Source: Spirosoma taeanense (lineage in GTDB: Bacteria; Bacteroidota; Bacteroidia; Cytophagales; Spirosomataceae). From it: a stretch of DNA of 64,000 nucleotides. The notes under the pieces are model-generated. The model saw only the letters and a list, made by a program, of their open reading frames with translations, did not search any database and was not told where the DNA came from. Location: NCBI RefSeq assembly GCF_013127955.1, contig NZ_CP053435.1:434001-498000 (forward strand), in the 5' to 3' direction. Made by a program: the position numbers and the translations under genes. Below, piece by piece: positions 1 to 64,000 of this stretch (within the stretch, counting starts at the first letter, position 1; every line of letters starts with the position of its first letter).

Positions 1-1143
1 CAGTGCCCCGCCCGCCCAGGAGCAGCTTTGCGTATGGGGCGACCCGAAATTATGCCCCAGTTCGTGGGAAATTACGTAGACTTCCCAAGAATAATTTGGA
101 AAGTCGGCGTAGGACGTGCTCAGATTGGCGCTAACGCCGTACTTGACCGAAGGAGAGCATAACACATCCACGTAAGCGATGCCACCGCCCAGTCCTCTGG
201 TCGAAAGTAAATGCGATAACTGACTGGTCACCGCCGGAGGATTGGCATTCTGATAACTCAGGAACAGGGACAAGGCTTCGCTGGTCGTTGTGGCGCTGAT
301 GTATGGATCGGTTGCCGTCCATATTTTAATCCCGGCTACCCGGATGGCAATGTTTTCCTTATTGTATATCGTGGCAACCTGGTTGAACACGCCCATGATG
401 AAGTTGGTCGTCGTGCTGACGCTGGAGCCGTTGTCCAGATACATCTGGTAGTCAGCTTCGAAATAAATACTCACTACCTGACAGCTTACGTTATTCGCGA
501 CTCGGACATCCTGACCCCGCAGCGCAGTGCCTGGGTCCTTCGTTGAGCAGACGAATGATTTCTGATTGGCTACGCTGTTGTCCGGATAAAAAAGATAGCT
601 ATTCGGACTTTGCTTCAGCCGGCTCAGGATGCGATTCCCGGTTTCGTCGGAAACGAAGCCCGCTAGTTCACCGTCAATAATGCTGAGCGAAACCAGTGAG
701 TTGGGTTTGTTTTTAATAAATCCCTGGTAGTACACACCCCGGCGCAAGGGTGCTTCAATGGTTCCGGTGGGGGTGCCCAGCAGCAATTTGGTGTTTGGCA
801 TGAACAGTTCGACCGGAACAAGCTCCAGTTCAATCGTTTCCGGGCCAGCCGGAATAGCGATCACGAGCAATTCCGGCTTTTCGGTTGCAATCCGGTTCAG
901 CGAAGCCGTAACGACCGAAAGCTGAACCGGCAGCTTTCCGGTTTTAAACAGGCTGGGGTTATAACTGGCTGTGTTCGAGGGGTTGAAAAGCGGAAACGTC
1001 TGGGGTTGCGCTGTTTTTCTGGCGATGTCCAGGAGTTGCTGCAGGTAATTTTTTTGCTGCGCCTGTACCGACAATGCAGCGCTGAGCAGGATCAGCAGCA
1101 AAAACCAGCGTCGAATGAAAGGCATTCGGGAAAGGTGTTTCAT
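1..1143 (-). CDS. Secreted metzincin-type zinc metalloprotease, N-terminal 381 residues (cut by window edge)
   Basis: An open frame runs from ATG at 1143 to base 1 with no stop, so the C-terminus lies outside the window. Residues 1-29 are a Sec signal peptide (RR, then a Leu-rich core ending VQAQ). A propeptide-like region of about 200 residues follows. Residues 360-370 read HELGHNFGSPH, the HExxHxxGxxH zinc site of metzincins (reprolysin/M12B-like), with H360, H364 and H370 as ligands and E361 as general base. The Cys a few residues further on also fits M12B-like enzymes. It is probably an extracellular protease. Bacteroidota relatives often continue into a type IX sorting domain, but that part cannot be seen here. 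Zinc-protease assignment is very likely; the subfamily is inferred. Confidence 0.88.
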   Translation of the reverse strand, partial: MKHLSRMPFIRRWFLLLILLSAALSVQAQQKNYLQQLLDIARKTAQPQTFPLFNPSNTASYNPSLFKTGKLPVQLSVVTASLNRIATEKPELLVIAIPAGPETIELELVPVELFMPNTKLLLGTPTGTIEAPLRRGVYYQGFIKNKPNSLVSLSIIDGELAGFVSDETGNRILSRLKQSPNSYLFYPDNSVANQKSFVCSTKDPGTALRGQDVRVANNVSCQVVSIYFEADYQMYLDNGSSVSTTTNFIMGVFNQVATIYNKENIAIRVAGIKIWTATDPYISATTTSEALSLFLSYQNANPPAVTSQLSHLLSTRGLGGGIAYVDVLCSPSVKYGVSANLSTSYADFPNYSWEVYVISHELGHNFGSPHTQSCSWAGGAL

Positions 1144-1377
1144 AAAACCCGCGGGTGAACGAGAAAGGCTGGCAACGATTGGACTGACGCTGGTCAAACA
1201 GCTATGACGGCATCCCTGACACAGGGCTAAAACTGGAGGCTTTTTGTTAATTTCTCAAAGAAAATTATTAATCGTTCAATAAATTCAGGTAGACTTATAT
1301 AGTTTATTCAGAGCTACTTGGCATAATTCGGATTGGTTGGCCTTTTTTAGTAGTTTCGTTGTCCAATCATCGACTTC

Positions 1378-2739
1378 ATGAAAAAAGCGGTTCTCTCTGT
1401 TTTCATTGCTTCCTGCATTTCACCTGTTTTTGCCCAGACAATTCTGAATCGTGATCCGCAAATTGCTGACCTGGTCAGCCAGGTTTCGGCCGACAGCCTG
1501 CGGGCGCACGTTAGCGGTCTGGTCAGCTTCGGAACCCGGCATACACTCAGCACAACCGCCGACCCCCGAAAAGGTATTGGGGCCGCCCGGAACTGGATAC
1601 TGGGTAAATTCCAGCAGTACGCCAAACAGTCGGGTGGGCGAATGACCGCCCAACTCGATACCTGGACGCTTCAGCCCGACGGTCGTCGCGTCGACAAACC
1701 CGCTGATATGGGGAATGTGATGGCTACTCTGAAAGGCACCGACCCGAACGATACGCGGGTGTTTATTGTGCAGGGCCACATGGACAGCCGCGTAACGAAC
1801 GTCATGAATCGGGAATCCGACGCGCCGGGAGCCAACGACGATGGCTCGGGTACAGCCGCCGTCATTGAACTCTGCCGGGTGATGAGCAAAGCGCAGTTTT
1901 CGGCAACAATCGTCTTTGTAACCCTGACGGGTGAAGAGCAGGGGCTGCTGGGGGCCGAACACCTGGCCGAGCGGGCGGTAAAAGAAAAGTGGAATCTGGA
2001 GGCCGTGCTGAACAACGACATCATGGGCTCGAACCACAGCAACGAAACGGGTATCATCGACAACACCCGGCTGCGGGTTTTCAGTGAAGGCCTGCCCGCC
2101 AGTCTGCTGAAAGACAGCACCGGGCGGATTGGCCAGATCCGGCAGTTTGGGAATGAGAACGACGGAAAAGCCCGCACGCTGGCCCGGTATCTGAAAGAAG
2201 TGGGCGAACGCTACGTCGAGAATCTGGAGGTGGTGATGGTTTACCGGAACGACCGCTACCTGCGCGGGGGCGACCATACGCCGTTCGTACAACGCGGATT
2301 CGGGGCCGTTCGGCTGACCGAGATGAACGAAAATTACGATCATCAGCACCAGGACCTGCGGACCCAGAACGGCACTGAATTTGGCGACTACGCCAAATTC
2401 ATGGATTTTGAGTACCTGCGTAAGAACACCGCCGTTAACCTCGCAACGCTGGCGAACCTGGCGAAGGCCCCGGTCGTGCCCCAACAGGTGACGATCGACG
2501 TTCGGAACCTGACGAACTCAACGGCACTTTACTGGCAGGCGCCCAAAACGGGCAAGGTAAAAGGCTATTACGTGCTGATGCGCGAAACCCATTGGCCTTT
2601 CTGGCAGAAAAAAATCTTTACGACCAAGCTGGGCATGACGCTGCCGTACTCGAAAGACAATTATTATTTCGCCGTGCAGTCGGTCAGCGAAGACGGTAAC
2701 GAAAGTCTGCCGGTGCTGCCCATGCCCAATCTGCGCTAA
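1378..2739 (+). CDS. Exported M28 family zinc peptidase
   Basis: 453 residues. The first 20 form a Sec signal peptide (MKK, hydrophobic core, PVFAQ). The M28 di-zinc ligand set is complete: H134 in GHMDS, D154/D155 in GANDDGSG, E186/E187 in TGEEQGLLG, D214 in NNDIMG, and a His at 321-323 in YDHQHQ. The residues after about 375 look like a fibronectin-like accessory domain. It is probably an aminopeptidase or carboxypeptidase of the cell envelope. The S9 peptidase gene follows 29 bases downstream on the same strand, so the pair is probably an operon for peptide breakdown. A 234-base AT-rich gap separates it from the divergent metzincin gene. The substrate cannot be read from sequence. Confidence 0.92.
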   Translation: MKKAVLSVFIASCISPVFAQTILNRDPQIADLVSQVSADSLRAHVSGLVSFGTRHTLSTTADPRKGIGAARNWILGKFQQYAKQSGGRMTAQLDTWTLQPDGRRVDKPADMGNVMATLKGTDPNDTRVFIVQGHMDSRVTNVMNRESDAPGANDDGSGTAAVIELCRVMSKAQFSATIVFVTLTGEEQGLLGAEHLAERAVKEKWNLEAVLNNDIMGSNHSNETGIIDNTRLRVFSEGLPASLLKDSTGRIGQIRQFGNENDGKARTLARYLKEVGERYVENLEVVMVYRNDRYLRGGDHTPFVQRGFGAVRLTEMNENYDHQHQDLRTQNGTEFGDYAKFMDFEYLRKNTAVNLATLANLAKAPVVPQQVTIDVRNLTNSTALYWQAPKTGKVKGYYVLMRETHWPFWQKKIFTTKLGMTLPYSKDNYYFAVQSVSEDGNESLPVLPMPNLR

Positions 2740-2768
2740 TCACTTTGTCAACACCAACTCAATCACCA

Positions 2769-4769
2769 ATGATGAACAGCCGTTTTCTTCTGCTGGCTCT
2801 GCTCACGCTTGGCGGTTTCAGCAGTCTGGCGCAAACGTCAGTCAAGAAACGCCCCCTGACGCCCAGGGATATTTATCGCCTGCAGACCATCAGCGACCTG
2901 CAGGTTTCGCCCGACGGGAAATGGGTTGCTTATGGCTTGTCGACCGTCGACTCGACAAAGGACAAACGAAATACGGACATCTGGATGGTGAGCTGGAACG
3001 GCCAGGAATCTGTGCAGTTAACTAACACGCCCGAGGGAGAATCCAAACCCCGCTTCAGTCCGGATGGTAAATACCTGTCGTTCGTCTCGGCCCGGCAGGG
3101 CGCCACAAAAGGCCAGATCTGGCTGATGGACCGCCGGGGCGGTGAAGCCCGCAAACTGACTGATCTGAAAAACGATCTGGAAGATTACGTCTGGTCGCCG
3201 GATGGTAAAAAAATCGCCATGGTTCTGCGGGACGTTGATTACGCCGACTCGGCCAAGACAAAGGTGCGCAAGCCGTACGTGCTGGATCGTTACCATTTCA
3301 AAGCCGACGTTCGGGGCTATCTGGAAAACAGCCCGGTGCATCTGTACGTCTTTGACGTAACGACTAAAAAGCTCGACACGCTAACCACTGGTATCTACGA
3401 CGAAACCTCACCGGTCTGGTCGCCGGATGGGTCGCAGATTGCCTTTGTCAGCAACCGGACGCAGGAGCCCGACCGGAATCAGAATACCGATATTTACGTG
3501 ATCGACGCCCGGAAAGGGGCAGCCTTCAAGCAGTTAACCACCTGGACGGGCTCGGACAATAGTCCCGCCTGGAGTCCCGACGGCAAGACGATCGCGTATC
3601 TGCGCTCGACGGCATCAGGCAATTTCCTGATGTATGACCAGCCCGTGCTGGCAGTTATCAGCCGCGAAGGGGGCGAACCAGCCTTGCTCTCCAAAACGCT
3701 GGACCGGCCCGTTCGCAATCCCCACTGGACAAAGGATGGACAGGCCATTGGCGTTCTGATCCAGGACGACCGGCAGGCCTACGTAGGTCAATACACGGTT
3801 GCCACCGGCAAACTAACGAAGCTGACGAGCGGCAATCGGGCGTTCAGCGATCTGGAGGCTGTTTCGGCCAATAACTGGGCTACCCTGATGAGCGATCCGC
3901 AGACGCCCCCGGAACTGTACGCGGTCGAAAACGGAATAACCCGCCGGCTAACGCACGTACACGATGCGTTTCTGGCTCCGCTCGAACTGGCCCAGGTTGA
4001 GGGCTTCACTTCACGCAGCAAAGACGGGGCGCAGGTGTCGAATATCCTGTATCGGCCCGCCAATGCACCGGCCAACAAAAAACTGCCGACTATTCTCTAT
4101 ATTCATGGCGGACCCGTTTCACAGGATGAATTTTCGTTTGATCTGACCCGGCAGCTTCTGGCGGCTGGCGGCTATGCCGTCGTTGCGGTCAACTACCGCG
4201 GCAGTAACGGTCGGGGAATCGAGCATACCAAAGCTATTTACGCGGACTGGGGTAACAAAGAAGTGCTGGACATTCTGGGCGCAACCGATTACGTAGTCGA
4301 GAAAGGTATTGCTGATCCGGAGCGGCTGGGCATTGGAGGCTGGAGTTATGGCGGTATCCTGACCAACTACACCATCGCCACCGATACGCGATTTAAGGCC
4401 GCGGCCAGCGGAGCCGGCAGCTCGCTGCAACTATCCATGTACGGTATTGATCAGTACACAAACCAGTACGAAAACGAACTGGGCGCTCCCTGGAAAAACA
4501 CCGATAAGTGGCTGAAACTGTCTTATCCGTTCCTGAAAGCTGATCGCATCAAAACGCCCACGATCTTTATGGCGGGCGAAAAAGATTTCAACGTACCGTC
4601 GGCGGGTAGCGAGCAGATGTTTCAGGCCTTACGTTCGCTGGGTATTCCAACCCAGTTGATTATTTATCCGGGGCAGTTTCACGGTATTACGGTACCCAGT
4701 TACCAGAAAGACCGCGCCGATCGCTATCTGCAATGGTTTGATAAATATCTCAAGCCAAAGACAACCTGA
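2769..4769 (+). CDS. Exported S9 family prolyl-oligopeptidase-like serine peptidase
   Basis: 666 residues from ATG at 2769. A TTG 24 bases upstream is possible, but the ATG gives a cleaner signal peptide (MMNSRFLLLALLTLGG, ending LAQ). The N-terminal half carries repeated SPDGK-type strands near bases 2905, 3058, 3195, 3421 and 3575, the mark of the beta-propeller of the DPP-IV/acylaminoacyl-peptidase branch. The alpha/beta-hydrolase half has the triad S526 in GGWSYGG, D606 in GEKDFN and H638 in GQFHG. It probably cleaves oligopeptides in the periplasm. It lies directly behind the M28 gene and is followed by a GC-rich hairpin terminator. Confidence 0.93.
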   Translation: MMNSRFLLLALLTLGGFSSLAQTSVKKRPLTPRDIYRLQTISDLQVSPDGKWVAYGLSTVDSTKDKRNTDIWMVSWNGQESVQLTNTPEGESKPRFSPDGKYLSFVSARQGATKGQIWLMDRRGGEARKLTDLKNDLEDYVWSPDGKKIAMVLRDVDYADSAKTKVRKPYVLDRYHFKADVRGYLENSPVHLYVFDVTTKKLDTLTTGIYDETSPVWSPDGSQIAFVSNRTQEPDRNQNTDIYVIDARKGAAFKQLTTWTGSDNSPAWSPDGKTIAYLRSTASGNFLMYDQPVLAVISREGGEPALLSKTLDRPVRNPHWTKDGQAIGVLIQDDRQAYVGQYTVATGKLTKLTSGNRAFSDLEAVSANNWATLMSDPQTPPELYAVENGITRRLTHVHDAFLAPLELAQVEGFTSRSKDGAQVSNILYRPANAPANKKLPTILYIHGGPVSQDEFSFDLTRQLLAAGGYAVVAVNYRGSNGRGIEHTKAIYADWGNKEVLDILGATDYVVEKGIADPERLGIGGWSYGGILTNYTIATDTRFKAAASGAGSSLQLSMYGIDQYTNQYENELGAPWKNTDKWLKLSYPFLKADRIKTPTIFMAGEKDFNVPSAGSEQMFQALRSLGIPTQLIIYPGQFHGITVPSYQKDRADRYLQWFDKYLKPKTT

Positions 4770-4839
4770 AAAAGTTAAAACAGCCGTCTTCACCATTAAC
4801 TAGAGCAGCTGTCAACATAGTGCCATTGAGTAAGCGAGA

Positions 4840-4866
4840 GGGGGGATAGATTTCCCCCTTTTTCTT
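4840..4866 (+). terminator. Intrinsic terminator after the S9 peptidase gene
   Basis: A G-run and A pair with a T and C-run across a loop of about five bases, followed at once by a T-rich tract. It lies about 70 bases after the stop codon. Confidence 0.7.
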
Positions 4867-5230
4867 TTTACCCATAGCCAGGTAGTCAGTTCTGACGATG
4901 GTTCTGGCTATCTCTGGTTTTATCTCACTCTAACCCGCGTTGGGGCATCACACCAGCAGCGTAATCTGAACGAAACCCTGGTCTTTTGACCGTTCACTAA
5001 ATCACCGAATCTCCACCAGGCAGTGGTGGACTATGAAATCTACCGTCTATAATCAACGTAACTCAATATAATTATTTTGCAAAAAAGTTGATTTGCAGAA
5101 TTATTTATATGGGATTATGGATTAACGGCAATTTTTTATTGGCATTAATTCGTACTTTCACATCGCGCTAAGAGCCAATAGATGTGTTTATTATTTACTT
5201 TTATTAATTCCTAAATAAATCCAAAACGAA
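4867..5230. other. Intergenic leader region of the Tat enzyme operon
   Basis: No open frame of note. The first half is GC-balanced and holds a perfect 7-base inverted repeat with a 5-base loop at 5012-5030. The last 180 bases are strongly AT-rich, as expected of a promoter. A TACTTTCA at 5153-5160 partly matches the Bacteroidota -7 element, but no good TTG sits at the usual distance, so no promoter is assigned. Confidence 0.4.
5012..5030. repeat. Perfect inverted repeat upstream of the Tat aminotransferase gene
   Basis: TCCACCA, five bases, then TGGTGGA. There is no T-run after it on either strand, so a terminator is unlikely. It could be an operator or a small RNA hairpin about 200 bases ahead of the start codon. 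Function unknown. Confidence 0.4.
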
Positions 5231-6412
5231 ATGGCATCACAACTAACCCGCCGGGATTGGCTCCGCGCCAGTGGTCTGCTGACGGCTGGGCTAAGTACGG
5301 GGCTGCGGTTCGCTAAGGCGGCCCCAGCGACCTATGGTCAGTCGGTATTTGTCGATGAGTTTGCTGCCGTGCGCGGCACAAACACGGCTACCCCCCCCGA
5401 TACGCTGCCCAAACTTCGGGCGCGGTTATTGGCGAATGAGAACCCACTCGGCATTGCTCCGAGTGCAAAGGAAGCGCTCGTAAAAGCCGCCGACATTGGT
5501 AACCGATATGCCTGGATGGAGTTTGCGCAACTGAAACAGCTTATTGCGGCCGATGAAGGTGTTTCGCCCAAAAACATCATGATGTCGCCAGGTTCATCGG
5601 ATATTCTGATGGCGGCTGCTACCCATTTTGCCAAAGGTGGCGGTACAATTCTGACCAGCGCCATGACCTACGACGACCTGCTTGAACGGGCGCAGAAGCA
5701 GGGTGCCAAAATTGTGGCCGTACCCATGACGAAAGAGTATACGTACGACCTCGCAGCCATTAAGGCCAGAATTACCCCCGACGTGAAGCTGGTTTACATC
5801 GTGAACCCGAATAACCCAACCGGCACTGTTGTCCCGGCGGCTGATTTGGAAGCGTTCTGCCGGGAGGTAGCGCCTAAAGTGCCTGTGTTCCTTGACGAAG
5901 CCTATATCGATTTCTATGAACCCGCCGACCGGCCTAAGCTGGGTAAGCTGGTGGCCGAAGGACAGAATGTGATCCTGGCCCGGACGTTCTCCAAGATTCA
6001 TGGCTTCGCAGGGCTGCGCCTGGGTTATGCTATTGCTAAGCCTGAACTGCTGATGGCGATGAAGCCCTATACCAATGGTGAATTTGCCGTTAGTATCACA
6101 ACCCTGATGGCCGGTATCGCCAGTTACCAGGATAAAGACTGGCAGAATCACTGCCGGGCCGAGAACGCCAAAGCCCGGGCCTTCACCACTAAAGCCCTGA
6201 CCGATATGGGCTATGACGTGATTCCATCAGCCGCCAACTTTATTCTGTTTCCCATTCGGATGAAGACCAAGGCATTTGAAAACCAGATGTTCGCCAATGG
6301 TATTGGTATTCAGACGCGGGACTTCAGCGGGCAGCCTTACTGCCGCGTCAGCGTCGGGACAATGGACGAGATGGCCATGTTTATGGATGGGTTTAAAAAA
6401 GTGGTAGGTTAA
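5231..6412 (+). CDS. Tat-exported class I/II PLP-dependent aminotransferase, HisC-like
   Basis: 393 residues. Residues 6-12 read TRRDWLR, a twin-arginine signal, followed by a hydrophobic stretch and a probable cleavage site near A33. The fold-type I aminotransferase body starts about residue 60. It has NPNNPTGT (192-199), DEAY (222-225), the PLP lysine K255 in TFSKIHG, R263, and an RVSVGT motif near the C-terminus like the carboxylate-binding end of histidinol-phosphate aminotransferases. Export by Tat fits a protein that binds PLP before crossing the membrane. The flavin oxidase gene starts 28 bases downstream, so the pair is probably co-transcribed. No histidine-biosynthesis gene is nearby, so a HisC role is unlikely; the substrate is probably another amino acid. 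A run of eight C bases lies at 5391-5398 in the linker. Confidence 0.9.
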   Translation: MASQLTRRDWLRASGLLTAGLSTGLRFAKAAPATYGQSVFVDEFAAVRGTNTATPPDTLPKLRARLLANENPLGIAPSAKEALVKAADIGNRYAWMEFAQLKQLIAADEGVSPKNIMMSPGSSDILMAAATHFAKGGGTILTSAMTYDDLLERAQKQGAKIVAVPMTKEYTYDLAAIKARITPDVKLVYIVNPNNPTGTVVPAADLEAFCREVAPKVPVFLDEAYIDFYEPADRPKLGKLVAEGQNVILARTFSKIHGFAGLRLGYAIAKPELLMAMKPYTNGEFAVSITTLMAGIASYQDKDWQNHCRAENAKARAFTTKALTDMGYDVIPSAANFILFPIRMKTKAFENQMFANGIGIQTRDFSGQPYCRVSVGTMDEMAMFMDGFKKVVG

Positions 6413-6440
6413 CCAGACGACACAGCAGGCTGGACCGTAC

Positions 6441-8024
6441 ATGCACATTATGACGAGACGGGATTTCATTAATTCAACAAGTGCCAGTTACGCCAGCTTA
6501 TTGGCGTGGGGAATGCTGCCGTCGGCTCCGGCCTCGGCTATGAATTTACCGGCTAATGGTCGTACCAGCGAAGGAAAAGGCCGGAAAGTAGTGATCTTAG
6601 GCGCTGGTCTGGCCGGGATGGCTACGGCTTATGAACTTGGAAAGCTAGGCTACGACTGTACGGTGCTGGAAGCGCGGTCGCGGTCGGGTGGCCGCGTCTG
6701 GACAATCCGGGGCGGTACGAAAGAAACTGAGATGAACGGTGGAACTGATCAGACCTGCCGATTTGAAGACGGCTTATACTTCAACGGGGGAGCCGCTCGT
6801 ATTCCGCATCACCACCAGTTAACCCTTCAGTATTGCCGGGAACTCAACGTACCGCTGGAGATTTTCAACGGCAACAACGAAGCCGCTTATTTATATAACG
6901 ACGGCGGTACGGGCGATTTTGCCAACCGGCGGCTGCGCATTAAAGAATATCATAACGATATGCGCGGCTATACGTCCGAACTGCTCGCCAAGGCTCTCGA
7001 TCAGTCGGCTTTAGACCAGCAGCTAACAAAAGAAGACATTGAAAAGCTGGTCGATTTTCTGAAGAACGAAGGCGACCTGAATACCAATCATCTGTACAAG
7101 GGCACTAACCGGCGCGGCTACAAAGCAAAAAACGAACCCGGCGCCGGAACTGCTCCGGGCGAAGTAACCGATCCGTATGGCCTGACCGATCTGCTACGTT
7201 CAGGGTTTATGCAGCCGGTATTTTATAACGTCGGCGATTACATCTATGAGCAGCAGACAACGCTCATGCAGCCTGTCGGCGGCATGGACGCCATTCCGAG
7301 GGCGTTTGAAAAAAAACTAACGGGTAAAATTCTGTTCAACGCCCCTGTAACGGAACTTCGTAAAACCGAAAATGGCGTTCGGGTCGTCTATCAGAAAGGA
7401 GGCAAACCGCAGGAGTTAACCGCCGAATTCTGCGTCTGCACGCTGCCGCTGCCCATGCTGAAAAACCTGGAATCTGATCTGTCGGGTACGGTGAAGCGGG
7501 CGGCTGATTTTGTGCCCTACATCAAAACCGGCAAAATCGGTCTGCAATTCAAAAGGCGCTTCTGGGAAGAGGACGACTGGATTTACGGGGGCATCTCGCG
7601 CACCAACATGGACATCAATCAGATCTGGTATCCGTCGTTCGGCTTTCAGGGTAAGAAAGGTGTTCTGATTGGCTATTACAATTTCTATAGCCGCGCCGAA
7701 GCGATAGGGGCTATGCCGGTGGCTGAGCGCGAGAAACTAGCTCTAACCCAAGGCAGTAAAATTCACCCGCAATATCCATCCGAGTTTGAGAACTCATTCT
7801 CGCTGGCCTGGCACCGGGTGCCTTATAGCGGGGGCGGCTGGGCTACCTACGACGATGCGACGCGTCGGAAATATTATCCCGCCCTGCTGGAGCCCGACGA
7901 CAATATCTACTTTGCCGGTGAGCACACCACTTATCTGACCGCCTGGATGGCGGGCGCTCTGACATCCGCCCGGCGGGCTGTGGAAGCAATCCATGCGCGA
8001 GTGGGCGAGTACACAAAAAAGTAA
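6441..8024 (+). CDS. Tat-exported flavin monoamine/L-amino-acid oxidase family protein
   Basis: 527 residues. Residues 5-9 read TRRDF, a Tat motif, with a hydrophobic segment ending in an APASA cleavage site near 33. The FAD dinucleotide fold follows (VVILGAGLAGMATAYEL, residues 50-66) with the GG-doublet motif SRSGGRV (81-86). A GGAARIP segment followed by YCRELNVPLE resembles L-amino-acid oxidases more than neurotransmitter-type MAO. The end has FAGEHTTYLTAWMAGAL, the C-terminal FAD-contact motif. Predicted reaction: oxidative deamination of an amine or amino acid in the periplasm, releasing ammonia and hydrogen peroxide. It sits between the Tat aminotransferase (28 bases upstream) and the Hint protein (71 bases downstream). 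Confidence 0.88.
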   Translation: MHIMTRRDFINSTSASYASLLAWGMLPSAPASAMNLPANGRTSEGKGRKVVILGAGLAGMATAYELGKLGYDCTVLEARSRSGGRVWTIRGGTKETEMNGGTDQTCRFEDGLYFNGGAARIPHHHQLTLQYCRELNVPLEIFNGNNEAAYLYNDGGTGDFANRRLRIKEYHNDMRGYTSELLAKALDQSALDQQLTKEDIEKLVDFLKNEGDLNTNHLYKGTNRRGYKAKNEPGAGTAPGEVTDPYGLTDLLRSGFMQPVFYNVGDYIYEQQTTLMQPVGGMDAIPRAFEKKLTGKILFNAPVTELRKTENGVRVVYQKGGKPQELTAEFCVCTLPLPMLKNLESDLSGTVKRAADFVPYIKTGKIGLQFKRRFWEEDDWIYGGISRTNMDINQIWYPSFGFQGKKGVLIGYYNFYSRAEAIGAMPVAEREKLALTQGSKIHPQYPSEFENSFSLAWHRVPYSGGGWATYDDATRRKYYPALLEPDDNIYFAGEHTTYLTAWMAGALTSARRAVEAIHARVGEYTKK

Positions 8025-8095
8025 ATACCCATCTCTATTTCGGCCTAACTAATCATTAATTATGCCGGTTCAGAAACCGGTGAGCCCTATCGATT

Positions 8096-9091
8096 ATGAA
8101 ACACAATCTGCTTTCTCTCTTCTTTTTCTTTGCCTGCGCGATCACAACCCAACTTCTAAGCCAACGTGTCTGGGCACAAACCGCGTCGGCGGGTATGACG
8201 CTCGATCAGCTCAAGGCCGTCAAAGCCATTAAAATTGCTAACCTGGATAAGGACACGTACTTCAAATCGGGCGGGTTTATCCTGGATCGGTATGAAGAGC
8301 GGCCGGCTTACGTATTTACCTACAGCGATGGTATCACGCGTAAGATTTATCTCTACAAGATTTTCACCGCTGCCGATACCAAAGATCTCGGTCTGCTGGC
8401 CATCTACCAGAATGGAAAAACCGGCGAGGTAAAACCGTTTGTCATTCCCGGTGCAAGCGCCGAACGGGGTGCCTGGGATGCCTACATCGACGACCTGAAG
8501 TACGTTGGCGAGAAAGAGCCTGGCCTGATGTCGACGCTCACCTTCGTCCTGTCACGCGAGATGGCCGGACTCCTGGCGGGTGGCAGCGCTAAAACAGACG
8601 ACGGTGGCGCGAAAAAGAAAGAGGAATATAACTTCTGCTTCGCAGCCGACGCACCCGTAACGCTGGCTGATGGCTCTGCCAAAAAAATCAGCGATATAGC
8701 CGTTAATGATGTCGTGATGGGCTATAATGTTGCCACAAAAATTACGGCTCCAACGCACGTAACGCGCATTGATACGCATCAGGGTACGTTCAATCTGACG
8801 GGTGTCTGGCTGGCCCCGGTTAGCGAAATAGTGGCTCAGACCGAAGTCGGCATGTCTCCGGCTGTCCTGCTCGAAGCGACGGCCAATCACCCGGTTCTGA
8901 CCGCAACGGGCCGTAAAGCCCTGGGCGACGTTACGGCCGGTGAAGTGCTCTACCGGAATGAAGCTGGAAAACCAGTTGCTTACCGCGTAGTTCGGGTTGA
9001 AAAGCAGACCAAAACAGTTTCGACCGTATATAATCTTGCCACGGAAGCCGGTGCGTATCTGGTCGGCGAGACGGTGGTACTCGATAAATAA
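8096..9091 (+). CDS. Exported protein with C-terminal Hint (hedgehog/intein) domain
   Basis: 331 residues. Residues 1-28 are a Sec signal peptide. Residues 30-160 form a domain I do not recognise. A Lys/Asp/Gly-rich linker (164-178) leads to a Hint domain. This starts at C181 (FCFAADAPVTLADG), has the block-B-like TANHPV (262-267, T262 and H265), and ends with VYNLATEAGAYLVG, the usual last Hint strands. The protein stops five residues later with no HN dipeptide and no C-extein, so splicing is not expected. An N-S acyl shift at C181 with cleavage or ligation to a nucleophile, as in hedgehog-type Hint domains, remains possible. It is the third gene of the Tat enzyme unit and is followed by a strong terminator. 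Confidence 0.8.
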   Translation: MKHNLLSLFFFFACAITTQLLSQRVWAQTASAGMTLDQLKAVKAIKIANLDKDTYFKSGGFILDRYEERPAYVFTYSDGITRKIYLYKIFTAADTKDLGLLAIYQNGKTGEVKPFVIPGASAERGAWDAYIDDLKYVGEKEPGLMSTLTFVLSREMAGLLAGGSAKTDDGGAKKKEEYNFCFAADAPVTLADGSAKKISDIAVNDVVMGYNVATKITAPTHVTRIDTHQGTFNLTGVWLAPVSEIVAQTEVGMSPAVLLEATANHPVLTATGRKALGDVTAGEVLYRNEAGKPVAYRVVRVEKQTKTVSTVYNLATEAGAYLVGETVVLDK

Positions 9092-9111
9092 GGTAGATAC
9101 GTATTGATTCA

Positions 9112-9165
9112 AGCGTCCCGCTGAACGAATTACACCGCTCGTTCAGCGGGACGCTTTCTGTTTTC
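9112..9165 (+). terminator. Strong intrinsic terminator after the Hint gene
   Basis: A perfect 17-base stem (9112-9128 with 9139-9155) with a 10-base loop, then a T-rich tail. It closes the three-gene unit 5231-9091. Confidence 0.85.
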
Positions 9166-9197
9166 AAGCAAAGAATTTACCAGCAGCAATAAAGCCG

Positions 9198-9228
9198 TTG
9201 CCTAGTTTTGCATTTGGCTGTACTTTTG
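9198..9228 (+). promoter_or_regulatory. Bacteroidota-type promoter of the beta-oxidation genes
   Basis: TTG at 9198-9200, 20 bases, then TACTTTTG at 9221-9228, a full match to TTG-N19-21-TAnnTTTG. It lies 45 bases ahead of the thiolase start. Confidence 0.6.
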
Positions 9229-9273
9229 TTGAAAGAAAACCGTATGCTTGCATACTAATTTTTTAGCAAAACT

Positions 9274-10482
9274 ATGGCAGAGGCTTTCATTTACGACGCC
9301 GTTCGAACCCCTCGCGGTCGGGGTAAGAGCGATGGCGCCCTCCACGACATTCAACCGATTACGTTGCTGACCAGCGTTCTGCGCGAACTGCGCGATCGGA
9401 ATCAACTGGATACGTCGCTGGTTGACGACGTGATTATGGGTTGCGTTACGCCCATTGGTGAGCAGGGAGCCGATATTGCCCGAACGGCCGCGCTCGAAGC
9501 CGGATACGACGAATCGGTGGCGGGTGTGCAGCTCAACCGATTCTGTTCGTCGGGTTTGGAGGCTATCAACATGGCGGGAGCTTACGTTATGTCCGGGCAG
9601 GTGGATGCCATTGTGGCCGGTGGTGTCGAGTCGATGTCGCGCGTCCCGATGGGAGCCGACGGCGGAGCCATTTTCATGAACCCGCAGATCGTGGCTCGCC
9701 ACAATATCGTGCCGCAGGGCATCTCGGCTGATCTGATTGCGACCAAATATGGGTACTCGCGCAGCGACGTCGATACGTTCGCGGCTGAGTCCTACCGCCG
9801 GGCCGTTGCCGCTCAGGCGGATAATCGCTTTCACAAAACGCTGGTTCCGCTCAAAGACGAAATTGGCATTACCGTTCTCGACCGCGACGAGGGCGTTCGG
9901 CCCGGCACCACCGCCGAAAGTCTGAGCAAGCTCAAACCCGCCTTTGAGATGATGGGGCAAATGGGACTGGACGCCCTGGCTTTGCTCAAATACGCCCAAT
10001 TCAATAAAATCAATCACGTACACCACGCGGGTAACTCCTCGCAGATTGTCGACGGGGCCGCCGGTGTATTGATTGGTAGTGAGGAGTTTGGGCTGAAAAC
10101 GGGTTTGAAACCCCGCGCCCGGATTAAAGCGTTTGCCATTGTCGGCTCGGAGCCAACGATCATGCTGACGGGGCCGATTCCCGCTACACGTAAAGTGCTG
10201 AAACGGGCGGGCATGAGCATCAGCGATATTGACCTGTTCGAAGTAAACGAAGCCTTTGCGGCCGTACCGATGCTGTTTATGGACGAGTTTGGCGTCGATC
10301 ACGGAAAACTAAACGTCAATGGCGGGGCCATTGCGCTCGGCCATCCGCTGGGTGCTACTGGGGCTATTATCTCGGCTACGCTGATCGATGAGCTGGAACG
10401 TTCAGACAAGCAGTTCGGTTTATCGACGCTTTGCATTGGGGGCGGAATGGGTATCGCAACGATTTTCGAGCGAGTTAATTAA
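9274..10482 (+). CDS. Thiolase family protein (acetyl-CoA C-acyltransferase)
   Basis: 402 residues, the normal length for a thiolase II. The acyl-accepting cysteine is C91 in RFCSSGLEA. The C-terminal part has [17 protein letters not shown] with the catalytic His, and LCIGGGMG with the second catalytic Cys. It catalyses thiolytic cleavage of 3-ketoacyl-CoA, the last step of beta-oxidation. The next gene, 94 bases downstream, encodes the hydratase/dehydrogenase, so the two together make a FadA/FadB- or FadI/FadJ-like pair. A good consensus promoter lies just upstream. No acyl-CoA dehydrogenase or ligase gene is present in the window. Confidence 0.93.
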
Positions 10483-10576
10483 ACACATGCATCGCTGTTG
10501 GTTCTCTATATGCAAACGACACAATGTCAATTGGTTGGCAATGCATAAGTGAAAAGCAAGTAACTGGCTACTGACC

Positions 10577-12742
10577 ATGATAAATTACGTAGTTGACCAG
10601 AACATAGCCGTCATTACGTGGGCGATGACCTCGTCTCCGATGAACGTGCTTAACGACGAATCAATCCCGCAGTTTGAGGAAGCGCTCAACCGGGCTTATG
10701 CCGACGAGGCTGTACTGGGTATCATCATTACGTCCGAAAAACCGGAGTTTGTGGTGGGCGCCGACCTGAAGATGATCCTGCGGAATAATGATAAGGAACC
10801 CGCCGAAATGCTGAAGGTATCGGCCGGGCTGAACCGCGTTTTCCGTAGTATTGAAACGTCGGGTAAACCAGCCGTAGCCGCCATAAACGGCACGGCGCTG
10901 GGCGGTGGGTATGAAATCTGTCTGGCCTGCCACCACCGGATTGCGCTGGATGAACAAACCCCGGATCGTCCGAAAACGCAGATTGGGCTGGTTGAAGTAA
11001 CGCTTGGTTTATTGCCGGGCGCGGGCGGAACGCAGCGATTGCCCCGCATGATTGGCATGCAGGCGGCCTTGCCCCTACTGGTAGAAGGTAAAAAAGTCGA
11101 CGTTCAGGCGGCTCTGCGTCTGGGCATGATCGACGATATCGCCGGTAGCCCCGCCGAACTGATGGATAAAGCCCGTGTCTATATTGCCGCCAACCCAAAA
11201 CCTCTGCAACCCTGGGACGAAATAGACCGTAAAACCGGTAAAATCGTCGGGAAGGATAACTTCAAGGTGCCGGGCGGGAATGTACAAACACCCATCGGGG
11301 CGCAGACTTTCGCGGCTGGCACGGCCATGTTGATGGACAAAACCCGGGGGAACTATCCGGCTCCGCTCGAAATCATGGCCTGCGTGTATGAAGGGCTACA
11401 GGTCAACATTGACCGGGCGTTGGTCATTGAAGCGCGGCATTTTGTGAAAGTCGCTACTTCAAAAGTGGCCCGGAATCTGATTACAACGATGTTTCTGGGA
11501 CTCAACCAGGCCAACAAAGGCATAAGCCGACCGAAGGATGTGCCGAAAACCGAGGTCAAAAAACTGGGCATTCTGGGCGCAGGCATGATGGGCGCGGGTA
11601 TTGCATACGTATCGGCGCTGGCGGGTCTGGAGGTTGTCCTGAAAGACGTATTGATTGAAGCCGCTGAAAAGGGAAAGGACTATTCGCGGAGCTTGCTCAA
11701 AAAAGGCGTCGAACGCGGTAAAGTAGACCCGCTCAGCGTAGATGCCATTCTAAACCGGATCAGACCCACCGTCGAGGTAACCGACCTGCAGGGCTGCGAG
11801 CTGATTATTGAAGCCGTGTTTGAAAACCGTGAGCTGAAAGCGCAGGTGACCGTAGAGGCCGAGCCGATGCTTGCAGCAGGTGGCGTATTTGGCTCCAATA
11901 CGTCTACGCTGCCCATCAGTGGTCTGGCGGAAGCTTCGGCTCGGCCCGAAAACTTCATCGGTATCCACTTCTTCTCGCCGGTGAATAAGATGATGCTCGT
12001 GGAGATCATTCTGGGTAAGCAAACGTCCGACTATGCCCTGGCCGTAGCGATGGATTACGTTCGCAAAATTCGAAAAACGCCGATAGTCGTGAACGATAGC
12101 CGGGGCTTTTACACGTCGCGCTGCTTCGGTACGTACACCGCCGAGGGCATGGAACTGCTCAAAGATGGCGTAAAGCCCGTACTGATCGAAAACGCCGGGA
12201 AAGACGCCGGTATGCCAGTCGGTCCGCTGGCCGTAACCGACGAAGTTGCGCTTGATCTGGTTTATAAAATATCGAGTCAGGGAATTCAGGATGGCGCTTT
12301 ACACGAGGACGATACCAGCTATCAGGTGGCCCGGAAGTTTGTGGAACTCAGACGCCTGGGTAAAAAAACAAAAGCTGGTTTTTACGACTATCCCGAGGGC
12401 GAATCGAAAACGCTTTGGCCGGGACTGGCAGAACTGTATCCTGTTTCGGCAACGCAGTCGACGCCTGATGAGGTAAAAACGAGACTGCTATACCGGCAGG
12501 CCCTTGAAGCCGTACGCTGCTTTGAGGAAGGCGTAGTCCGGACAAAATTGGATGCCGACCTCGGTTCAATTCTGGGCTGGGGCTTCCCGGCCTACACGGG
12601 AGGAGCTCTGTCGTTTGTCGATTTTGTAGGCATTGAAACGTTCGTAAAAACCTGCGACCGGCTGGCCGATCAATACGGCGAACGTTTCCGTCCGACGCAG
12701 AAATTACGTGAACAGGCCAGGCAGCCCGAATTGGTCAACTGA
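10577..12742 (+). CDS. fadJ: Bifunctional enoyl-CoA hydratase / 3-hydroxyacyl-CoA dehydrogenase
   Basis: 721 residues. The N-terminal crotonase domain (about 1-200) has the oxyanion motif GTALGGGYEICLA and the catalytic Glu region GLVEVTLGLLPGAGGTQRLP. The NAD-binding domain begins near residue 330 with KLGILGAGMMGAGIAYVSAL and carries the HFFSPVNKMMLVEII segment of 3-hydroxyacyl-CoA dehydrogenases. The C-terminal dehydrogenase domains follow (GRGFYTSR-like NDSRGFYTSR, then KTKAGFYDY). It hydrates enoyl-CoA and oxidises the resulting hydroxyacyl-CoA to ketoacyl-CoA for the thiolase encoded just upstream. It ends eight bases from the convergent rnhB gene. The choice between fadB and fadJ names is by similarity only. 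Confidence 0.93.
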   Translation: MINYVVDQNIAVITWAMTSSPMNVLNDESIPQFEEALNRAYADEAVLGIIITSEKPEFVVGADLKMILRNNDKEPAEMLKVSAGLNRVFRSIETSGKPAVAAINGTALGGGYEICLACHHRIALDEQTPDRPKTQIGLVEVTLGLLPGAGGTQRLPRMIGMQAALPLLVEGKKVDVQAALRLGMIDDIAGSPAELMDKARVYIAANPKPLQPWDEIDRKTGKIVGKDNFKVPGGNVQTPIGAQTFAAGTAMLMDKTRGNYPAPLEIMACVYEGLQVNIDRALVIEARHFVKVATSKVARNLITTMFLGLNQANKGISRPKDVPKTEVKKLGILGAGMMGAGIAYVSALAGLEVVLKDVLIEAAEKGKDYSRSLLKKGVERGKVDPLSVDAILNRIRPTVEVTDLQGCELIIEAVFENRELKAQVTVEAEPMLAAGGVFGSNTSTLPISGLAEASARPENFIGIHFFSPVNKMMLVEIILGKQTSDYALAVAMDYVRKIRKTPIVVNDSRGFYTSRCFGTYTAEGMELLKDGVKPVLIENAGKDAGMPVGPLAVTDEVALDLVYKISSQGIQDGALHEDDTSYQVARKFVELRRLGKKTKAGFYDYPEGESKTLWPGLAELYPVSATQSTPDEVKTRLLYRQALEAVRCFEEGVVRTKLDADLGSILGWGFPAYTGGALSFVDFVGIETFVKTCDRLADQYGERFRPTQKLREQARQPELVN

Positions 12743-12750
12743 GCCAACGG

Positions 12751-13326
12751 TCAGGTTAATCGAAAGCTCATCCGGTGGTATTTGGTTGGGCCAAGTTGTC
12801 GGATGGCTTCGCGGTGAGCGGGCGTAGGATAGCCAACATTCTGCGCCCACCCATAAGCTGGAAACTCAGCGCTCAGGCGTTCCATCAGGTCATCGCGGTA
12901 GGTTTTAGCCAGTACCGACGCTGCGGCAATGGACAGATAATGCGCATCACCTTTTATAATGCAGGTATGCGGAATCATGGGGTAAGGCACGAAGCGGTTT
13001 CCATCCACGAGCAGGTGTTCAGGCCGAATCGTAAGGGCGTCCACGGCCCGGTGCATGGCCAGAAAACTTGCCTTAAGAATATTGATCCGGTCAATATCCT
13101 CATGCGATACTTCGGCCACCGCCCAGGCCAGCGCATCGCGTTCAATAGCAATACGTAAGGTTTCACGCTGGGCGCGGCTGAGTTGCTTTGAATCGTTCAG
13201 AATCGGGTGGGTGTAGTCACCCGGTAAAATAACGGCAGCTGCGACCACCGGCCCCGCCAGACACCCCCGGCCGACTTCATCCAGGCCCGCTTCGAGCACG
13301 TTGGCGTTATAAAATGATTTTAACAT
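12751..13326 (-). CDS. rnhB: Ribonuclease HII
   Basis: 191 residues from ATG at 13326. The frame stays open to 13578, but that extension lies inside the BatA gene and lacks family similarity, so the internal ATG just before the first catalytic motif is chosen. Motifs: [16 protein letters not shown] (acidic pair DE), NDSKQLS, the Asp in LLVDGNR, and [12 protein letters not shown]. It removes RNA from RNA/DNA hybrids and single ribonucleotides from DNA. It sits 31 bases behind batA on the same strand, so is probably read from the Bat operon. Confidence 0.95.
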
Positions 13327-13357
13327 CAGGTATTGAGCGCCCGGTTTTGGGTGTCGG

Positions 13358-14437
13358 TTAATCTTCGAGTACGTTCCCGACAATAGTAGTTTTGAGTAGC
13401 AGCGTAACGAGCAGGAATACGATAGCCCAGTATAAATAGATGCGGTAATAGTCCTGCACATCTTCATAAACCTGCACGCGGACAGGCGATTTTTCCAATC
13501 GGTTAATCTGGGCGAATATGGCCCGTAGCCGACTGGCGTCGGTCGCGCGGAAGAAGCTGCCTTCGCCAATCCCGGCAATGGTTTTCAGAATCCCTTCATC
13601 TACAGTCGACGCTGTTTCCTGCGACCGGCTGGCGCGACCGACGGCGATCGTATAAATTCGGATGCCAAACGCTTTGGCTAATCGGGCGGCCGTGGTGGGG
13701 TCGAGGTTGCCAGCCGTGTTATCGCCATCGCTCAGCAGAATAATGACTTTACTGCGAGCTGCAGCCGGTCGGGTGGAATCCTGAGCGGCACTGGCCGGTT
13801 CGCGCATCCGATTAATGCAACGAGCCAGGGCGTCGCCGATGGCCGTGCCGGATGCCGGAATCATGCGGTCGTTCAACTCGCTCAGGTATTGTTTCAACAA
13901 GGTATAATCAGTCGTGAGCGGACAAAGCGAAAACGCTTCGCCCGCGAAAATAACCAGGCCAATCCGGTCGTTTTTACGGCCGTTGACAAACGCCTGCGCT
14001 ACACGTCGAGCCGCGGCCAGACGCGTGGGCGGCAGATCGGTTTCAGTCATGGACGACGACACATCCACCGCCAGCATAATATCAATTCCCTGCGAGAGCT
14101 CCTCGCGCCGTTCCCGTACAATCTGTGGTCGCGCCAGGGTAACCAGCAGCAGGCTAACGGCCATGAACATACTGCCCGGCAAAAGATAGCGCAGGTAACT
14201 AACGGCCGCCCGCGCACTTCGGGTACGATTCAGGCTGAACCAGCTCGACGAATCAACGTTACCGACAATTGGCCCTAAGGCCATGTTTAGCCGTTGCTGC
14301 GCCCCGCGATGCAGGTAATAGCGTAGAGCAAACAGCAGTAGAATGGCCGGAATCAGGTACAGCGCCAGCGGATAGGCAAAGCGAAACTGCTGCCAGAAGG
14401 CCGGGTCGAACCAACGAAGCGAATACCAGGCGTCCAT
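13358..14437 (-). CDS. batA: BatA-like von Willebrand A domain membrane protein
   Basis: 359 residues. Two membrane segments near the N-terminus (about 19-41 and 84-104), a VWA domain from about 118, and a C-terminal membrane segment (about 330-352), the usual BatA plan. The MIDAS motif is complete: DVSSS (D125, S127, S129), with a later Thr in TGTAIGD-like SGTAIGD and a DGDNTAG segment. BatA proteins bind divalent metal and are thought to act with MoxR AAA+ ATPases in envelope stress or aerotolerance. It is encoded after the DUF58 and membrane-protein genes. No BatB, BatC or MoxR gene is seen here. Confidence 0.87.
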
Positions 14438-14438
14438 A

Positions 14439-15419
14439 TCAGGCTAAAGTGGAGGGTTCAGCTGCGTCGGGCGAAGCAACGGGGTGAGTAGCCCGATTAG
14501 CTATTCGTTGCCGACGTCGGCGATACGTTTGATCAGCGACTTCGCGCAGCACGCGCAGGGATTCGGGCAACTGGGCCGAAAATGAACCACCGTAAATCAT
14601 TCGGTCGGCTTCGCGCAGCGCATCGGTTACGCGTTCATCCCCCGTGCGTTCGGCAATTTCGAGCGTTGTTAATGACGCATAAGGCTGATTTTCCAATTGT
14701 TCCAGATAAGCCTTCCAGGTAATAACGGCCTGGTTGGCGGTATCGGCAGCCGTGTCGGCATTAATACCCCGGCTCAGCCGGTTGTAGTCGCGCATGAACC
14801 GTAGATGCTGCTGACGGAGTCCGTACAACCGCCATTGTCGCCGGATCGAGCGGCCAAACAGGCCGTATAACAGCAAAGCTGTCAGGCTCAAAACCAGCAG
14901 CACAAGGCCTAGTGCAGGATAGTTGAACTGCTGCTGCAGGGGAGCCAGCCGGGTCGCTGACGCCAACGTAAGGCCCGTCGGTAGACCACTTCCTGACGCC
15001 GGACTCGTCAGGCGCGAACGTAGAAAAACCGTATCGATGCCGGTCATCAGAATCGTACAGTCACGGGCGTTAATCAGACGAATGGGAACCCGTAACAACT
15101 GGGCCGGATCGGTTTCGAACGAAATAAGCGTGTACACGGCGCTGTCGCGGCTGATGGCGCTTAGACCCTGACCTGTCGTTTCCGTTGGCGTAATGGTTAT
15201 CTGCCTGACCCGAAAGGGAAGAAAGTGCCGGGCTGTATCGGGGAAAAGAACTTCGGCCGTGGGAGCGTGCCGGAACGTCAGCGCGTACTGAAACGGTCGG
15301 CCAATCTCAAAACTATCGCTCAGAAACCGGCCGGTCGGCTGCTGCTGTTCCGGCACCTGTGCCCGTAGCGACAGCGCAAGCAGCAAAAAAGCCAGTAAAG
15401 GTCGAACAAAACAAGTCAC
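14439..15419 (-). CDS. Bat-operon membrane-anchored protein of unknown function
   Basis: 326 residues from a GTG start. A signal peptide (CFVRPLLAFLLLALSLRAQ) is followed by a periplasmic domain of about 140 residues, a single membrane helix near 168-190 (NYPALGLVLLVLSLTALLLY), and a basic, helical cytoplasmic tail of about 135 residues. It lies between the DUF58 and BatA genes, where Bat operons of Bacteroidota carry a poorly characterised membrane protein and those of gammaproteobacteria carry DUF4381. The stop lies one base before the BatA start, pointing to coupled translation. Role inferred from position only: a partner bridging the VWA proteins and the membrane. Confidence 0.7.
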   Translation of the reverse strand: MTCFVRPLLAFLLLALSLRAQVPEQQQPTGRFLSDSFEIGRPFQYALTFRHAPTAEVLFPDTARHFLPFRVRQITITPTETTGQGLSAISRDSAVYTLISFETDPAQLLRVPIRLINARDCTILMTGIDTVFLRSRLTSPASGSGLPTGLTLASATRLAPLQQQFNYPALGLVLLVLSLTALLLYGLFGRSIRRQWRLYGLRQQHLRFMRDYNRLSRGINADTAADTANQAVITWKAYLEQLENQPYASLTTLEIAERTGDERVTDALREADRMIYGGSFSAQLPESLRVLREVADQTYRRRRQRIANRATHPVASPDAAEPSTLA

Positions 15420-15441
15420 GGATAGCTGGCGGTTGGGTCTA

Positions 15442-16305
15442 TTAATACTTTCTCACCCGAAACAGCTCAATCAGTTTCGGAACAAAATCTTCCTGCGAAT
15501 CGAGCGCAAGGTAGTTGGCATTAAACTGTTTGCAGAGCCGTTCCAGCCGCGCCTGGTTCTGCTGGAATGTATCGCGCAGGTGTTTCCGAAACGAGACTGA
15601 TGAGGTATTGAGCCAGACCGTCTGCCCGCTTTCGGTGTCGTGAACCGGGATAATACCGAGCCGGGGCAGATTGATCTCGCGTTGATCGTACAGGTGAATA
15701 ACGACAAGATCATGTTTTTTCGCTAACGCCTTCAGGTTATGGTCGTAACCCTGGTCGATAAAATCAGAGAGCAGAATGACCACACTCCGGCGTTTGAGGC
15801 AGTTTAACGTAAACAGTAGGGCATCAGCCAGGTTTGTGCGCGTCGATTCGGGTTGCAGCTTAAACAGGCTCATAATCAGTTGATAACCCGTTTTCATGCT
15901 GTTCGAGGGCTTGATGTACCGTTCTTTCTGATCGGAAAAGCAGTACAGTCCCACGTGGCTGGCCTCACGAATGGCCGACATCGCCAGCACTCCGCACACT
16001 TCCTTGGTCGCGTCGAGTTTGGCGCGGTGCTGCGGCCCTACCTGCTGGGAAGCGCTGACGTCGACGACGAAAAAAACGGTCTGGTCCTTTTCTTCCCGAA
16101 AGACTTTCACGAACGTACCGTGGCCTTTTGACGAAACGTTCCAGTCAATCGCCCTAACATCGTCGCCATACTGGTAAGTGCGCAAGTCGCTGAACTCCAA
16201 ACCTGTACCTTTGAATACGGAGCGGAACGACCCGCGCATCTGCGAGTTGACGGCTTTGCGGATCTGAATGTCGAAATTACGAAGCCGGGCTAAGAACTCA
16301 TCCAT
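15442..16305 (-). CDS. DUF58 domain-containing protein
   Basis: 287 residues, fully cytosolic. The DUF58 signature YGDDVRAIDWNVSSK is at about 46-60. A VWA-like fold follows with VDVSAS near residue 87. It is the first gene of this Bat-type operon (DUF58, membrane protein, BatA, then rnhB). DUF58 genes normally follow a moxR ATPase gene; none is adjacent here, and the gene upstream is divergent. A TAATTTTG on the minus strand at 16369-16376 is a possible -7 element about 65 bases ahead of the start. Confidence 0.9.
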   Translation of the reverse strand: MDEFLARLRNFDIQIRKAVNSQMRGSFRSVFKGTGLEFSDLRTYQYGDDVRAIDWNVSSKGHGTFVKVFREEKDQTVFFVVDVSASQQVGPQHRAKLDATKEVCGVLAMSAIREASHVGLYCFSDQKERYIKPSNSMKTGYQLIMSLFKLQPESTRTNLADALLFTLNCLKRRSVVILLSDFIDQGYDHNLKALAKKHDLVVIHLYDQREINLPRLGIIPVHDTESGQTVWLNTSSVSFRKHLRDTFQQNQARLERLCKQFNANYLALDSQEDFVPKLIELFRVRKY

Positions 16306-16388
16306 GCGGAGCAGGCGTTATACTATTTTAACAGGCAATCCCGAACTTTGCCCCTGGGGATCAACTTACAAAATTAACGCATTGATCC

Positions 16389-16769
16389 ATGCGTCGGTAT
16401 CGAATGAAACGAACCATCTGGTCATGTTTATGGCTGTCAGTACTGTGGGTAGCCGCAGCTTGTCAGGCTGCTGAGGACACCCGCCCCGATAACCTGATTC
16501 CCGAAAGTCGTATGGTTGATATTCTGACGGAGGTGCACATGACCGAAGCGCGCGTGAGCCGACTCAGCCTGTCGAGTATCGATTCGTCCAGCGCTGCATA
16601 CAAACATCTAGAAGCGCAGCTGTTCAGAAAAATGCAGGTAGATACGGCTGCTTATTCGAAAAGCTATACCTACTATTCATCGCACCCGAAGCAGATGGAA
16701 GCTATCTATAAGCAGGTTATCGAGAAGTTGAAAAAGAAAATGGAGGCCAAAAAGCCGGTTCGCTCATGA
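16389..16769 (+). CDS. DUF4296 domain-containing probable lipoprotein
   Basis: 126 residues. ATG codons at 16389 and 16404 are both possible. A short hydrophobic signal ends in VAAAC, a weak lipobox with the Cys near residue 25. The rest is helical and charged (IPESRMVDILTEVHMTEARV, then a YKQVIEKLKKKME tail), typical of the DUF4296 family of Bacteroidota. Function unknown; probably anchored in the envelope. Its stop codon overlaps the start of hemG by four bases, so the two are translationally coupled. Confidence 0.8.
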   Translation: MRRYRMKRTIWSCLWLSVLWVAAACQAAEDTRPDNLIPESRMVDILTEVHMTEARVSRLSLSSIDSSSAAYKHLEAQLFRKMQVDTAAYSKSYTYYSSHPKQMEAIYKQVIEKLKKKMEAKKPVRS

Positions 16770-18115
16770 AAGTTGGAATTATTGGCGCGGGTATCTCCGG
16801 TCTGACGCTGGCCTATGAGCTCCAGCAACGTAATATTGCTTACCAGCTCTGGGAGGCTACTGATCAGCCCGGTGGCTATATTCGCTCGCGCCAGCAAGCT
16901 GGCTCGAGTGGGGCAACCTACTTGCGGGAGTTAGGCCCAAACTCGCTCCTGGGCGATGCTGACCTGTTACGCTGGCTCGATGAACTGGGGTTGACGCCTG
17001 AGCTGACGTTTGCCCGGCCCGTCAGCAAAGCCCGGTATATTTTTCGGGATGGGCAATATCGGCCGCTTCCGTCGGGGCCGCCTTCGCTGCTGTTTGGCTC
17101 GTTCTTTAGCTGGAAGACCAAGCTGGCCGTTTTTCGGGAACGTAACAACCGGACCACCTCGCCCGAGGGCGAAACCCTGGCTCAGTTTTTTCGACGTCGG
17201 TTTTCGGATGAGATCGTAGAGTATGCCCTGGGCCCATTTGTGGCGGGTATTTATGCTGGCGATCCCGAGCAACTGCTGGTATCCGAAACGTTTCCGATTC
17301 TGTTGCAATACGAGCGGGAACACGGCTCAGTGCTGCGGGGACTGATTAAAAATCAATCGGCTACCGGCCGGCGGCAGTCGTTCAGCTTTCGGGAGGGCAT
17401 GCAGATGCTGCCGAAGGCGCTGGCCGCCCGACTGACGAATCTTTCCCTGAACGATCCAGTCGAACGTATTGAGCGTCGTTCCGATGGCGGCTGGCAGGTC
17501 GAAAGTGCGACGGGAACGCAGACGGTTGACCGGCTGGTGCTGGCCGTTGGCACCAACGTAGCCGCGCGGCTTGTTGCTCCTCACTTTGCTGATCTGGCCG
17601 ATGCCCTGCGTCGGGTTACGTATCCACCCATGACGGCTGTACACTCAGCTTACAAACGGGCCGATGTTCGTCATCCACTAAACGGCTTTGGTGGATTGAA
17701 TCCTAAATTAGAGAACCGGTTTGCCGCCGGACACATCTGGAGCAGTTCCGTGTTTGACGGGCGCTGCCCCGACGATGAGGTTTTGTTCACGACCTTTGTG
17801 GGGGGACAGCAAAACGTCGAAAACGCCCGTCAATCGGATGCCGTAATTTTCCAGAATGTGCATCAGGAGCTAACCGAAGGCTTTGGGATTACGGCTAATC
17901 AGCCCGTGTTCCGGGCAATCTACCGCTGGGAACGGGCTATCCCGCAATACGATGCGCACATTGCCACCGTGCGGCAGCAGGTCGAGGCTTTAGACGCTGA
18001 TGAATTGCTGGTCTGCGCGAATTGGTATAAAGGCGTTTCACTGTCCGACTGCATCAGTAAAGCCCGCCAACTAGCTGATCAGCTGGATCGTAAATCCTTG
18101 ATTAACAATTTTTAA
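16766..18115 (+). CDS. hemG: Protoporphyrinogen oxidase (FAD-dependent, HemG/HemY type)
   Basis: 449 residues. The FAD-binding fold is at the N-terminus (VGIIGAGISGLTLAYEL), followed by the GG doublet in QPGGYIRS and the ELGPNSLL segment typical of oxygen-dependent protoporphyrinogen oxidases. The C-terminal part has RAIYRWERAIPQYD and ANWYKGVSLSDCI, the family's terminal FAD contact (usually GN-YxGV-xxxCI). It oxidises a porphyrinogen in late haem synthesis; whether protoporphyrinogen IX or coproporphyrinogen III is the substrate cannot be settled from sequence. The start overlaps the DUF4296 gene by four bases. Confidence 0.9.
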   Translation: MKVGIIGAGISGLTLAYELQQRNIAYQLWEATDQPGGYIRSRQQAGSSGATYLRELGPNSLLGDADLLRWLDELGLTPELTFARPVSKARYIFRDGQYRPLPSGPPSLLFGSFFSWKTKLAVFRERNNRTTSPEGETLAQFFRRRFSDEIVEYALGPFVAGIYAGDPEQLLVSETFPILLQYEREHGSVLRGLIKNQSATGRRQSFSFREGMQMLPKALAARLTNLSLNDPVERIERRSDGGWQVESATGTQTVDRLVLAVGTNVAARLVAPHFADLADALRRVTYPPMTAVHSAYKRADVRHPLNGFGGLNPKLENRFAAGHIWSSSVFDGRCPDDEVLFTTFVGGQQNVENARQSDAVIFQNVHQELTEGFGITANQPVFRAIYRWERAIPQYDAHIATVRQQVEALDADELLVCANWYKGVSLSDCISKARQLADQLDRKSLINNF

Positions 18116-18194
18116 TAGTAGATTTAGACAAAAAAAGTGGATTTTGCTGTTTTCTTTATAGTAAAACCCACTCGCTAACCCGCCCCCATAAGCC

Positions 18195-19010
18195 GTGAAA
18201 GAACGCCTGGTTGTTATTCCTACATACAACGAAATTGAGAATATTGAAGCCATTATTCGGAAGGTATTCAGCCTAACCGAACCGTTTGATATTCTCATTG
18301 TTGACGATGGCTCGCCCGATGGCACAGCCCAGCGCGTCCGCGACTTACAGGACGAGTTTTCGGGGAGTGATTCGGCGTATCGGTCAACCGGCCAGCGACT
18401 GCACCTGCTCGAACGGCGCGGTAAGCTGGGGCTGGGTACGGCCTATATCGATGGGTTTAAGTGGGCGCTCTCGCGGGGGTATCAGTATCTATTCGAGATG
18501 GACGCCGACTTCTCACACAATCCCGACGATTTAATCCGGCTTTATCACGCCTGTGCTGATTCCGGACCGGACCGCGCCGACGTTGCCGTGGGATCTCGTT
18601 ACATTCGGGGGGTTAACGTCGTCAACTGGCCGATGGGCCGGGTGCTGATGTCTTATTTTGCCGGGGTTTACGTCCGGTTCATCACGGGTATGTCGATCAT
18701 GGACCCAACGGCGGGTTTTGTCTGCTACCGACGCGAAGTGCTGGAGGTGATTTTACATAATCCCATAAAATTTGTGGGTTATGCGTTCCAGATTGAAATG
18801 AAGTTTACGTGCTGGAAATACGGTTTTCGCATTGCGGAAGTGCCCATCATCTTTACCGACCGCACGAAAGGTACCTCGAAGATGTCGTCCAAGATATTCA
18901 AGGAAGCCGTATTTGGGGTTTTGCAGATGAAAATCAGCAGCTTCTTCCGGCATTACATTCCCCGCCGGGAAGCCGCAGCCCGACCAGTTGAACCGGTGGA
19001 TGCGGTATAA
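18195..19010 (+). CDS. Polyprenol monophosphomannose synthase-like glycosyltransferase family 2
   Basis: 271 residues from GTG at 18195. Motifs follow the DPM1 branch of GT2: LVVIPTYNEIENIE at the N-terminus, DILIVDDGSPDGTA, FEMDADFSHNP (the metal-binding DAD), and FVGYAFQIEMKF. There are no clear membrane helices, as in the single-domain enzymes. It probably transfers mannose or another sugar from a nucleotide donor to a polyprenyl phosphate at the inner face of the membrane. The gene ends just ahead of a bidirectional terminator. Sugar and lipid specificity are inferred. Confidence 0.88.
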   Translation: MKERLVVIPTYNEIENIEAIIRKVFSLTEPFDILIVDDGSPDGTAQRVRDLQDEFSGSDSAYRSTGQRLHLLERRGKLGLGTAYIDGFKWALSRGYQYLFEMDADFSHNPDDLIRLYHACADSGPDRADVAVGSRYIRGVNVVNWPMGRVLMSYFAGVYVRFITGMSIMDPTAGFVCYRREVLEVILHNPIKFVGYAFQIEMKFTCWKYGFRIAEVPIIFTDRTKGTSKMSSKIFKEAVFGVLQMKISSFFRHYIPRREAAARPVEPVDAV

Positions 19011-19022
19011 ATGGATGTAAAC

Positions 19023-19059
19023 AAAAAGTCCCGGCTCACATCGTGGGCCGGGACTTTTT
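19023..19059. terminator. Bidirectional intrinsic terminator between GT2 and DUF167 genes
   Basis: Perfect 13-base stem (19023-19035 with 19047-19059) with an A-run on one side and a T-run on the other, so it can end transcripts from both convergent genes. Its right edge touches the DUF167 stop codon. Confidence 0.85.
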
Positions 19060-19319
19060 TATTGTAGCTTCCCTAGGACGGCGTTGATCGTAGCCATATC
19101 GGCATCTACCTCTATTCGCTTGTGCGGATTGGTGAAGCCCGCTACAATCGTTACATTGGATTTGGGGATACCGAACTGCAGAGCCAGAAACCCGACCAAG
19201 TAGACATTCGCCCGACCATCCTGCGCTGGGGCCTTGATTTTAACGTTCAGTTGCCCGGCTGCATCGTAAAACAACTGGTCCACCCGACTGCCGGGCTTTA
19301 CTTTCAGATGCAGCGTCAT
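19059..19319 (-). CDS. DUF167 (YggU) family protein
   Basis: 86 residues. The pattern TLHLKVKPGSRVDQL, then VKIKAPAQDGRANVYLVGFLA, then KSNVTIVAGFTNPHKRI fits the small alpha/beta DUF167 fold. Cytosolic; biochemical role unknown in the family. It may be in one unit with the reductase gene 52 bases upstream on the same strand. Confidence 0.88.
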   Translation of the reverse strand: MTLHLKVKPGSRVDQLFYDAAGQLNVKIKAPAQDGRANVYLVGFLALQFGIPKSNVTIVAGFTNPHKRIEVDADMATINAVLGKLQ

Positions 19320-19371
19320 GGTTCAGACGTTCATTGTATGATTGGCCTCAGCGTAGCATTAAGTATTGCTT

Positions 19372-20274
19372 TTAACCTTTCAACTGGTTAGCCAGTACGG
19401 CAATTCCTTCTTCGAACGAGTGTGGCTCGTAGCCTAAAACTGCGCGGGCTTTGTCCAGAATAAACCCGGTGCGCGGTGGTCGGCGGGCAACCTGCGTAAA
19501 GGTCGACGCGTCGGCTTGTGCGATGAGCGATTTATCCAGGCCAAAATAATCGGCCGTTCTGATCGCCATGTCGTAGGGTGTCAGGACCTCCTTACCCGAA
19601 ATATTGAAGATGCCCTCGGCTTCTTTGTCGGCAATCAGGTAGCAACCCATTGCTAAGTCTTCGGCCAGCGTTGGGCTGCGCCACTGGTCGGTCACGACCT
19701 TGATATTTTTCCCGTCCTCCAGCGATTTCTTCACCCACAGAATGATGTTGCTCCGGCTCATGTCGTGGGCAATGCCGTAAACCAGCACCGTCCGGGCAAT
19801 GGCCCACCGGAGATTCGAGTGCCGAACGGCGGTTTCGGCGGCCTGTTTGCTCCAGCCATAAAAACTGATTGGATTCGCTTCGGCGGCCTCGTCGTAGGGG
19901 CCGGCCGTGCCGTCGAAGATAAAATCGGTGGAGACGTGCAGCAGAAACGCATTGGTTGTGCGGCAGGCCTCGATGAGGTACTCAACCGCCTGTACGTTCT
20001 GCGCCCAGCAGTCATCCTTTTGTTGTTCACACTTATCCACATCGGTCATGGCGGCTGTGTGGATAACTACGTCCGGGCGTTCTTCGCCAATTACGTCCAG
20101 AACCTGCTGGCGGTTCGTAATGTCCATCGCGCGATATTGATACCCCTCCGAGAAGGGCAGGCGGTTCTGACCACGCGCGGTAGCAACCAGCTCAACATTC
20201 GACTGCTGCGTTAACAGCCCGACTAACTTCTGACCCAGCAGCCCGTTGGCGCCGGTAAGGAGGATTTTTTTCAT
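19372..20274 (-). CDS. SDR-type sugar nucleotide reductase (RmlD-like)
   Basis: 300 residues. Rossmann fold starts at MKKILLTGANGLLGQKLVGL, with the NAD(P) glycine motif at about 8-14. VDKCEQQKDDCW and the catalytic STDFIFDG segment are followed by the YGWSK motif (YxxxK) near 154-158. This is the pattern of dTDP-4-dehydrorhamnose reductase and related extended SDRs. No rmlA, rmlB or rmlC gene is near, so it may reduce another nucleotide sugar or act in a different pathway. Length is normal for the family. Confidence 0.85.
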   Translation of the reverse strand: MKKILLTGANGLLGQKLVGLLTQQSNVELVATARGQNRLPFSEGYQYRAMDITNRQQVLDVIGEERPDVVIHTAAMTDVDKCEQQKDDCWAQNVQAVEYLIEACRTTNAFLLHVSTDFIFDGTAGPYDEAAEANPISFYGWSKQAAETAVRHSNLRWAIARTVLVYGIAHDMSRSNIILWVKKSLEDGKNIKVVTDQWRSPTLAEDLAMGCYLIADKEAEGIFNISGKEVLTPYDMAIRTADYFGLDKSLIAQADASTFTQVARRPPRTGFILDKARAVLGYEPHSFEEGIAVLANQLKG

Positions 20275-20347
20275 AAAGTCTGGAACCGTATTCCACGGTA
20301 TCCGGCTGCGTGAGTGAATTGGCTGAGTTAGAAACAGCAGCCTGGCG

Positions 20348-21049
20348 TTAATACTTGAACCCGTACTGCTTCGTAATTTTCTTCTTCCTGACCCATTCGC
20401 CGGTCATGGTCATGCGGATATCGCGATTCGGGCGGTCGAGGTTATTGCGGGGTTGTCTGGCGATACTATCTACAACGGCTAAGCCGTCGATGACCTCGCC
20501 GAAGACGGTATAGTTGCCGTCGAGGTGGGGCGTACCGCCGAGTGTTTTATACACCTGTTTCTGGGCGTCGGTTGGCTGGCGGCCTTTCATTGTCTGAATA
20601 CGCTCAAGCTGTCTGTTTAAACTTTCATCGTCCCAGACGCGGCCCTGCACGACGTAGAACTGGCAGCCGCTCGATGCTTTTTCGGGATTGTTGTCGCGGG
20701 CAGCCGCCAGAGCGCCTTTCTTATGAAATAATGACGGGACAAACTCGGCCGGAATCGTGTAGCCTACGTCGCCGTTGCCGAGGGGTTCACCGGGTTTGGC
20801 TTTTCGCGAGTTCGGATCGCCCCCCTGAATCATGAAGTTCTGGATAATGCGGTGGAACAGCAGACTGTCGTAAAAGTGCTGATTGACCAGTTTAATAAAA
20901 TTGTCTTTGTGCTTTGGCGTCTGGTCGTACAGAACGAGCCGCATGGTGCCGTAATCCGTTTGCAGGGAGACTAGGTAATCTTTTCTCTTTCGATTCTGGG
21001 CAAAGGCAATCACCGGAAGCAACAAGGCAAGCAGCAGGAGTTTTTTCAT
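20348..21049 (-). CDS. Exported cyclophilin-type peptidyl-prolyl isomerase
   Basis: 233 residues. The signal peptide is MKKLLLLALLLPVIAFAQ. The cyclophilin core follows: FHRIIQNFMIQGGDP, the active-site Arg/Phe/Met/Gln segment, then SSGCQFYVVQG and DGNYTVFGEVIDGLAVVD. It speeds cis-trans isomerisation of prolyl bonds, here in the periplasm, as a folding helper. The ABC ATPase gene lies six bases upstream on the same strand, so both are probably on one message, although no functional link is obvious. Confidence 0.93.
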   Translation of the reverse strand: MKKLLLLALLLPVIAFAQNRKRKDYLVSLQTDYGTMRLVLYDQTPKHKDNFIKLVNQHFYDSLLFHRIIQNFMIQGGDPNSRKAKPGEPLGNGDVGYTIPAEFVPSLFHKKGALAAARDNNPEKASSGCQFYVVQGRVWDDESLNRQLERIQTMKGRQPTDAQKQVYKTLGGTPHLDGNYTVFGEVIDGLAVVDSIARQPRNNLDRPNRDIRMTMTGEWVRKKKITKQYGFKY

Positions 21050-21055
21050 TAGAAA

Positions 21056-21682
21056 CTATAAAGCTACGCGGTTTTGAAAAGCATCTTTTAGCCGCTGGTC
21101 GTGTGTGACAACAATCAGGCTGGCGCCAATCTGGCCCGATTGCTCGCGCAGCAGGTTCACCACGCGGGCGGTGTTTTCGTCGTCGAGACTGGACGTTGGC
21201 TCGTCGGCCAGGATAACGCCGGGCTGATTCATGACGGCGCGGGCAATGCTGACGCGCTGCTGTTCGCCCTGGCTGAGCTGGTGCGTTTTCTTATCCAGAT
21301 GATCGGCGAATCCCAATTGTCCGGCCAGTTCCCGGGCGCGAGGGCTGTTCTGCGGTTTACTGGCCAGATAATTTGCCATCAGCAGATTATCCAGAACCGA
21401 CAGCGAACTAACGAAATGGGGTTTCTGGTACACGATGCCAACATGAGCCGCCCGGAACGCTGCGGTTTCGGCGGGGTTGAGCCGCGTCAGATCGGTATTG
21501 TTGATCACAATGGAGCCACTTTTCGGACGAAGCAGCAGGGCCAGCAGGTGCAGCAGCGTTGTCTTGCCGGTGCCCGATCGGCCCAGAATCAGCAGGGCTT
21601 CGCGGTCGGCGCAGAGCAGATCAGGAAACGTAAAGCGCTTCGTAGGGCCGTATTCAAACGTGAGTTGGTTGGTTGCCAGCAT
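21056..21682 (-). CDS. LolD/MacB-type ABC transporter ATP-binding protein
   Basis: 208 residues from ATG at 21682. The open frame extends to 21790, but the added residues are not ABC-like. Walker A is GRSGTGKTT (34-42), the signature is LSQGEQQRVSIARA, and Walker B is VILADEPTSSLD, followed by a His switch in VVTHD. A short ATPase of this type normally pairs with a FtsX/LolC-like permease; none lies next to it. It may serve a permease encoded elsewhere. It is transcribed with the cyclophilin gene and is divergent from purN. Confidence 0.9.
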   Translation of the reverse strand: MLATNQLTFEYGPTKRFTFPDLLCADREALLILGRSGTGKTTLLHLLALLLRPKSGSIVINNTDLTRLNPAETAAFRAAHVGIVYQKPHFVSSLSVLDNLLMANYLASKPQNSPRARELAGQLGFADHLDKKTHQLSQGEQQRVSIARAVMNQPGVILADEPTSSLDDENTARVVNLLREQSGQIGASLIVVTHDQRLKDAFQNRVAL

Positions 21683-21862
21683 TGGATTCGGGCGAATACC
21701 CGCAAAAATAGGTAAAAGTTGTAAGTTTGACGGGCAGTTAACCGGGTAGTTCGTGGCCGAAACAGGCGCGAATGGAGCCTGACAGCGCAAGCTGGGGTCA
21801 GTTAACTGGTGTCTGACAGGAAGAAAACCAACCAGGACGTAATCCGACTAACTAATCACCCT

Positions 21863-22438
21863 TTGAAACGAATTGCTCTCTTTGCCTCCGGTTCGGGTTC
21901 CAATGCCGAGCAGATTACGACGTATTTCGCCGACAGAACTGACGTAACGGTTTCCTTGATCCTGTCTAACAATCCCAAAGCAGGGGTTATTGACCGGGCC
22001 CGGCGGCTGCACATTCCGGTCCTGCTTTTCGACCGAACTACGTTTTATAGTACCGATCAAATCACCTCTATCCTGCAAAAACAGGAAATTGATCTGATTG
22101 TGCTGGCCGGGTTCATGTGGCTCATGCCGGGCGAGCTGGTACGGGCGTTTCCGAACCGGATTGTTAACATTCACCCCGCTCTACTGCCTAAATACGGCGG
22201 CAAAGGCATGTATGGCCACTTTGTTCACGAAGCGGTCGTTAAGGCTGGCGAGGTTGAATCGGGCATTACCATTCATTACGTGAATGAACGCTACGACGAA
22301 GGGCAGATTATCTTTCAGGCCAGTTGCCCGGTTCTGCCGACCGACACACCCGAGGAAGTAGCCCGGAAAGTGCAGGTTCTGGAGCATGAACATTATCCCC
22401 GCGTGGTTGGCGAGGTATTGGCCGGAATAACGCATTAG
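21863..22438 (+). CDS. purN: Phosphoribosylglycinamide formyltransferase
   Basis: 191 residues from a TTG at 21863, which gives the usual start KRIALFASGSGSN right at the family's first strand. An in-frame GTG at 21809 would add 18 residues. The catalytic Asn and His lie in RIVNIHPALLPKYGG, and the catalytic Asp in NERYDEGQII. The enzyme transfers a formyl group from 10-formyl-tetrahydrofolate to GAR in purine synthesis. The lipoprotein gene starts three bases after its stop. Confidence 0.93.
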   Translation: MKRIALFASGSGSNAEQITTYFADRTDVTVSLILSNNPKAGVIDRARRLHIPVLLFDRTTFYSTDQITSILQKQEIDLIVLAGFMWLMPGELVRAFPNRIVNIHPALLPKYGGKGMYGHFVHEAVVKAGEVESGITIHYVNERYDEGQIIFQASCPVLPTDTPEEVARKVQVLEHEHYPRVVGEVLAGITH

Positions 22439-22441
22439 ACC

Positions 22442-22831
22442 ATGAAGAAACTTGCTGTCCTGCTTATGGCGCTTGGGCTGACGGGCTGTTTTCAGCCGAT
22501 CGTTTATCTGAAGAACCAGCCGAACTACCCGGTGGATGTTTTCTACGACAACCAGCGGCCCGAACGACCGTTTGAACCTCTGCAGGATCTGGAAGCGAAA
22601 GGCGAGGTGCCGCTTACCCAGCGTCAGACGGTGAACCGGCGGATGCTCAGCCGGGGGAATGATATGCAGCAGAAAGAACTTCTGCTGGCCCGCCTGACCC
22701 TGCAGGCCAAAAAACTTGGTGCCGATGCGCTGGTAGCCGTTCGGTACAAATACTATACGTCGCAGACCGACAACGGTTACGTCATGACGGGGCTGGCGGT
22801 AAAGTATAAGAAAGAGAACCAAACCCAGTAA
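22442..22831 (+). CDS. Small lipoprotein of unknown function
   Basis: 129 residues. The signal ends in the lipobox LTGC, so the mature protein should be anchored through the Cys near residue 16. The body has a long helix (NDMQQKELLLARLTLQAKKL) and the segment LGADALVAVRYKYY, a pattern also seen in YbjQ-like and other small envelope proteins. I cannot name a family with certainty. It lies three bases behind purN and is followed by a long perfect terminator hairpin. Confidence 0.75.
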   Translation: MKKLAVLLMALGLTGCFQPIVYLKNQPNYPVDVFYDNQRPERPFEPLQDLEAKGEVPLTQRQTVNRRMLSRGNDMQQKELLLARLTLQAKKLGADALVAVRYKYYTSQTDNGYVMTGLAVKYKKENQTQ

Positions 22832-22884
22832 ACAGTGAAAAGCCGCACAACCCTGAGTGGAGTCTGTGCGGCTTTTCACTGTTT
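22830..22884. terminator. Long perfect hairpin terminator between convergent genes
   Basis: A 20-base perfect stem (22830-22849 with 22865-22884) with a 15-base loop and A/T-rich edges on both sides. It can serve the plus-strand purN unit and the minus-strand DUF4834 gene. Confidence 0.85.
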
Positions 22885-22897
22885 ATAAAACGAATCT

Positions 22898-23128
22898 TTA
22901 CTTAATCTCTTCGTAATCAACGTATTCACCGCCTTTGTAGCGGGTTTCATCCTGGCTGGGGCGGACGTGAACTTTTACCTCGCCATCGCGCTGGTTTTTA
23001 CTTCTGGGATCATGACGTTTCTGCTCTTTTACCAGTTGCCGGCCAACCAGCAGGTAAAACACAAACCGGCGCACCGGCGGCACAAACAGGATTATGAGCG
23101 TGATGATAAACAGATATTTGAACAGCAT
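22898..23128 (-). CDS. DUF4834 family small membrane protein
   Basis: 76 residues from ATG at 23128; a GTG at 23146 would add six. One membrane helix (LFKYLFIITLIILFVPPVRR) is followed by a basic stretch and a hydrophilic tail ending in YKGGEYVDYEEIK. This shape and tail fit DUF4834, a small Bacteroidota family with no known function. Confidence 0.8.
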   Translation of the reverse strand: MLFKYLFIITLIILFVPPVRRFVFYLLVGRQLVKEQKRHDPRSKNQRDGEVKVHVRPSQDETRYKGGEYVDYEEIK

Positions 23129-23233
23129 ATCGGATGACGTTAACACTAAATAAACGCTGGGATTGTCAGATTAGTTTTCGTTCTGGCAATGAGATGGCTC
23201 TCTGACCAGATAAAGACACCCTAGGCGGAAAAC

Positions 23234-24772
23234 TTACTGTCCATACAGGGCTTTGCCGACTGCCTCATATTTATCGCCTGCCGACCACTGCGGACGCGTC
23301 GGGCGGTTAGCAATCAGCCGGGCAGCATGGACGTATGCCTGACAGAACCGTTTGACGTAATTAAAATCGAGCGATTCGGGGTTGTCGCTGGTCTGGTGGT
23401 AATATTTACCAATGGCTTCGTCGAAGGTTTTGAAACCCGGCGAAAACGTAGGCGCCGGAATTCCTTTGGCTGCAAAGGCGACATTGTCGGAGCGGTCAAA
23501 CAACCCCTGCTCAGGAGCGGGTTCGGCAAAGACGCCCAGGCCAAAAACTCTGGCAGCCGCTTCAATTTCGCTTTTTGCCCCGGTCCGTTCTAGGCCAATG
23601 ACCGATACGATGGTGGTATCGTTGTAACCCGCTCCGTCGATATTGAGGTCAAAAATAGTTTGCTTCAGGGGCACCAGCGGATGTTCGGCATAATAGCGGC
23701 TGCCCAGTAGCCCAACTTCTTCACCCGTCAGGGCTAGGATCAGCACCGATCGTTTGGGCCGTTGCTGCGACAGCGCTTTAGCGGCCGTCAGCAGGGCAGT
23801 AACGCCCAGTGCGTTGTCGCGGGCACCGTTATAGATCGTGTCTTCAGTTGCGCCGTTTGACTGCTTATGGGTTGTGCCGAGGTGGTCAAAATGCGCCGAA
23901 AGGATTACGTATTCATTCTTAAGAGCCGGATCGCTGCCTTCTACAATCCCCGCTATGTTGACCGCATTAACACGCTGGTCAGACTGGCCCGGCGTCTGGA
24001 TGCTAATCGTCTGGCCATTTTTGAGCGCGATGAGCTGGTTTTTACTATTATCGGCCCAGATGTGCACGATGGATGACGGCTGGGCTGCTGCCTCGTCCGT
24101 GGCGATGGCCAGTTGCGTCCGGCTGAAATTACTCGCTACCAGCGACCATGGAAGGCTGGGAACCGCGAACAATTCAACGACGCCAACTGCCCCTTTTTCG
24201 GCGGCCAGCTTAACCTTTGCCGCTCCACTCGCGACAAACTCGCGGGGACGGGTGGCACCTTCCGACCCTACCTGTGTAACGATCAGTTTTCCACGTACAT
24301 CTTTCCCGGCATAATCCGCTTCGGTCAGGCCATAACCCACAAAAACGGTTTCGGCCGTTAACGAAGCGGCTCCACCACCCATGACGACAAACTGCTTGCC
24401 CGCACGGAGGGTGTCTGAACCAACGGTCAACGTAGCGTTGGAAACAGGTTTGATTTGACGGAGTGGAATAGACTGCCGGTAGGAATCGGCTCCGGTGGGT
24501 GCCGTCAGGCCAAAGCTCCGAAACTGCTCGGCAATGTAGCGGGCGGCCGTCAGGTTACCGGGTTCGCCCGTCCGGCGGCCCTGCAGTTCGTCGGATGCCA
24601 GAAACCGGGTATGGCTCTCAACTTCATTACGGGTTATAACGGCTTCAGGCAACTGAGCTGCCGCGGCCATTGGGCGCGGTGGGGCCGCTTTTGCGGTTCG
24701 GGACTGGGCTTCTGCCGACAGCGTTGCTAGAGTCAGAACCGCGAAAAGCGTAAGAACGGAATGCGTTTGCAT
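23234..24772 (-). CDS. Exported M28 family peptidase with PA domain
   Basis: 512 residues. A signal peptide ends at SAEAQS. A PA-like insertion lies around 130-250 (FVGYGLTEADYAGKDVRGKLIV). The M28 zinc site follows: LSAHFDHLG (His, Asp), ARDNALGVTALL (Asp), TGEEVGLLGSRYYAE (Glu), NIDGAGYND (Asp) and a His in YYHQTSDNPESLD. This layout fits the PA-containing M28 aminopeptidases. It probably trims peptides in the periplasm or at the outer membrane, and is the second M28 enzyme in the window. Confidence 0.92.
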   Translation of the reverse strand: MQTHSVLTLFAVLTLATLSAEAQSRTAKAAPPRPMAAAAQLPEAVITRNEVESHTRFLASDELQGRRTGEPGNLTAARYIAEQFRSFGLTAPTGADSYRQSIPLRQIKPVSNATLTVGSDTLRAGKQFVVMGGGAASLTAETVFVGYGLTEADYAGKDVRGKLIVTQVGSEGATRPREFVASGAAKVKLAAEKGAVGVVELFAVPSLPWSLVASNFSRTQLAIATDEAAAQPSSIVHIWADNSKNQLIALKNGQTISIQTPGQSDQRVNAVNIAGIVEGSDPALKNEYVILSAHFDHLGTTHKQSNGATEDTIYNGARDNALGVTALLTAAKALSQQRPKRSVLILALTGEEVGLLGSRYYAEHPLVPLKQTIFDLNIDGAGYNDTTIVSVIGLERTGAKSEIEAAARVFGLGVFAEPAPEQGLFDRSDNVAFAAKGIPAPTFSPGFKTFDEAIGKYYHQTSDNPESLDFNYVKRFCQAYVHAARLIANRPTRPQWSAGDKYEAVGKALYGQ

Positions 24773-24856
24773 GATGATTGGGTTCAGGGCGTAAAAGTAC
24801 GAAAACTGCTCCGGTCTGCAGGAACGCTCCGATTCAATTCGGGGCCCGTTAGCCTG

Positions 24857-25753
24857 TTAGCGTCGGCTATAGTGCTGGCGGGCAAAGCGCATGAACGTAT
24901 CGGCCAGACCGGCGCTGACGCCCTGCAACTGAATGGAATAAAAATCGCGCCGGATGGCCAGTCCCTGCACATCGAGTACATTAAGGGTTCCGGCGCGTAG
25001 CTCATCCTGTACCGCAAACACCGATACAAACGCCATACAGCGCGAACTGCTCAGGTATGATTTAATGCTTTCGGTACTGCCCAGCTGCATTTCAATTGTC
25101 AGATCGGTTAGACGCAGACCTACGCCCCGGAGTGCGTGTTCGACGACTTCCAGCGAGCCCGAACCACGTTCACGCAGCACAATGGGGACGCTTCTGAGCT
25201 CGTCGAGGGTTATCTCATCGCGGTGAGCCAGTGGATGATCGGCCCGGCAGATCAGCACCAGCTCGTCCTTTACAAACGGCGTATAGCGGATATCGCTATG
25301 GTGAGTCCGGCCTTCCACAAGGCCCAAATCAATATCGTTGTTGAGCAGGCGCTGCTCGATCTGTTCGGTATTGCCGCTCAGAAGCGAGATCGATACGTCG
25401 GCGGAGTGTTCGCGGAACCGGGCCAGAACGGGCGGAATGACGTACTGCGCTACGGTGGTGCTGGCTCCAAGCCGCAGCGTTCCGCCTGGTTCACCCTTCA
25501 GTGCGTTCATGTCGAATTCGAGCTGGCGATACGTAGCCATAATGGTTTCGGCATGACGTAGAAGCAGTTCTCCGGCCGTAGTCAGACTGATCTGATTGCC
25601 GCGCCGGTCGAAGAGAGCTGTCCCAAAATGATGCTCAAGTTCCTGAATGTGCTTCGTTACGGCGGGCTGCGTTATAAACAGTTCGGCAGCCGCTTTGGTG
25701 AAGCTAAGCCGCTTGGCCACGGTGTAAAAGACATTCAGGCGAAAATCGAGCAT
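24857..25753 (-). CDS. LysR family transcriptional regulator
   Basis: 298 residues. The winged helix-turn-helix is at 1-60 (FYTVAKRLSFTKAAAELFITQPAVTKHIQELE). A co-factor domain begins at GTLRLGASTTVAQYVIPPVL. Normal LysR length. It lies 12 bases downstream of the acyl-CoA carboxylase gene on the same strand, so is probably co-transcribed with it, which is unusual because LysR genes are more often divergent from their targets. Target and inducer unknown. Confidence 0.92.
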   Translation of the reverse strand: MLDFRLNVFYTVAKRLSFTKAAAELFITQPAVTKHIQELEHHFGTALFDRRGNQISLTTAGELLLRHAETIMATYRQLEFDMNALKGEPGGTLRLGASTTVAQYVIPPVLARFREHSADVSISLLSGNTEQIEQRLLNNDIDLGLVEGRTHHSDIRYTPFVKDELVLICRADHPLAHRDEITLDELRSVPIVLRERGSGSLEVVEHALRGVGLRLTDLTIEMQLGSTESIKSYLSSSRCMAFVSVFAVQDELRAGTLNVLDVQGLAIRRDFYSIQLQGVSAGLADTFMRFARQHYSRR

Positions 25754-25765
25754 GCTGGTCTGGGA

Positions 25766-27376
25766 TTACGTCTGAATGACGCCAACTGAAAACGGCTTGG
25801 TAATGGGCGCGTGGTTAGCCGCCGAAATGCCTTCGGAAAGAATCTGCCGCGTTTCCAGCGGGTCGATGATCGCATCAATCCATAGCCGGGCGGCCGCATA
25901 ATAGGGCGATAGCTGCGCGTTGTATTGGTCCGTAATTTTCTGCAGCTGCTCCTGTTCTTCCTCCGGTGTCATCGGCTGGCCTTTGGCTTTCTGGGCAGCC
26001 ACCTGAATCTGAAGCAGTGTTTTGGCCGCCGAAGCTCCGCTCATAACGGCCATCTGGGCCGTTGGCCAGGCGAGCATTAGGCGCGGGTCATAGGCTTTGC
26101 CACACATGGCGTAGTTGCCCGCCCCATAGGAGTTACCGACAACGACCGTAAACTTCGGCACTACTGAGTTCGCCATAGCATTCACCATCTTAGCCCCGTC
26201 TTTGATAATGCCACCCTGCTCGGCCCGACTCCCGACCATAAAACCTGTTACGTCCTGCAAAAACACCAGCGGAATTCGTTTCTGGTTGCAGGTCATGATG
26301 AACCGGGCGGCTTTGTCGGCCGCGTCGCCGTAAATAACGCCACCCATCTGCATTTCGGTGGGTTGGCCCGTACGGCCTTTGGCTTTTACGACTTTACGCT
26401 GGTTAGCGACGATACCTACCGCCCAGCCATCAATACGGGCATACCCGCACAGCAGCGACTGACCGTAGCCGGGTTTATAGGCATCGAATTCGGATCGGTC
26501 CACCAGCCGGTCGATGATCTCCTGCATATCGTAGGGCTTGACGCGGTCGGCGGGCAGAATCTGGTAAATGTCGGCGGGGTTTTTGGCGGGCGGAGCCGGC
26601 GTTGCGCGGTCGAAACCAGCTGTTTCAGCATGACCCGTTTTGTCCAGAATGCGCCGGATGGCGTCCAGGCAACTTTTATCGTCCGGGTATTTGTTGTCGA
26701 CAACGCCTGAAATATCGGTTTGGGTAGTCGCTCCGCCGAGGGTATCGGCGTCTACGTCTTCGCCAATGGACGCCTTGACCAGATAAGGACCGGCCAGAAA
26801 AATCGACCCCGTTCCTTCCACGATCATTGTCTCATCGGACATGGCAGGCAGGTAAGCGCCACCCGCTACGCAGCTGCCCATGATGGCGGCTACCTGCAGA
26901 ATGCCCATTGCCGACAGGTGCGCGTTGTTGCGGAACATCCGGCCAAAGTGTTCCTTATCGGCAAACACCTCGTCCTGTAGCGGCAGGTAAACACCCGCGC
27001 TGTCGACCAGGTAAATAATAGGCAGCCGGTTCTCCATCGCGATTTCCTGCGCGCGGAGGTTTTTCTTGGCCGTAATGGGAAACCAGGCGCCCGCCTTTAC
27101 AGTCGCATCGTTGGCGACGATAACGCACTGCCGACCGGACACGTACCCAATACCAACGACTACGCCCCCGGACGGACAGCCACCGTGTTCGGCATACATG
27201 CCCTCGCCGGCAAACAAGCCAATCTCGACAAACGGTTTGCCATCGTCGGTGAGGTAGTCGATGCGTTCGCGGGCGGTAAGCTTACCCTTGCGGTGTTGAT
27301 CGTCAATTTTTTTGGGACCACCACCGAGTTGAGTCCGGGTAGTTCGCTGATAAAGTTCGTCGAGGAAGGGTTGCAT
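25766..27376 (-). CDS. Acyl-CoA carboxylase beta subunit (methylcrotonyl-CoA carboxylase-like)
   Basis: 536 residues, a full-length carboxyltransferase with N- and C-terminal crotonase-like halves. GKLTARERIDYLTDDG and the segment DEVFADKEHFGRMF resemble the beta subunit of methylcrotonyl-CoA carboxylase more than propionyl-CoA carboxylase. The second half has GAKMVNAMANSVVPKFTVVV and GNSYGAGNYAMCGKAYDPR. It moves a carboxyl group from biotin to an acyl-CoA, perhaps in leucine breakdown. No biotin carboxylase alpha subunit or other leucine-pathway gene is close, so substrate is inferred. Confidence 0.88.
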   Translation of the reverse strand: MQPFLDELYQRTTRTQLGGGPKKIDDQHRKGKLTARERIDYLTDDGKPFVEIGLFAGEGMYAEHGGCPSGGVVVGIGYVSGRQCVIVANDATVKAGAWFPITAKKNLRAQEIAMENRLPIIYLVDSAGVYLPLQDEVFADKEHFGRMFRNNAHLSAMGILQVAAIMGSCVAGGAYLPAMSDETMIVEGTGSIFLAGPYLVKASIGEDVDADTLGGATTQTDISGVVDNKYPDDKSCLDAIRRILDKTGHAETAGFDRATPAPPAKNPADIYQILPADRVKPYDMQEIIDRLVDRSEFDAYKPGYGQSLLCGYARIDGWAVGIVANQRKVVKAKGRTGQPTEMQMGGVIYGDAADKAARFIMTCNQKRIPLVFLQDVTGFMVGSRAEQGGIIKDGAKMVNAMANSVVPKFTVVVGNSYGAGNYAMCGKAYDPRLMLAWPTAQMAVMSGASAAKTLLQIQVAAQKAKGQPMTPEEEQEQLQKITDQYNAQLSPYYAAARLWIDAIIDPLETRQILSEGISAANHAPITKPFSVGVIQT

Positions 27377-27453
27377 ACCTGGTAGGCAGTTGGCAGTGGC
27401 CGGGAGGCCCGTAATTTACAGTTGTTGGCACCAGAACACCGGCTACCCGCGGC

Positions 27454-28455
27454 TTATTGATTGATAAGAGTGTCTTTCTGCGCTGCCACCTGCGTTGTGG
27501 TAGCCGGACTGCCGGGCTGAGCAGGCGGAGTTTTGTCTTTTCTGCCGAAGATTGAGAAATGCACGTATCGCTTTGGGTTCTCGCGCAAATCTGTCAGCAG
27601 GCGTTCGAGGCTGGCAGTAGTTTGGTTGACGTTACGGTAAAGAGCCTCGTCGGAGGTCAGCTTGCCCAGCGACCCCTGCCCGTTATTAATCCCCGCCAGA
27701 AGTTTCTGCAGGTTGTCGACCGTCTGGTTAACGCTGCTGAGGGTCTGCTTCAACTGCAATCCCTGCAGTGAATCGGCAAACGTATCGGCTTTCGCCAGAA
27801 TAGGCTTCAGCTGGCTTTCGGTTTCAATCAGGGAAGCCGAAAGCCGGTTCACGTTGTCGAGCGTGGCGCGTAGGCCCGCCCGGTTTTCGGCAATGGTCAG
27901 GTCCAGCGTGCCAACGGCCGCGTTCGCGCTGCGTAGCGTCTGGGCCAGGATGATGCCTGTCTGGTCAAACTGAGCAACAACCCGGTTTAACTGATACGTC
28001 AGCGAGTCGACATTATTGAGAACCGGTAACGTTTTTTCCCGAATGAGCGCCGACAGGCCAGATTCTTTAGCCGCCACCAGCTGACCGCCGGTCTCGAGCA
28101 GAGGAGCGCCCGGATTAACCCCAATCTGAATCATTTTGCCGCCCAGCAGGCCGTCGTCGACTAATACGGCCCGCGACCCTTTAGTGACCCGGATATCCTT
28201 GTTCAGTTCGAGCGTTACCAGCAACTTGTTGCCCTGATTCTGCAGAATGTCAATTTTATCAACCCGCCCAACGGATAGGCCGTTGATTCGAACTGGATTA
28301 GAGGCCGTCAATCCGTCAATACTGTCGTAAATGACCTTGTATTTATTCGTTGAAGAAAAGAAATCAGAGCCTTTCAGAAAATTGAATCCAAAATATAACA
28401 TCAGCAGCGTAACGACCGCTAACAAACCAACTTTTACTTCCTGCGAAATTTTCAT
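27454..28455 (-). CDS. MCE/MlaD family lipid-transport protein
   Basis: 333 residues from ATG at 28455; upstream codons up to 28497 are not family-like. One N-terminal membrane helix (VGLLAVVTLLMLYFGFNFL) is followed by an MCE domain (YDSIDGLTASNPVRINGLSV, VGRVDKIDIL) and a long helical, coiled-coil-prone tail (170-300). The C-terminus is Pro/Thr/Gln-rich. MlaD-type proteins carry phospholipids between membranes. The partner MlaE permease and MlaF ATPase genes are not in the window. The amidase gene is 183 bases upstream on the same strand, a pairing I know from other Bacteroidota. Confidence 0.88.
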   Translation of the reverse strand: MKISQEVKVGLLAVVTLLMLYFGFNFLKGSDFFSSTNKYKVIYDSIDGLTASNPVRINGLSVGRVDKIDILQNQGNKLLVTLELNKDIRVTKGSRAVLVDDGLLGGKMIQIGVNPGAPLLETGGQLVAAKESGLSALIREKTLPVLNNVDSLTYQLNRVVAQFDQTGIILAQTLRSANAAVGTLDLTIAENRAGLRATLDNVNRLSASLIETESQLKPILAKADTFADSLQGLQLKQTLSSVNQTVDNLQKLLAGINNGQGSLGKLTSDEALYRNVNQTTASLERLLTDLRENPKRYVHFSIFGRKDKTPPAQPGSPATTTQVAAQKDTLINQ

Positions 28456-28638
28456 GCGTGTGCGAAGGTGGACAGCCACAGAGGCCGCGCCAGCCAAATA
28501 GGATTGAATGTATAACCAACTTTAAAGCTGGTTTGTCCCATGAGGCCGGGGAATTTAGCGATTGGCGGGGCAAAGTGCGCTGACGCTGTCCTTTGGCGAA
28601 GCAGTACGAATTGAGCCGTTCCCATCGTACGGGGGCGG

Positions 28639-29544
28639 CTAATCGGCCGATTCAATTTCCTGCTTATACTGCGCAAAGGCTTTATAAATAGCATCGGCAA
28701 TCTGCTCCTGGCCTGACTCCGACATCAGGTACTCTTCTTCAGTGGGGTTGGTCAGGTAGCCCGTTTCAATCAGAACGCTGGGCATGGTCGTACGCCAGAG
28801 GACCAGAAACCCGGCCTGCTTGACGCCGTTGCTTCTGCGCTCGGCATTATGCCGGAAACTCCGCTCCACTTTCTCGGCAAAATTGATGCTGCTGCCCATA
28901 AACGCGTGCTGGTAGTTAGCCAGCATAATGTGGGCCAGTGGCGAGTTTGGGTTGAAGCCCTTATAGGTCTGCTGATAGTTTTCTTCTTTCAGAATAACGG
29001 CGTTTTCCCGCTTGGCCACGTCCAGATTCCCGTTGGTTTTGTGCAGACCCATCGTATAAGTTTCGGTACCGTACACACGGCTCGACGAGGGGCTGGCGTT
29101 ACAGTGAATGGAAATAAAAAGATCGGCTCTATTGCGATTGGCAATGGCCGATCGTTCGGCCAGCTCAACAAAGTGATCCGTAGAGCGGGTATAGATTACC
29201 CGCATCTGCGGCATCGCGGCTTTAATTTTACGCCCCAGTTCAAGCACCAGCTTGAGCACAACCCGCGATTCGCGCGTTTTGCGACCGATGCAGCCGGGGT
29301 CTTTGCCCCCATGACCAGCGTCGAGCACAACGGTACGAAGCTGGTTCGGAGCATTTTCGACCGGCTGGCTGCTGGCTGACCGTTGTGTCTGAACGGTATC
29401 CTGAAGCAGCTCGGGCGTGGGCAAAACCGTTAATGCCAGCAGGGGGCAGACTGCCAGCACCAGTGTTGTTACTATTCCGGGAGCCAGAATGAGCGTCCGA
29501 ACACTCGTTGGTTTAATGTTTTTTAACAGCCGAAAACGTTTCAA
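28639..29544 (-). CDS. N-acetylmuramoyl-L-alanine amidase (Amidase_3)
   Basis: 301 residues from a TTG start. A hydrophobic signal or anchor (about 17-40) leads to an amidase_3 domain. Zinc-site motifs: VVLDAGHGGKDPGCIG (His), KTRESRVVLKLVLELG (Glu), FISIHCNASPS (His), and VLIETGYLTNPTEE (catalytic Glu). It cuts the bond between MurNAc and the stem peptide, for cell separation or wall turnover. It is divergent from lptD, with a 121-base shared promoter region. Confidence 0.93.
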   Translation of the reverse strand: MKRFRLLKNIKPTSVRTLILAPGIVTTLVLAVCPLLALTVLPTPELLQDTVQTQRSASSQPVENAPNQLRTVVLDAGHGGKDPGCIGRKTRESRVVLKLVLELGRKIKAAMPQMRVIYTRSTDHFVELAERSAIANRNRADLFISIHCNASPSSSRVYGTETYTMGLHKTNGNLDVAKRENAVILKEENYQQTYKGFNPNSPLAHIMLANYQHAFMGSSINFAEKVERSFRHNAERRSNGVKQAGFLVLWRTTMPSVLIETGYLTNPTEEEYLMSESGQEQIADAIYKAFAQYKQEIESAD

Positions 29545-29571
29545 AGCAATAGCGGGATAACAGTTCGTGAA

Positions 29572-29579
29572 TACCTTTG
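29572..29579 (+). promoter_or_regulatory. Probable -7 element of the lptD promoter
   Basis: TACCTTTG, an exact TAnnTTTG match 87 bases ahead of the chosen ATG. No clear TTG lies about 20 bases upstream, so the call is partial. It would put transcription start after the alternative GTG at 29567, supporting ATG 29666. Confidence 0.4.
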
Positions 29580-29665
29580 TAAGCCATAGGCTTAACGGTC
29601 TTTTGGCAAATGTAATTTTTTTAATAAACCTGAAAAAGACATACTTTATTTTACGGCCTCCGCGG

Positions 29666-32600
29666 ATGCGGGCGCCGTGGATACGGGTTTTCTTCTGCTT
29701 CGTCTGTTCACTCTGGACGCTGAGCGCACTTGGGCAGAATAATCCGACACCTCAGCAGCCGCCTAAAGGTGGTATTCCGCCCGCCACGGTGCCGGCGCAG
29801 CGTGTTCCCAACGCCCCCTCCGGGACGTCGTCGGGCAACACGCCTGCATCCCGCACGTCGGAAGGAAACCCGGCCGCTAGCAATGCAAGCAACCCTTCGT
29901 CGGCGACGACCACGCCCGGCCTTGTTTCGCCGAATATTGTCCGCCCCGAAAGCCCAACCGCTCTCGGGAGTGATTCCCTGCGCATCTCGGCCAACGATTC
30001 GGTTCAAAATGACGATTCGTTCAAGACAACGGTAAAGTATCAGGCAAAAGACTCCACGATTTACGCAGCCGATGGCCAGACGGTTGAGCTATTCGGTGAC
30101 GCCAGTGTTGAATACGGTGAAATCTCGCTCAAAGCCGACTACATCCGCATTAATTACCTGACCAACGAAGTCTATGCCAAAGCGCGTTACGACTCAACGG
30201 CTCAGAAATACATTGGTCGCCCTATTTTCCAGGACGGTTCCAGCAAATACGATACCAAAGAGATTCGCTATAATTTCAAGACCAAAAAAGGGAAAATTCA
30301 GGGCGTCATTACCCAGCAGGGAGAAGGGAATATCCGGGGGCAGACGGTCAAGAAAGACGAGGAAGATAACCTGTATATCGGTCGGGCAATCTATACGACC
30401 TGTAACCTCGCTACGCCCCACTTCCACATCAACGCCAGCAAGCTAAAGGTTATTCATAATAAGCAGGTAGTGGCCGGTCCGTTCAACCTGGTCATTAACC
30501 AGATTCCGCTGCCGATTGGTCTACCGTTTGGCTTCTTCCCGTTCCCCAAGAAAAAAGACATTGGCGTATCGGGAATTCTGGTACCGCAGTACGGCGAGGA
30601 GCCCAACGGACGGGGTTTTTATCTCCGCGATGGCGGCTATTACTGGGCCGTCAGCGAGAACCTGGGTCTGCAGTTTAAAGGGCAGATTTACTCACGCGGC
30701 AGCTGGGGACTGGGCGTTTCGTCGGCCTATAACAAACGCTATCGGTACAGTGGGGGCGTAAACCTGCAATTTAACCGTAACCGCTCCGGGGATCGGGTAG
30801 ACCGGACGCAGACGCCCCGTAATGACTTTTCCTTTACGTGGTCGCACTCGCCCGTACCGCGCGGACGGGGAAGTTTTTCGGCCAACGTCAACGTCAGCAG
30901 CAACAGCTACAACCAGTTTAACTCCTACAATACCCAGCAGTATATTTCCAACGTAGCGGGGTCGTCGGTGCAATATAGTCGCACTTTCGGGCAGTTTGCC
31001 CGGGCCGGGGCCAACGTTCGGGTGAACCAGCAGTTCGGGCAGGTAAACCCACAGACGAACATCCGCGAGAACGGCAAAACCGACGTATCAACGGATTTTA
31101 ACTTCGGTCTGAACCAGATTTCGCCGTTTGCGCTCAAGGGCGGCAGTGGCCGGTGGTACGAAAGCTTCCGGGTAGGACTCGATATCAGTGGCTCGCTGAC
31201 GGTCAACAACACCATCCGGACGCAGATTGACACCAGCGGGCTCGGCTTTCCGGTCAATACCGAGCTAAGGACAATCAATACCGTTCAGCGTACGCTCGAT
31301 AGCATCGCCCGGGCCAACAATCTCCGTAATGGTATTGTTACGCCCGATCCAACGCTGATTCCGTTCAATACGCAGAACCTGTCGAGGCTGTGGGAAAATC
31401 GGGTTGTTCAGGCTCGCTATAGCATACCCATTACGCTGCCAAACCTGAAGCTGCTGCGTTACATCAACCTGACGCCGGGCTTCTCGCTACAGGGCGATAT
31501 TTATACCAAGAAGCTCCGGTACACTTATTTGGGCTATAACGATCTCATTCAGGTCGATCCAACCACGGGCTTTTATGCTTCTGACCGAAATGCTGTTCGC
31601 ATTGATACGCTTAAAGGATTCTTTCCGTCCTATAACTTCTCGATCAACGCCAGCATGAACACACGCTTCTATGGCACGTATTTCGTTCGGGGCAAGCGGA
31701 TCGAGGCTATCCGGCACACGGTGGCTCCGTCGATATCGTTCAGTTACGTGCCTGATTTTACGAATCCGGCATTCGGCCAGTTTCAGGTGCTGCCCGCGGT
31801 TGGCAGCCTGGCGGGTCTGCCCGAATATCGGCGAACGCTGTCGGTGTTCCGGGGCTTGGGTGGCAGCAGCGGTACCGGCACCACGGAGTCAGCTTTTATT
31901 TCGTTCGGTATTGTGAACCAGCTGGAAATGAAGGTGCGCACGCGTGGCGATTCGGCCGGGCAGGATTTCAAGAAGGTGCCTATTTTCGATAACCTGAGCC
32001 TGACGGGCAGCTATAACCTGCTGGCGCCCGACTACAAACTGTCGCCGATTTCGGTCAATGCCAACACGCAGATTTTTAAGAATGTCAGTTTTAACTTCTC
32101 GTCGACTTTTGACCCGTACGCATTACGTCCCTACGGCGGAACACCGTACTACGGACTACCGACGGCCGTAACGGGCGAGATTCCGATCCCGCCGATTACC
32201 TTTTCGCCCCTGCTGCTGGAAACGCTGGGATACCTGAACCAGGAATACGCCCGGGTACCAAGCCGGTTTGCCTTCCAGGAAGGGCAGGGGCTGTTGCGGC
32301 TGACGAACGTACAGGCTTACGTCAGCACGCGCCTGGCCCCGAAACAGGCCGACAAAAAGAAAACCAGCCCAAACGCAACGGATGCGACGATGCGTGCCAT
32401 TAACAACAATCCGGAGCTTTACGTGGATTTCAATATTCCCTGGTCGCTCAACATCAGCTATACGTTTGGGTTGACCAAACTAACCCCGGAGATCTCGCAG
32501 GTGGTGCAGGCGCTGACCCTGACGGGCGATTTGAGCCTGACACCCAAGTGGAAGATTACATTTAACTCAGGCTATGACTTCCAGTACAAGCGCCCGACGC

Positions 32601-32791
32601 TGACGACCATTGGTATCAATCGCGATCTGCACTGCTGGGAAATGGCATTCAACTGGACTCCCTACTCGGGCAGCAACATCCGTTCGGGTAATTATTCGTT
32701 CGATTTGCGGGCGCGTTCGTCTATACTGCAGGAACTCAAACTCAGCCGTCGCCGGAGTTTCTATGATAACGGCGGGTTCTACGGGCGATAA
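29666..32791 (+). CDS. lptD: LptD-like outer-membrane LPS assembly protein
   Basis: 1041 residues from ATG at 29666 (an in-frame GTG at 29567 lies upstream of the likely promoter element). The signal peptide RVFFCFVCSLWTLSALGQ is followed by a long Pro/Ser/Thr/Asn-rich linker to about 130. An OstA/LptA-like beta-jellyroll comes next (YAADGQTVELFGDASVEYG, YGEISLKADYIRINY). The C-terminal part is a long beta-barrel with alternating aromatic strands. LptD places LPS or lipid A in the outer leaflet. The last strand ends in FYDNGGFYGR. The gene is single and ends in a hairpin. Family call is firm at the OstA domain and by overall plan. Confidence 0.87.
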   Translation: MRAPWIRVFFCFVCSLWTLSALGQNNPTPQQPPKGGIPPATVPAQRVPNAPSGTSSGNTPASRTSEGNPAASNASNPSSATTTPGLVSPNIVRPESPTALGSDSLRISANDSVQNDDSFKTTVKYQAKDSTIYAADGQTVELFGDASVEYGEISLKADYIRINYLTNEVYAKARYDSTAQKYIGRPIFQDGSSKYDTKEIRYNFKTKKGKIQGVITQQGEGNIRGQTVKKDEEDNLYIGRAIYTTCNLATPHFHINASKLKVIHNKQVVAGPFNLVINQIPLPIGLPFGFFPFPKKKDIGVSGILVPQYGEEPNGRGFYLRDGGYYWAVSENLGLQFKGQIYSRGSWGLGVSSAYNKRYRYSGGVNLQFNRNRSGDRVDRTQTPRNDFSFTWSHSPVPRGRGSFSANVNVSSNSYNQFNSYNTQQYISNVAGSSVQYSRTFGQFARAGANVRVNQQFGQVNPQTNIRENGKTDVSTDFNFGLNQISPFALKGGSGRWYESFRVGLDISGSLTVNNTIRTQIDTSGLGFPVNTELRTINTVQRTLDSIARANNLRNGIVTPDPTLIPFNTQNLSRLWENRVVQARYSIPITLPNLKLLRYINLTPGFSLQGDIYTKKLRYTYLGYNDLIQVDPTTGFYASDRNAVRIDTLKGFFPSYNFSINASMNTRFYGTYFVRGKRIEAIRHTVAPSISFSYVPDFTNPAFGQFQVLPAVGSLAGLPEYRRTLSVFRGLGGSSGTGTTESAFISFGIVNQLEMKVRTRGDSAGQDFKKVPIFDNLSLTGSYNLLAPDYKLSPISVNANTQIFKNVSFNFSSTFDPYALRPYGGTPYYGLPTAVTGEIPIPPITFSPLLLETLGYLNQEYARVPSRFAFQEGQGLLRLTNVQAYVSTRLAPKQADKKKTSPNATDATMRAINNNPELYVDFNIPWSLNISYTFGLTKLTPEISQVVQALTLTGDLSLTPKWKITFNSGYDFQYKRPTLTTIGINRDLHCWEMAFNWTPYSGSNIRSGNYSFDLRARSSILQELKLSRRRSFYDNGGFYGR

Positions 32792-32807
32792 GGGGCACGT
32801 TTACACA

Positions 32808-32849
32808 CGAAGAAGGCCGGTATGCTGAAACAGCTACCGGCCTTCTTCG
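32808..32849. terminator. Hairpin between lptD and the convergent SRPBCC gene
   Basis: A 15-base perfect stem (32808-32822 with 32835-32849) around a 12-base loop. There is no clear T-run after it, so it is a likely but not textbook terminator. Confidence 0.6.
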
Positions 32850-32868
32850 TAGTTGCTAAGGCAATACG

Positions 32869-33711
32869 TTACAGCACAACCCCTTCGGGATGGGCGCGGC
32901 TTAGCGGATTTGAGTCCGACGTGTGGTAAGTAGAACCATCGCTGGAGCCTGCTGACCCTGCATTCGCGGAAGCTCCGCCGGTTTCCATTAACTCCTTAAA
33001 CCGGCTGATATCTTCTTTGATCATGTATTTGAATGCCGGATTGAAGAGTTTCATCACGGCTTCGCCAATACTGCCTTCCGGTGCCCGGTACAGAATTGTA
33101 ACCTGAACCTCGGTTCCCTGGTTGCCCCGTGCATCGACAAAGCGAACCTCCCCTGAGTTATCTACAGTGGCGCCCGGTACCGAACGCCATACCAACCGGC
33201 TGTTGGGCTCTTCTTCAATAATCTCGGCATCCCACTCGACGGTTGGCAGCAACTTCGCCACCGCCTTGCCCGCGCCGGCTTTTGCCACCCAGTGCGAACG
33301 CCGTTCGTCCTGCTGCGTTACCGATTCAAGGTGATGCATGAACTGCGGCAGGTTCTCCAGGTGGCGCCAGAACTGATAGACTTCCTCGCGGGATTTGTTG
33401 ACCGTAATCCGTTTGTTGATTTCAACGACGTCCGTTTCGGTCTTTCTGCCCGATGTATCGCGGCCTATAGCACTGTTGATCGGACAATAGCCCGACGCGC
33501 CCCGGTACACCAGTACGCCCCCCAGAGTTGCCAGAAACAGGCCGCCAAGACCACCCCGGCGCAGACCAACGGTCGTTAACAGTGCGCCGACCCCGGCTGA
33601 CCAGAAGCGTTCGTTCTCGCCTACGTTTATCTGACTCGATCCGCTCGGAATAGGTTCTACAGGCGCCATCGCCTGCATGCTGCTCTTCGCTGAATAATTC
33701 GTCTCTGCCAC
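32869..33711 (-). CDS. SRPBCC family protein with DUF2892-like membrane segment
   Basis: 280 residues from GTG at 33711. Residues about 30-85 hold an inner-membrane-like stretch (GLRRGGLGGLFLATLGGVLVYRG) typical of YgaP/DUF2892. From about 95 the SRPBCC/polyketide-cyclase fold begins (VEINKRITVNKSREEVYQFWRHL, FMHHLESVTQ, HWVAKAGAGK, WDAEIIEEEPNSRLVWRS). The tail is Ser/Gly-rich. Such proteins bind hydrophobic ligands; the role is unknown. Single gene, minus strand, ahead of ribBA. Confidence 0.82.
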   Translation of the reverse strand: MAETNYSAKSSMQAMAPVEPIPSGSSQINVGENERFWSAGVGALLTTVGLRRGGLGGLFLATLGGVLVYRGASGYCPINSAIGRDTSGRKTETDVVEINKRITVNKSREEVYQFWRHLENLPQFMHHLESVTQQDERRSHWVAKAGAGKAVAKLLPTVEWDAEIIEEEPNSRLVWRSVPGATVDNSGEVRFVDARGNQGTEVQVTILYRAPEGSIGEAVMKLFNPAFKYMIKEDISRFKELMETGGASANAGSAGSSDGSTYHTSDSNPLSRAHPEGVVL

Positions 33712-33791
33712 GATGATAGAGTTGTTTTGATTCTATCAATCAACCAGACTAATCTCTGAATGTTAAGAATTTTCCGGAAATGTTGGAGAAA

Positions 33792-33817
33792 CAAAAAGAG
33801 CCTGCGTGTGCAGGCTC
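33792..33817 (-). terminator. Intrinsic terminator of the ribBA transcript
   Basis: GAGCCTGC stem with a 4-base loop; on the minus strand it is followed by a run of T. It lies 26 bases past the ribBA stop. Confidence 0.75.
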
Positions 33818-33842
33818 CCGGATAAATACTTTGGTTAGCTGA

Positions 33843-35126
33843 TTATTGCTGCTCTTCATTGACTGGTTCATTCAGGATGGTGTGCCCCATTTTATCCCGT
33901 TTCGTACGCAGGTACTGGACATTATGGGGGTTGGCCTGCATTTCGAGCGGTACGGTCTCAACAATCTCTAGTCCATAACCCATCAGGCCCGCCCGTTTTT
34001 TAGGGTTGTTAGAAATCAGGCGAAGTTTGTGAATGTCAAGGTCGCGTAAAATCTGCGCGCCAACGCCATAGTCGCGGGCGTCCATCGGCAGGCCCAGTTC
34101 AAGATTAGCCTCGACGGTATCGCGGCCCATCTCCTGCAATTTATAAGCTTTCAGCTTGTTAATCAGGCCAATACCCCGCCCTTCCTGGAACATATAGACA
34201 ACCACGCCCTTGCCCGCGGCTTCAACCATCTGCATGGCTGCGTGGAGCTGCCCTCCGCAGTCGCAGCGACAGGAGCCAAAAATGTCGCCCGTTATGCAGG
34301 ACGAGTGAACACGCACCAGCACCGGCTCATCGGGCTCCCACGAGCCTTTTACCAGCGCCAGATGCGTATCGCCGGTGTTACTTTGCTTAAAGGCAATCAG
34401 ATCGAAGTGCCCCCATTCGGTCGGCATATCGACGCCAATTTCGCGCCGGATCAGCGTTTCCGTGCGCAGGCGGTATTCAATCAGGTCCTCAATGCTGATA
34501 AGTTTCATCCCAAACCGGTCGGCCATCGCGCGTAGCTGGGGCAGGCGGGCCATTGTGCCATCTTCGTTCAGAACTTCAATCAATACCCCCGCCGGCGAAA
34601 GCCCCGCAAGCCGCGCCAGATCAACGGCTGCTTCGGTATGGCCCGCCCGGCGGATAACCCCGCCCTCAACGGACCGCAGAGGGAAAATATGGCCTGGTCG
34701 ACCCAGATCGTCAGGCGTTGTGGACGGATCAACCAGCGCCTGAATGGTTTTGGCCCGGTCGGACGCCGAAATGCCCGTCGTGCAGCCATGACCCAATAAG
34801 TCGACTGATACCGTAAAGGGCGTCGTATGAATCGACGTGTTGCTGCTGACCATCATGTCCAGACCCAGCTCGTCGCAGCGTTCCTGGGTGAGCGGAGCGC
34901 ACATCAGCCCGCGCCCTTCCCGAACCATGAAGTTGACCATTTCGGGGGTAATCATCTCAGCCGCGCAGATCATATCCCCTTCGTTCTCGCGGTCTTCGTC
35001 GTCTACAACCAGAACGATCTTGCCCGCCCGGATATCGGCGATAGCATCTTCGATGCGATCCAGCCGGATTGGAGCCTGTTCGGCATCCATCAGGTTGGAG
35101 TTTATGTTGGTATTATTATTGCTCAT
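33843..35126 (-). CDS. ribBA: Bifunctional 3,4-dihydroxy-2-butanone-4-phosphate synthase / GTP cyclohydrolase II
   Basis: 427 residues. The RibB part has [16 protein letters not shown] and the [14 protein letters not shown] segment. The RibA part has [20 protein letters not shown], with the three Cys zinc ligands, and [20 protein letters not shown]. It makes the two first precursors of riboflavin, one from ribulose 5-phosphate and one from GTP. Fused RibBA is the usual form in Bacteroidota. Both active sites look complete. No FMN riboswitch was recognised in the 200 bases upstream. Confidence 0.96.
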
Positions 35127-35130
35127 TGGT

Positions 35131-35162
35131 TTGGTTGATGCGTGTCGGTGGCCGTAAATTTG
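35131..35162 (+). promoter_or_regulatory. Candidate promoter for the type IX substrate gene
   Basis: TTG at 35131-35133 and TAAATTTG at 35155-35162, 21 bases apart. It would give a leader of roughly 160 bases before the GTG at 35330. Confidence 0.4.
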
Positions 35163-35329
35163 AGTTTCCGGTTTCTGCGATCAGAGCGTTGGCTCAGCGG
35201 CTGCTGACTGTTATTATAAACCGAAAACCGTTTTCCGAAGAGATACGTTTCGCGGGGCGCGAAAATGTCCGGCCTGATGTTTTTAGGGGGAACTGATCTA
35301 CTGTACTCATTGAAAAAACTTTACCCTCC

Positions 35330-37318
35330 GTGCGAATTTTAGGACAGTGGCTGATTGGTAGTGGGAGAAAAGCCGGGTGGCCAAAAGGTGTACTATTCTG
35401 CTGGCTCATGCTGATTCTGGCTGGCAGAACAATGGCGCAGAACGTCTGTTTAAGCCCAGCCTATAAGGGCGATTTTACGTTAGAAAAAGCAAAGATATGC
35501 ATTGGCAGCCCGGTGAAGATTGTTAGTGTTCCGGCCAGCCTGACCAGTGTTGGCTACAACTACGAATACAGCGGACAGGGATTTCCCACAAAAACGACCA
35601 CGAATCTAAGTTATACGTACGATAAACCGGGATCGTACACCATCATCCAGGTTGGCAGCGGGAACGGCAGCGGAACCGGTACGATTGCCTGCAAACAGGT
35701 TGATGTATTGCCCCTCGACCCCGTCAACTTTACGGTAAAGACTTGTACCGACCGGAAGGCCATCATTAGTCTCGATGCCGCTACTCTTGGGCAGTACGAT
35801 AGCTATTACATTAACTGGGGGGATGGGCAGGCCGAAACGAAAGGTCGGGCGGCTGCGCTGGCTTCGCTTACGCATATCTACACGAACAACGGGCCTTATA
35901 ACGTAACGCTGGCCGGGCTGTATGGAGCACCTGTCAACTGCACGGGCATAGCAAAAATATCGCAGGCGTTTAATTTTAATCCCAGCACCTCAACGCCCGT
36001 AATCAGCCGGCTGACGACTGTTAGTGATAACTCAATTTCGCTTCAGTATACGGCCGGGAACGGCAATACGGTGCAGCTCCTGCAGCGGGACGCCAACGGG
36101 CTATACGCACCAACCAGCATGACGGCTACCGGCTCGGGAACGTTTACAATTCCGGTCAATGCAACGCAGGTGCAGTGTTTTCAGCTCGCTTATCAGGATG
36201 CCTGCAACAACATCGGTCAGAAATCCGAGCAGGTGTGTAGTCTGGTGCTGGAAGCTAAAGCCGCTGACAAACAGAACCAGCTCAGCTGGCAGCCCTATGC
36301 CGGTAGCGGAACGCCGTTTCGGCAGTATCGCCTGACGCGGAACGGGGCTGCCCTCGGGAGTCCTCTGGGCAGCCGGACAACGAGTAATTACGCCGACAGT
36401 CGGGTCGATTGCGGAGTGCGGTATTGTTACGTCCTCGAGGCTACTATTGGCCCAACGGCGGCTCCCACGGTTGTTACGTCGGCTCAAGCCTGCGCCGTAG
36501 GGCTTAATACCGATGTGCCGGGCAGCTTTGGTACCATTGTCGTTTCCGTTGAAAATAACCATCCGCGACTGATAGCAACATTACCCACATCGGGTACCTC
36601 CACGTCCTACACGATAAATATCAGCCGGGCCAGCAGTGCGTCGGGCCCTTTTCAACCCGTTGGCACGACGAACACCAACACCTTCACCGACGAAAACGCC
36701 GATGCGTCGGCTGGGTCTTACTGCTATCAGCTCACGTATCAGAATAGCTGCAGTTTGGCGTCAGCGCCATCTAAGCCTGTCTGCACGGTGTTTCTGTCCT
36801 CTAAATCGCCGACCAGTATCGACTGGACAGCCGATTCGCCATTCGCGCCGAGCAACGTAGCTAGTTATAGCCTCGAAATCCTTGATTCGCTGAGCGGTAC
36901 GCAACGGATTATTCCACTCGGCACCAATACGCGCTATACCCCTGATCCCAACGACCCGAACCTGCAATCACAACAGTACCGAATTATTGCTTTGTCGGCG
37001 GGAGCCGGTTCAAGCTATTCCAATTTCTTCACCTTCCGGCGCGAGTCCAAGATTCTCATTCCGGATGCTTTTACGCCCAATGGCGATGGTATCAACGATG
37101 TGTTTATCGTCAAGGGCGTTTTCGTTGATCAATTCCGGATGACTATCTACAACCGTTGGGGCGAAGTGCTGTTTAGTACAACCGATAGAACCAAAGGTTG
37201 GGATGGTACGGTGAACGGGGAGATGGCTCCGGTCGGGCAGTATATGTACCGGGTTGAGGTTACGGATACGACCGGCCAGAAAACCGTTCGTACCGGTAGG
37301 TTGTTGTTGTTACGATAA
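35330..37318 (+). CDS. Secreted protein with gliding-motility / type IX sorting C-terminal domain
   Basis: 662 residues from GTG at 35330. A signal peptide with a late hydrophobic core (LFCWLMLILAGRTMAQ) is followed by PKD/Ig-like repeats (YNYEYSGQGFP, YTYDKPGSYTII, NWGDGQAETKG) and fibronectin-like modules with paired Cys. The C-terminus is a CHU_C domain: IPDAFTPNGDGINDVFIVKG, then MTIYNRWGEVLF, GWDGTVNGEMAPVGQYMYRV, ending in LLLLR. This is the type B sorting tag of the Bacteroidota type IX secretion system, so the protein is exported to the surface. Its ligand is unknown. Confidence 0.9.
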   Translation: MRILGQWLIGSGRKAGWPKGVLFCWLMLILAGRTMAQNVCLSPAYKGDFTLEKAKICIGSPVKIVSVPASLTSVGYNYEYSGQGFPTKTTTNLSYTYDKPGSYTIIQVGSGNGSGTGTIACKQVDVLPLDPVNFTVKTCTDRKAIISLDAATLGQYDSYYINWGDGQAETKGRAAALASLTHIYTNNGPYNVTLAGLYGAPVNCTGIAKISQAFNFNPSTSTPVISRLTTVSDNSISLQYTAGNGNTVQLLQRDANGLYAPTSMTATGSGTFTIPVNATQVQCFQLAYQDACNNIGQKSEQVCSLVLEAKAADKQNQLSWQPYAGSGTPFRQYRLTRNGAALGSPLGSRTTSNYADSRVDCGVRYCYVLEATIGPTAAPTVVTSAQACAVGLNTDVPGSFGTIVVSVENNHPRLIATLPTSGTSTSYTINISRASSASGPFQPVGTTNTNTFTDENADASAGSYCYQLTYQNSCSLASAPSKPVCTVFLSSKSPTSIDWTADSPFAPSNVASYSLEILDSLSGTQRIIPLGTNTRYTPDPNDPNLQSQQYRIIALSAGAGSSYSNFFTFRRESKILIPDAFTPNGDGINDVFIVKGVFVDQFRMTIYNRWGEVLFSTTDRTKGWDGTVNGEMAPVGQYMYRVEVTDTTGQKTVRTGRLLLLR

Positions 37319-37378
37319 TAGCCGGTGATGGTATAGATTTACGGCCGCTGTTTGCTAACCATAAATTTCTGGAAAAGT

Positions 37379-37711
37379 ATGAATATGATGGATATGTTCG
37401 GGAAGATGAAGGAGGTTCAGTCCCGGATGAAAGACGCTCAGGAAACCCTCAGCACCGTTACTGAAACGGGTGAGTCGGGGGCGGGTATGGTTAAGGTTAC
37501 CGTTAACGGGCTCAAAAATGTTCTGAAGATCGAGATCGACCCCGATCTGATCAAGCCCGACGACCGTGAAATGCTGCAGGATCTGATCGTAGCCGCTACG
37601 AACAAAGCCATGGCGAATATCGAAACCAAAGCCCGTGAACACCTGCGTCAGGCCACCGAAGGGCTGCTGCCGAACATCCCCGGTCTCAACTTAGACGGGC
37701 TAATGTCCTGA
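37379..37711 (+). CDS. YbaB/EbfC family nucleoid-associated protein
   Basis: 110 residues from ATG at 37379, chosen over a TTG 27 bases upstream because it starts at MNMMDMFGKMKEVQ, the family's first helix. The YbaB core shows KVTVNGLKNVLKIEIDPDLI and LIVAATNKAM. YbaB dimers bind DNA without strict sequence need. The gene sits between the type IX substrate and a glycosyltransferase. Confidence 0.92.
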   Translation: MNMMDMFGKMKEVQSRMKDAQETLSTVTETGESGAGMVKVTVNGLKNVLKIEIDPDLIKPDDREMLQDLIVAATNKAMANIETKAREHLRQATEGLLPNIPGLNLDGLMS

Positions 37712-37821
37712 GGAGTTCATAAGTTTGTAGTTTATGGTTCGTAGTTTCTCCGGCCGGGTCAGATTCTTCCGGCTGGTTGGCTGACTACAGACAATAAACG
37801 TCAAACGTTCAGACCCATTTC

Positions 37822-38862
37822 GTGCCTACCCTCGCAATCGTCATTCTGAATTATAACGGGCAACCGTTTTTAGCTAAGTTTTTGCCTACAGTGCTCGCCA
37901 ACGCCGACGGGCACCCCGTTTACGTCGCGGATAGCGCATCGACCGACAACTCGGTTGGTTTTGTCAAAGCAAACTTCCCTGACGTCCGGGTGATTGAGCT
38001 TCCCCGCAACGAAGGGTATGCCGGGGGCTACAACCAGGCACTTGACTACATCCGGACGCACGACGGCGGGGCTACGTATTACGTTCTGCCAAACTCCGAT
38101 ATAGAAGTTACACCCGGCTGGATTGCGCCCATTCTTAGTCTCTTCGAGGCAAACCCGCAGATGGCTGTCTGCCAGCCTAAGATTCGTTCCTACAGCCAAC
38201 GCGAACTTTTCGAACACGCGGGCGCGGCCGGCGGCTTCGTCGACTGGCTGGGTTACGTCTTCTGCCGGGGGCGGGTGTTCGCTACGTTCGAGGCCGATCA
38301 TGGGCAGTATGACGACAACCGGCGGGTGTTCTGGGCAACCGGCGCGTGTCTGTTCGTACGGGCCGAGGTGTTTCACCAGACGGGTGGTTTCGATGCTTCA
38401 TTCTTCGCCCATATGGAAGAAATTGACTGGTGCTGGCGGGTGCAGCAACTGGGGTATGAAGTCTGGACCTGCGGCCAGTCAACGGTTTTTCACGTAGGGG
38501 GCGGTACGCTACCCAAGTCCAACCCGCATAAGACGTATCTGAACTACCGGAACAGCCTGTTCATGCTCTACAAAAACTGGCCGGCCGATGGCTGGCTGTG
38601 GGGCAAAATCCTGCTTCGGCTAGTGCTGGATGGGGTATCGGCCCTGCTGTTTCTGAAAGTAGGCCAGTGGCGGGATATCAGCGCGATTCTGCGGGCGCAT
38701 TTCGCCTTCTACGGCCGTCTGCCAGAGCTGCACCGGCAACGTAAGGCTTTACAGCGGCAACAAAAAAACGATGCCCGCCTGTATCCGCGAAGCATTGTCT
38801 GGCAATATTTTGTCGAAGGAAAAAAAACGTTTGCAGCCATAATGGGAGCTGATACGCTCTGA
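37822..38862 (+). CDS. Glycosyltransferase family 2 (rhamnosyltransferase-like)
   Basis: 346 residues from GTG at 37822. It starts with LAIVILNYNGQPFLAKFLP, then VADSASTDNS, LPRNEGYAGGYNQAL and LPNSDIEVTPGW, where NSD takes the place of the DxD metal motif as in the GT2 branch that includes rhamnosyltransferases. A helical region near 260-290 could touch the membrane. It probably adds a sugar to a surface glycan. No cluster of polysaccharide genes surrounds it. Confidence 0.88.
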   Translation: MPTLAIVILNYNGQPFLAKFLPTVLANADGHPVYVADSASTDNSVGFVKANFPDVRVIELPRNEGYAGGYNQALDYIRTHDGGATYYVLPNSDIEVTPGWIAPILSLFEANPQMAVCQPKIRSYSQRELFEHAGAAGGFVDWLGYVFCRGRVFATFEADHGQYDDNRRVFWATGACLFVRAEVFHQTGGFDASFFAHMEEIDWCWRVQQLGYEVWTCGQSTVFHVGGGTLPKSNPHKTYLNYRNSLFMLYKNWPADGWLWGKILLRLVLDGVSALLFLKVGQWRDISAILRAHFAFYGRLPELHRQRKALQRQQKNDARLYPRSIVWQYFVEGKKTFAAIMGADTL

Positions 38863-38885
38863 ACTTGCCCGGACACCTGTCGGCT

Positions 38886-39107
38886 TTATAGTTCCCAGAT
38901 TGTGGGATGGGCGTGCCGCCGGAGGTGTTTGTTCATTTCCATCCAGAACGCCATGATCAGGTACAGAATAACGGGCGACCCTAAGGTTAGAAACGACGTA
39001 TAAATGAAGTACAGGCGGATGCTGCTGGCCGAGATGTTCATCTTCTCGCCGAGGAGCGTGCAGACCCCAAACGCCTGTTTTTCCACGAAATACCTGATCT
39101 TATTCAT
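38886..39107 (-). CDS. PspC domain-containing small membrane protein
   Basis: 73 residues from ATG at 39107; the upstream frame to 39149 is not family-like. The PspC pattern is VEKQAFGVCTLLGEKMNISASSIRLYF, followed by one membrane helix (LGSPVILYLIMAFWME). PspC proteins act in the phage-shock or envelope-stress response. TAGCTTTG on the minus strand (39155-39162) is a possible -7 element about 50 bases upstream. Confidence 0.82.
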   Translation of the reverse strand: MNKIRYFVEKQAFGVCTLLGEKMNISASSIRLYFIYTSFLTLGSPVILYLIMAFWMEMNKHLRRHAHPTIWEL

Positions 39108-39444
39108 ACCTCTTAATTGACAGCCTGATCCTATACACGGGAAGGCCAACTGAGCAAAGCTAACGAATAGAGACGGTATAATGTTTGCCGTTTACGAAGA
39201 AATCCGCAATTTTCTTAGCGAAATTACCTTAAAAGTAAAGGTGCCTGTATTGAAATCGGAACAAATTTATTTACTTTGTGTTGTACCGCGTTGGTGACTA
39301 GTCAAGTTATCGGTATGGTGCTGTTGACAAAGTCCGTTGAGTTTCAGCCAAGTGTTCAGCCTTATAAATACTTCGGTGCCTGTTTCGCGTCCTTTGTTAC
39401 TAACTGACCCCTTGTATGTTTAATTGTTTAATTTTTTAAGTTTT
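39108..39444. other. Divergent promoter region and long leader of the cold-shock gene
   Basis: No gene. It holds a possible minus-strand -7 element for the PspC gene (39155-39162), a plus-strand promoter at 39250-39278, and about 165 bases of untranslated leader ahead of the cold-shock gene. Long leaders of this kind are known from cspA-type genes, where the RNA itself senses temperature. Confidence 0.5.
39250..39278 (+). promoter_or_regulatory. Promoter of the cold-shock gene
   Basis: TTG at 39250-39252, 18 bases, then TTACTTTG at 39271-39278, one mismatch from TAnnTTTG. Confidence 0.45.
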
Positions 39445-39651
39445 ATGCAAACAGGTGTAGTAAAATTCTTCAACGAAAGTAAAGGCTACGGATTTATCGT
39501 TGAGGATGATTCAAATCGGGACATTTTCGTCCACATCACCGGCCTGAACGGTATCACCATCCGTGAAAAAGACCGGGTACAGTTCGAAGTAGTTGACGGC
39601 AAAAAAGGCCTCAACGCCGTGAAGGTAAAGAAACTGGATTCAGACTACTAA
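39445..39651 (+). CDS. Cold-shock domain protein
   Basis: 68 residues from ATG at 39445. Typical CSD: MQTGVVKFFNESKGYGFIVE contains RNP1-like KGYGFI, followed by RDIFVHITGL (RNP2-like) and a C-terminal strand FEVVDGKKGLNAVKVK. It binds single-stranded RNA or DNA and melts RNA structure. A long leader lies upstream and a clear terminator downstream. It is single-copy in the window. Confidence 0.95.
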   Translation: MQTGVVKFFNESKGYGFIVEDDSNRDIFVHITGLNGITIREKDRVQFEVVDGKKGLNAVKVKKLDSDY

Positions 39652-39676
39652 GCTTTTGGGTCTGATAACAAAATAG

Positions 39677-39707
39677 AAACCCCGCCCGGATGCCGAGCGG
39701 GGTTTTT
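39677..39707. terminator. Intrinsic terminator after the cold-shock gene
   Basis: AAACCCCGC pairs with GCGGGGTTT across an 11-base loop, then more T. The lysS stop lies just beyond, so it may act in both directions. Confidence 0.8.
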
Positions 39708-39710
39708 CTC

Positions 39711-41486
39711 TTATGAATTTCCTGTCCAGCTACGAACGGTGGCCAGATCAGGCATGGGAACGTCTAGTTTTAGTTTCTTCCGGACCCCGCCCAGGTCGTT
39801 AAAGAGCTTGTTCGGACTGGCTGTGCGTAGCTGTTCAACGGTCATGAAGCCTAATTTCTGCACCGCCAGAACCCACTCGGCCGGCACACCGGCAGCAAGG
39901 AAGTCGCTTTCGTCCGATTGTTCCAGTTTCTTTTCCGGGCGCATCTGCGGGAAAAACAGAACGTCCTGAATGGAAGGCTGGTTGGTCATGATCATGGTCA
40001 GCCGGTCAATGCCAAGACCCACGCCCGCCGTTGGGGGCATTCCGTATTCGAGCGCGCGCAGAAAATCCTCGTCCAGGGCCATGGCTTCTTCGTCGCCCCG
40101 CTCGGCTAGTCGTAACTGCTCTTCGAAGCGTTCGCGCTGATCGAGCGGGTCATTCAGCTCCGAATAGGCATTCGCAATTTCTTTGCCATTGCAGATAGCC
40201 TCAAAGCGTTCAACCAGTCCCGGTTTGCTGCGGTGCTTCTTGGTCAGGGGCGACATCTCGACGGGGTAGTCGGTAATAAAGGTCGGTTGAATCAGTTTCG
40301 GCTCGCAGGCGTCCCCGAAGAGTTCATCGATCAGTTTCGACTTACCCATGGTGCTGTCAACCTTAATGCCGCGGCTCTCGGCTACTTGCCGCAGTTCGGC
40401 CTCTTCCATCTGCGATACGTCAATACCAGTGTACTCCTGAATAGCCTCGAACATAGTCAGTCGCTTCCAGGGACGTTTGAAATCGATAATGTTCTCGCCG
40501 ACGGGCACTTTCGTAGTTCCGGCTACGTCTATCGCTACTTTTTCAACCATCTCCTCAATGGTGTCCATCATCCAGAGATAGTCTTTGTAGGCGACGTAAA
40601 ACTCGACCTGCGTAAACTCCGGGTTATGCGTTCGGTCCATGCCTTCGTTGCGGAAGTCCTTGGCAAACTCGAAGACACCGTCGTAACCGCCCACAATGAG
40701 CCTCTTCAGATACAGCTCGTTGGCGATGCGCAGGTAGAGCGTCATGTCAAGCGTGTTGTGATGGGTCCGGAAGGGCCGCGCGGCTGCTCCGCCGTGGATG
40801 GGCTGCAGAATAGGCGTTTCGACCTCCAGGTAACCTTTCTGGCTTAGAAACTGCCGGATGGAATTGACCAGTTTTGTCCGCTTCACGAATACGTCACGCA
40901 CCTGCGGATTGACGATCATATCGACGTAACGCTGGCGATACCGCTGCTCCGGATCGGTAAAGGCGTCGTAGGTTTCTTTTTCACCCTGTTCATTTACGAC
41001 TTCCTTAACAACCGGCAGGGGGCGGAGGGATTTGTTCAGTATTTTGAACTCCTTTACGTAGACCGACAGTTCGCCGGTCTTGGTCGAGAAAACGTGCCCC
41101 CGAACGCCAATAATATCGCCGATGTCGAGGAGTTTTTTGAAGACGGTGTTATACAGCGTTTTATCTTCACCGGGGCAGAGGTCGTCGCGCCGGAAATATA
41201 CCTGAATCCGGCCTGTCGAGTCCTGAATTTCGGCAAAGGATGCGCTCCCGCTGATCCGGATAATCATGAGCCGCCCCGCCAGTTGAACGTTGCCCCAGCG
41301 TTCGTCGCCCGAAAGATCCATTTCGGGCTCAATATGGGTGCCGGGCCCGCCCGGTTGAAAAGCCGCCCGAATGTCGGCAACGGTGGTGTTTACGTCGTAC
41401 AGTTCTGCGGGGTAGGGATCGATACCCATCCGCATCAATTCTTCGCGTTTTTGTCGGCGATTTATCTCTTGTTCGCTCAGCAGCAT
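39711..41486 (-). CDS. lysS: Lysyl-tRNA synthetase, class II, with C-terminal extension
   Basis: 591 residues against about 500 for the E. coli enzyme. The OB-fold anticodon domain is at about 60-170. Class II motifs follow: [21 protein letters not shown] (motif 2 region) and [19 protein letters not shown] (motif 3). The catalytic body ends at [10 protein letters not shown]. About 75 more residues carry a helix-hairpin-helix-like piece ([20 protein letters not shown]), which I recall from other Bacteroidota LysS. It charges tRNA-Lys. Single gene, convergent with the cold-shock gene. Confidence 0.96.
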
Positions 41487-41693
41487 AGCAGTCAGACAGT
41501 TGGCCAGTGTACAGCCAGTATTTAAGGCCGCAAAAATAGCGAAAAGGATTGGCGTTTGCAGGATTATATGGAAAGAAGCCGCTGATGGTCACCGGGAGCC
41601 GTTCGTAAAAATCCTGGATAAGGTGCTCAGAGATTCACTAGCATTGTGCTATCAAAATGCTATCAATTACTGCCCTTAAATAACAACCCTATC

Positions 41694-42548
41694 ATGAACG
41701 AAAAACAACTTACATCAGTCTCCGGCTATCTGTTTATGCTGTTAGCTGTGCTGTGCTTACTGGGTTCCGTCGGGCTGGCTTTTGCCCGGCTTGGTTTCGT
41801 GCTGCCGGGGATTATCTTCCTGATTTCCATGATTCTGTTCATGGGCATTACGGTCATCAATCCGAACGAGGCCGTCGTCTGTACGTTCTTTGGCGATTAC
41901 GTAGGCACCATGAAGCAGAACGGCCTGCGGTGGGTTAACCCACTATACGTCAAAACCAAGATCAGCCTGCGGGCCCGTAACCTGAATGGCCAAACCATTA
42001 AGGTGAACGACAAAATGGGGAACCCCATTGAAATTGCCGCCGTGGTGGTCTGGCAGGTAGCCGATACAGCCCGGGCGTTATTTGATGTCGACAATTACGT
42101 CAACTTCGTACAGATTCAGTCAGAAGCGGCCGTGCGGTTTCTGGCCAGTTCGCACGCGTACGATAATATGGAAGACGAACACGAGACTGTAACCCTGCGC
42201 GATAACACCGGGCAGATCAACAAATTTCTGGAGCAGGAACTTGACGAGCGACTGGGGCAGGCCGGGGTTAGGGTTACCGAAGCGCGCATCAGTCACCTGG
42301 CCTACTCACCCGAGATTGCCGGCGCGATGCTGCAGCGACAGCAGGCCACCGCCGTCGTGTCGGCCCGGAAGCAGATCGTGGAAGGTGCCGTGGGTATGGT
42401 TGAGATGGCTCTGGAACGACTGGAGCGGAAAGGAGTAGTTCAGCTGGATGAAGAGCGAAAAGCCGCGATGGTCAGCAACCTGCTGGTCGTTTTGTGTGGC
42501 GAGAAATCGGTTAGCCCGGTCGTCAACGCAGGGACGCTCTATACGTAG
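41694..42548 (+). CDS. SPFH domain-containing membrane protein
   Basis: 284 residues from ATG at 41694, preferred to a GTG at 41646. Two membrane helices ([34 protein letters not shown]) are followed by an SPFH/band-7 domain ([50 protein letters not shown]) and a C-terminal helix. SPFH proteins form membrane rings that organise or protect partner proteins. The Arc-like gene follows 60 bases downstream across a hairpin. The same two-gene pairing is known in other phyla. Confidence 0.9.
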
Positions 42549-42561
42549 TAGAAAAGTCATT

Positions 42562-42597
42562 CAGTTTCAGGGTACGGACTGTATACCTCTGAAACTG
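42562..42597 (+). other. Stem-loop between the SPFH and Arc-like genes
   Basis: CAGTTTCAG plus GGTA pair with TACC, a one-base bulge, and CTGAAACTG; the loop is nine bases. No T-run follows, so it is more likely an RNA processing, stability or attenuation element than a strong terminator. It lies 13 bases after the SPFH stop. Confidence 0.55.
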
Positions 42598-42608
42598 GAT
42601 GATTCAAT

Positions 42609-42818
42609 ATGACCAGACAGACTATGGCTGCTGAAAAAAAAGCCTTTGTGCTGCGGATTCAGGCCGAGACCCTGAAAGAGTTGGAACGATGGGCGCAGGA
42701 GGAGTTTCGAAGTGTCAACGGGCAGATCGAGTTTCTGCTTAACGACGCCCTGCGAAAACACAGGAAGCGAACCCGCAACCCAGCGGATAACGACCCACCC
42801 GCTGACGCCCAGGCATAG
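42609..42818 (+). CDS. Arc-like ribbon-helix-helix protein
   Basis: 69 residues. The core KKAFVLRIQAETLKELERW, then EEFRSVNGQIEFLLNDALR, fits the Arc/MetJ ribbon-helix-helix fold: one strand followed by two helices. Such proteins are DNA-binding dimers and are sometimes listed as antitoxins, but no toxin gene lies beside it. A run of eight A at 42634-42641 falls near the start codon. It is co-directional with the SPFH gene and ends three bases from the convergent gene 42822-43505. Confidence 0.82.
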   Translation: MTRQTMAAEKKAFVLRIQAETLKELERWAQEEFRSVNGQIEFLLNDALRKHRKRTRNPADNDPPADAQA

Positions 42819-42821
42819 GGC

Positions 42822-43505
42822 TCAATGCGGGGCGTTGCCGGGGGGGCGGGCAGAAGCTGTTCTGGCTTCCTGCTGCGATAGAAAATTGAAATGGTCAATT
42901 AAAACCAGACGACCCAGCAAGGTGCGGGCATTAATGTTGTGGTTACGGACATAGGTTTGCAACTCTTGGTCGTAAAGGGTTAGCAGGGGCTGGTAAATGT
43001 CCGAATAAAAGCGGTCTACGTTCAGGAAGTTGCCGGCCTCATACACATAATAGTTAAACTGATCCGGGTTCTGCGTCAGCGTCTTCTCGTCCGTATAATA
43101 AGCGGGATTGGTCAGGATCCATTTTGCTATACCGCGAGTCCGCTTCAACCGCCTGACTACTTTGAGCGAGCCATCCATATAGATCTCAAAAAAGGTCTGG
43201 TTGAATCGTTCCGGGCCTGTAGGATTAGCGAGCGATACGAACGTGCGCTGTTTGGCCTGCTCGTAGTCGAACCAACCGAACTGCCGTATCTGACTAGCCG
43301 AGTAAGCCCGAACGCGGCCATCAGTCTGTCGGAGCAGGACCGTTTCGGCCGACCAGTTATACGATAGTTCTCCTTCCAGTATCGTATTGTCCCAGAAGCT
43401 GAGCCGACCGGTCTGCCAGCTCGTTTTTGGTCGTCCGGCCCAGGTGCTGACAACGCAGAAAAGTACAAGCAGCATTGTCTGCACAGACGTAAACAGCGTC
43501 TTCAT
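42822..43505 (-). CDS. Exported protein of unknown function
   Basis: 227 residues. A signal peptide (MLLVLFCVVSTWAG) is followed by an all-beta start (GRLSFWDNTILEGELSYNW, TVLLRQTDGRVRAYSASQI) and a helical second half (FLNVDRFYSDIYQPLLTLYD). The beta part resembles small surface-associated domains, but I do not recognise the family. It is probably periplasmic. Single gene; a 690-base gene-poor stretch lies upstream. Confidence 0.7.
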   Translation of the reverse strand: MKTLFTSVQTMLLVLFCVVSTWAGRPKTSWQTGRLSFWDNTILEGELSYNWSAETVLLRQTDGRVRAYSASQIRQFGWFDYEQAKQRTFVSLANPTGPERFNQTFFEIYMDGSLKVVRRLKRTRGIAKWILTNPAYYTDEKTLTQNPDQFNYYVYEAGNFLNVDRFYSDIYQPLLTLYDQELQTYVRNHNINARTLLGRLVLIDHFNFLSQQEARTASARPPGNAPH

Positions 43506-44198
43506 AAGATTTTTTAATAAGTTGGATAAACGAAAAATTAACTCAACCGGCGCTCTCAGCTCGTAGCTTCTCCGGCTTTGTAATTTCTAAGATAACCATC
43601 AGACTATAAGCTTGTTATTTGCCCATTTGCAGTGCAATTTGTCTTTGTTTAACTATGGGCAGAAAGAATTGGCTTGTTAAAAGAAGTTTGTTTTGAAGTA
43701 GAAATTTTAGCCGAAAGGGTTATACAAACCCATTAATCAGTATTTATTACACGGCTATGTTTTTATTGCTATCGAATGGTGAATATTGGTATAATACAAA
43801 AAAGACACCTTGTTTTGTGGTGTCTTCATTCAGGTGAATGCATAGTCTATTTATAAGCTAACCAGGTTTCCTGCTAATTCAGTCGTTACGGACTGGAGAC
43901 TCTGCACGCGAGTAGTTGTATTGATTAATGAGCATAGGTCTGGTGAAAATTCTTCCAGGAACAATGGCCGTAACAACGTTTGTTTAAATGGCTACATTAA
44001 GTAAGCCGTCTGGTCAGCGTTTGGAAAATTCCATGCCAATAAAGTGTATGGAAAGCATAGAGTTGGACTTAATGCCTTAGATCTATTTCTTTTCAGCAGA
44101 ATTGTTTTTCGCTATATTAACTTGCTGACAGACAGGCGTTAGTGGCGAAGATTGCTTAAGCTTTAAAAAAATCAGCCAAGCTCTTTTAGCCGCTATAA
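43506..44198. other. AT-rich stretch with no recognised gene
   Basis: About 690 bases without a convincing reading frame. It contains the presumed promoter of the gene at 42822-43505 and a hairpin at 43802-43826 that looks like a minus-strand terminator. The 370 bases between that hairpin and the coaX stop hold no gene I can support. They could be the 3' leader of coaX, a small RNA, or decayed DNA. Confidence 0.5.
43797..43826 (-). terminator. Minus-strand intrinsic terminator in the gene-poor stretch
   Basis: AAGACACC and GGTGTCTT form an 8-base stem with a 9-base loop; on the minus strand six or more T follow. The nearest gene that could use it is coaX, about 370 bases upstream on that strand. 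Confidence 0.6.
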
Positions 44199-44975
44199 TC
44201 AGTTGGTTGAAGCCGCTATCGTTTCACCAATCAGTCGGATACCATCCAGCGTTAATGAGGGTAATACATCCACAAAGGCGTCATGTAACGAAGGCAGCCG
44301 GCCCGATAATCCTCCCGTTGCAATAGCGATACAGTCGCCGTTAAGCTCGGCGCGGATGCGGTCGATCAGCGAGCGAACCAGTCCTTCGTAGCCCAATACA
44401 ACCCCGGCCTGAATGGCATGGGTCGTGTTATCGCCGAGCGCCGTGGTTGGGGTTTCAATAGGCACTTCGGGAAGCTGGGCGGTATTGGCGAATAGCGACC
44501 GGATAGCCGTTTTAAGACCTGGAGCGATGGCGACACCCAGAATTTTGCCCGTTCCCGATACGGTCGTGAAGGTGAGCGCCGTGCCGAAATCGACCACGAC
44601 GCAGTTACGTTGATAACGCGTATAAGCCGCCAGGGCATTTGCCACCAAGTCGGTGCCTATTTCGTGCGGACGCAGAATATCGAGGGGCAGGAGTGGATAT
44701 ACGCCCGGTCCAACAACCACTGGGCTAAACCCGAACAGGTCGGCCAGCATAGTACGCATAGTAGGCGTTAAATCCGGTACGACGCTGCTCAGGACGGTTG
44801 TCTGAACGGCACTGAGCGAAATACTGGCTTCCAGCAGCCACAACCGCAGCCGACCCTCGTAGGATTTAACCGGTTCATCAGGGCGGGCAGGTGTGCGCCA
44901 GATGTGTAGCCAGGCGGTTTGGTCGTAAAGGCCGAAAACGGCATCGGTGTTGCCGATGTCAACTATAATCTGCAC
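44199..44975 (-). CDS. coaX: Type III pantothenate kinase
   Basis: 258 residues from GTG at 44975. N-terminal VDIGNTDAVFGLYD is the phosphate-1 motif of the ASKHA fold. PHEIGTDLVANALAAY and VVDFGTALTFTTVS carry the pantothenate- and ATP-site acidic residues. The last part has AIATGGLSG. It phosphorylates pantothenate, the first step to coenzyme A, without the feedback inhibition known from type I enzymes. The tsaB gene lies 63 bases upstream on the same strand. Confidence 0.94.
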   Translation of the reverse strand: MQIIVDIGNTDAVFGLYDQTAWLHIWRTPARPDEPVKSYEGRLRLWLLEASISLSAVQTTVLSSVVPDLTPTMRTMLADLFGFSPVVVGPGVYPLLPLDILRPHEIGTDLVANALAAYTRYQRNCVVVDFGTALTFTTVSGTGKILGVAIAPGLKTAIRSLFANTAQLPEVPIETPTTALGDNTTHAIQAGVVLGYEGLVRSLIDRIRAELNGDCIAIATGGLSGRLPSLHDAFVDVLPSLTLDGIRLIGETIAASTN

Positions 44976-45038
44976 GAGCGTAAGCGGGACGGTTGCCGGG
45001 GCGAAATAAGGAGAAAAACGGCAGATTCCCGCAATTCG

Positions 45039-45728
45039 TCAGACTACGGCCCGCCTGGGCTGCGTTGTCATAAAATCTTTCAGGTAAAACGGCTCGAACG
45101 TCGCTACGTCTTCAAACCTGCTTTCCGTAAAGGCAGATGTCGCCAGTTTGCCTACCGTTCGGGCAGAGGGCAGAATCGTTACGTCGGGGAAAACAGCATT
45201 AGGGTGCTGGCCCAGGAAAGTCCGGCATTTAGCGGCTCCGTCGCCGAAAAACACAACCGGCCCCTGCGTCAGCCACTCACCGAACGAGGTTTCGTCGATT
45301 ATTTCGGCTGAGGTAGGCCGTAGTTCCTGCCCGGCCGAATCGTAGAATGCGCAGTACACTTCCATCCGGCGGGCGTCGAGCATAGGGCATAGCCGGGTAT
45401 TGGCAGGGTAAAACTGGCGAATTTGTTCGGTCATGGCCGCCAGCGTGTTAACGGCCAGCAGCGGTTTGTCCAGCGCAAAACATAATCCTTTGGCGGTCGA
45501 GACGCCAATGCGTAAACCCGTATAGGAGCCCGGACCTTTGGCAACGGCAATGGCGTCGAGTTGATTTAGCTCATGGCCCGTGTGCTGCACTACGTCGTTG
45601 ATGAGCGTTGTCAGCATGGCCGACGATGTACGTTCGGTAAACAGTTCGTAAGCGCCCAGCAGCATCCCGTCGCGGTGGAGCGCTACGGAGCAAGCCGTTG
45701 TCGATGTGTCGAGGGAAAGAATAAGCAT
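45039..45728 (-). CDS. tsaB: tRNA threonylcarbamoyladenosine biosynthesis protein TsaB
   Basis: 229 residues from ATG at 45728; nine upstream codons are possible but LILSLDTSTTACSVAL is the usual start. The Kae1-like core has VAKGPGSYTGLRIGVSTAKGL, the family's signature, and MLDARRMEVYCAFYD. TsaB partners TsaD and TsaE in making the t6A base at position 37 of ANN-reading tRNAs. It has no enzyme activity of its own and binds TsaD. It lies between coaX and the S41 protease gene. Confidence 0.94.
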   Translation of the reverse strand: MLILSLDTSTTACSVALHRDGMLLGAYELFTERTSSAMLTTLINDVVQHTGHELNQLDAIAVAKGPGSYTGLRIGVSTAKGLCFALDKPLLAVNTLAAMTEQIRQFYPANTRLCPMLDARRMEVYCAFYDSAGQELRPTSAEIIDETSFGEWLTQGPVVFFGDGAAKCRTFLGQHPNAVFPDVTILPSARTVGKLATSAFTESRFEDVATFEPFYLKDFMTTQPRRAVV

Positions 45729-45808
45729 GAAACAAAAAGACAGGCGAAGAAACAAACGGGAGGATTGTGATGCTGCCCGGTTATTTCTTCGCCAGGTCTT
45801 CGACTGAT

Positions 45809-47467
45809 TTATTTTCCTTTGAGAATGGAGTTATACCGCCCCATATCCTTAAAAAGGTCAAGAGCCGCTTTCAGTTCGGGGTCAGTGGCAAAAGAGGCTT
45901 CTTTAAGTCCTTTCTGCAGATAATAATGTCCGGCGATTTCCTGCTCCAGCAGCGTGCGGATCTCGGGTTTGAACGTATTCAGGTCGGCATCTTTGCTGTG
46001 TGACATCTTGGTCTTGAGCGATTTCAGCTGATCCTGAATCTGATCGAAGTACTTTTCTTTTTTGGCGGAAGCTTCGAGCGTGCCGAGGTCTTTTTCAACC
46101 TGGGTGGTATAGTCATACTCCTTATCGCCCAGCCACTTCACAAACTCGCTGTATTCGGCATCGGTCAGGCGGAACTCGCGGGCGGGCTTGATGCTCGGAT
46201 GCTCATGGCGGTATTTCACGGCATAGTCGAAAATCAGCCCTTTGTTGGTCAGGCTCAGCGCAATGGGCGTCGGCGTCTGGTCTTCAACCACGATATCCGG
46301 CAAAACGCCCCCGCCATCATACACAACCCGGCCAGCTTTAGTTTTAAACGCCGTTTTGAGCGAATCGGGAATTTTACCGACGCTACCATCCGGATTACGG
46401 TGGCTATAGTCAATGGCCTGAATACAGCGACCGCTGGGGATGTAATATTTGGCAGTCGTGATCTTGAGCTTGGTGTTGAACGACAGTTCGCGGGTTGTCT
46501 GCACCAGCCCTTTTCCATACGTCCGCTGGCCAATCAGAACGCCCCGGTCGTAATCCTGAATTACGCCCGATACAATCTCGGCAGCCGATGCGCTATGACT
46601 GTTGGTCAGCACAACCATTGGCATGTCCAGATCCAGGGGTGGGTTCAGCGCCGTGTAGGTCTTATTCCACTCGGTTACCTTTCCCTTAGTCGTTACCACC
46701 TCCGAATCTTTCGGGATGAAAATATTCGAAATGTCGATGGCCATGTTCAGCAGACCACCGGGGTTTTCGCGGACATCGATGATGAGTTTTTTCATCCCTT
46801 TGCCCTTCAGTTCCTGGAAAGCTGTGCGAACCTCCCGCGAGGCCGTAGCTGTAAAATCTTTCAGATCAATATAGCCAACCTCGTCCGAAATCATACCGTA
46901 ATACGGCACGTTGGTCATCTTGACCACATCGCGGACTACGTTCAGATCCAGCGGTTCTTTCTGGCCGTACCGGCGAACGGTTAGTTTGACGGCCGTGTTG
47001 GTTTGCCCCTTAAGCAGTTTCCCCGCGTCTGCGTCTTTGCGGCTTTTTACGTCGACTCCATCGACCTTAATGACCTCGTCGCCAATCTGAAGCCCCGATT
47101 TTTCGGCAGGTGTGCCTTCATAGATCATTAAGACGATGCTTTTGCCATTCCGCTGACCAATCAGCGCGCCAATGCCGTTGTAGCGGCCGGTGGTCATGGT
47201 CATGTAGTCCTCAATCTCGTCTTCGGCGAAGAAGTTCGTATAGGGATCAAGGGCCTTCAGCATGGCGTCGATACTGGTCTTGACCATGCGGTTGGGATTT
47301 ACTTCATCGACATAATACAGATTCAGTTCCTTGAACAGGGTCGCGTAGATGTCGAGGTTACGGGCGATCTCGAAAAACCGGTCGTCGGTTTTAAACGAGA
47401 AGAAGCCGATGCCTCCGGCAACAACTGCCGCAGAAGCAAAAAGCGTAAGGCGTTTGGGGAAGCGCAT
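45809..47467 (-). CDS. S41 family C-terminal processing peptidase
   Basis: 552 residues. An N-terminal membrane or signal segment (LFASAAVVAGGIGFFSF) precedes a PDZ domain at about 85-170 (GIGALIGQRNG, GLQIGDEVIKVDG). The protease core follows: MKKLIIDVRENPGG, then the catalytic Ser292 in TNSHSASAAEI and the catalytic Lys319 in GQRTYGKGLVQ. A long helical tail (about 420-552) follows. It degrades or trims envelope proteins from their C-termini. Same strand as rnpA, 61 bases downstream of it. Confidence 0.93.
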   Translation of the reverse strand: MRFPKRLTLFASAAVVAGGIGFFSFKTDDRFFEIARNLDIYATLFKELNLYYVDEVNPNRMVKTSIDAMLKALDPYTNFFAEDEIEDYMTMTTGRYNGIGALIGQRNGKSIVLMIYEGTPAEKSGLQIGDEVIKVDGVDVKSRKDADAGKLLKGQTNTAVKLTVRRYGQKEPLDLNVVRDVVKMTNVPYYGMISDEVGYIDLKDFTATASREVRTAFQELKGKGMKKLIIDVRENPGGLLNMAIDISNIFIPKDSEVVTTKGKVTEWNKTYTALNPPLDLDMPMVVLTNSHSASAAEIVSGVIQDYDRGVLIGQRTYGKGLVQTTRELSFNTKLKITTAKYYIPSGRCIQAIDYSHRNPDGSVGKIPDSLKTAFKTKAGRVVYDGGGVLPDIVVEDQTPTPIALSLTNKGLIFDYAVKYRHEHPSIKPAREFRLTDAEYSEFVKWLGDKEYDYTTQVEKDLGTLEASAKKEKYFDQIQDQLKSLKTKMSHSKDADLNTFKPEIRTLLEQEIAGHYYLQKGLKEASFATDPELKAALDLFKDMGRYNSILKGK

Positions 47468-47528
47468 AAGTCAGTTGGCAGTTAACAACACCTGGATGCA
47501 GGGCCACAGCAGTCAGAAGAACGGCCTG

Positions 47529-47939
47529 CTATAAACTGCCCATTTTCTTTAAAGCTAATTTCATACCTTTTTCTATCTCTTCAAACGAAATTATCTGTTT
47601 GGCGGTATAAAGAAAAGCGATATAAGCCGGAGTTGGCCGGGACAGGGAGTCTTCACCAACTAAAAGTGATTTTTGAAGCCGGTAGGCTTCCCGAATCCGC
47701 CGACGGATGAGGTTACGGTCAACGGCGCGTTTGAAGGTCCGCTTCGGGACACTGATAACAATAGCGGGCAGGGATGGGGCCTGATCGACTGGCCGAATGG
47801 GCAGATAAAGCGCCCGAAATGGAAAGAGGTAGAACGTCCCGACGGTCTGCTGCGACCCGGCCGTACTACCTCTTTTAAATAACTCGCCCAAAACTTTTTT
47901 GCTGCAAAGCCGCTCGGATTTCGTGAAGGTTTGCCGCAT
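47529..47939 (-). CDS. rnpA: Ribonuclease P protein component
   Basis: 136 residues. The signature AVDRNLIRRRIREAYRLQK, a helix rich in Arg, and the upstream VISVPKRTFKRA fit RnpA. The N-terminal half starts QTFTKSERLCSKKVLGELF. It binds the catalytic RNA of RNase P and helps process tRNA 5' ends. It lies 66 bases behind rpmH on the same strand, the classic bacterial order. Confidence 0.95.
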   Translation of the reverse strand: MRQTFTKSERLCSKKVLGELFKRGSTAGSQQTVGTFYLFPFRALYLPIRPVDQAPSLPAIVISVPKRTFKRAVDRNLIRRRIREAYRLQKSLLVGEDSLSRPTPAYIAFLYTAKQIISFEEIEKGMKLALKKMGSL

Positions 47940-48005
47940 AAAACTGGTTGACGGTTTTTGATTGCTGTTCGTACTGACGATGGCGAACCGAAAACCGTAA
48001 ACGCC

Positions 48006-48173
48006 TTACATTTTGAAGCGTTCGCCTTTTTTCTCGTCCGAAACGGTCAGTTTCCAACGCCCTTTCGCGCGACGACGGGCCAGCACTTGACGGCCGTTGG
48101 CACTGGCCATACGCTCGCGGAAGCCGTGCTTGTTTTTCCGCTTGCGGTTCGATGGTTGGTACGTTCTTTTCAT
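48006..48173 (-). CDS. rpmH: 50S ribosomal protein L34
   Basis: 55 residues, start ATG at 48173, stop at 48006. It opens with [20 protein letters not shown] and continues with [17 protein letters not shown], the near-invariant L34 pattern. The tail [16 protein letters not shown] is a few residues longer than in E. coli, as in other Bacteroidota. It leads the rpmH-rnpA pair and has a consensus promoter 42 bases upstream. Confidence 0.97.
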
Positions 48174-48214
48174 GATATATCTTCCCTAAAACCCTTGTTT
48201 TCCAAATGAGTCCG

Positions 48215-48245
48215 CAAAGATAGCAGAATGACAGTAGTTTATCAA
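48215..48245 (-). promoter_or_regulatory. Bacteroidota-type promoter of rpmH-rnpA
   Basis: On the minus strand: TTG (48243-48245), 20 bases, TATCTTTG (48215-48222). An exact TTG-N20-TAnnTTTG match placed 42 bases ahead of the L34 start. Confidence 0.7.
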
Positions 48246-48380
48246 GTGTTGTCTTTAGAAAAACAACCGGCCGGTACGCAGTCTGGATAAATCAACGGAT
48301 TGGACGTAGCTTGTCAAACTAAATCTCCTGTTCGGCCATTCATTATTCAGTGCTCAATCACGGACTTTACGTTATACCCT

Positions 48381-49955
48381 ATGCATTATCGCTTATCTGC
48401 CGACCGTTCTGCCCCGCACTACATCGCCGTCGAAGCCCGGTTAACCGACATAACTACCCCGGAGGTTGATCTGCAGCTACCTGCCTGGCGACCGGGGCGA
48501 TATGAGTTGCAGCAATTTGCGAAGAACATCCAGCGGTTTGCGATTGTGGATCAGGCCGGTAAGCCGCTACCGTTTCGAAAAGTGACGAAAGACCGCTGGC
48601 GGGTGCAGACAAACGGCGTAACCGAACTAACAGCCCGGTATAACTACTACGCCCTGCTGCCGACGCCTAACCTGCTGAACGCCGGAAGCAGTTTTGTGAG
48701 CGATACGCTGCTGTACGTCAATCCAGTGAATCTGTGTCTGTATGCCGAAGGCCGGATTGATGAGCCGTGTGTGCTCGAACTAACAGTGCCCGATCAATGG
48801 ACAGTTGCGGGTGGTCTGGCCCAGACAGCATCGGGCCTAACCGGCGTAAAAGCGTTCCGGGCAGCCGATTTTTACGAACTGGTGGATTGTCCGCTCATAG
48901 CCGCGCCCACGATACAGCATATTCAGTACGATACGCAGGGCGTTACGTTCCATGTCTGGATACAGGGCGGCCGACGTACAGATGGCGGGCTAACCTTCAA
49001 CTCAGAACGAATCCGGCGCGATTTCAGCCAGTTTTCCAAAACGCAACTGGCGCTTTACGGCGAATTTCCCGAATGCGAATACCACTTTTTAACGCTGGTG
49101 CTGCCCGTACCGTATTATCACGGCGTAGAGCACCGCAACTCAACCGTACTCGTTCTGGGTCCGAACGACGAAGGCGAAGGTCTCTATCAGGATCTGCTGG
49201 GCGTATCCTCGCATGAACTGTTTCATGCCTGGAATATTATCCGTATCCGGCCTACGGAACTGTTACCGTATGATTTCACGCGGGAAAACTACTTCCCCAC
49301 CTGTTTCGTCGCGGAAGGCGTAACGACCTATTATGGTGATCTGATGCTGCGGCATTCGGGGGTGTTCGATGATGAAGCCTACCTGAAAGAACTACAGGTA
49401 CTGTTCAAACGTCATTTTGAAGCCAACGGCCGGGCATTTCAATCTTTGGTCGAGTCGTCGTGGGATTTATGGCTGGATGGTTATGAAAAAGGCGTGCCCG
49501 ACCGGAAAGTATCGGTTTATCACAAAGGCGCCATCGGTGCGCTCATGCTGGACCTGCACATTCGCCGGTTGACCAACCATGCCCGTTCGCTGGACGACGT
49601 CATGCGGGCCATGTGGCAGCAGTTCGGTAAACCATTCGTGGGCTATACGCTCGACGATTACCGAGCCGTCACCGAGGCCGTTGCGGGTGAGTCGCTGGAC
49701 TGGTATTATGAGCTATGCATTTTCGGCAACCAGCCCCTCGAAGCAACGCTGAACGAGTTTCTGGCCTGGGTTGGCTTACGGGTAGTTTATGAAGAGCCCA
49801 CCGCCGATCAGCCGGGCGGTATTCGACTGCTGGAACTGGACGACGAAGCGGGGCGGCAGCAGCGGGCGCGCTGGTTCGGTGGCCCGTTGACCGAAGCGTC
49901 TCACGAAGGACTGGTTCCGGAGGATAAACTGGGTAAAGACGTAGTTGCCAAGTAA
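48381..49955 (+). CDS. M61 family metallopeptidase (glycyl aminopeptidase-like)
   Basis: 524 residues from ATG at 48381 (HYRLSADRS). A TTG at 48300 lies upstream but its residues do not look like a signal. The N-terminal beta-domain carries LPAWRPGRYELQQFAKNI, the family's landmark. The zinc site is HELFH (278-282), with the third ligand E312 in FVAEGVTTYYGD. No signal peptide is evident, so it may be cytosolic or exported another way. The PDZ domain often found at the C-terminus of M61 proteins is not obvious. It is followed 79 bases later by an amidase gene. Confidence 0.9.
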   Translation: MHYRLSADRSAPHYIAVEARLTDITTPEVDLQLPAWRPGRYELQQFAKNIQRFAIVDQAGKPLPFRKVTKDRWRVQTNGVTELTARYNYYALLPTPNLLNAGSSFVSDTLLYVNPVNLCLYAEGRIDEPCVLELTVPDQWTVAGGLAQTASGLTGVKAFRAADFYELVDCPLIAAPTIQHIQYDTQGVTFHVWIQGGRRTDGGLTFNSERIRRDFSQFSKTQLALYGEFPECEYHFLTLVLPVPYYHGVEHRNSTVLVLGPNDEGEGLYQDLLGVSSHELFHAWNIIRIRPTELLPYDFTRENYFPTCFVAEGVTTYYGDLMLRHSGVFDDEAYLKELQVLFKRHFEANGRAFQSLVESSWDLWLDGYEKGVPDRKVSVYHKGAIGALMLDLHIRRLTNHARSLDDVMRAMWQQFGKPFVGYTLDDYRAVTEAVAGESLDWYYELCIFGNQPLEATLNEFLAWVGLRVVYEEPTADQPGGIRLLELDDEAGRQQRARWFGGPLTEASHEGLVPEDKLGKDVVAK

Positions 49956-50034
49956 GCCGAAAATCCGGCTGCGGTTCCGCACCTACTTTGTTTTGGCTAT
50001 ATTGGCTCATAAACCATTCTAACGCACTGCCGGT

Positions 50035-51561
50035 ATGTCCCTTTCCGTTTCCCGAGCCCTGACTTTCGACGAATACACCAAACACGATGCAACGGCGCTG
50101 GCCGATCTGGTACGTACCGGCGAGGTTACGCCCGGCGAACTCCTGGAAACCGCCATTGCTCGGGCCGAAGCTGTTAACCCCAAACTGAATGCTATTGTAA
50201 CGCCCTTATACGATATGGGCCGATCAATAGCCACGCACCTGCCACAAGGAGGGGCGTTTCGCGGGGTGCCGTTTCTGCTGAAAGACCTGGAGCTGGAATG
50301 GGCCGGAACCCCGATGAAGTCGGGTTGCCGGGGGTATCAGAACTACGTATCCACGAACGATAGCGAAGTTATTAAACGGTTGAAAGCCGCTGGTCTGGTG
50401 TTTTTTGGGAAAACCAACACGCCCGAGTTTGGTCTGACACCCTATACGGAATCAAAACTGTACGGGCCTGCGCGCAACCCCTGGAAGCTGACCCATTCGC
50501 CGGGTGGATCGAGTGGCGGGTCTGCGGTGGCTGTTGCGGCTGGCATCGTTCCGGCGGCAACCGCTTCGGACGGGGGCGGCTCTATCCGGATTCCGGCGTC
50601 ATGCTGCGGTTTATTCGGCCTGAAGCCGTCGCGTGCCCGCGTTCCCATTGGGCCGCGCTTTGGTGAACTCTGGAACGGAGCCGTCATTGGTCACGCCCTT
50701 ACGCGGACCGTTCGCGACAGTGCCGGACTGCTGGACAGCATTGCCGGTCCGCTGGTGGGCGATCCCTACGGCATTGCTCCTCCCGAACGGCCGTTTGTAG
50801 AGGAGGTGGGCCGCGAGCCGGGTAAACTCCGGATTGCGTTTTCGACACAATCCCTCATGCCCTCGCAGACCACCGATCCGGAATGCGTGAAAGCCGTGCG
50901 GGAAACCGTAACGCTGCTGGAAAGCCTGGGACACGCAGTAGAGGAAATTCCATTGCCCTACGAAAAAACGCTCGTGACCGAAGCCTTTTTCGTGAATGTC
51001 CTGAGCGAAACGGCGGCTACCCTGCGGGAACTGGGCGAGCACCTGGGCCGACCCGTCCGGCGCGACGATGTGGAGCTGAACACCTGGGCGCAGGCCCGCT
51101 TAGCCGAAGGCTTTTCGGCCACCGATCTGGCTTACCAGAAACGTCGCTGGAACACGCTGAACCGCAGCATGGGTCAGCTTCATCAGACCTATGACCTGTT
51201 TCTTACGCCGACCCTACCGCGTCCGCCTATTCAGATCGGTACGTTTCAGAACAAGGTTTCGGAGCAGCGACTCCTGAAATTAGTAGATGCCGTGAATGGT
51301 TTGAAGTACCTTAAGAACAGTAAAATAGTCGAAGAGTTGGCCGAGCGGTCGCTGGGGTATATCTCGTTCACGGTAATCACGAACATGACCGGCCAGCCGT
51401 CTATGTCGGTGCCACTCCACTGGTCGGCGGATGGCCTGCCAATCGGAGTTATGTTTGCGGCCAAACTGGGCGACGAAGCAACCTTATTCCGGCTGGCGGG
51501 GCAACTGGAGCAGGCGCGTCCGTGGTTCAACAAACGTCCTGACCTGAGCCAGCCGCTATGA
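50035..51561 (+). CDS. Amidase signature family enzyme
   Basis: 508 residues. The Ser-cisSer-Lys triad is in place: K83 in FLLKDLE, S159 in GGSSGGS, and nucleophile S183 in DGGGSIRIPAS. The rest follows the amidase fold (GLFGLKPSRARVPIG, FVNVLSETAATLREL). It hydrolyses a carboxamide or aryl amide; no GatB or GatC gene is nearby and length and context argue against glutamyl-tRNA amidotransferase. Its stop overlaps the start of the ChrB-AraC gene by four bases, so the two are translationally coupled. Confidence 0.9.
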   Translation: MSLSVSRALTFDEYTKHDATALADLVRTGEVTPGELLETAIARAEAVNPKLNAIVTPLYDMGRSIATHLPQGGAFRGVPFLLKDLELEWAGTPMKSGCRGYQNYVSTNDSEVIKRLKAAGLVFFGKTNTPEFGLTPYTESKLYGPARNPWKLTHSPGGSSGGSAVAVAAGIVPAATASDGGGSIRIPASCCGLFGLKPSRARVPIGPRFGELWNGAVIGHALTRTVRDSAGLLDSIAGPLVGDPYGIAPPERPFVEEVGREPGKLRIAFSTQSLMPSQTTDPECVKAVRETVTLLESLGHAVEEIPLPYEKTLVTEAFFVNVLSETAATLRELGEHLGRPVRRDDVELNTWAQARLAEGFSATDLAYQKRRWNTLNRSMGQLHQTYDLFLTPTLPRPPIQIGTFQNKVSEQRLLKLVDAVNGLKYLKNSKIVEELAERSLGYISFTVITNMTGQPSMSVPLHWSADGLPIGVMFAAKLGDEATLFRLAGQLEQARPWFNKRPDLSQPL

Positions 51562-52421
51562 ACTGGATAACCCGCGAACGACCTAAGATCGATCGCATTG
51601 CCTGCCCGTGGCTCATCCGCCGGTTTATTGACCCGGCCGCCCGAATCATTTTTGTACCGGCACAGGAGGTAATGAAGCAGGCTGAAATCCTGCAGGCAAT
51701 TCCGTTCGATGTTCCCGATACGGAGTTTTCGCACTATGGGGATCACTGCACGTTCGATTACTTTCTGAAAAAGTACGTGCTGGCCGATCCGGCCCTGCAT
51801 GCAATGGCGCCAATCGTGCGTGGAGCCGACACCGACAACCATGCCTTAGCGCAGCAGGCTGCCGGTCTATGGGCAATTTCGGCGGGGCTGGCTTATAACA
51901 TTCGAAACGATTACGAACTACTGACTGTTGGCATGCAGCTTTACGATGCGCTCTATAGCTGGGCGAAGTACCTGCCCGACGAAAAACATACGCAGAACCC
52001 TACGGAGCAATTGTTGTTGCAGGTATATGCTTCTTATCTGAAGCCCAAACGGGGACGTAAAACGGCGGTTCCTGTCTGGGCCGATGAATTGCGGGCCATT
52101 ATTCAGGATCATATTGATACCAACCTGACCGTCAGTCTGAAAGAGCTGGCCGATACCCTCCAGGTGAACCCATCGTATGTATCGCGGGAGTTTGCGCGTT
52201 ACTTCGATAACCTTTCCTTCGGTGAGTACATCCGTAAGCTCCGGCTGGAAAAAGCAACGGAATTACTTCGGACCTCACGCCACACGCTGTCTGAAATTGC
52301 TTACCTGACCGGCTTTTCGGATCAAAGTCATTTCACCCGTATTTTTAAGAAACAGATGGGGCAAAACCCATCCGACTACCGAAAAAGTCTCGTAAAAAGT
52401 AAAACCCATACAAAGGGTTAA
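51558..52421 (+). CDS. ChrB-domain / AraC-type regulator fusion
   Basis: 287 residues. The first part, ERPKIDRIACPWLIRRFIDP followed by a FVPAQEV segment and HYGDHCTFDYF, is the chromate-resistance ChrB C-terminal domain, with Cys and His residues that could bind metal or oxyanion. From about 185 the protein is an AraC family DNA-binding domain: VSLKELADTLQVNPSYVSRE, then RKLRLEKATELLRTS, ending in FSDQSHFTRIFKKQMGQNPS. ChrA lies two genes downstream. A one-chain chromate sensor and activator is a fair reading. It overlaps the amidase stop by four bases. Confidence 0.88.
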   Translation: MNWITRERPKIDRIACPWLIRRFIDPAARIIFVPAQEVMKQAEILQAIPFDVPDTEFSHYGDHCTFDYFLKKYVLADPALHAMAPIVRGADTDNHALAQQAAGLWAISAGLAYNIRNDYELLTVGMQLYDALYSWAKYLPDEKHTQNPTEQLLLQVYASYLKPKRGRKTAVPVWADELRAIIQDHIDTNLTVSLKELADTLQVNPSYVSREFARYFDNLSFGEYIRKLRLEKATELLRTSRHTLSEIAYLTGFSDQSHFTRIFKKQMGQNPSDYRKSLVKSKTHTKG

Positions 52422-52503
52422 TTCTGTTCTATTTTATGCCGTGATGAGCGTGTAGCATTGCAGCCAAATGGACGTTTGTCCGCTATTGACTTGCTAGCTG
52501 CTT

Positions 52504-53079
52504 ATGCGTTTACGTTCACAAAATGCCTTCAGGGCTTCCATTCAGGTTGCCTGTAGATTGTTGCGTCTGAGAAAGGGATTATTTACATTCGTGGTGGCGG
52601 GCGTTTTACTAACCATCACGCAGCTCCAGGCTCAGGATAAACCGCCCGTCTATCCTCGGGTAGCGGGTTACGTCGGCTTGCTGCATCCGCTACTGACGTA
52701 TAGTCAACAGGAAATGTCGTCCAATTTTAACGGCTACTATGTAGTTGGATTGCCAACCGGTATCAACCTCTGGAAAAGTGATCGGGTTGGCTTTTCGGTT
52801 GAGTTCGTGCCTCAGATTCGGGTGGAGAACGGCGTCAGTCGAATGAGTAACTTCCTGTTTCATCCCGGTTTGCTGGTCAATCTGGGGCATGGCTACACTT
52901 TTGCCGGACGAGTTGCTTTCGAGACGTCGGGCCGTTACGGCTTCACACCCGTGTTGAATAAAATTGTTAAACGTGGGCGCTCGAGTACCCTTTTTGTCGC
53001 GGTGCCACTGCCGGTTCGGTTTGGGCTTGATCGTCCCGCTTCACTCACGGCCGGGTTTCAGTTTGGAATTGGATTCTGA
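52504..53079 (+). CDS. Outer-membrane beta-barrel-like protein of the chromate cassette
   Basis: 191 residues. A basic N-terminus and hydrophobic segment (FTFVVAGVLLTITQLQAQ) act as signal peptide. The rest shows alternating strands with aromatic residues (FNGYYVVGLPTGINLW, RVGFSVEFVPQIRV, YTFAGRVAFETSGRYGF) and the final Phe typical of outer-membrane barrels (FQFGIGF). I do not recognise a family. It lies between the ChrB-AraC and ChrA genes on one strand, so it may belong to the chromate unit. Confidence 0.65.
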   Translation: MRLRSQNAFRASIQVACRLLRLRKGLFTFVVAGVLLTITQLQAQDKPPVYPRVAGYVGLLHPLLTYSQQEMSSNFNGYYVVGLPTGINLWKSDRVGFSVEFVPQIRVENGVSRMSNFLFHPGLLVNLGHGYTFAGRVAFETSGRYGFTPVLNKIVKRGRSSTLFVAVPLPVRFGLDRPASLTAGFQFGIGF

Positions 53080-53108
53080 GTAACGTTCGTCATTCTTTCC
53101 GGTTGGTT

Positions 53109-54257
53109 ATGAATACAAGTCCGGCTTACTCGCTTGCGCAGCTTACGCACTATTTTCTGCGGCTGGGTACGTTTGGTTTCGGCGGGCCACCCGCTCTGGT
53201 AGGGGCCATGCATCGCGATCTGGTGATGACCCGTGGCTGGGTCACCGAGGATGACTACCGTGAGGGTCTGGCGCTGGCGCAACTGGCTCCGGGTCCGCTG
53301 GCGGCTCAATTAGCGATCTATCTGGGCTATGTCCATTATGGTGTTTTAGGCGCTACGATTGCTGGCGTGACGTTTGTCCTGCCCTCGTTTCTGATGGTAC
53401 TGGCGCTGGGCTGGGCTTATGTCCGCTTTGGTGGGTTGCCCTGGATGCAGGCAATATTCTATGGAATTGGAGCCGCGGTTATTGGCATCATTGCCGTTGG
53501 GACGTATCGATTAACCCGCAAAACAGTGGCGGCTGATGCGCTGAGCTGGGGACTCTTTGCGCTGTCGGCGCTGGCTACCGTGATTACCCAATCCGAACTG
53601 TTGTGGCTGGTGTTGCTGGCGGGGGTTATTTACTGGCTGGTTAAGGCTCCGCCAGCCTTCGTGAGTTCGGGACGAACTTCGTTTTTTGTGCCGGTCTGGG
53701 CCGACTGGCTGCCCGCAACGGATTCTGTCCTGTGGCAGTTAGCCGTATTTTTTGCCAAAGCGGGCGCGTTTGTCTTTGGCAGCGGCCTTGCCATTGTGCC
53801 TTTCCTGTACGGGGGCGTCGTAAAAGAATACGGCTGGCTGACCGAACAGCAATTTCTGGATGCTGTGGCCGTCGCTATGATTACCCCTGGCCCCGTCGTG
53901 ATTACGGTTGCCTTTATCGGCTATTTAGTTGCGGGTTTCGCCGGAGCCTGCGTAGCTGCACTGGCTACCTTTTTACCCTGCTACGTGCTGACGATCGTGC
54001 CTGCCCCGTACTTTAAACGTTACGGTCGCCGACCCGGCATTAAAGCGTTCGTTGATGGGGTGACGCTGGCTGCTGTCGGGTCAGTTGCCGGGGCGGTTCT
54101 TGTGCTGGCTCAGCGGCAATTAATTGATGTACCCGCCCTATTAATTGCCCTGGCAACTATTGGGTTACTGATTCGCTTCAAACAACTCTCCGAGCTAAGC
54201 CTGATTGGGGCTTCGGCGATCATTGGGTTGCTGCTTCGCTACGCGCATCAGGTATAG
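53109..54257 (+). CDS. chrA: Chromate efflux transporter ChrA
   Basis: 382 residues from ATG at 53109 (a TTG at 53103 would add two). It is a two-half CHR protein: the first half has LGTFGFGGPPALVGAMH and LAQLAPGPLAAQLAIYLGY, the second FFAKAGAFVFGSGLAIVPFL and AVAMITPGPVVITVAFIGYLV. About ten membrane helices. The repeated FGFGGP/PGP motifs are the CHR signature. ChrA exports chromate from the cytosol. It is the last gene of the cassette and is convergent with an acyltransferase gene ten bases away. Confidence 0.95.
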   Translation: MNTSPAYSLAQLTHYFLRLGTFGFGGPPALVGAMHRDLVMTRGWVTEDDYREGLALAQLAPGPLAAQLAIYLGYVHYGVLGATIAGVTFVLPSFLMVLALGWAYVRFGGLPWMQAIFYGIGAAVIGIIAVGTYRLTRKTVAADALSWGLFALSALATVITQSELLWLVLLAGVIYWLVKAPPAFVSSGRTSFFVPVWADWLPATDSVLWQLAVFFAKAGAFVFGSGLAIVPFLYGGVVKEYGWLTEQQFLDAVAVAMITPGPVVITVAFIGYLVAGFAGACVAALATFLPCYVLTIVPAPYFKRYGRRPGIKAFVDGVTLAAVGSVAGAVLVLAQRQLIDVPALLIALATIGLLIRFKQLSELSLIGASAIIGLLLRYAHQV

Positions 54258-54267
54258 GCGATACGCT

Positions 54268-55452
54268 TTACACCCGCGCCGTTTGTGTGCGGGCAACGGG
54301 TTTATCGCCGGGGGCAAACCGGTCTTTCAGCTTCAGGAACTGCTTCTCGAAATATTCGTAGGAGAGCCAGGCCAGCAAGGTCGTCAAGGCGTAGCTCGTT
54401 ACGTAGAGTAGTACCGAAAAGCCAATACTGTAGGGCATGAACTGCCGGATGACGTACAGACAGGTGACAATGGCGACCGGATGGTACATATACAGTCCGT
54501 AGGAAATCTTGCCCATGAAGTTGCAGAGCCGGTTTTCAAGGTTAATGACCGAGTCGGGATTCGCGGCTAGATTCATGAGCAGGAACACAAAAAAGAGCGC
54601 ATAGCCTTCGTAGTTCAGCCCCGGAATCCGGACGCCCAGTGCCAGCATCGTTCCCAGCACGGCATACACGACCCACTGCGCTGGTTTCTGATACAGCACG
54701 CGCAGAATCGGGTGTTTGATAAAGACCAGATAAGCGCCAATACCACCAATTGCCATGGAACCGATGCGGAAGTGGGCCAGAAAATCCGACACCATCAGCA
54801 TGGTTGTGCCCGCTTCGGGAGCTGTCGAGCCGGGACCGTAACGCAGCCAGAAGAATGTCCCGCCCAGAACCAGCGCAATGCTGGCCAGCACCAGCAGCGT
54901 CCGGCGGGGACGTACACTGCCAATGAGCCACGGCCAGATCAGGTAAAACTGTTCTTCGACGCCAATGGACCACGTATGCGAACAAAGCGGCATCTCGTGG
55001 TAGAGCATCAGCGCGATATTGGGCATGACCAGTCCGAAGAACGCCAGCTTCTGCCAGAAATGATCGTACGCAGATTCCGAGATACCCGGAATCTGCAGGG
55101 CCGGAATATGCGGAAAGACAAAGAAACTCAATCCAACGAGCCAGAAGTACAGCGGCCAGATGCGCAGAATCCGACGGACGTAAAAGTTGCCGATATGAAT
55201 CCGGCCCGCCGATTGCTTTTCGGCCAGGAGCAGGTACGTAATCAGAAAGCCGCTCAGCACAAAAAACAGGGCAACACCCAGTCGGCCGGCCTGATAAACG
55301 ACCGGATGCTCATTGGTTTGGGTAAACGTATCGGTATAGCCAAAGATCGTTTTAAACTGCTCAATGTGGTGAAAAACCACGGAACTGGCGGCAATGAAAC
55401 GAACCCCGTTGAAGCCGGGAAAATACACCGTTGCCGGGGACACTGGACGCAT
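54268..55452 (-). CDS. Acyltransferase family 3 (OafA/YrhL-like) membrane protein
   Basis: 394 residues, about ten membrane helices. Motifs of acyltransferase 3: FNGVRFIAASSVVFHH (catalytic-type His), FFVLSGFLITYLLL, and HTWSIGVEEQFYLIWPWL. It adds acetyl or longer acyl groups to surface sugars. Its gene is convergent with chrA and 62 bases downstream of the first MFS gene on the same strand. Acceptor unknown. Confidence 0.9.
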   Translation of the reverse strand: MRPVSPATVYFPGFNGVRFIAASSVVFHHIEQFKTIFGYTDTFTQTNEHPVVYQAGRLGVALFFVLSGFLITYLLLAEKQSAGRIHIGNFYVRRILRIWPLYFWLVGLSFFVFPHIPALQIPGISESAYDHFWQKLAFFGLVMPNIALMLYHEMPLCSHTWSIGVEEQFYLIWPWLIGSVRPRRTLLVLASIALVLGGTFFWLRYGPGSTAPEAGTTMLMVSDFLAHFRIGSMAIGGIGAYLVFIKHPILRVLYQKPAQWVVYAVLGTMLALGVRIPGLNYEGYALFFVFLLMNLAANPDSVINLENRLCNFMGKISYGLYMYHPVAIVTCLYVIRQFMPYSIGFSVLLYVTSYALTTLLAWLSYEYFEKQFLKLKDRFAPGDKPVARTQTARV

Positions 55453-55514
55453 GGTGCTGAAAAAATCGGTTTTGTTGAGTGAGCAACGGATCGGTGCGCT
55501 CCGTCTGCGGTGGG

Positions 55515-56756
55515 CTAAAGTTCCGCATAATCCAATTCTTTGCCAAACGTCTCTTCCATAGTGGCCAGCGACCAGAAGCCCAGCCCAAAGCAGACCAGTG
55601 CCACGATGGCTCCCGCGCCCAGCACACCAACGGTTAGTTTCAGGGTCTGAAAGGCCGGAATGGTAAGCAGCGTGGTGGCCCGGACGTTATTGGCGACCGA
55701 AGTTGTGGCGGTAGCGCGGAGGTTAGTGCCAAAGCTCTCGGCCGTGATGGTCAGAAACATAGCGATATAGCCGATACCAAAGCCCATACCCATGCAGACG
55801 AAGTAGAACGTACTGGCATTTTTCAGGCCACCATAAAGATAAATAAACACGAACACGAAGGTCATGCCCATCATTAGGCCAATGGCCCACCGGCGCGAAC
55901 GCAGATACTGGCTTAGAATTCCACTGAATAAATCGCCGGCGACGGTGCCGATGTACGTATACATCACGCAGCGCCCCGGCTGAACCGCTTCATTCAGATT
56001 CAGCGCATTGCCGAATTCATTACCGAAAGTAGCCAGGATACCGATTACGAGATAGGTCGGTACCGAAATGCCCATGCAGCGGAGGTAACGCATGAGTCGG
56101 TCGCGCTTCTGAAACAAGGCCCAGAAGTTACCCATGGCAACGTTTGTGCCCTGCACACGCCTGAACATGCCCGACTCCAGTACGCTGACCCGAAGCGCCA
56201 GCAGGCCAAGCCCCAGCCCCCCCCCGATAAAATAGGTAGTGCGCCAGTCGAACAGTGTGACGGTGAAATAAGCGACAACCGCGCCGAACAGCCCGACGCT
56301 GGCTACCAGCGAGGAACCGTAGCCCCGCAGTTCTTTGGGCAGAATTTCGCTCACGAGCGTGATGCCCGCGCCCAGTTCGCCCGCCAGGCCAAATCCGGCG
56401 ATAAATCGAAGGCCGGCGTAAAGATTGGCGTTCTGCACGAACCCGCAGGCAATGTTGGCAAGGGAATAGGTTATGATGGAACCGAACAGCACCGATAGTC
56501 GCCCACGTTTGTCGCCCAGAATACCCCACAGGATGCCGCCCGCCAAAAGGCCCGCCTGCTGAAAATTCAGAATTCGGCCGCCAATGAGCGAGATGTCAGC
56601 TTCCGACAGACCGAGGTCTTTCAGGCTCGGCACGCGCACAATATTGAACAGCAGAAGATCATAGACATCCACAAAATAGCCCAGCGCGGCCACGATAACC
56701 GGCAACGTAAAAAGCGGACGTAACGAAGTAGAGGAAACGGCAGAGACGGGTTGCAT
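55515..56756 (-). CDS. MFS transporter, copy 1 of 3
   Basis: 413 residues, 12 membrane helices. It opens with LPVIVAALGYFVDVYDLLLF, shared with the two copies upstream, then has GGILWGILGDKRGRLSVLFG, the MFS loop 2-3 motif, and FIAGFGLAGELGAGITLVSE. A run of nine G (minus strand, 56217-56225) lies in the Gly-rich IGGGLGLGLL segment. Substrate unknown; the sugar or organic-acid porter branch is likely. Confidence 0.88.
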   Translation of the reverse strand: MQPVSAVSSTSLRPLFTLPVIVAALGYFVDVYDLLLFNIVRVPSLKDLGLSEADISLIGGRILNFQQAGLLAGGILWGILGDKRGRLSVLFGSIITYSLANIACGFVQNANLYAGLRFIAGFGLAGELGAGITLVSEILPKELRGYGSSLVASVGLFGAVVAYFTVTLFDWRTTYFIGGGLGLGLLALRVSVLESGMFRRVQGTNVAMGNFWALFQKRDRLMRYLRCMGISVPTYLVIGILATFGNEFGNALNLNEAVQPGRCVMYTYIGTVAGDLFSGILSQYLRSRRWAIGLMMGMTFVFVFIYLYGGLKNASTFYFVCMGMGFGIGYIAMFLTITAESFGTNLRATATTSVANNVRATTLLTIPAFQTLKLTVGVLGAGAIVALVCFGLGFWSLATMEETFGKELDYAEL

Positions 56757-56800
56757 AGGAACGAAGAAACCGGACAGGCGGCAAGTTAGGAAAAACCGCT

Positions 56801-56837
56801 ATAAAGAAAATGGCACGAAGCTGAGCCCCGTGCCATT
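56801..56837 (-). terminator. Intrinsic terminator after the small exported protein gene
   Basis: A 9-base stem (56809-56817 with 56829-56837) followed on the minus strand by a T-rich tract. It lies 25 bases past the stop of 56862-57275 and separates it from MFS copy 1. Confidence 0.7.
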
Positions 56838-56861
56838 GCCAAATTACCGAAGGAGAAACGA

Positions 56862-57275
56862 TTAATTCATTGAGATGAGCCTCGTTGGGAGTTGCTCTTC
56901 CAGCGTCGGGGTTGATAATTTGAAAGTGATCTGTTCAGTCTGGGTGCCGTTTGAGATCCGGAAGGTGTAATTGCCGTCGCCAAGCTGGCTCATGTCGAAC
57001 TGCTGCCGGAAGCCTTTTTGTTTGCCGCTTTTCTTGGGTAGTGCTTCCCAGAACATTACCTGACCTTTCTGATTGATCAGCGATACACTGATTTTTTCTT
57101 CTGGTTTATATTTTTCCAGACACATCCATAGTTTGCAGGCATTAGCGGCAGGGAACATGGCTACGGCGAATGATTTTTGTGCGTTTTTCTCATCCTGGGC
57201 ATTGCTGGGCGCACATACGGAGATACTCAGAACCAGCAGCAACAGGCTGGTAACCAGTTTACTGAACGTTTTCAT
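56862..57275 (-). CDS. Small exported protein of unknown function between MFS genes
   Basis: 137 residues from ATG at 57275; the frame is open to 57341 but the inner ATG gives the signal peptide KTFSKLVTSLLLLVLSISVC. The mature part has one beta-sandwich-like domain (SVSLINQKGQVMFWEALPKK, QFDMSQLGDGNYTFRISNGT), like the short domains of DUF3244 or type IX tails, though it lacks a clear sorting end. It has its own terminator and is not obviously part of a transporter operon. Confidence 0.72.
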   Translation of the reverse strand: MKTFSKLVTSLLLLVLSISVCAPSNAQDEKNAQKSFAVAMFPAANACKLWMCLEKYKPEEKISVSLINQKGQVMFWEALPKKSGKQKGFRQQFDMSQLGDGNYTFRISNGTQTEQITFKLSTPTLEEQLPTRLISMN

Positions 57276-57384
57276 TGGGTTGATAAGGATTAAGTTGGAA
57301 CCTTTAGCTGTCAACCCAATGATGCAATCCGGCCGCTTCAAAGCCGCCGTTCAGGAGCAACGGTTTAAGAAAATGATGAGTGGT

Positions 57385-58632
57385 TTACTCGACGAAATCC
57401 AGCTCTTTGCCGAAGGTTTCTTCAGTGCGGCTGAGCGAACTGAACGCCAGTCCATAAACGACCAGACCCAGCAGCCCGGCCGCCACCAATGCCCCAACCG
57501 ACGGCTTAAATGCCTGAAAAAGCAGGGTCATGGGAATAAGCGTTCCGCGAACAACGCTCGGTACGGACGTAGTGGCCGTGTTGCGCAGGTTGGTGCCGTA
57601 GAGTTCAGCAACCATCGTCAGGTACATGGCGACGTAGCCCGTGCAGAACCCTGCCAGTCCACAGACGGTGTAAATACCGGCTGCCGTGCGAATGCCGCCA
57701 AAGAGATACACTCCGCTCAGGAGCATACTAAACAGCAGCAGACCGCCAATGGCCCACCGGCGCGAACGCAGAATCTGGCTCAATGGCCCGCTCAGCAAGT
57801 CGCCCCCGGCCAGTCCGACGTAAATCATCATGACGCATCGGCCGGGCTTTACGCCTTCCAGAATTCCCATCGCTTGCCCAAGCTCGTTGGCAAACGTGGC
57901 CAGAATACCCACCACAAACCAGGTCGGCATACCAATTGCCACGCAGCGCAGGTACTTGATGGCCGACGGCCAGTTTCTGAAAAATTGAAAGAAATTGCCC
58001 CGGCTTACGTCGCTATGCTGCGATTTGAACCGGCTGAACAGCCCCGACTCAAACACACTGACGCGTAGCAGCAACAGCGCCAGGCCCATGCCGCCCCCAA
58101 CGAAGAAGGCTGTTCGCCAGTCGAAGTACTCAACCGTCAGATACGCTACGCCCGCGCCGAGGTAACCGATACCCGCTACCACCGATGTGCCGAACCCGCG
58201 AATCTGTCTGGGCAGGGTTTCTGCAACCAGCACCATAGCCGCGCCGATCTCGCCCGACAGGCCTATACCCGCCACAAAGCGTAAGCCAGCGTAGGTGGTT
58301 ACGTCCTGCACGAACCCGCAGGCGATGTTAGTTAGCGAATACGTAATGATGGAGCCAAACAGCACCGACATGCGCCCGCGTTTGTCGCCCAGCACACCCC
58401 ACAGAATCCCACCCAAAACCAGCCCCGCCTGCTGGCAGTTCAGAATAAAGGTGCCCGCCTGCGATACCTCAGCCTCCGATAAGCCAAGCGATTGCAGACT
58501 CGGTACGCGCACGATGCTGAAAATGAGCATGTCGTACACGTCCACGAAGAAGCCCAGCGCCGAAACAATCACCGGCAGCGCAAACAGCGGACGTAACGAA
58601 GGTCGGGGTGGAGAAACAGGCGTCTGAACCAA
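57385..58632 (-). CDS. MFS transporter, copy 2 of 3
   Basis: 415 residues from a TTG start, 12 membrane helices. It opens with LPVIVSALGFFVDVYDMLIF and shares VRVPSLQSLGLSEAEVS, GDKRGRMSVLFGSIITYS and IACGFVQDV with its neighbours. A close paralogue of copies 1 and 3. Substrate unknown. Confidence 0.88.
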   Translation of the reverse strand: MVQTPVSPPRPSLRPLFALPVIVSALGFFVDVYDMLIFSIVRVPSLQSLGLSEAEVSQAGTFILNCQQAGLVLGGILWGVLGDKRGRMSVLFGSIITYSLTNIACGFVQDVTTYAGLRFVAGIGLSGEIGAAMVLVAETLPRQIRGFGTSVVAGIGYLGAGVAYLTVEYFDWRTAFFVGGGMGLALLLLRVSVFESGLFSRFKSQHSDVSRGNFFQFFRNWPSAIKYLRCVAIGMPTWFVVGILATFANELGQAMGILEGVKPGRCVMMIYVGLAGGDLLSGPLSQILRSRRWAIGGLLLFSMLLSGVYLFGGIRTAAGIYTVCGLAGFCTGYVAMYLTMVAELYGTNLRNTATTSVPSVVRGTLIPMTLLFQAFKPSVGALVAAGLLGLVVYGLAFSSLSRTEETFGKELDFVE

Positions 58633-58681
58633 GATGTTCCGAGGAAAGTGCTTTTAAGGGTGTACGTCAGTTGCCGGTGTT

Positions 58682-59950
58682 TTACTCTTCCAGATAATTC
58701 AGGTCCTTGCCGTGGGTTTCGGGAATGGTCAGGATGGAATAAAAACCGATGGCGAAGCTGATCAGCCCCACAATCGCACCGGCATTGATAACGGCCAGCG
58801 ACGGTTTGAGATACCCGTACAGACTCGTCATCAGAATCACCGTACCGCGCACCATGTTAGGGACGGTCGTCGCGGCCGTGGCGCGCAGGTTCGTGCCAAA
58901 CTGTTCGGCTCCGATGGTCACGAACATGGCCCAGTAGCCAATGCCGAAGCCCATAGCCAGGCAAAGTGCGTAGAGGACTGTTGCGCTTTTGATACCAACA
59001 AACAGGTAAACCAGGCTGAAAACAAGCGCGATGGCCATGAGCAGAGCCACGCCTTTCTTACGCGATTCGAGCGCCTGACTGATAAATCCGCTGGACAGAT
59101 CGCCAGCGGCCAGCCCTACGTAACACCACATAATGGCCAGACCGGGCTGAATTTCTTCAGTAAGGCCAAGCGCTCTGCCAAACTCATTGCTGAATGTCGC
59201 CAGAATACCAATCACGAACCAGGTGGGCAGACCAATGCCAATGCATTTGAGGTAGCGGCTCAATCGGTCAGAATTGGTGAAAAACGAGAAAAAGTCACCC
59301 CGGCGCACGTCCTTTTGTTCCGTAACGTCCTTAAACATACCCGATTCAACAACCCCGACACGTAACAGCAACAGGCCAATACCCAGGCCCCCACCCACGA
59401 AGAAGGCCGTCTGCCAGTCGAAGTATTTAACGGTAAAATACGCGACAACGGCTCCCGAAAGGCCAATGCCGGCCACTAGCGAGGTGCCAATTGCCCGTTT
59501 CTCTTTGGGTAAAATCTCGCTCACGAGCGTAACGCCCGCGCCCAGCTCACCCGCCAGCCCGATACCCGCAATGAAGCGCATGAGGGCGTAATAGGCCGTT
59601 GGGTCCATGAACGTAACGTTCTTCACAAATCCGCAGGCAATGTTGGCGATGGAATAGGTGATGATGGAACCGAACAGGACTGACAGTCGCCCGCGTTTGT
59701 CGCCCAGCACACCCCATAGAATTCCGCCTAATAGCAACCCGCCCATCTGCCAGTTCAGGATGGACGCGCCAACGGTCGAGATCTGCTCGGCACTCAGGCC
59801 GAGATCCTGTAGACTGGGCACCCGAACAATGCCAAAGAGTAATAAGTCATAGATGTCAACGAAGTAACCCAGCGCGGCCACAATAACCGGTAAGCTAAAC
59901 AGACCCGATGGCGCTGAATGAGGTTTTGGAGAAAGAGTAGGAACAGCCAT
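58682..59950 (-). CDS. MFS transporter, copy 3 of 3
   Basis: 422 residues, 12 membrane helices. LPVIVAALGYFVDIYDLLLF, GDKRGRLSVLFGSIITYSIA and GLAGELGAGVTLVSEILPK are nearly the same as in copy 1. It is the most upstream copy, 49 bases ahead of copy 2. No regulator gene or catabolic enzyme lies beside the array, so the substrate cannot be inferred from context. Confidence 0.88.
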   Translation of the reverse strand: MAVPTLSPKPHSAPSGLFSLPVIVAALGYFVDIYDLLLFGIVRVPSLQDLGLSAEQISTVGASILNWQMGGLLLGGILWGVLGDKRGRLSVLFGSIITYSIANIACGFVKNVTFMDPTAYYALMRFIAGIGLAGELGAGVTLVSEILPKEKRAIGTSLVAGIGLSGAVVAYFTVKYFDWQTAFFVGGGLGIGLLLLRVGVVESGMFKDVTEQKDVRRGDFFSFFTNSDRLSRYLKCIGIGLPTWFVIGILATFSNEFGRALGLTEEIQPGLAIMWCYVGLAAGDLSSGFISQALESRKKGVALLMAIALVFSLVYLFVGIKSATVLYALCLAMGFGIGYWAMFVTIGAEQFGTNLRATAATTVPNMVRGTVILMTSLYGYLKPSLAVINAGAIVGLISFAIGFYSILTIPETHGKDLNYLEE

Positions 59951-60024
59951 GCGGCAGAATCAAGAAGAATGATACTAATGCTTCTGCAATAATACGAAAT
60001 GGCCAAAGAAGATTGGGAATGTTA

Positions 60025-60049
60025 CGCATCTTTGCCCGGTAAAGATGCG
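60025..60049. terminator. Hairpin between the nuoB-linked membrane gene and the MFS array
   Basis: Perfect 9-base stem with a 7-base loop (60025-60033 with 60041-60049), five bases past the stop of 60054-61013. No strong T-run follows, so a Rho-independent end is possible but not certain. Confidence 0.4.
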
Positions 60050-60053
60050 CTAA

Positions 60054-61013
60054 TCAGGCAGACGGTGCCTGCGGCTCGTGCGGGTTGGGGTTAGTGGCGG
60101 GACTATACACCGGCTCGGTTAATGGCGCCGGGGCGATTGACCGTAAGCGGAGTGAAGGCCGGGGAAGTTGTTCGTATTGAAAATAAGCCGTCCCCAGCCA
60201 GCCGACCTTCAGCGCCACCCGGCCGAAAACCAGCGCCTGCTGAACCAGAAACATGAGAAGTATTGTCGGCCAGTTCCGCATCGGAATCAGATCGTCAATC
60301 AGGAAATAGATGGCAAACAGGCCTGTTCCGGTCAAAATCAGAAGCCAGTACAGACCATAGGTTCTACCCAGGTTACGTAAGACCAGTCGACCGGCCTGTC
60401 CGAACGCCCGGAATGCGTTTCGCTCGTCTTCGCGGAACATCAGCACTTTGGCGAAATCGCCGATGCAGAGCAGTAGTGTAGCGGTCAGGACAAACAAACC
60501 AAAGAATCCCAGTCCAATCCAGAACAGGCCGCGCTCGGTGAAGAGATCACTCAGGGCGATACTCACCAGCGTGCCCGCAACGAGCCAGATGCCGGCCCCC
60601 GCCAGCACAAACAGACTCGTAACGCCGAACAGCCGCATAAACCGCCCGAAATAATGGCTGCAGGCCTGCCAGAATGTTCCCAAGTCGAACCGAGGACCGG
60701 TCTGAGTGAAACGCATCAGGATACCACCGGCCCAAAACACGCTAAGCAGCAGATAAACAGGTCCCAGCCATCGCCCGACGCTGAGCAGTGGAGCAATAGC
60801 GCGGCCGCTGCGGTGCATGAAGTCAGAATAGACCGTATAGTTGAATCCATCCAGCAGGGTTAAAAACGCGGGCGAGTCCTGATCTTCTACTTTCAGCGCA
60901 TTAAAGAACGGCAGCGCAGCTACCAGACCCAGCACCAGCGTAATGCCATACAGCAGCCAGATGAGCCGGCCCGAGCGAAAAAGATGTCGGAAGGAAACGG
61001 TCAGCGCGTTCAT
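60054..61013 (-). CDS. Multi-pass membrane protein coupled to nuoB
   Basis: 319 residues with about six membrane helices (LIWLLYGITLVLGLVAALPF, FGVTSLFVLAGAGIWLVAG, WIGLGFFGLFVLTATLLLCI, LYWLLILTGTGLFAIYFLI). The C-terminal 45 residues are Pro-rich and cytosolic. I do not recognise the family. Its start codon shares one base with the nuoB stop (TGATG), so it is translated with nuoB. It could be a complex I assembly factor or a passenger; position alone supports the first. Confidence 0.75.
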   Translation of the reverse strand: MNALTVSFRHLFRSGRLIWLLYGITLVLGLVAALPFFNALKVEDQDSPAFLTLLDGFNYTVYSDFMHRSGRAIAPLLSVGRWLGPVYLLLSVFWAGGILMRFTQTGPRFDLGTFWQACSHYFGRFMRLFGVTSLFVLAGAGIWLVAGTLVSIALSDLFTERGLFWIGLGFFGLFVLTATLLLCIGDFAKVLMFREDERNAFRAFGQAGRLVLRNLGRTYGLYWLLILTGTGLFAIYFLIDDLIPMRNWPTILLMFLVQQALVFGRVALKVGWLGTAYFQYEQLPRPSLRLRSIAPAPLTEPVYSPATNPNPHEPQAPSA

Positions 61014-61564
61014 CAGGAGGCTGGCAGAAGATCGTCGGACGGAGCTGGTTTATCAGCCGAAAGTACGACTTCTTTGCTTCCAAGCAGCGGATGCTCGGTT
61101 CGGATTTTCTCCTGCAGTTTCAGGAATCCATCGATCAGCGCTTCCGGGCGGGGTGGGCAGCCCGGCACGTACACATCAACCGGAATAATTCGATCAACGC
61201 CTTTGACCACGTGATACCCGTGCTGCCAATAGGGGCCACCGCAGTTTGAGCACGAGCCCATTGAAATCACATAACGTGGCTCGGGCATCTGCTCATAGAG
61301 CCGCCGGATACGGTCGGCCATCTTATAGGTTACTGTTCCCGACACGATCATAATGTCGGACTGACGGGGGGAGGGGCGGGGGAAAATACCGAAACGGTCG
61401 AGGTCGTAGTTCGACGCAAAGGCCTGCATCATCTCAATGGCGCAGCAGGCCAGTCCGAAGCTCATGGGCCAGAGCGATTTCTCGCGTGACCAGTTGAGCA
61501 GTTCTTCGGAACGCATCAGAATAACGCTGGCTTCGCCGGATTTATCGGGGGATTGGGAGGTCAT
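61013..61564 (-). CDS. nuoB: NADH-quinone oxidoreductase subunit B
   Basis: 183 residues. The four Cys ligands of the N2 iron-sulfur cluster are C40 and C41 (LACCAIEMM), C105 (MGSCSNCGG) and C136 (VPGCPPRPE). [20 protein letters not shown] is the quinone-site segment of the family. It carries electrons from the peripheral arm to quinone in complex I. Here nuoB is separated from nuoA by an extra gene (61600-62148). The rest of complex I is not within the window. Confidence 0.96.
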
Positions 61565-61599
61565 GCTTTAAAAGGTTACGGTATTACGTCTATAACGCT

Positions 61600-62148
61600 T
61601 CATGGACGAACGCGGTTCAGCACATCCAGTTGATACGCGTAGGTAAAGGGTTCCAACTGACGACGCAGGTTTTCGCTTACCTGTTCACCGTCGCGCCCTC
61701 TGGGGCGGATCACCTTTCGGGAGTTCGGACCGAGGTGGTTACCCAGCACAGCCCCCAGGCCGGCCCCTCCAGCAACCGCCAGCGTCAGGTTAAGCCCATA
61801 CAAAACAGGGCTGCGGAATCCGTTTTTCTGCGAACTGCGCACAACCGTATAGCCCAGCAGCAAGCCACCAAGAATGGCACCCTGAACCGGACTGCGCTGA
61901 CGATTGCGCCGTCGAAGCACGACCTTTTTCACGCCAGACAGGGGAATGTTTCTCGTGGGCTGATACCAGCCGGTTCCTTCGCCATTGATTGTTACGTCGG
62001 TCTCCGATACGTCGGCCAGCGTTCCCCGCAACCGCGGACCGCCCTGCATAACAACCTTTACTTTGTATACCTCAACACTGGGTTTTTGCGCCAGCGCAGC
62101 AGTAACAGCGGTCAGGAGAAAGAGCCAAATAAAGACAACGGGCCTCAT
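61600..62148 (-). CDS. Exported or membrane protein inserted between nuoA and nuoB
   Basis: 182 residues. A signal peptide (VVFIWLFLLTAVTAALAQ) is followed by a small beta domain (YKVKVVMQGGPRLRGTLADV, VTINGEGTGWYQPTRNIPL), a basic stretch (RRRNRQRSPV) and a Gly-rich hydrophobic region that may cross the membrane (GAILGGLLLGYTVV, LTLAVAGGAGLGAVLG). It overlaps the nuoA stop by four bases, so translation is coupled. I do not recognise the family. No redox motif is seen. Confidence 0.72.
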   Translation of the reverse strand: MRPVVFIWLFLLTAVTAALAQKPSVEVYKVKVVMQGGPRLRGTLADVSETDVTINGEGTGWYQPTRNIPLSGVKKVVLRRRNRQRSPVQGAILGGLLLGYTVVRSSQKNGFRSPVLYGLNLTLAVAGGAGLGAVLGNHLGPNSRKVIRPRGRDGEQVSENLRRQLEPFTYAYQLDVLNRVRP

Positions 62149-62639
62149 GCTGGTTTTTGGTCGGTCTTTCGGCCCGGACTGTACTTGTCGTTTACCTGCT
62201 GGTATAAGTTTGTCGGGACCCGGCTATCAACGGTCGGCACTTTCGGCTGGGGCTTAACCCAGTCGAGATACCCTTTCGCCCAGACGTAAGCCAGCCCAAG
62301 CGCCAGAATCACGACGAATAAAATGGCTTCGGTCAGCGCAAACCAGCCCCACAGCCCGTCCGTTGCCCGAATCAGGCGTTCCTGACCAAAGACCGTTGCC
62401 CATGGAAAGAGAAACACCAGCTCGACATCGAACAGCACAAACACCAGCGCCACAACATAGAACCGGATGTTAAACTGAACATTAGCGTTCCCGACGGGTT
62501 CCTCACCCGACTCGTAGGTACTATTTTTTTCTGCGTTCGGATGATCGGGTCGCAACAGCCGCGCAATGAACAGAACCAGCCCGATGAACGCAAAAGCGGC
62601 CAGAATAAACAGCAGGATGATACCGAAGTCGGAAAGCAT
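62145..62639 (-). CDS. nuoA: NADH-quinone oxidoreductase subunit A
   Basis: 164 residues with three membrane helices (IILLFILAAFAFIGLVLFIA, VVALVFVLFDVELVFLFPW, EAILFVVILALGLAYVWAKG). YESGEEPVGNANVQFNIRFY is the family's conserved loop, and FDVELVFLFPW its middle helix. It is a core membrane subunit of complex I. The C-terminal extension of about 30 residues is longer than in E. coli. It heads the segment nuoA, 61600-62148, nuoB, 60054-61013. Confidence 0.95.
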   Translation of the reverse strand: MLSDFGIILLFILAAFAFIGLVLFIARLLRPDHPNAEKNSTYESGEEPVGNANVQFNIRFYVVALVFVLFDVELVFLFPWATVFGQERLIRATDGLWGWFALTEAILFVVILALGLAYVWAKGYLDWVKPQPKVPTVDSRVPTNLYQQVNDKYSPGRKTDQKPA

Positions 62640-62670
62640 AGTCGGGTCGGTGGATTATATCCTGTACGCC

Positions 62671-63282
62671 TTACTTTTTTTGCTTTGGATACAGATTATA
62701 CACAATAGATGCCTGAAGCACCCGATTCTTGTAAACCGCCAGTGGCTCGGGCGATACATTCGTAAAGCCGTACACGTAGCGTACGTGCAGACTAAATTTG
62801 TCGAGCATATCCAGAAAATCGTAATGCGCACCCACGACCAGACCCAGGTCGTTTTTTGCCCCCGGTCCGCCCGACTTACCGGCATTCAGAGCATAACTAA
62901 ACTCCGGACCGGCCTGTAACGTAATTCCTTCGGTTGGAATATAGCCCAGCAGCAACGGAACACTCAGATAATAATAGTTGTTGCGAATGGTTTCGCGGGT
63001 TGTCGCGCCTATGCGCTGCACCTGCATCGTACCTCCTTTTGCCGCAAGCAGTACTTCGGGCTGTATCACGAATTTATGAAGCCGATACCGGTACATAACG
63101 CCTAAATGCGGGTCGAGCTTCTGCTTTGGAATATTGGGACTAATCCCTGAAATATTGAGCCGGGTTAGCGATACCCCCGCTTTGACCCCAAAATGACCAC
63201 CGGTCGGATTGTCACTTTGAGCATAGGAAACTGAAGAACAGGCCAGAAAAGCGGCCAGAAAAAACCAAGAATACGTGCGCAT
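62671..63282 (-). CDS. PorT-like outer-membrane beta-barrel protein
   Basis: 203 residues. A signal peptide ends at SVSYAQS. The body is a small barrel: GHFGVKAGVSLTRLNISG, LGVMYRYRLHKFVIQPEVLL, YYYLSVPLLLGYIPTEGITL, LQAGPEFSYALN, and a C-terminal strand VLQASIVYNLYPKQ. Fits the PorT/outer-membrane beta-barrel family of Bacteroidota, some of which act in type IX secretion, but most have unknown jobs. It lies 31 bases upstream of nuoA on the same strand. Confidence 0.85.
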   Translation of the reverse strand: MRTYSWFFLAAFLACSSVSYAQSDNPTGGHFGVKAGVSLTRLNISGISPNIPKQKLDPHLGVMYRYRLHKFVIQPEVLLAAKGGTMQVQRIGATTRETIRNNYYYLSVPLLLGYIPTEGITLQAGPEFSYALNAGKSGGPGAKNDLGLVVGAHYDFLDMLDKFSLHVRYVYGFTNVSPEPLAVYKNRVLQASIVYNLYPKQKK

Positions 63283-63413
63283 ACAGGAATAGATGGCGAG
63301 TAGTTACCATCCAATAACGGCTGATTATCCTGCAAAATTGATTAAAAAAAGTTAAGATACGGCCGCCGGAATGCAGGACCAGTCTTTAATAGGCCAGCCG
63401 AAGTTGTAGCTGG

Positions 63414-63974
63414 CTAGTTCAGGCGGGGGTCAACGGGGTAATTAGCAATGGATTTAAACTCACCTCCCATGCGCTTGAGTACTCCCCGCCAGAACTGGTC
63501 GGCTGGGGTATCAAACAAAAAACCGGCATCCGTACGGCTAACAATCCAGGACTTCTGATCCAGCTCAGCCGCCAGCTGCCCGGCGCCCCAGCCCGAGTAA
63601 CCAACGAAAAAGCGAATGTCCCGTTCCGTGAGGGTGCCAACGTTTACGGCCTGCTTAACCTGTTCAAAGTCGCCACTCCAGTACAGACCATCCTGAATGG
63701 CAATGGAGCCATCAATGAGGTCAGGGCGCCGGTGAATAAAATGCAGCGTATTCTGCTGAACCGGTCCACCCACAAACAGTGACTGATCGGCGTAAACGTC
63801 CTCAATGACGTCGCTCAGATGCAGATCGGTCAGCTGATTGAGAACCAGACCGAACGTGCCAGCCGGACTGTGTTCGCAGACTAATACGACGCTGCGTTCA
63901 AAGTTGGTGTCGCCCAAAAATGGTTCGGCAATTAAAAGACTGCCATTAGTAACGGGTAGCGAAGTAGCGTCCAT
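63414..63974 (-). CDS. YqgE/AlgH family protein
   Basis: 186 residues. The family start GSLLIAEPFLGDTNFERSVV is complete, followed by LVCEHSPAGTFGLVLNQ, FVGGPVQQNTLHFIH and FFVGYSGWGAGQLAAEL, all characteristic of YqgE. Cytosolic; role not settled, with links to transcription regulation in AlgH. Its promoter lies at the right window edge. Confidence 0.94.
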   Translation of the reverse strand: MDATSLPVTNGSLLIAEPFLGDTNFERSVVLVCEHSPAGTFGLVLNQLTDLHLSDVIEDVYADQSLFVGGPVQQNTLHFIHRRPDLIDGSIAIQDGLYWSGDFEQVKQAVNVGTLTERDIRFFVGYSGWGAGQLAAELDQKSWIVSRTDAGFLFDTPADQFWRGVLKRMGGEFKSIANYPVDPRLN

Positions 63975-64000
63975 GAACCAGATAACATTAAACGGATAGT

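Follow-up and report, generated by a model that had tools for sequence, protein, structure and literature searches.

Two putatively Tat-exported enzymes and a Hint-domain precursor form a conserved gene set in Spirosoma and its relatives

Why should a Hint domain, a fold associated with self-cleavage, be encoded next to two amino-acid enzymes that carry Tat-type signals? The question is raised by a locus of Spirosoma taeanense, analyzed here in a window of 64,000 nucleotides (the whole stretch of DNA examined). To our knowledge, apart from inteins and polymorphic toxins, little is established about Hint proteins of bacteria. Literature searches returned no paper pairing a Hint domain with an L-amino acid oxidase, nor one pairing a Hint domain with Spirosoma; the combination of Hint domain, aminotransferase and periplasm surfaced only coral-genome work, as far as the excerpts of the records show. 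The locus contains three open reading frames on one strand, with the following features:

4836..4862, +: terminator-like hairpin separating the AT-LAAO-HINT unit from the S9 peptidase gene 5' of it (consensus match only)
5231..6412, +: AT, HisC-like PLP aminotransferase, 393 aa, Tat-type signal LTRRDWLRASG (ORF, Aminotran_1_2, 3ly1)
6441..8024 (start may be 6450), +: LAAO, Tat-type FAD L-amino-acid oxidase, 527 aa (Amino_oxidase, 2JAE)
8096..9091, +: HINT precursor, 331 aa, with signal peptide, N-domain, linker and C-terminal Hint domain (ORF, AF2 model)
8096..8179, +: HINT signal peptide, residues 1-28, ending ...VWAQ (read by eye from the sequence)
8180..8572, +: HINT N-domain, residues 29-159, new family (AF2 model; no PDB or Pfam match)
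8573..8635, +: HINT linker, residues 160-180, mostly of low confidence (AF2 pLDDT)
8636..9088, +: Hint domain, residues 181-331, with Cys1 = C181, H228 and TxxH = T262-H265 (fold match, residue counts)
9111..9156, +: intrinsic terminator hairpin, 18 pairs, 10-base loop (folding, z -7.2)

The earlier note had described three head-to-tail genes with gaps of 28 and 71 bases and a strong terminator, and both the reading frames and the 18-pair hairpin bear this out: the 71 bases folded at the terminator reach -34.8 kcal/mol, and none of 200 shuffles was equally stable. Consensus terminator-like sites as a class are not above chance in the window (8 found, 5.7 expected by shuffling). No promoter for the unit was identified in scans of the window sequence; the pattern TANNTTTG, taken here as a Bacteroidota promoter pattern, is absent just 5' of the unit and matches 29 times in the window, with 28.7 matches expected. 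Genes for M28 and S9 peptidases lie upstream of the unit, and genes for a thiolase and a hydroxyacyl-CoA dehydrogenase downstream.

To assess whether these genes belong together, their neighborhoods were compared across genomes. In 150 genomes of the family, searched for LAAO at E<1e-60 (which leaves out more distant relatives), a Hint gene lies directly downstream and on the same strand of 54 of the 55 LAAO genes, at a spacing of 4-315 bases, as computed from the coordinates of the Hint and LAAO searches; the one LAAO without it comes from a draft genome that is 71% complete and is matched only in part. Across the phylum, LAAO was detected at E<1e-100, a cut-off that again leaves out more distant relatives, in 6 of 345 genomes; in each of the 6, a Hint gene lies no more than 3 kb away. 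The 345 genomes contain 7 full-length HINTs, of which 6 are accompanied by a close LAAO. Of 56 loci from named genomes, 45 have all three genes together. AT, LAAO and HINT are thus a conserved gene set by sequence comparison, and chance neighborhood of the three genes is rejected by the 54 of 55 family and 6 of 6 phylum LAAOs with HINT near them. The adjacency supports the earlier proposal that two Tat-type enzymes and an exported Hint precursor form a single unit, and shows this unit to be conserved. The expectation that the side-by-side order would be kept in relatives held in part: HINT remains next to LAAO in different genera, families and classes, but outside Spirosomaceae the internal order and strand vary and AT is sometimes missing, and in four phylum loci from other families AT lies between LAAO and HINT. 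AT relatives (E<1e-40, more distant ones left out) are commoner than Hint in the family, in 126 versus 86 of the 150 genomes, so some occur without any Hint.

The M28 and S9 peptidase genes just upstream, whose products look exported, could point to nitrogen scavenging only, in which exported peptidases, LAAO and AT dismantle amino acids and HINT is a structural bystander. Since M28 was found in only 5 and S9 in only 6 of 76 loci searched, never both, a conserved tie to these peptidases was dropped; a bystander HINT would also be unlikely to stay beside LAAO so consistently with invariant catalytic residues. We consider this explanation very unlikely.

AT matches Pfam Aminotran_1_2 (PF00155) with 132.6 bits (gathering cut-off 19.7, E 2.6e-38). 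Its closest solved relative is 3ly1, to which the PLP-lysine motif TFSKIH is aligned, the class I/II motif region TFSKIHGFAGLRLGY of AT corresponding to TFSKIHAMAGMRVGY of 3ly1. The protein scores below the cut-offs of the equivalog models for HisC (TIGR01141, 228.3 bits versus 276.55) and PtaA (NF051461, 193.7 versus 500), and NCBIfam PRK09105 gives 260 bits, also under cut-off. The twin-arginine motifs TRRDWLR (AT residues 6-12) and TRRDF (LAAO residues 5-9), together with a TatC in the genome (212.9 bits), support the prediction that AT and LAAO are Tat-type exported enzymes. According to the accessible part of the review PMC6206403, PtaA, a PLP transaminase of Pseudomonas, reaches the periplasm via Tat, a precedent for an exported HisC-like transaminase; that text mentions no Hint or LAAO partner for PtaA, and AT stays far under the PtaA family cut-off.

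The likeness to PtaA raises the possibility that AT and LAAO tailor a peptide or siderophore in the periplasm, either imported or home-made, much as PvdN and PtaA act on pyoverdine, with HINT as a carrier. The 194 bits on the PtaA model fit this idea, although 500 would be needed. So does the importer neighborhood: 10 distinct loci that combine an N-domain Hint with LAAO or AT have SusC, SusD or the lipoprotein next to them, as do 2 loci of genus g31 (93 loci surveyed, some genomes counted twice), and the genome of the window encodes, at 4.13 Mb, a TonB-linked SusC (641 bits, above cut-off) with SusD, a lipoprotein and a second AT. At the thresholds used, SusC/SusD were not found within about 3-6 kb per side (less at contig ends) of the Spirosoma, Larkinella, Fibrella and Siphonobacter loci. 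The genome also has one peptide-synthetase-type condensation domain, in a 1358-aa frame, but about 270 kb from the unit, and the solved relatives of LAAO are named for free amino acids. On balance, peptide tailoring appears unlikely.

LAAO matches Pfam Amino_oxidase at E 6.6e-57. Its best solved relative is the L-amino acid oxidase 2JAE (E 1.5e-111, 377 bits, residues 48-523), and the homology extends over almost the full chain and takes in the FAD site. We take 2JAE to be roLAAO of Rhodococcus opacus and its substrate-carboxylate residues to be R84 and Y371; with these roles, and if the chain numbering is assumed to be shifted by one, an Arg and a Tyr at LAAO residues 120 and 413 may align with them. 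We know of no Hint or transaminase partner for the 2JAE oxidase. Because the matches of relatives mostly begin at query residue 2-4, the true LAAO start may be the ATG at 6450. Among plasmids, 38 records matched LAAO, all below 60% identity. In the three plasmid stretches examined, the Metabacillus relative (50%) is followed by a Rid protein, tatA and tatC, which fits export of the oxidase through Tat, cytochrome c adjoins those of Deinococcus and Mesorhizobium, and AT and HINT were absent by tblastn. A comparable arrangement is lao-cccA-ridA of Gluconacetobacter, with relatives in Caulobacter and Xanthomonas, where, in the available portion of PMC5053998, a Tat-signal L-amino-acid oxidase is accompanied by cytochrome c and RidA; here, in contrast, the companions are AT and a Hint precursor, and neither cytochrome c nor RidA is among the LAAO neighbors in the window (AT, HINT, M28/S9, thiolase, hydroxyacyl-CoA dehydrogenase).

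The earlier note had also raised a peroxide-producing defense, which is a generic possibility for LAAOs: H2O2 from LAAO would act against neighbors, with Hint and AT as helpers. A review abstract credits LAAOs with limiting bacterial and parasite growth (PMC6149928), and LAAO matches a PADLOC candidate-defense model for a desaturase-like FAD protein, C3a186 (134.5 bits, E 1.4e-39), although this match may be mere FAD-enzyme homology. AT scores weakly in PADLOC (SspA 26, DndA 26 bits) and would lack an evident role, HINT and four flanking genes have no match, and an unsystematic look at the flanking ORFs of relatives showed no recurrent genes beyond the trio and the SusC/SusD set. We give a peroxide weapon only the slimmest of chances.

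The HINT precursor begins with a signal peptide whose A27 and Q28 are nearly invariant in the alignment. The AF2 model of the whole protein has a pLDDT of 84.6, with residues 160-178 below 50, whereas the N-domain modeled separately (residues 29-163) reaches a pLDDT of 93.7 and a pTM of 0.87. This N-domain is a new family: its fold retrieved nothing at E<=0.001 from the PDB (best E 0.14) or from viral models, and it has no Pfam match. The C-terminal part scores 20.5 bits with Pfam Hint PF01079, below the gathering score of 29.7, while its AF2 model matches BIL2, inteins and Hog at E 1.2e-8 to 1.9e-7 (TM 0.87 to 1mi8 and 0.81 to 1at0, normalized by target length), BIL2 of Tetrahymena being the top fold and profile match. 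The protein ends with VVLDK at residue 331, the last Hint strand, with no His-Asn, nothing beyond and no Hog-type sterol-recognition region. An intein was therefore rejected, as the C-terminal His-Asn and the C-extein are missing, and so was a polymorphic toxin, as the Hint is itself C-terminal with no toxin domain after it. BIL domains share the Hint fold and yield mainly cleaved products (PMC7664689, as far as the accessible text goes); HINT differs in its lack of C-terminal His-Asn, its one conserved N-domain and its company of metabolic genes.

Next, the catalytic residues were compared in an alignment of 97 rows, 96 of them distinct (98 unique hits, minus two of at least 450 aa, plus the window protein again), which are related sequences and not independent. 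Cys1 and TxxH (C181, T262, H265) are kept in all 85 rows with an N-domain. Of the short Hints, which lack the N-domain, 12 were compared: 11 out of 21 in the family, and L188 from another family. Cys is present in 2 of these 12 and Thr plus His in 7. By sequence, the N-cleavage site is intact in precursors with an N-domain and mostly not in those without one. The N-domain occurs in 65 of the 150 family genomes, exactly those with long Hints, and is always fused in frames of at least 303 aa; no stand-alone N-domain was found in these 150. In the nine other Spirosoma/Fibrisoma rows (alignment A2), identity is 87-94% for the N-domain versus 57-66% for the Hint. N-domain Hints occur without LAAO in 11 genomes, all of genus g31; at L125, L129, L136 and L175 they are accompanied by LAAO while the stretch lacks AT, and at L137, L140 and L182 both enzymes are missing (AT is present in L183). 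No single enzyme therefore always goes with the N-domain. A related AT is close to 11 of the 12 short Hints, and L188, on a 3.1-kb contig without AT, keeps its Cys. Their dN/dS is 0.04 in the sole pair with moderate dS and 0.18-0.22 in three pairs whose dS exceeds 2; for two further pairs it could not be computed. Short Hints that mostly lost Cys1 thus look to be under purifying selection, and because they also stay near AT, the Hint fold appears to have some role besides cleavage.

H228 is kept in 84 of 85 N-domain rows versus 1 of 12 short rows, and it bears on a Hedgehog-like ligation, in which a small molecule (an amino acid or amine of LAAO/AT, or an amino-lipid) attacks the Hint thioester and the N-domain gains a C-terminal adduct or membrane anchor. 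Like Hedgehog, HINT has an N-terminal product domain and a C-terminal Hint with a Cys for the N-S acyl shift and no His-Asn end, and its Cys1/TxxH are invariant. The available part of PMC9163320 describes D46/D303 as the Hedgehog general base, where a His swap retains activity and broadens substrates. H228, at Hint position 48, is near this base; it lies two residues from D46 if the 1at0 profile match is ungapped (coordinates only), and BIL2 of Tetrahymena also has a His aligned there. HINT differs from Hog in being bacterial, in its N-domain without a PDB fold match and in the absence of a sterol-recognition region or any other domain after the Hint, and nothing in the data points to a nucleophile. 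Attachment of the N-part to a nucleophile, as the earlier note had envisaged, is possible; the ligation as a whole seems distinctly unlikely. The release of the N-part that the same note had proposed is supported by the catalytic residues kept in every N-domain row.

We tentatively favor, at somewhat less than an even chance, a module that oxidizes amino acids in the periplasm and includes a protein that processes itself: Hint would self-cleave and free the N-domain as an enzyme accessory. AT and LAAO would be exported folded, carrying PLP and FAD, through Tat, and the HINT precursor through Sec. In the periplasm, the acyl group of residue 180 would move onto Cys181 (N-S shift), assisted by T262/H265, and water or some other nucleophile would then free the N-domain; splicing is not expected in a protein that lacks a C-terminal His-Asn and ends with its Hint. 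Self-cleavage releasing the N-domain is well supported by residue conservation, while we infer that the freed N-domain would serve as an accessory of the enzymes, filling the place of the cytochrome c and Rid proteins beside related LAAOs elsewhere. LAAO would convert an L-amino acid to a keto acid, onto which AT can transfer an amino group; together the two enzymes would oxidatively strip an amine from a substrate, which may enter via the neighboring SusC/SusD importer in several genera. This keto-acid shuttle between LAAO and AT is likewise our proposal.

The unit points to HisC-like transaminases being exported in cases beyond PtaA. Short Hints, most of which have lost catalytic residues, provide a natural control and suggest that the Hint fold is retained without the cleavage chemistry. 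A bacterial counterpart of Hedgehog maturation, in which Hint would free an exported N-domain whose C-terminus is joined to a small-molecule or lipid amine, its supply set by a Tat-exported oxidase and transaminase, is highly doubtful; if true, amino-acid oxidation would control protein modification in the periplasm. With 54 of 55 genomes linking HINT to an oxidase of named chemistry, in most cases alongside a transaminase, and to one new domain, and with the genus being harmless as far as we know, direct tests of the cleavage, of the nucleophile that attacks and of what the freed domain does are within reach.

The three genes of the window's unit lie head to tail in the 5.72-Mb host genome, separated by intergenic gaps of 28 and 71 bases, and an 18-pair terminator hairpin (z -7.2) is situated 3' of the last one.

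5231-6412, + strand: AT, a class I/II aminotransferase near HisC, scoring under the cut-offs of both the hisC and PtaA models
6441-8024, + strand: LAAO, an FAD L-amino-acid oxidase, the middle gene
8096-9091, + strand: HINT, the last gene, encoding a precursor with an N-domain and a C-terminal Hint domain

The N-termini of AT and LAAO carry twin-arginine motifs, and TatC is encoded in the same genome. HINT is single-copy, being the sole match in a profile search of that genome. M28 and S9 peptidase genes, whose products are apparently exported, precede the trio on the same strand (1378-4769) and are seldom near it in relatives.

Conservation of the set was assessed in 150 Spirosomataceae genomes. 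A Hint match was present in 86, comprising 65 long Hints with the N-domain and 21 short ones; the N-domain occurred in the same 65 genomes, always fused to Hint. LAAO was detected at E<1e-60 in 55 genomes and in 0 of the 21 with short Hints. HINT lies directly downstream of LAAO on the same strand in 54 of the 55 (spacing 4-315 bases, median 75.5); in the remaining genome, a draft of 71% completeness, LAAO was matched in part. All 11 long Hints without LAAO come from one genus, g31, where AT is directly 5' of HINT in at least 10 of the 11 genomes among the AT matches listed. AT is also found without Hint, since its relatives (E<1e-40) occur in 126 of the 150 genomes. At 45 of 56 loci of named genomes all three genes fall within the fetched stretch, and the other 11, several of them short contigs, are without one or two.

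Beyond the family, LAAO at E<1e-100 was found in 6 of 345 phylum genomes, with HINT no more than 3 kb away in all six; a seventh genome with full-length HINT belongs to g31. Across the order, profile matches occurred in 75 of 291 genomes, many of them weak and covering the Hint part only. Gene order varies: it is LAAO-AT-HINT in L177, L183 and L185, and in four phylum genomes from other families AT sits between LAAO and HINT, doubled in one. A tandem AT pair occupies this position at L204:7944-10386. HINT faces AT and LAAO on the opposite strand in four of five Pontibacter loci, the fifth being a cut stretch in which AT was seen. LAAO and HINT occur without AT in L125, L129, L136 and L175, and HINT without either enzyme in L137, L140 and L182. 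In L186 (8399-11217) AT and LAAO are each broken into two ORFs beside an intact HINT, reflecting either draft error or decay.

SusC adjoins HINT plus LAAO or AT in Pontibacter (5 loci), Arcicella, Rhodocytophaga, a Cytophagales MAG and genome G026, mostly together with SusD or a lipoprotein; in L186 the lipoprotein is the sole member of this set seen. SusC and SusD also occur at two g31 loci, L077 and L078. Neither was found at the thresholds used in Spirosoma, Larkinella, Fibrella or Siphonobacter loci. The host genome carries SusC, SusD and lipoprotein genes as a group apart from the unit, at ~4.13 Mb (L169, G000:C1:4126477-4132881), and this group includes a second AT that shares ~42% identity with the AT of the window.

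AlphaFold2 modeling of HINT on an alignment of 36 sequences, including the window's, predicted two domains and, between them, a linker modeled with low confidence (160-178). By fold comparison of the predicted structure, residues 181-331 resemble BIL2, inteins and Hedgehog Hint (1mi8, TM 0.87; 1at0, TM 0.81, by target length). The N-domain, modeled alone with pLDDT 93.7 and pTM 0.87, had no fold match in the PDB (best E 0.14) and no Pfam match. Across the nine other Spirosoma/Fibrisoma rows of the 36-sequence alignment it is 87-94% identical, whereas the Hint part reaches 57-66%; more distant rows show similar identity for both parts.

Residues were counted in 97 aligned Hint rows (96 distinct), 85 with the N-domain and 12 short. 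C181, T262 and H265 are kept in 85/85 N-domain rows and H228 in 84/85, whereas short rows have Cys1 in 2/12 and T and H together in 7/12; the cleavage chemistry thus goes with the presence of the N-domain. Eleven of the 12 short Hints have AT and a transporter-like gene (Pfam Mem_trans, 21.0 bits, under the cut-off of 25.7) in their neighborhood; the remaining one comes from a contig of 3.1 kb. In the eleven loci (L073-L076, L079-L082, L086, L087, L092) the apparently exported Hint, missing Cys1 in 10 of 11, is encoded after AT and the transporter-like gene, a second AT intervening in L076, and genes for SusC, SusD and a 160-aa lipoprotein lie upstream in most. A PAD_porph-family deiminase gene adjoins the AT-transporter(-Hint) locus in L073 and L173 (genus g32). 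Short-Hint dN/dS was 0.04 in one pair and 0.18-0.22 in three others with dS above 2; two more pairs gave no computable value. Judged from these sequences, the Hint fold seems to have an additional, non-cleaving use.

LAAO relatives outside Bacteroidota keep other company than AT and HINT, as judged from three opened plasmid records of 38. On a Metabacillus plasmid (L206) the relative is followed by a Rid protein and the plasmid's own tatA and tatC, with a metallo-beta-lactamase gene annotated nearby, whereas in Deinococcus and Mesorhizobium the neighbor is a cytochrome c. A lao-cccA-ridA cluster is described in Gluconacetobacter (PMC5053998). The component parts of the unit are already known kinds; a literature search covering few subscription papers found no published description of their combination.

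The HINT precursor probably cleaves itself, as its conserved residues suggest. The best supported course is an N-S acyl shift at Cys181 that would free the N-domain within the periplasm, with water as the simplest nucleophile. A bolder alternative is attack by a small amine or lipid, to which the placement of H228 near the Hedgehog general-base position, in profile coordinates, offers a weak lead (PMC9163320). The unit may instead tailor peptides: the genome's sole peptide-synthetase-type condensation domain (G000:C1:166314-167612, 304 bits, in a 1358-aa frame) lies ~270 kb away. If the keto acid produced by LAAO served as AT's amino acceptor, transamination would become one-way. Judged by the company its gene keeps, the N-domain, once freed, may serve LAAO and AT as an accessory.
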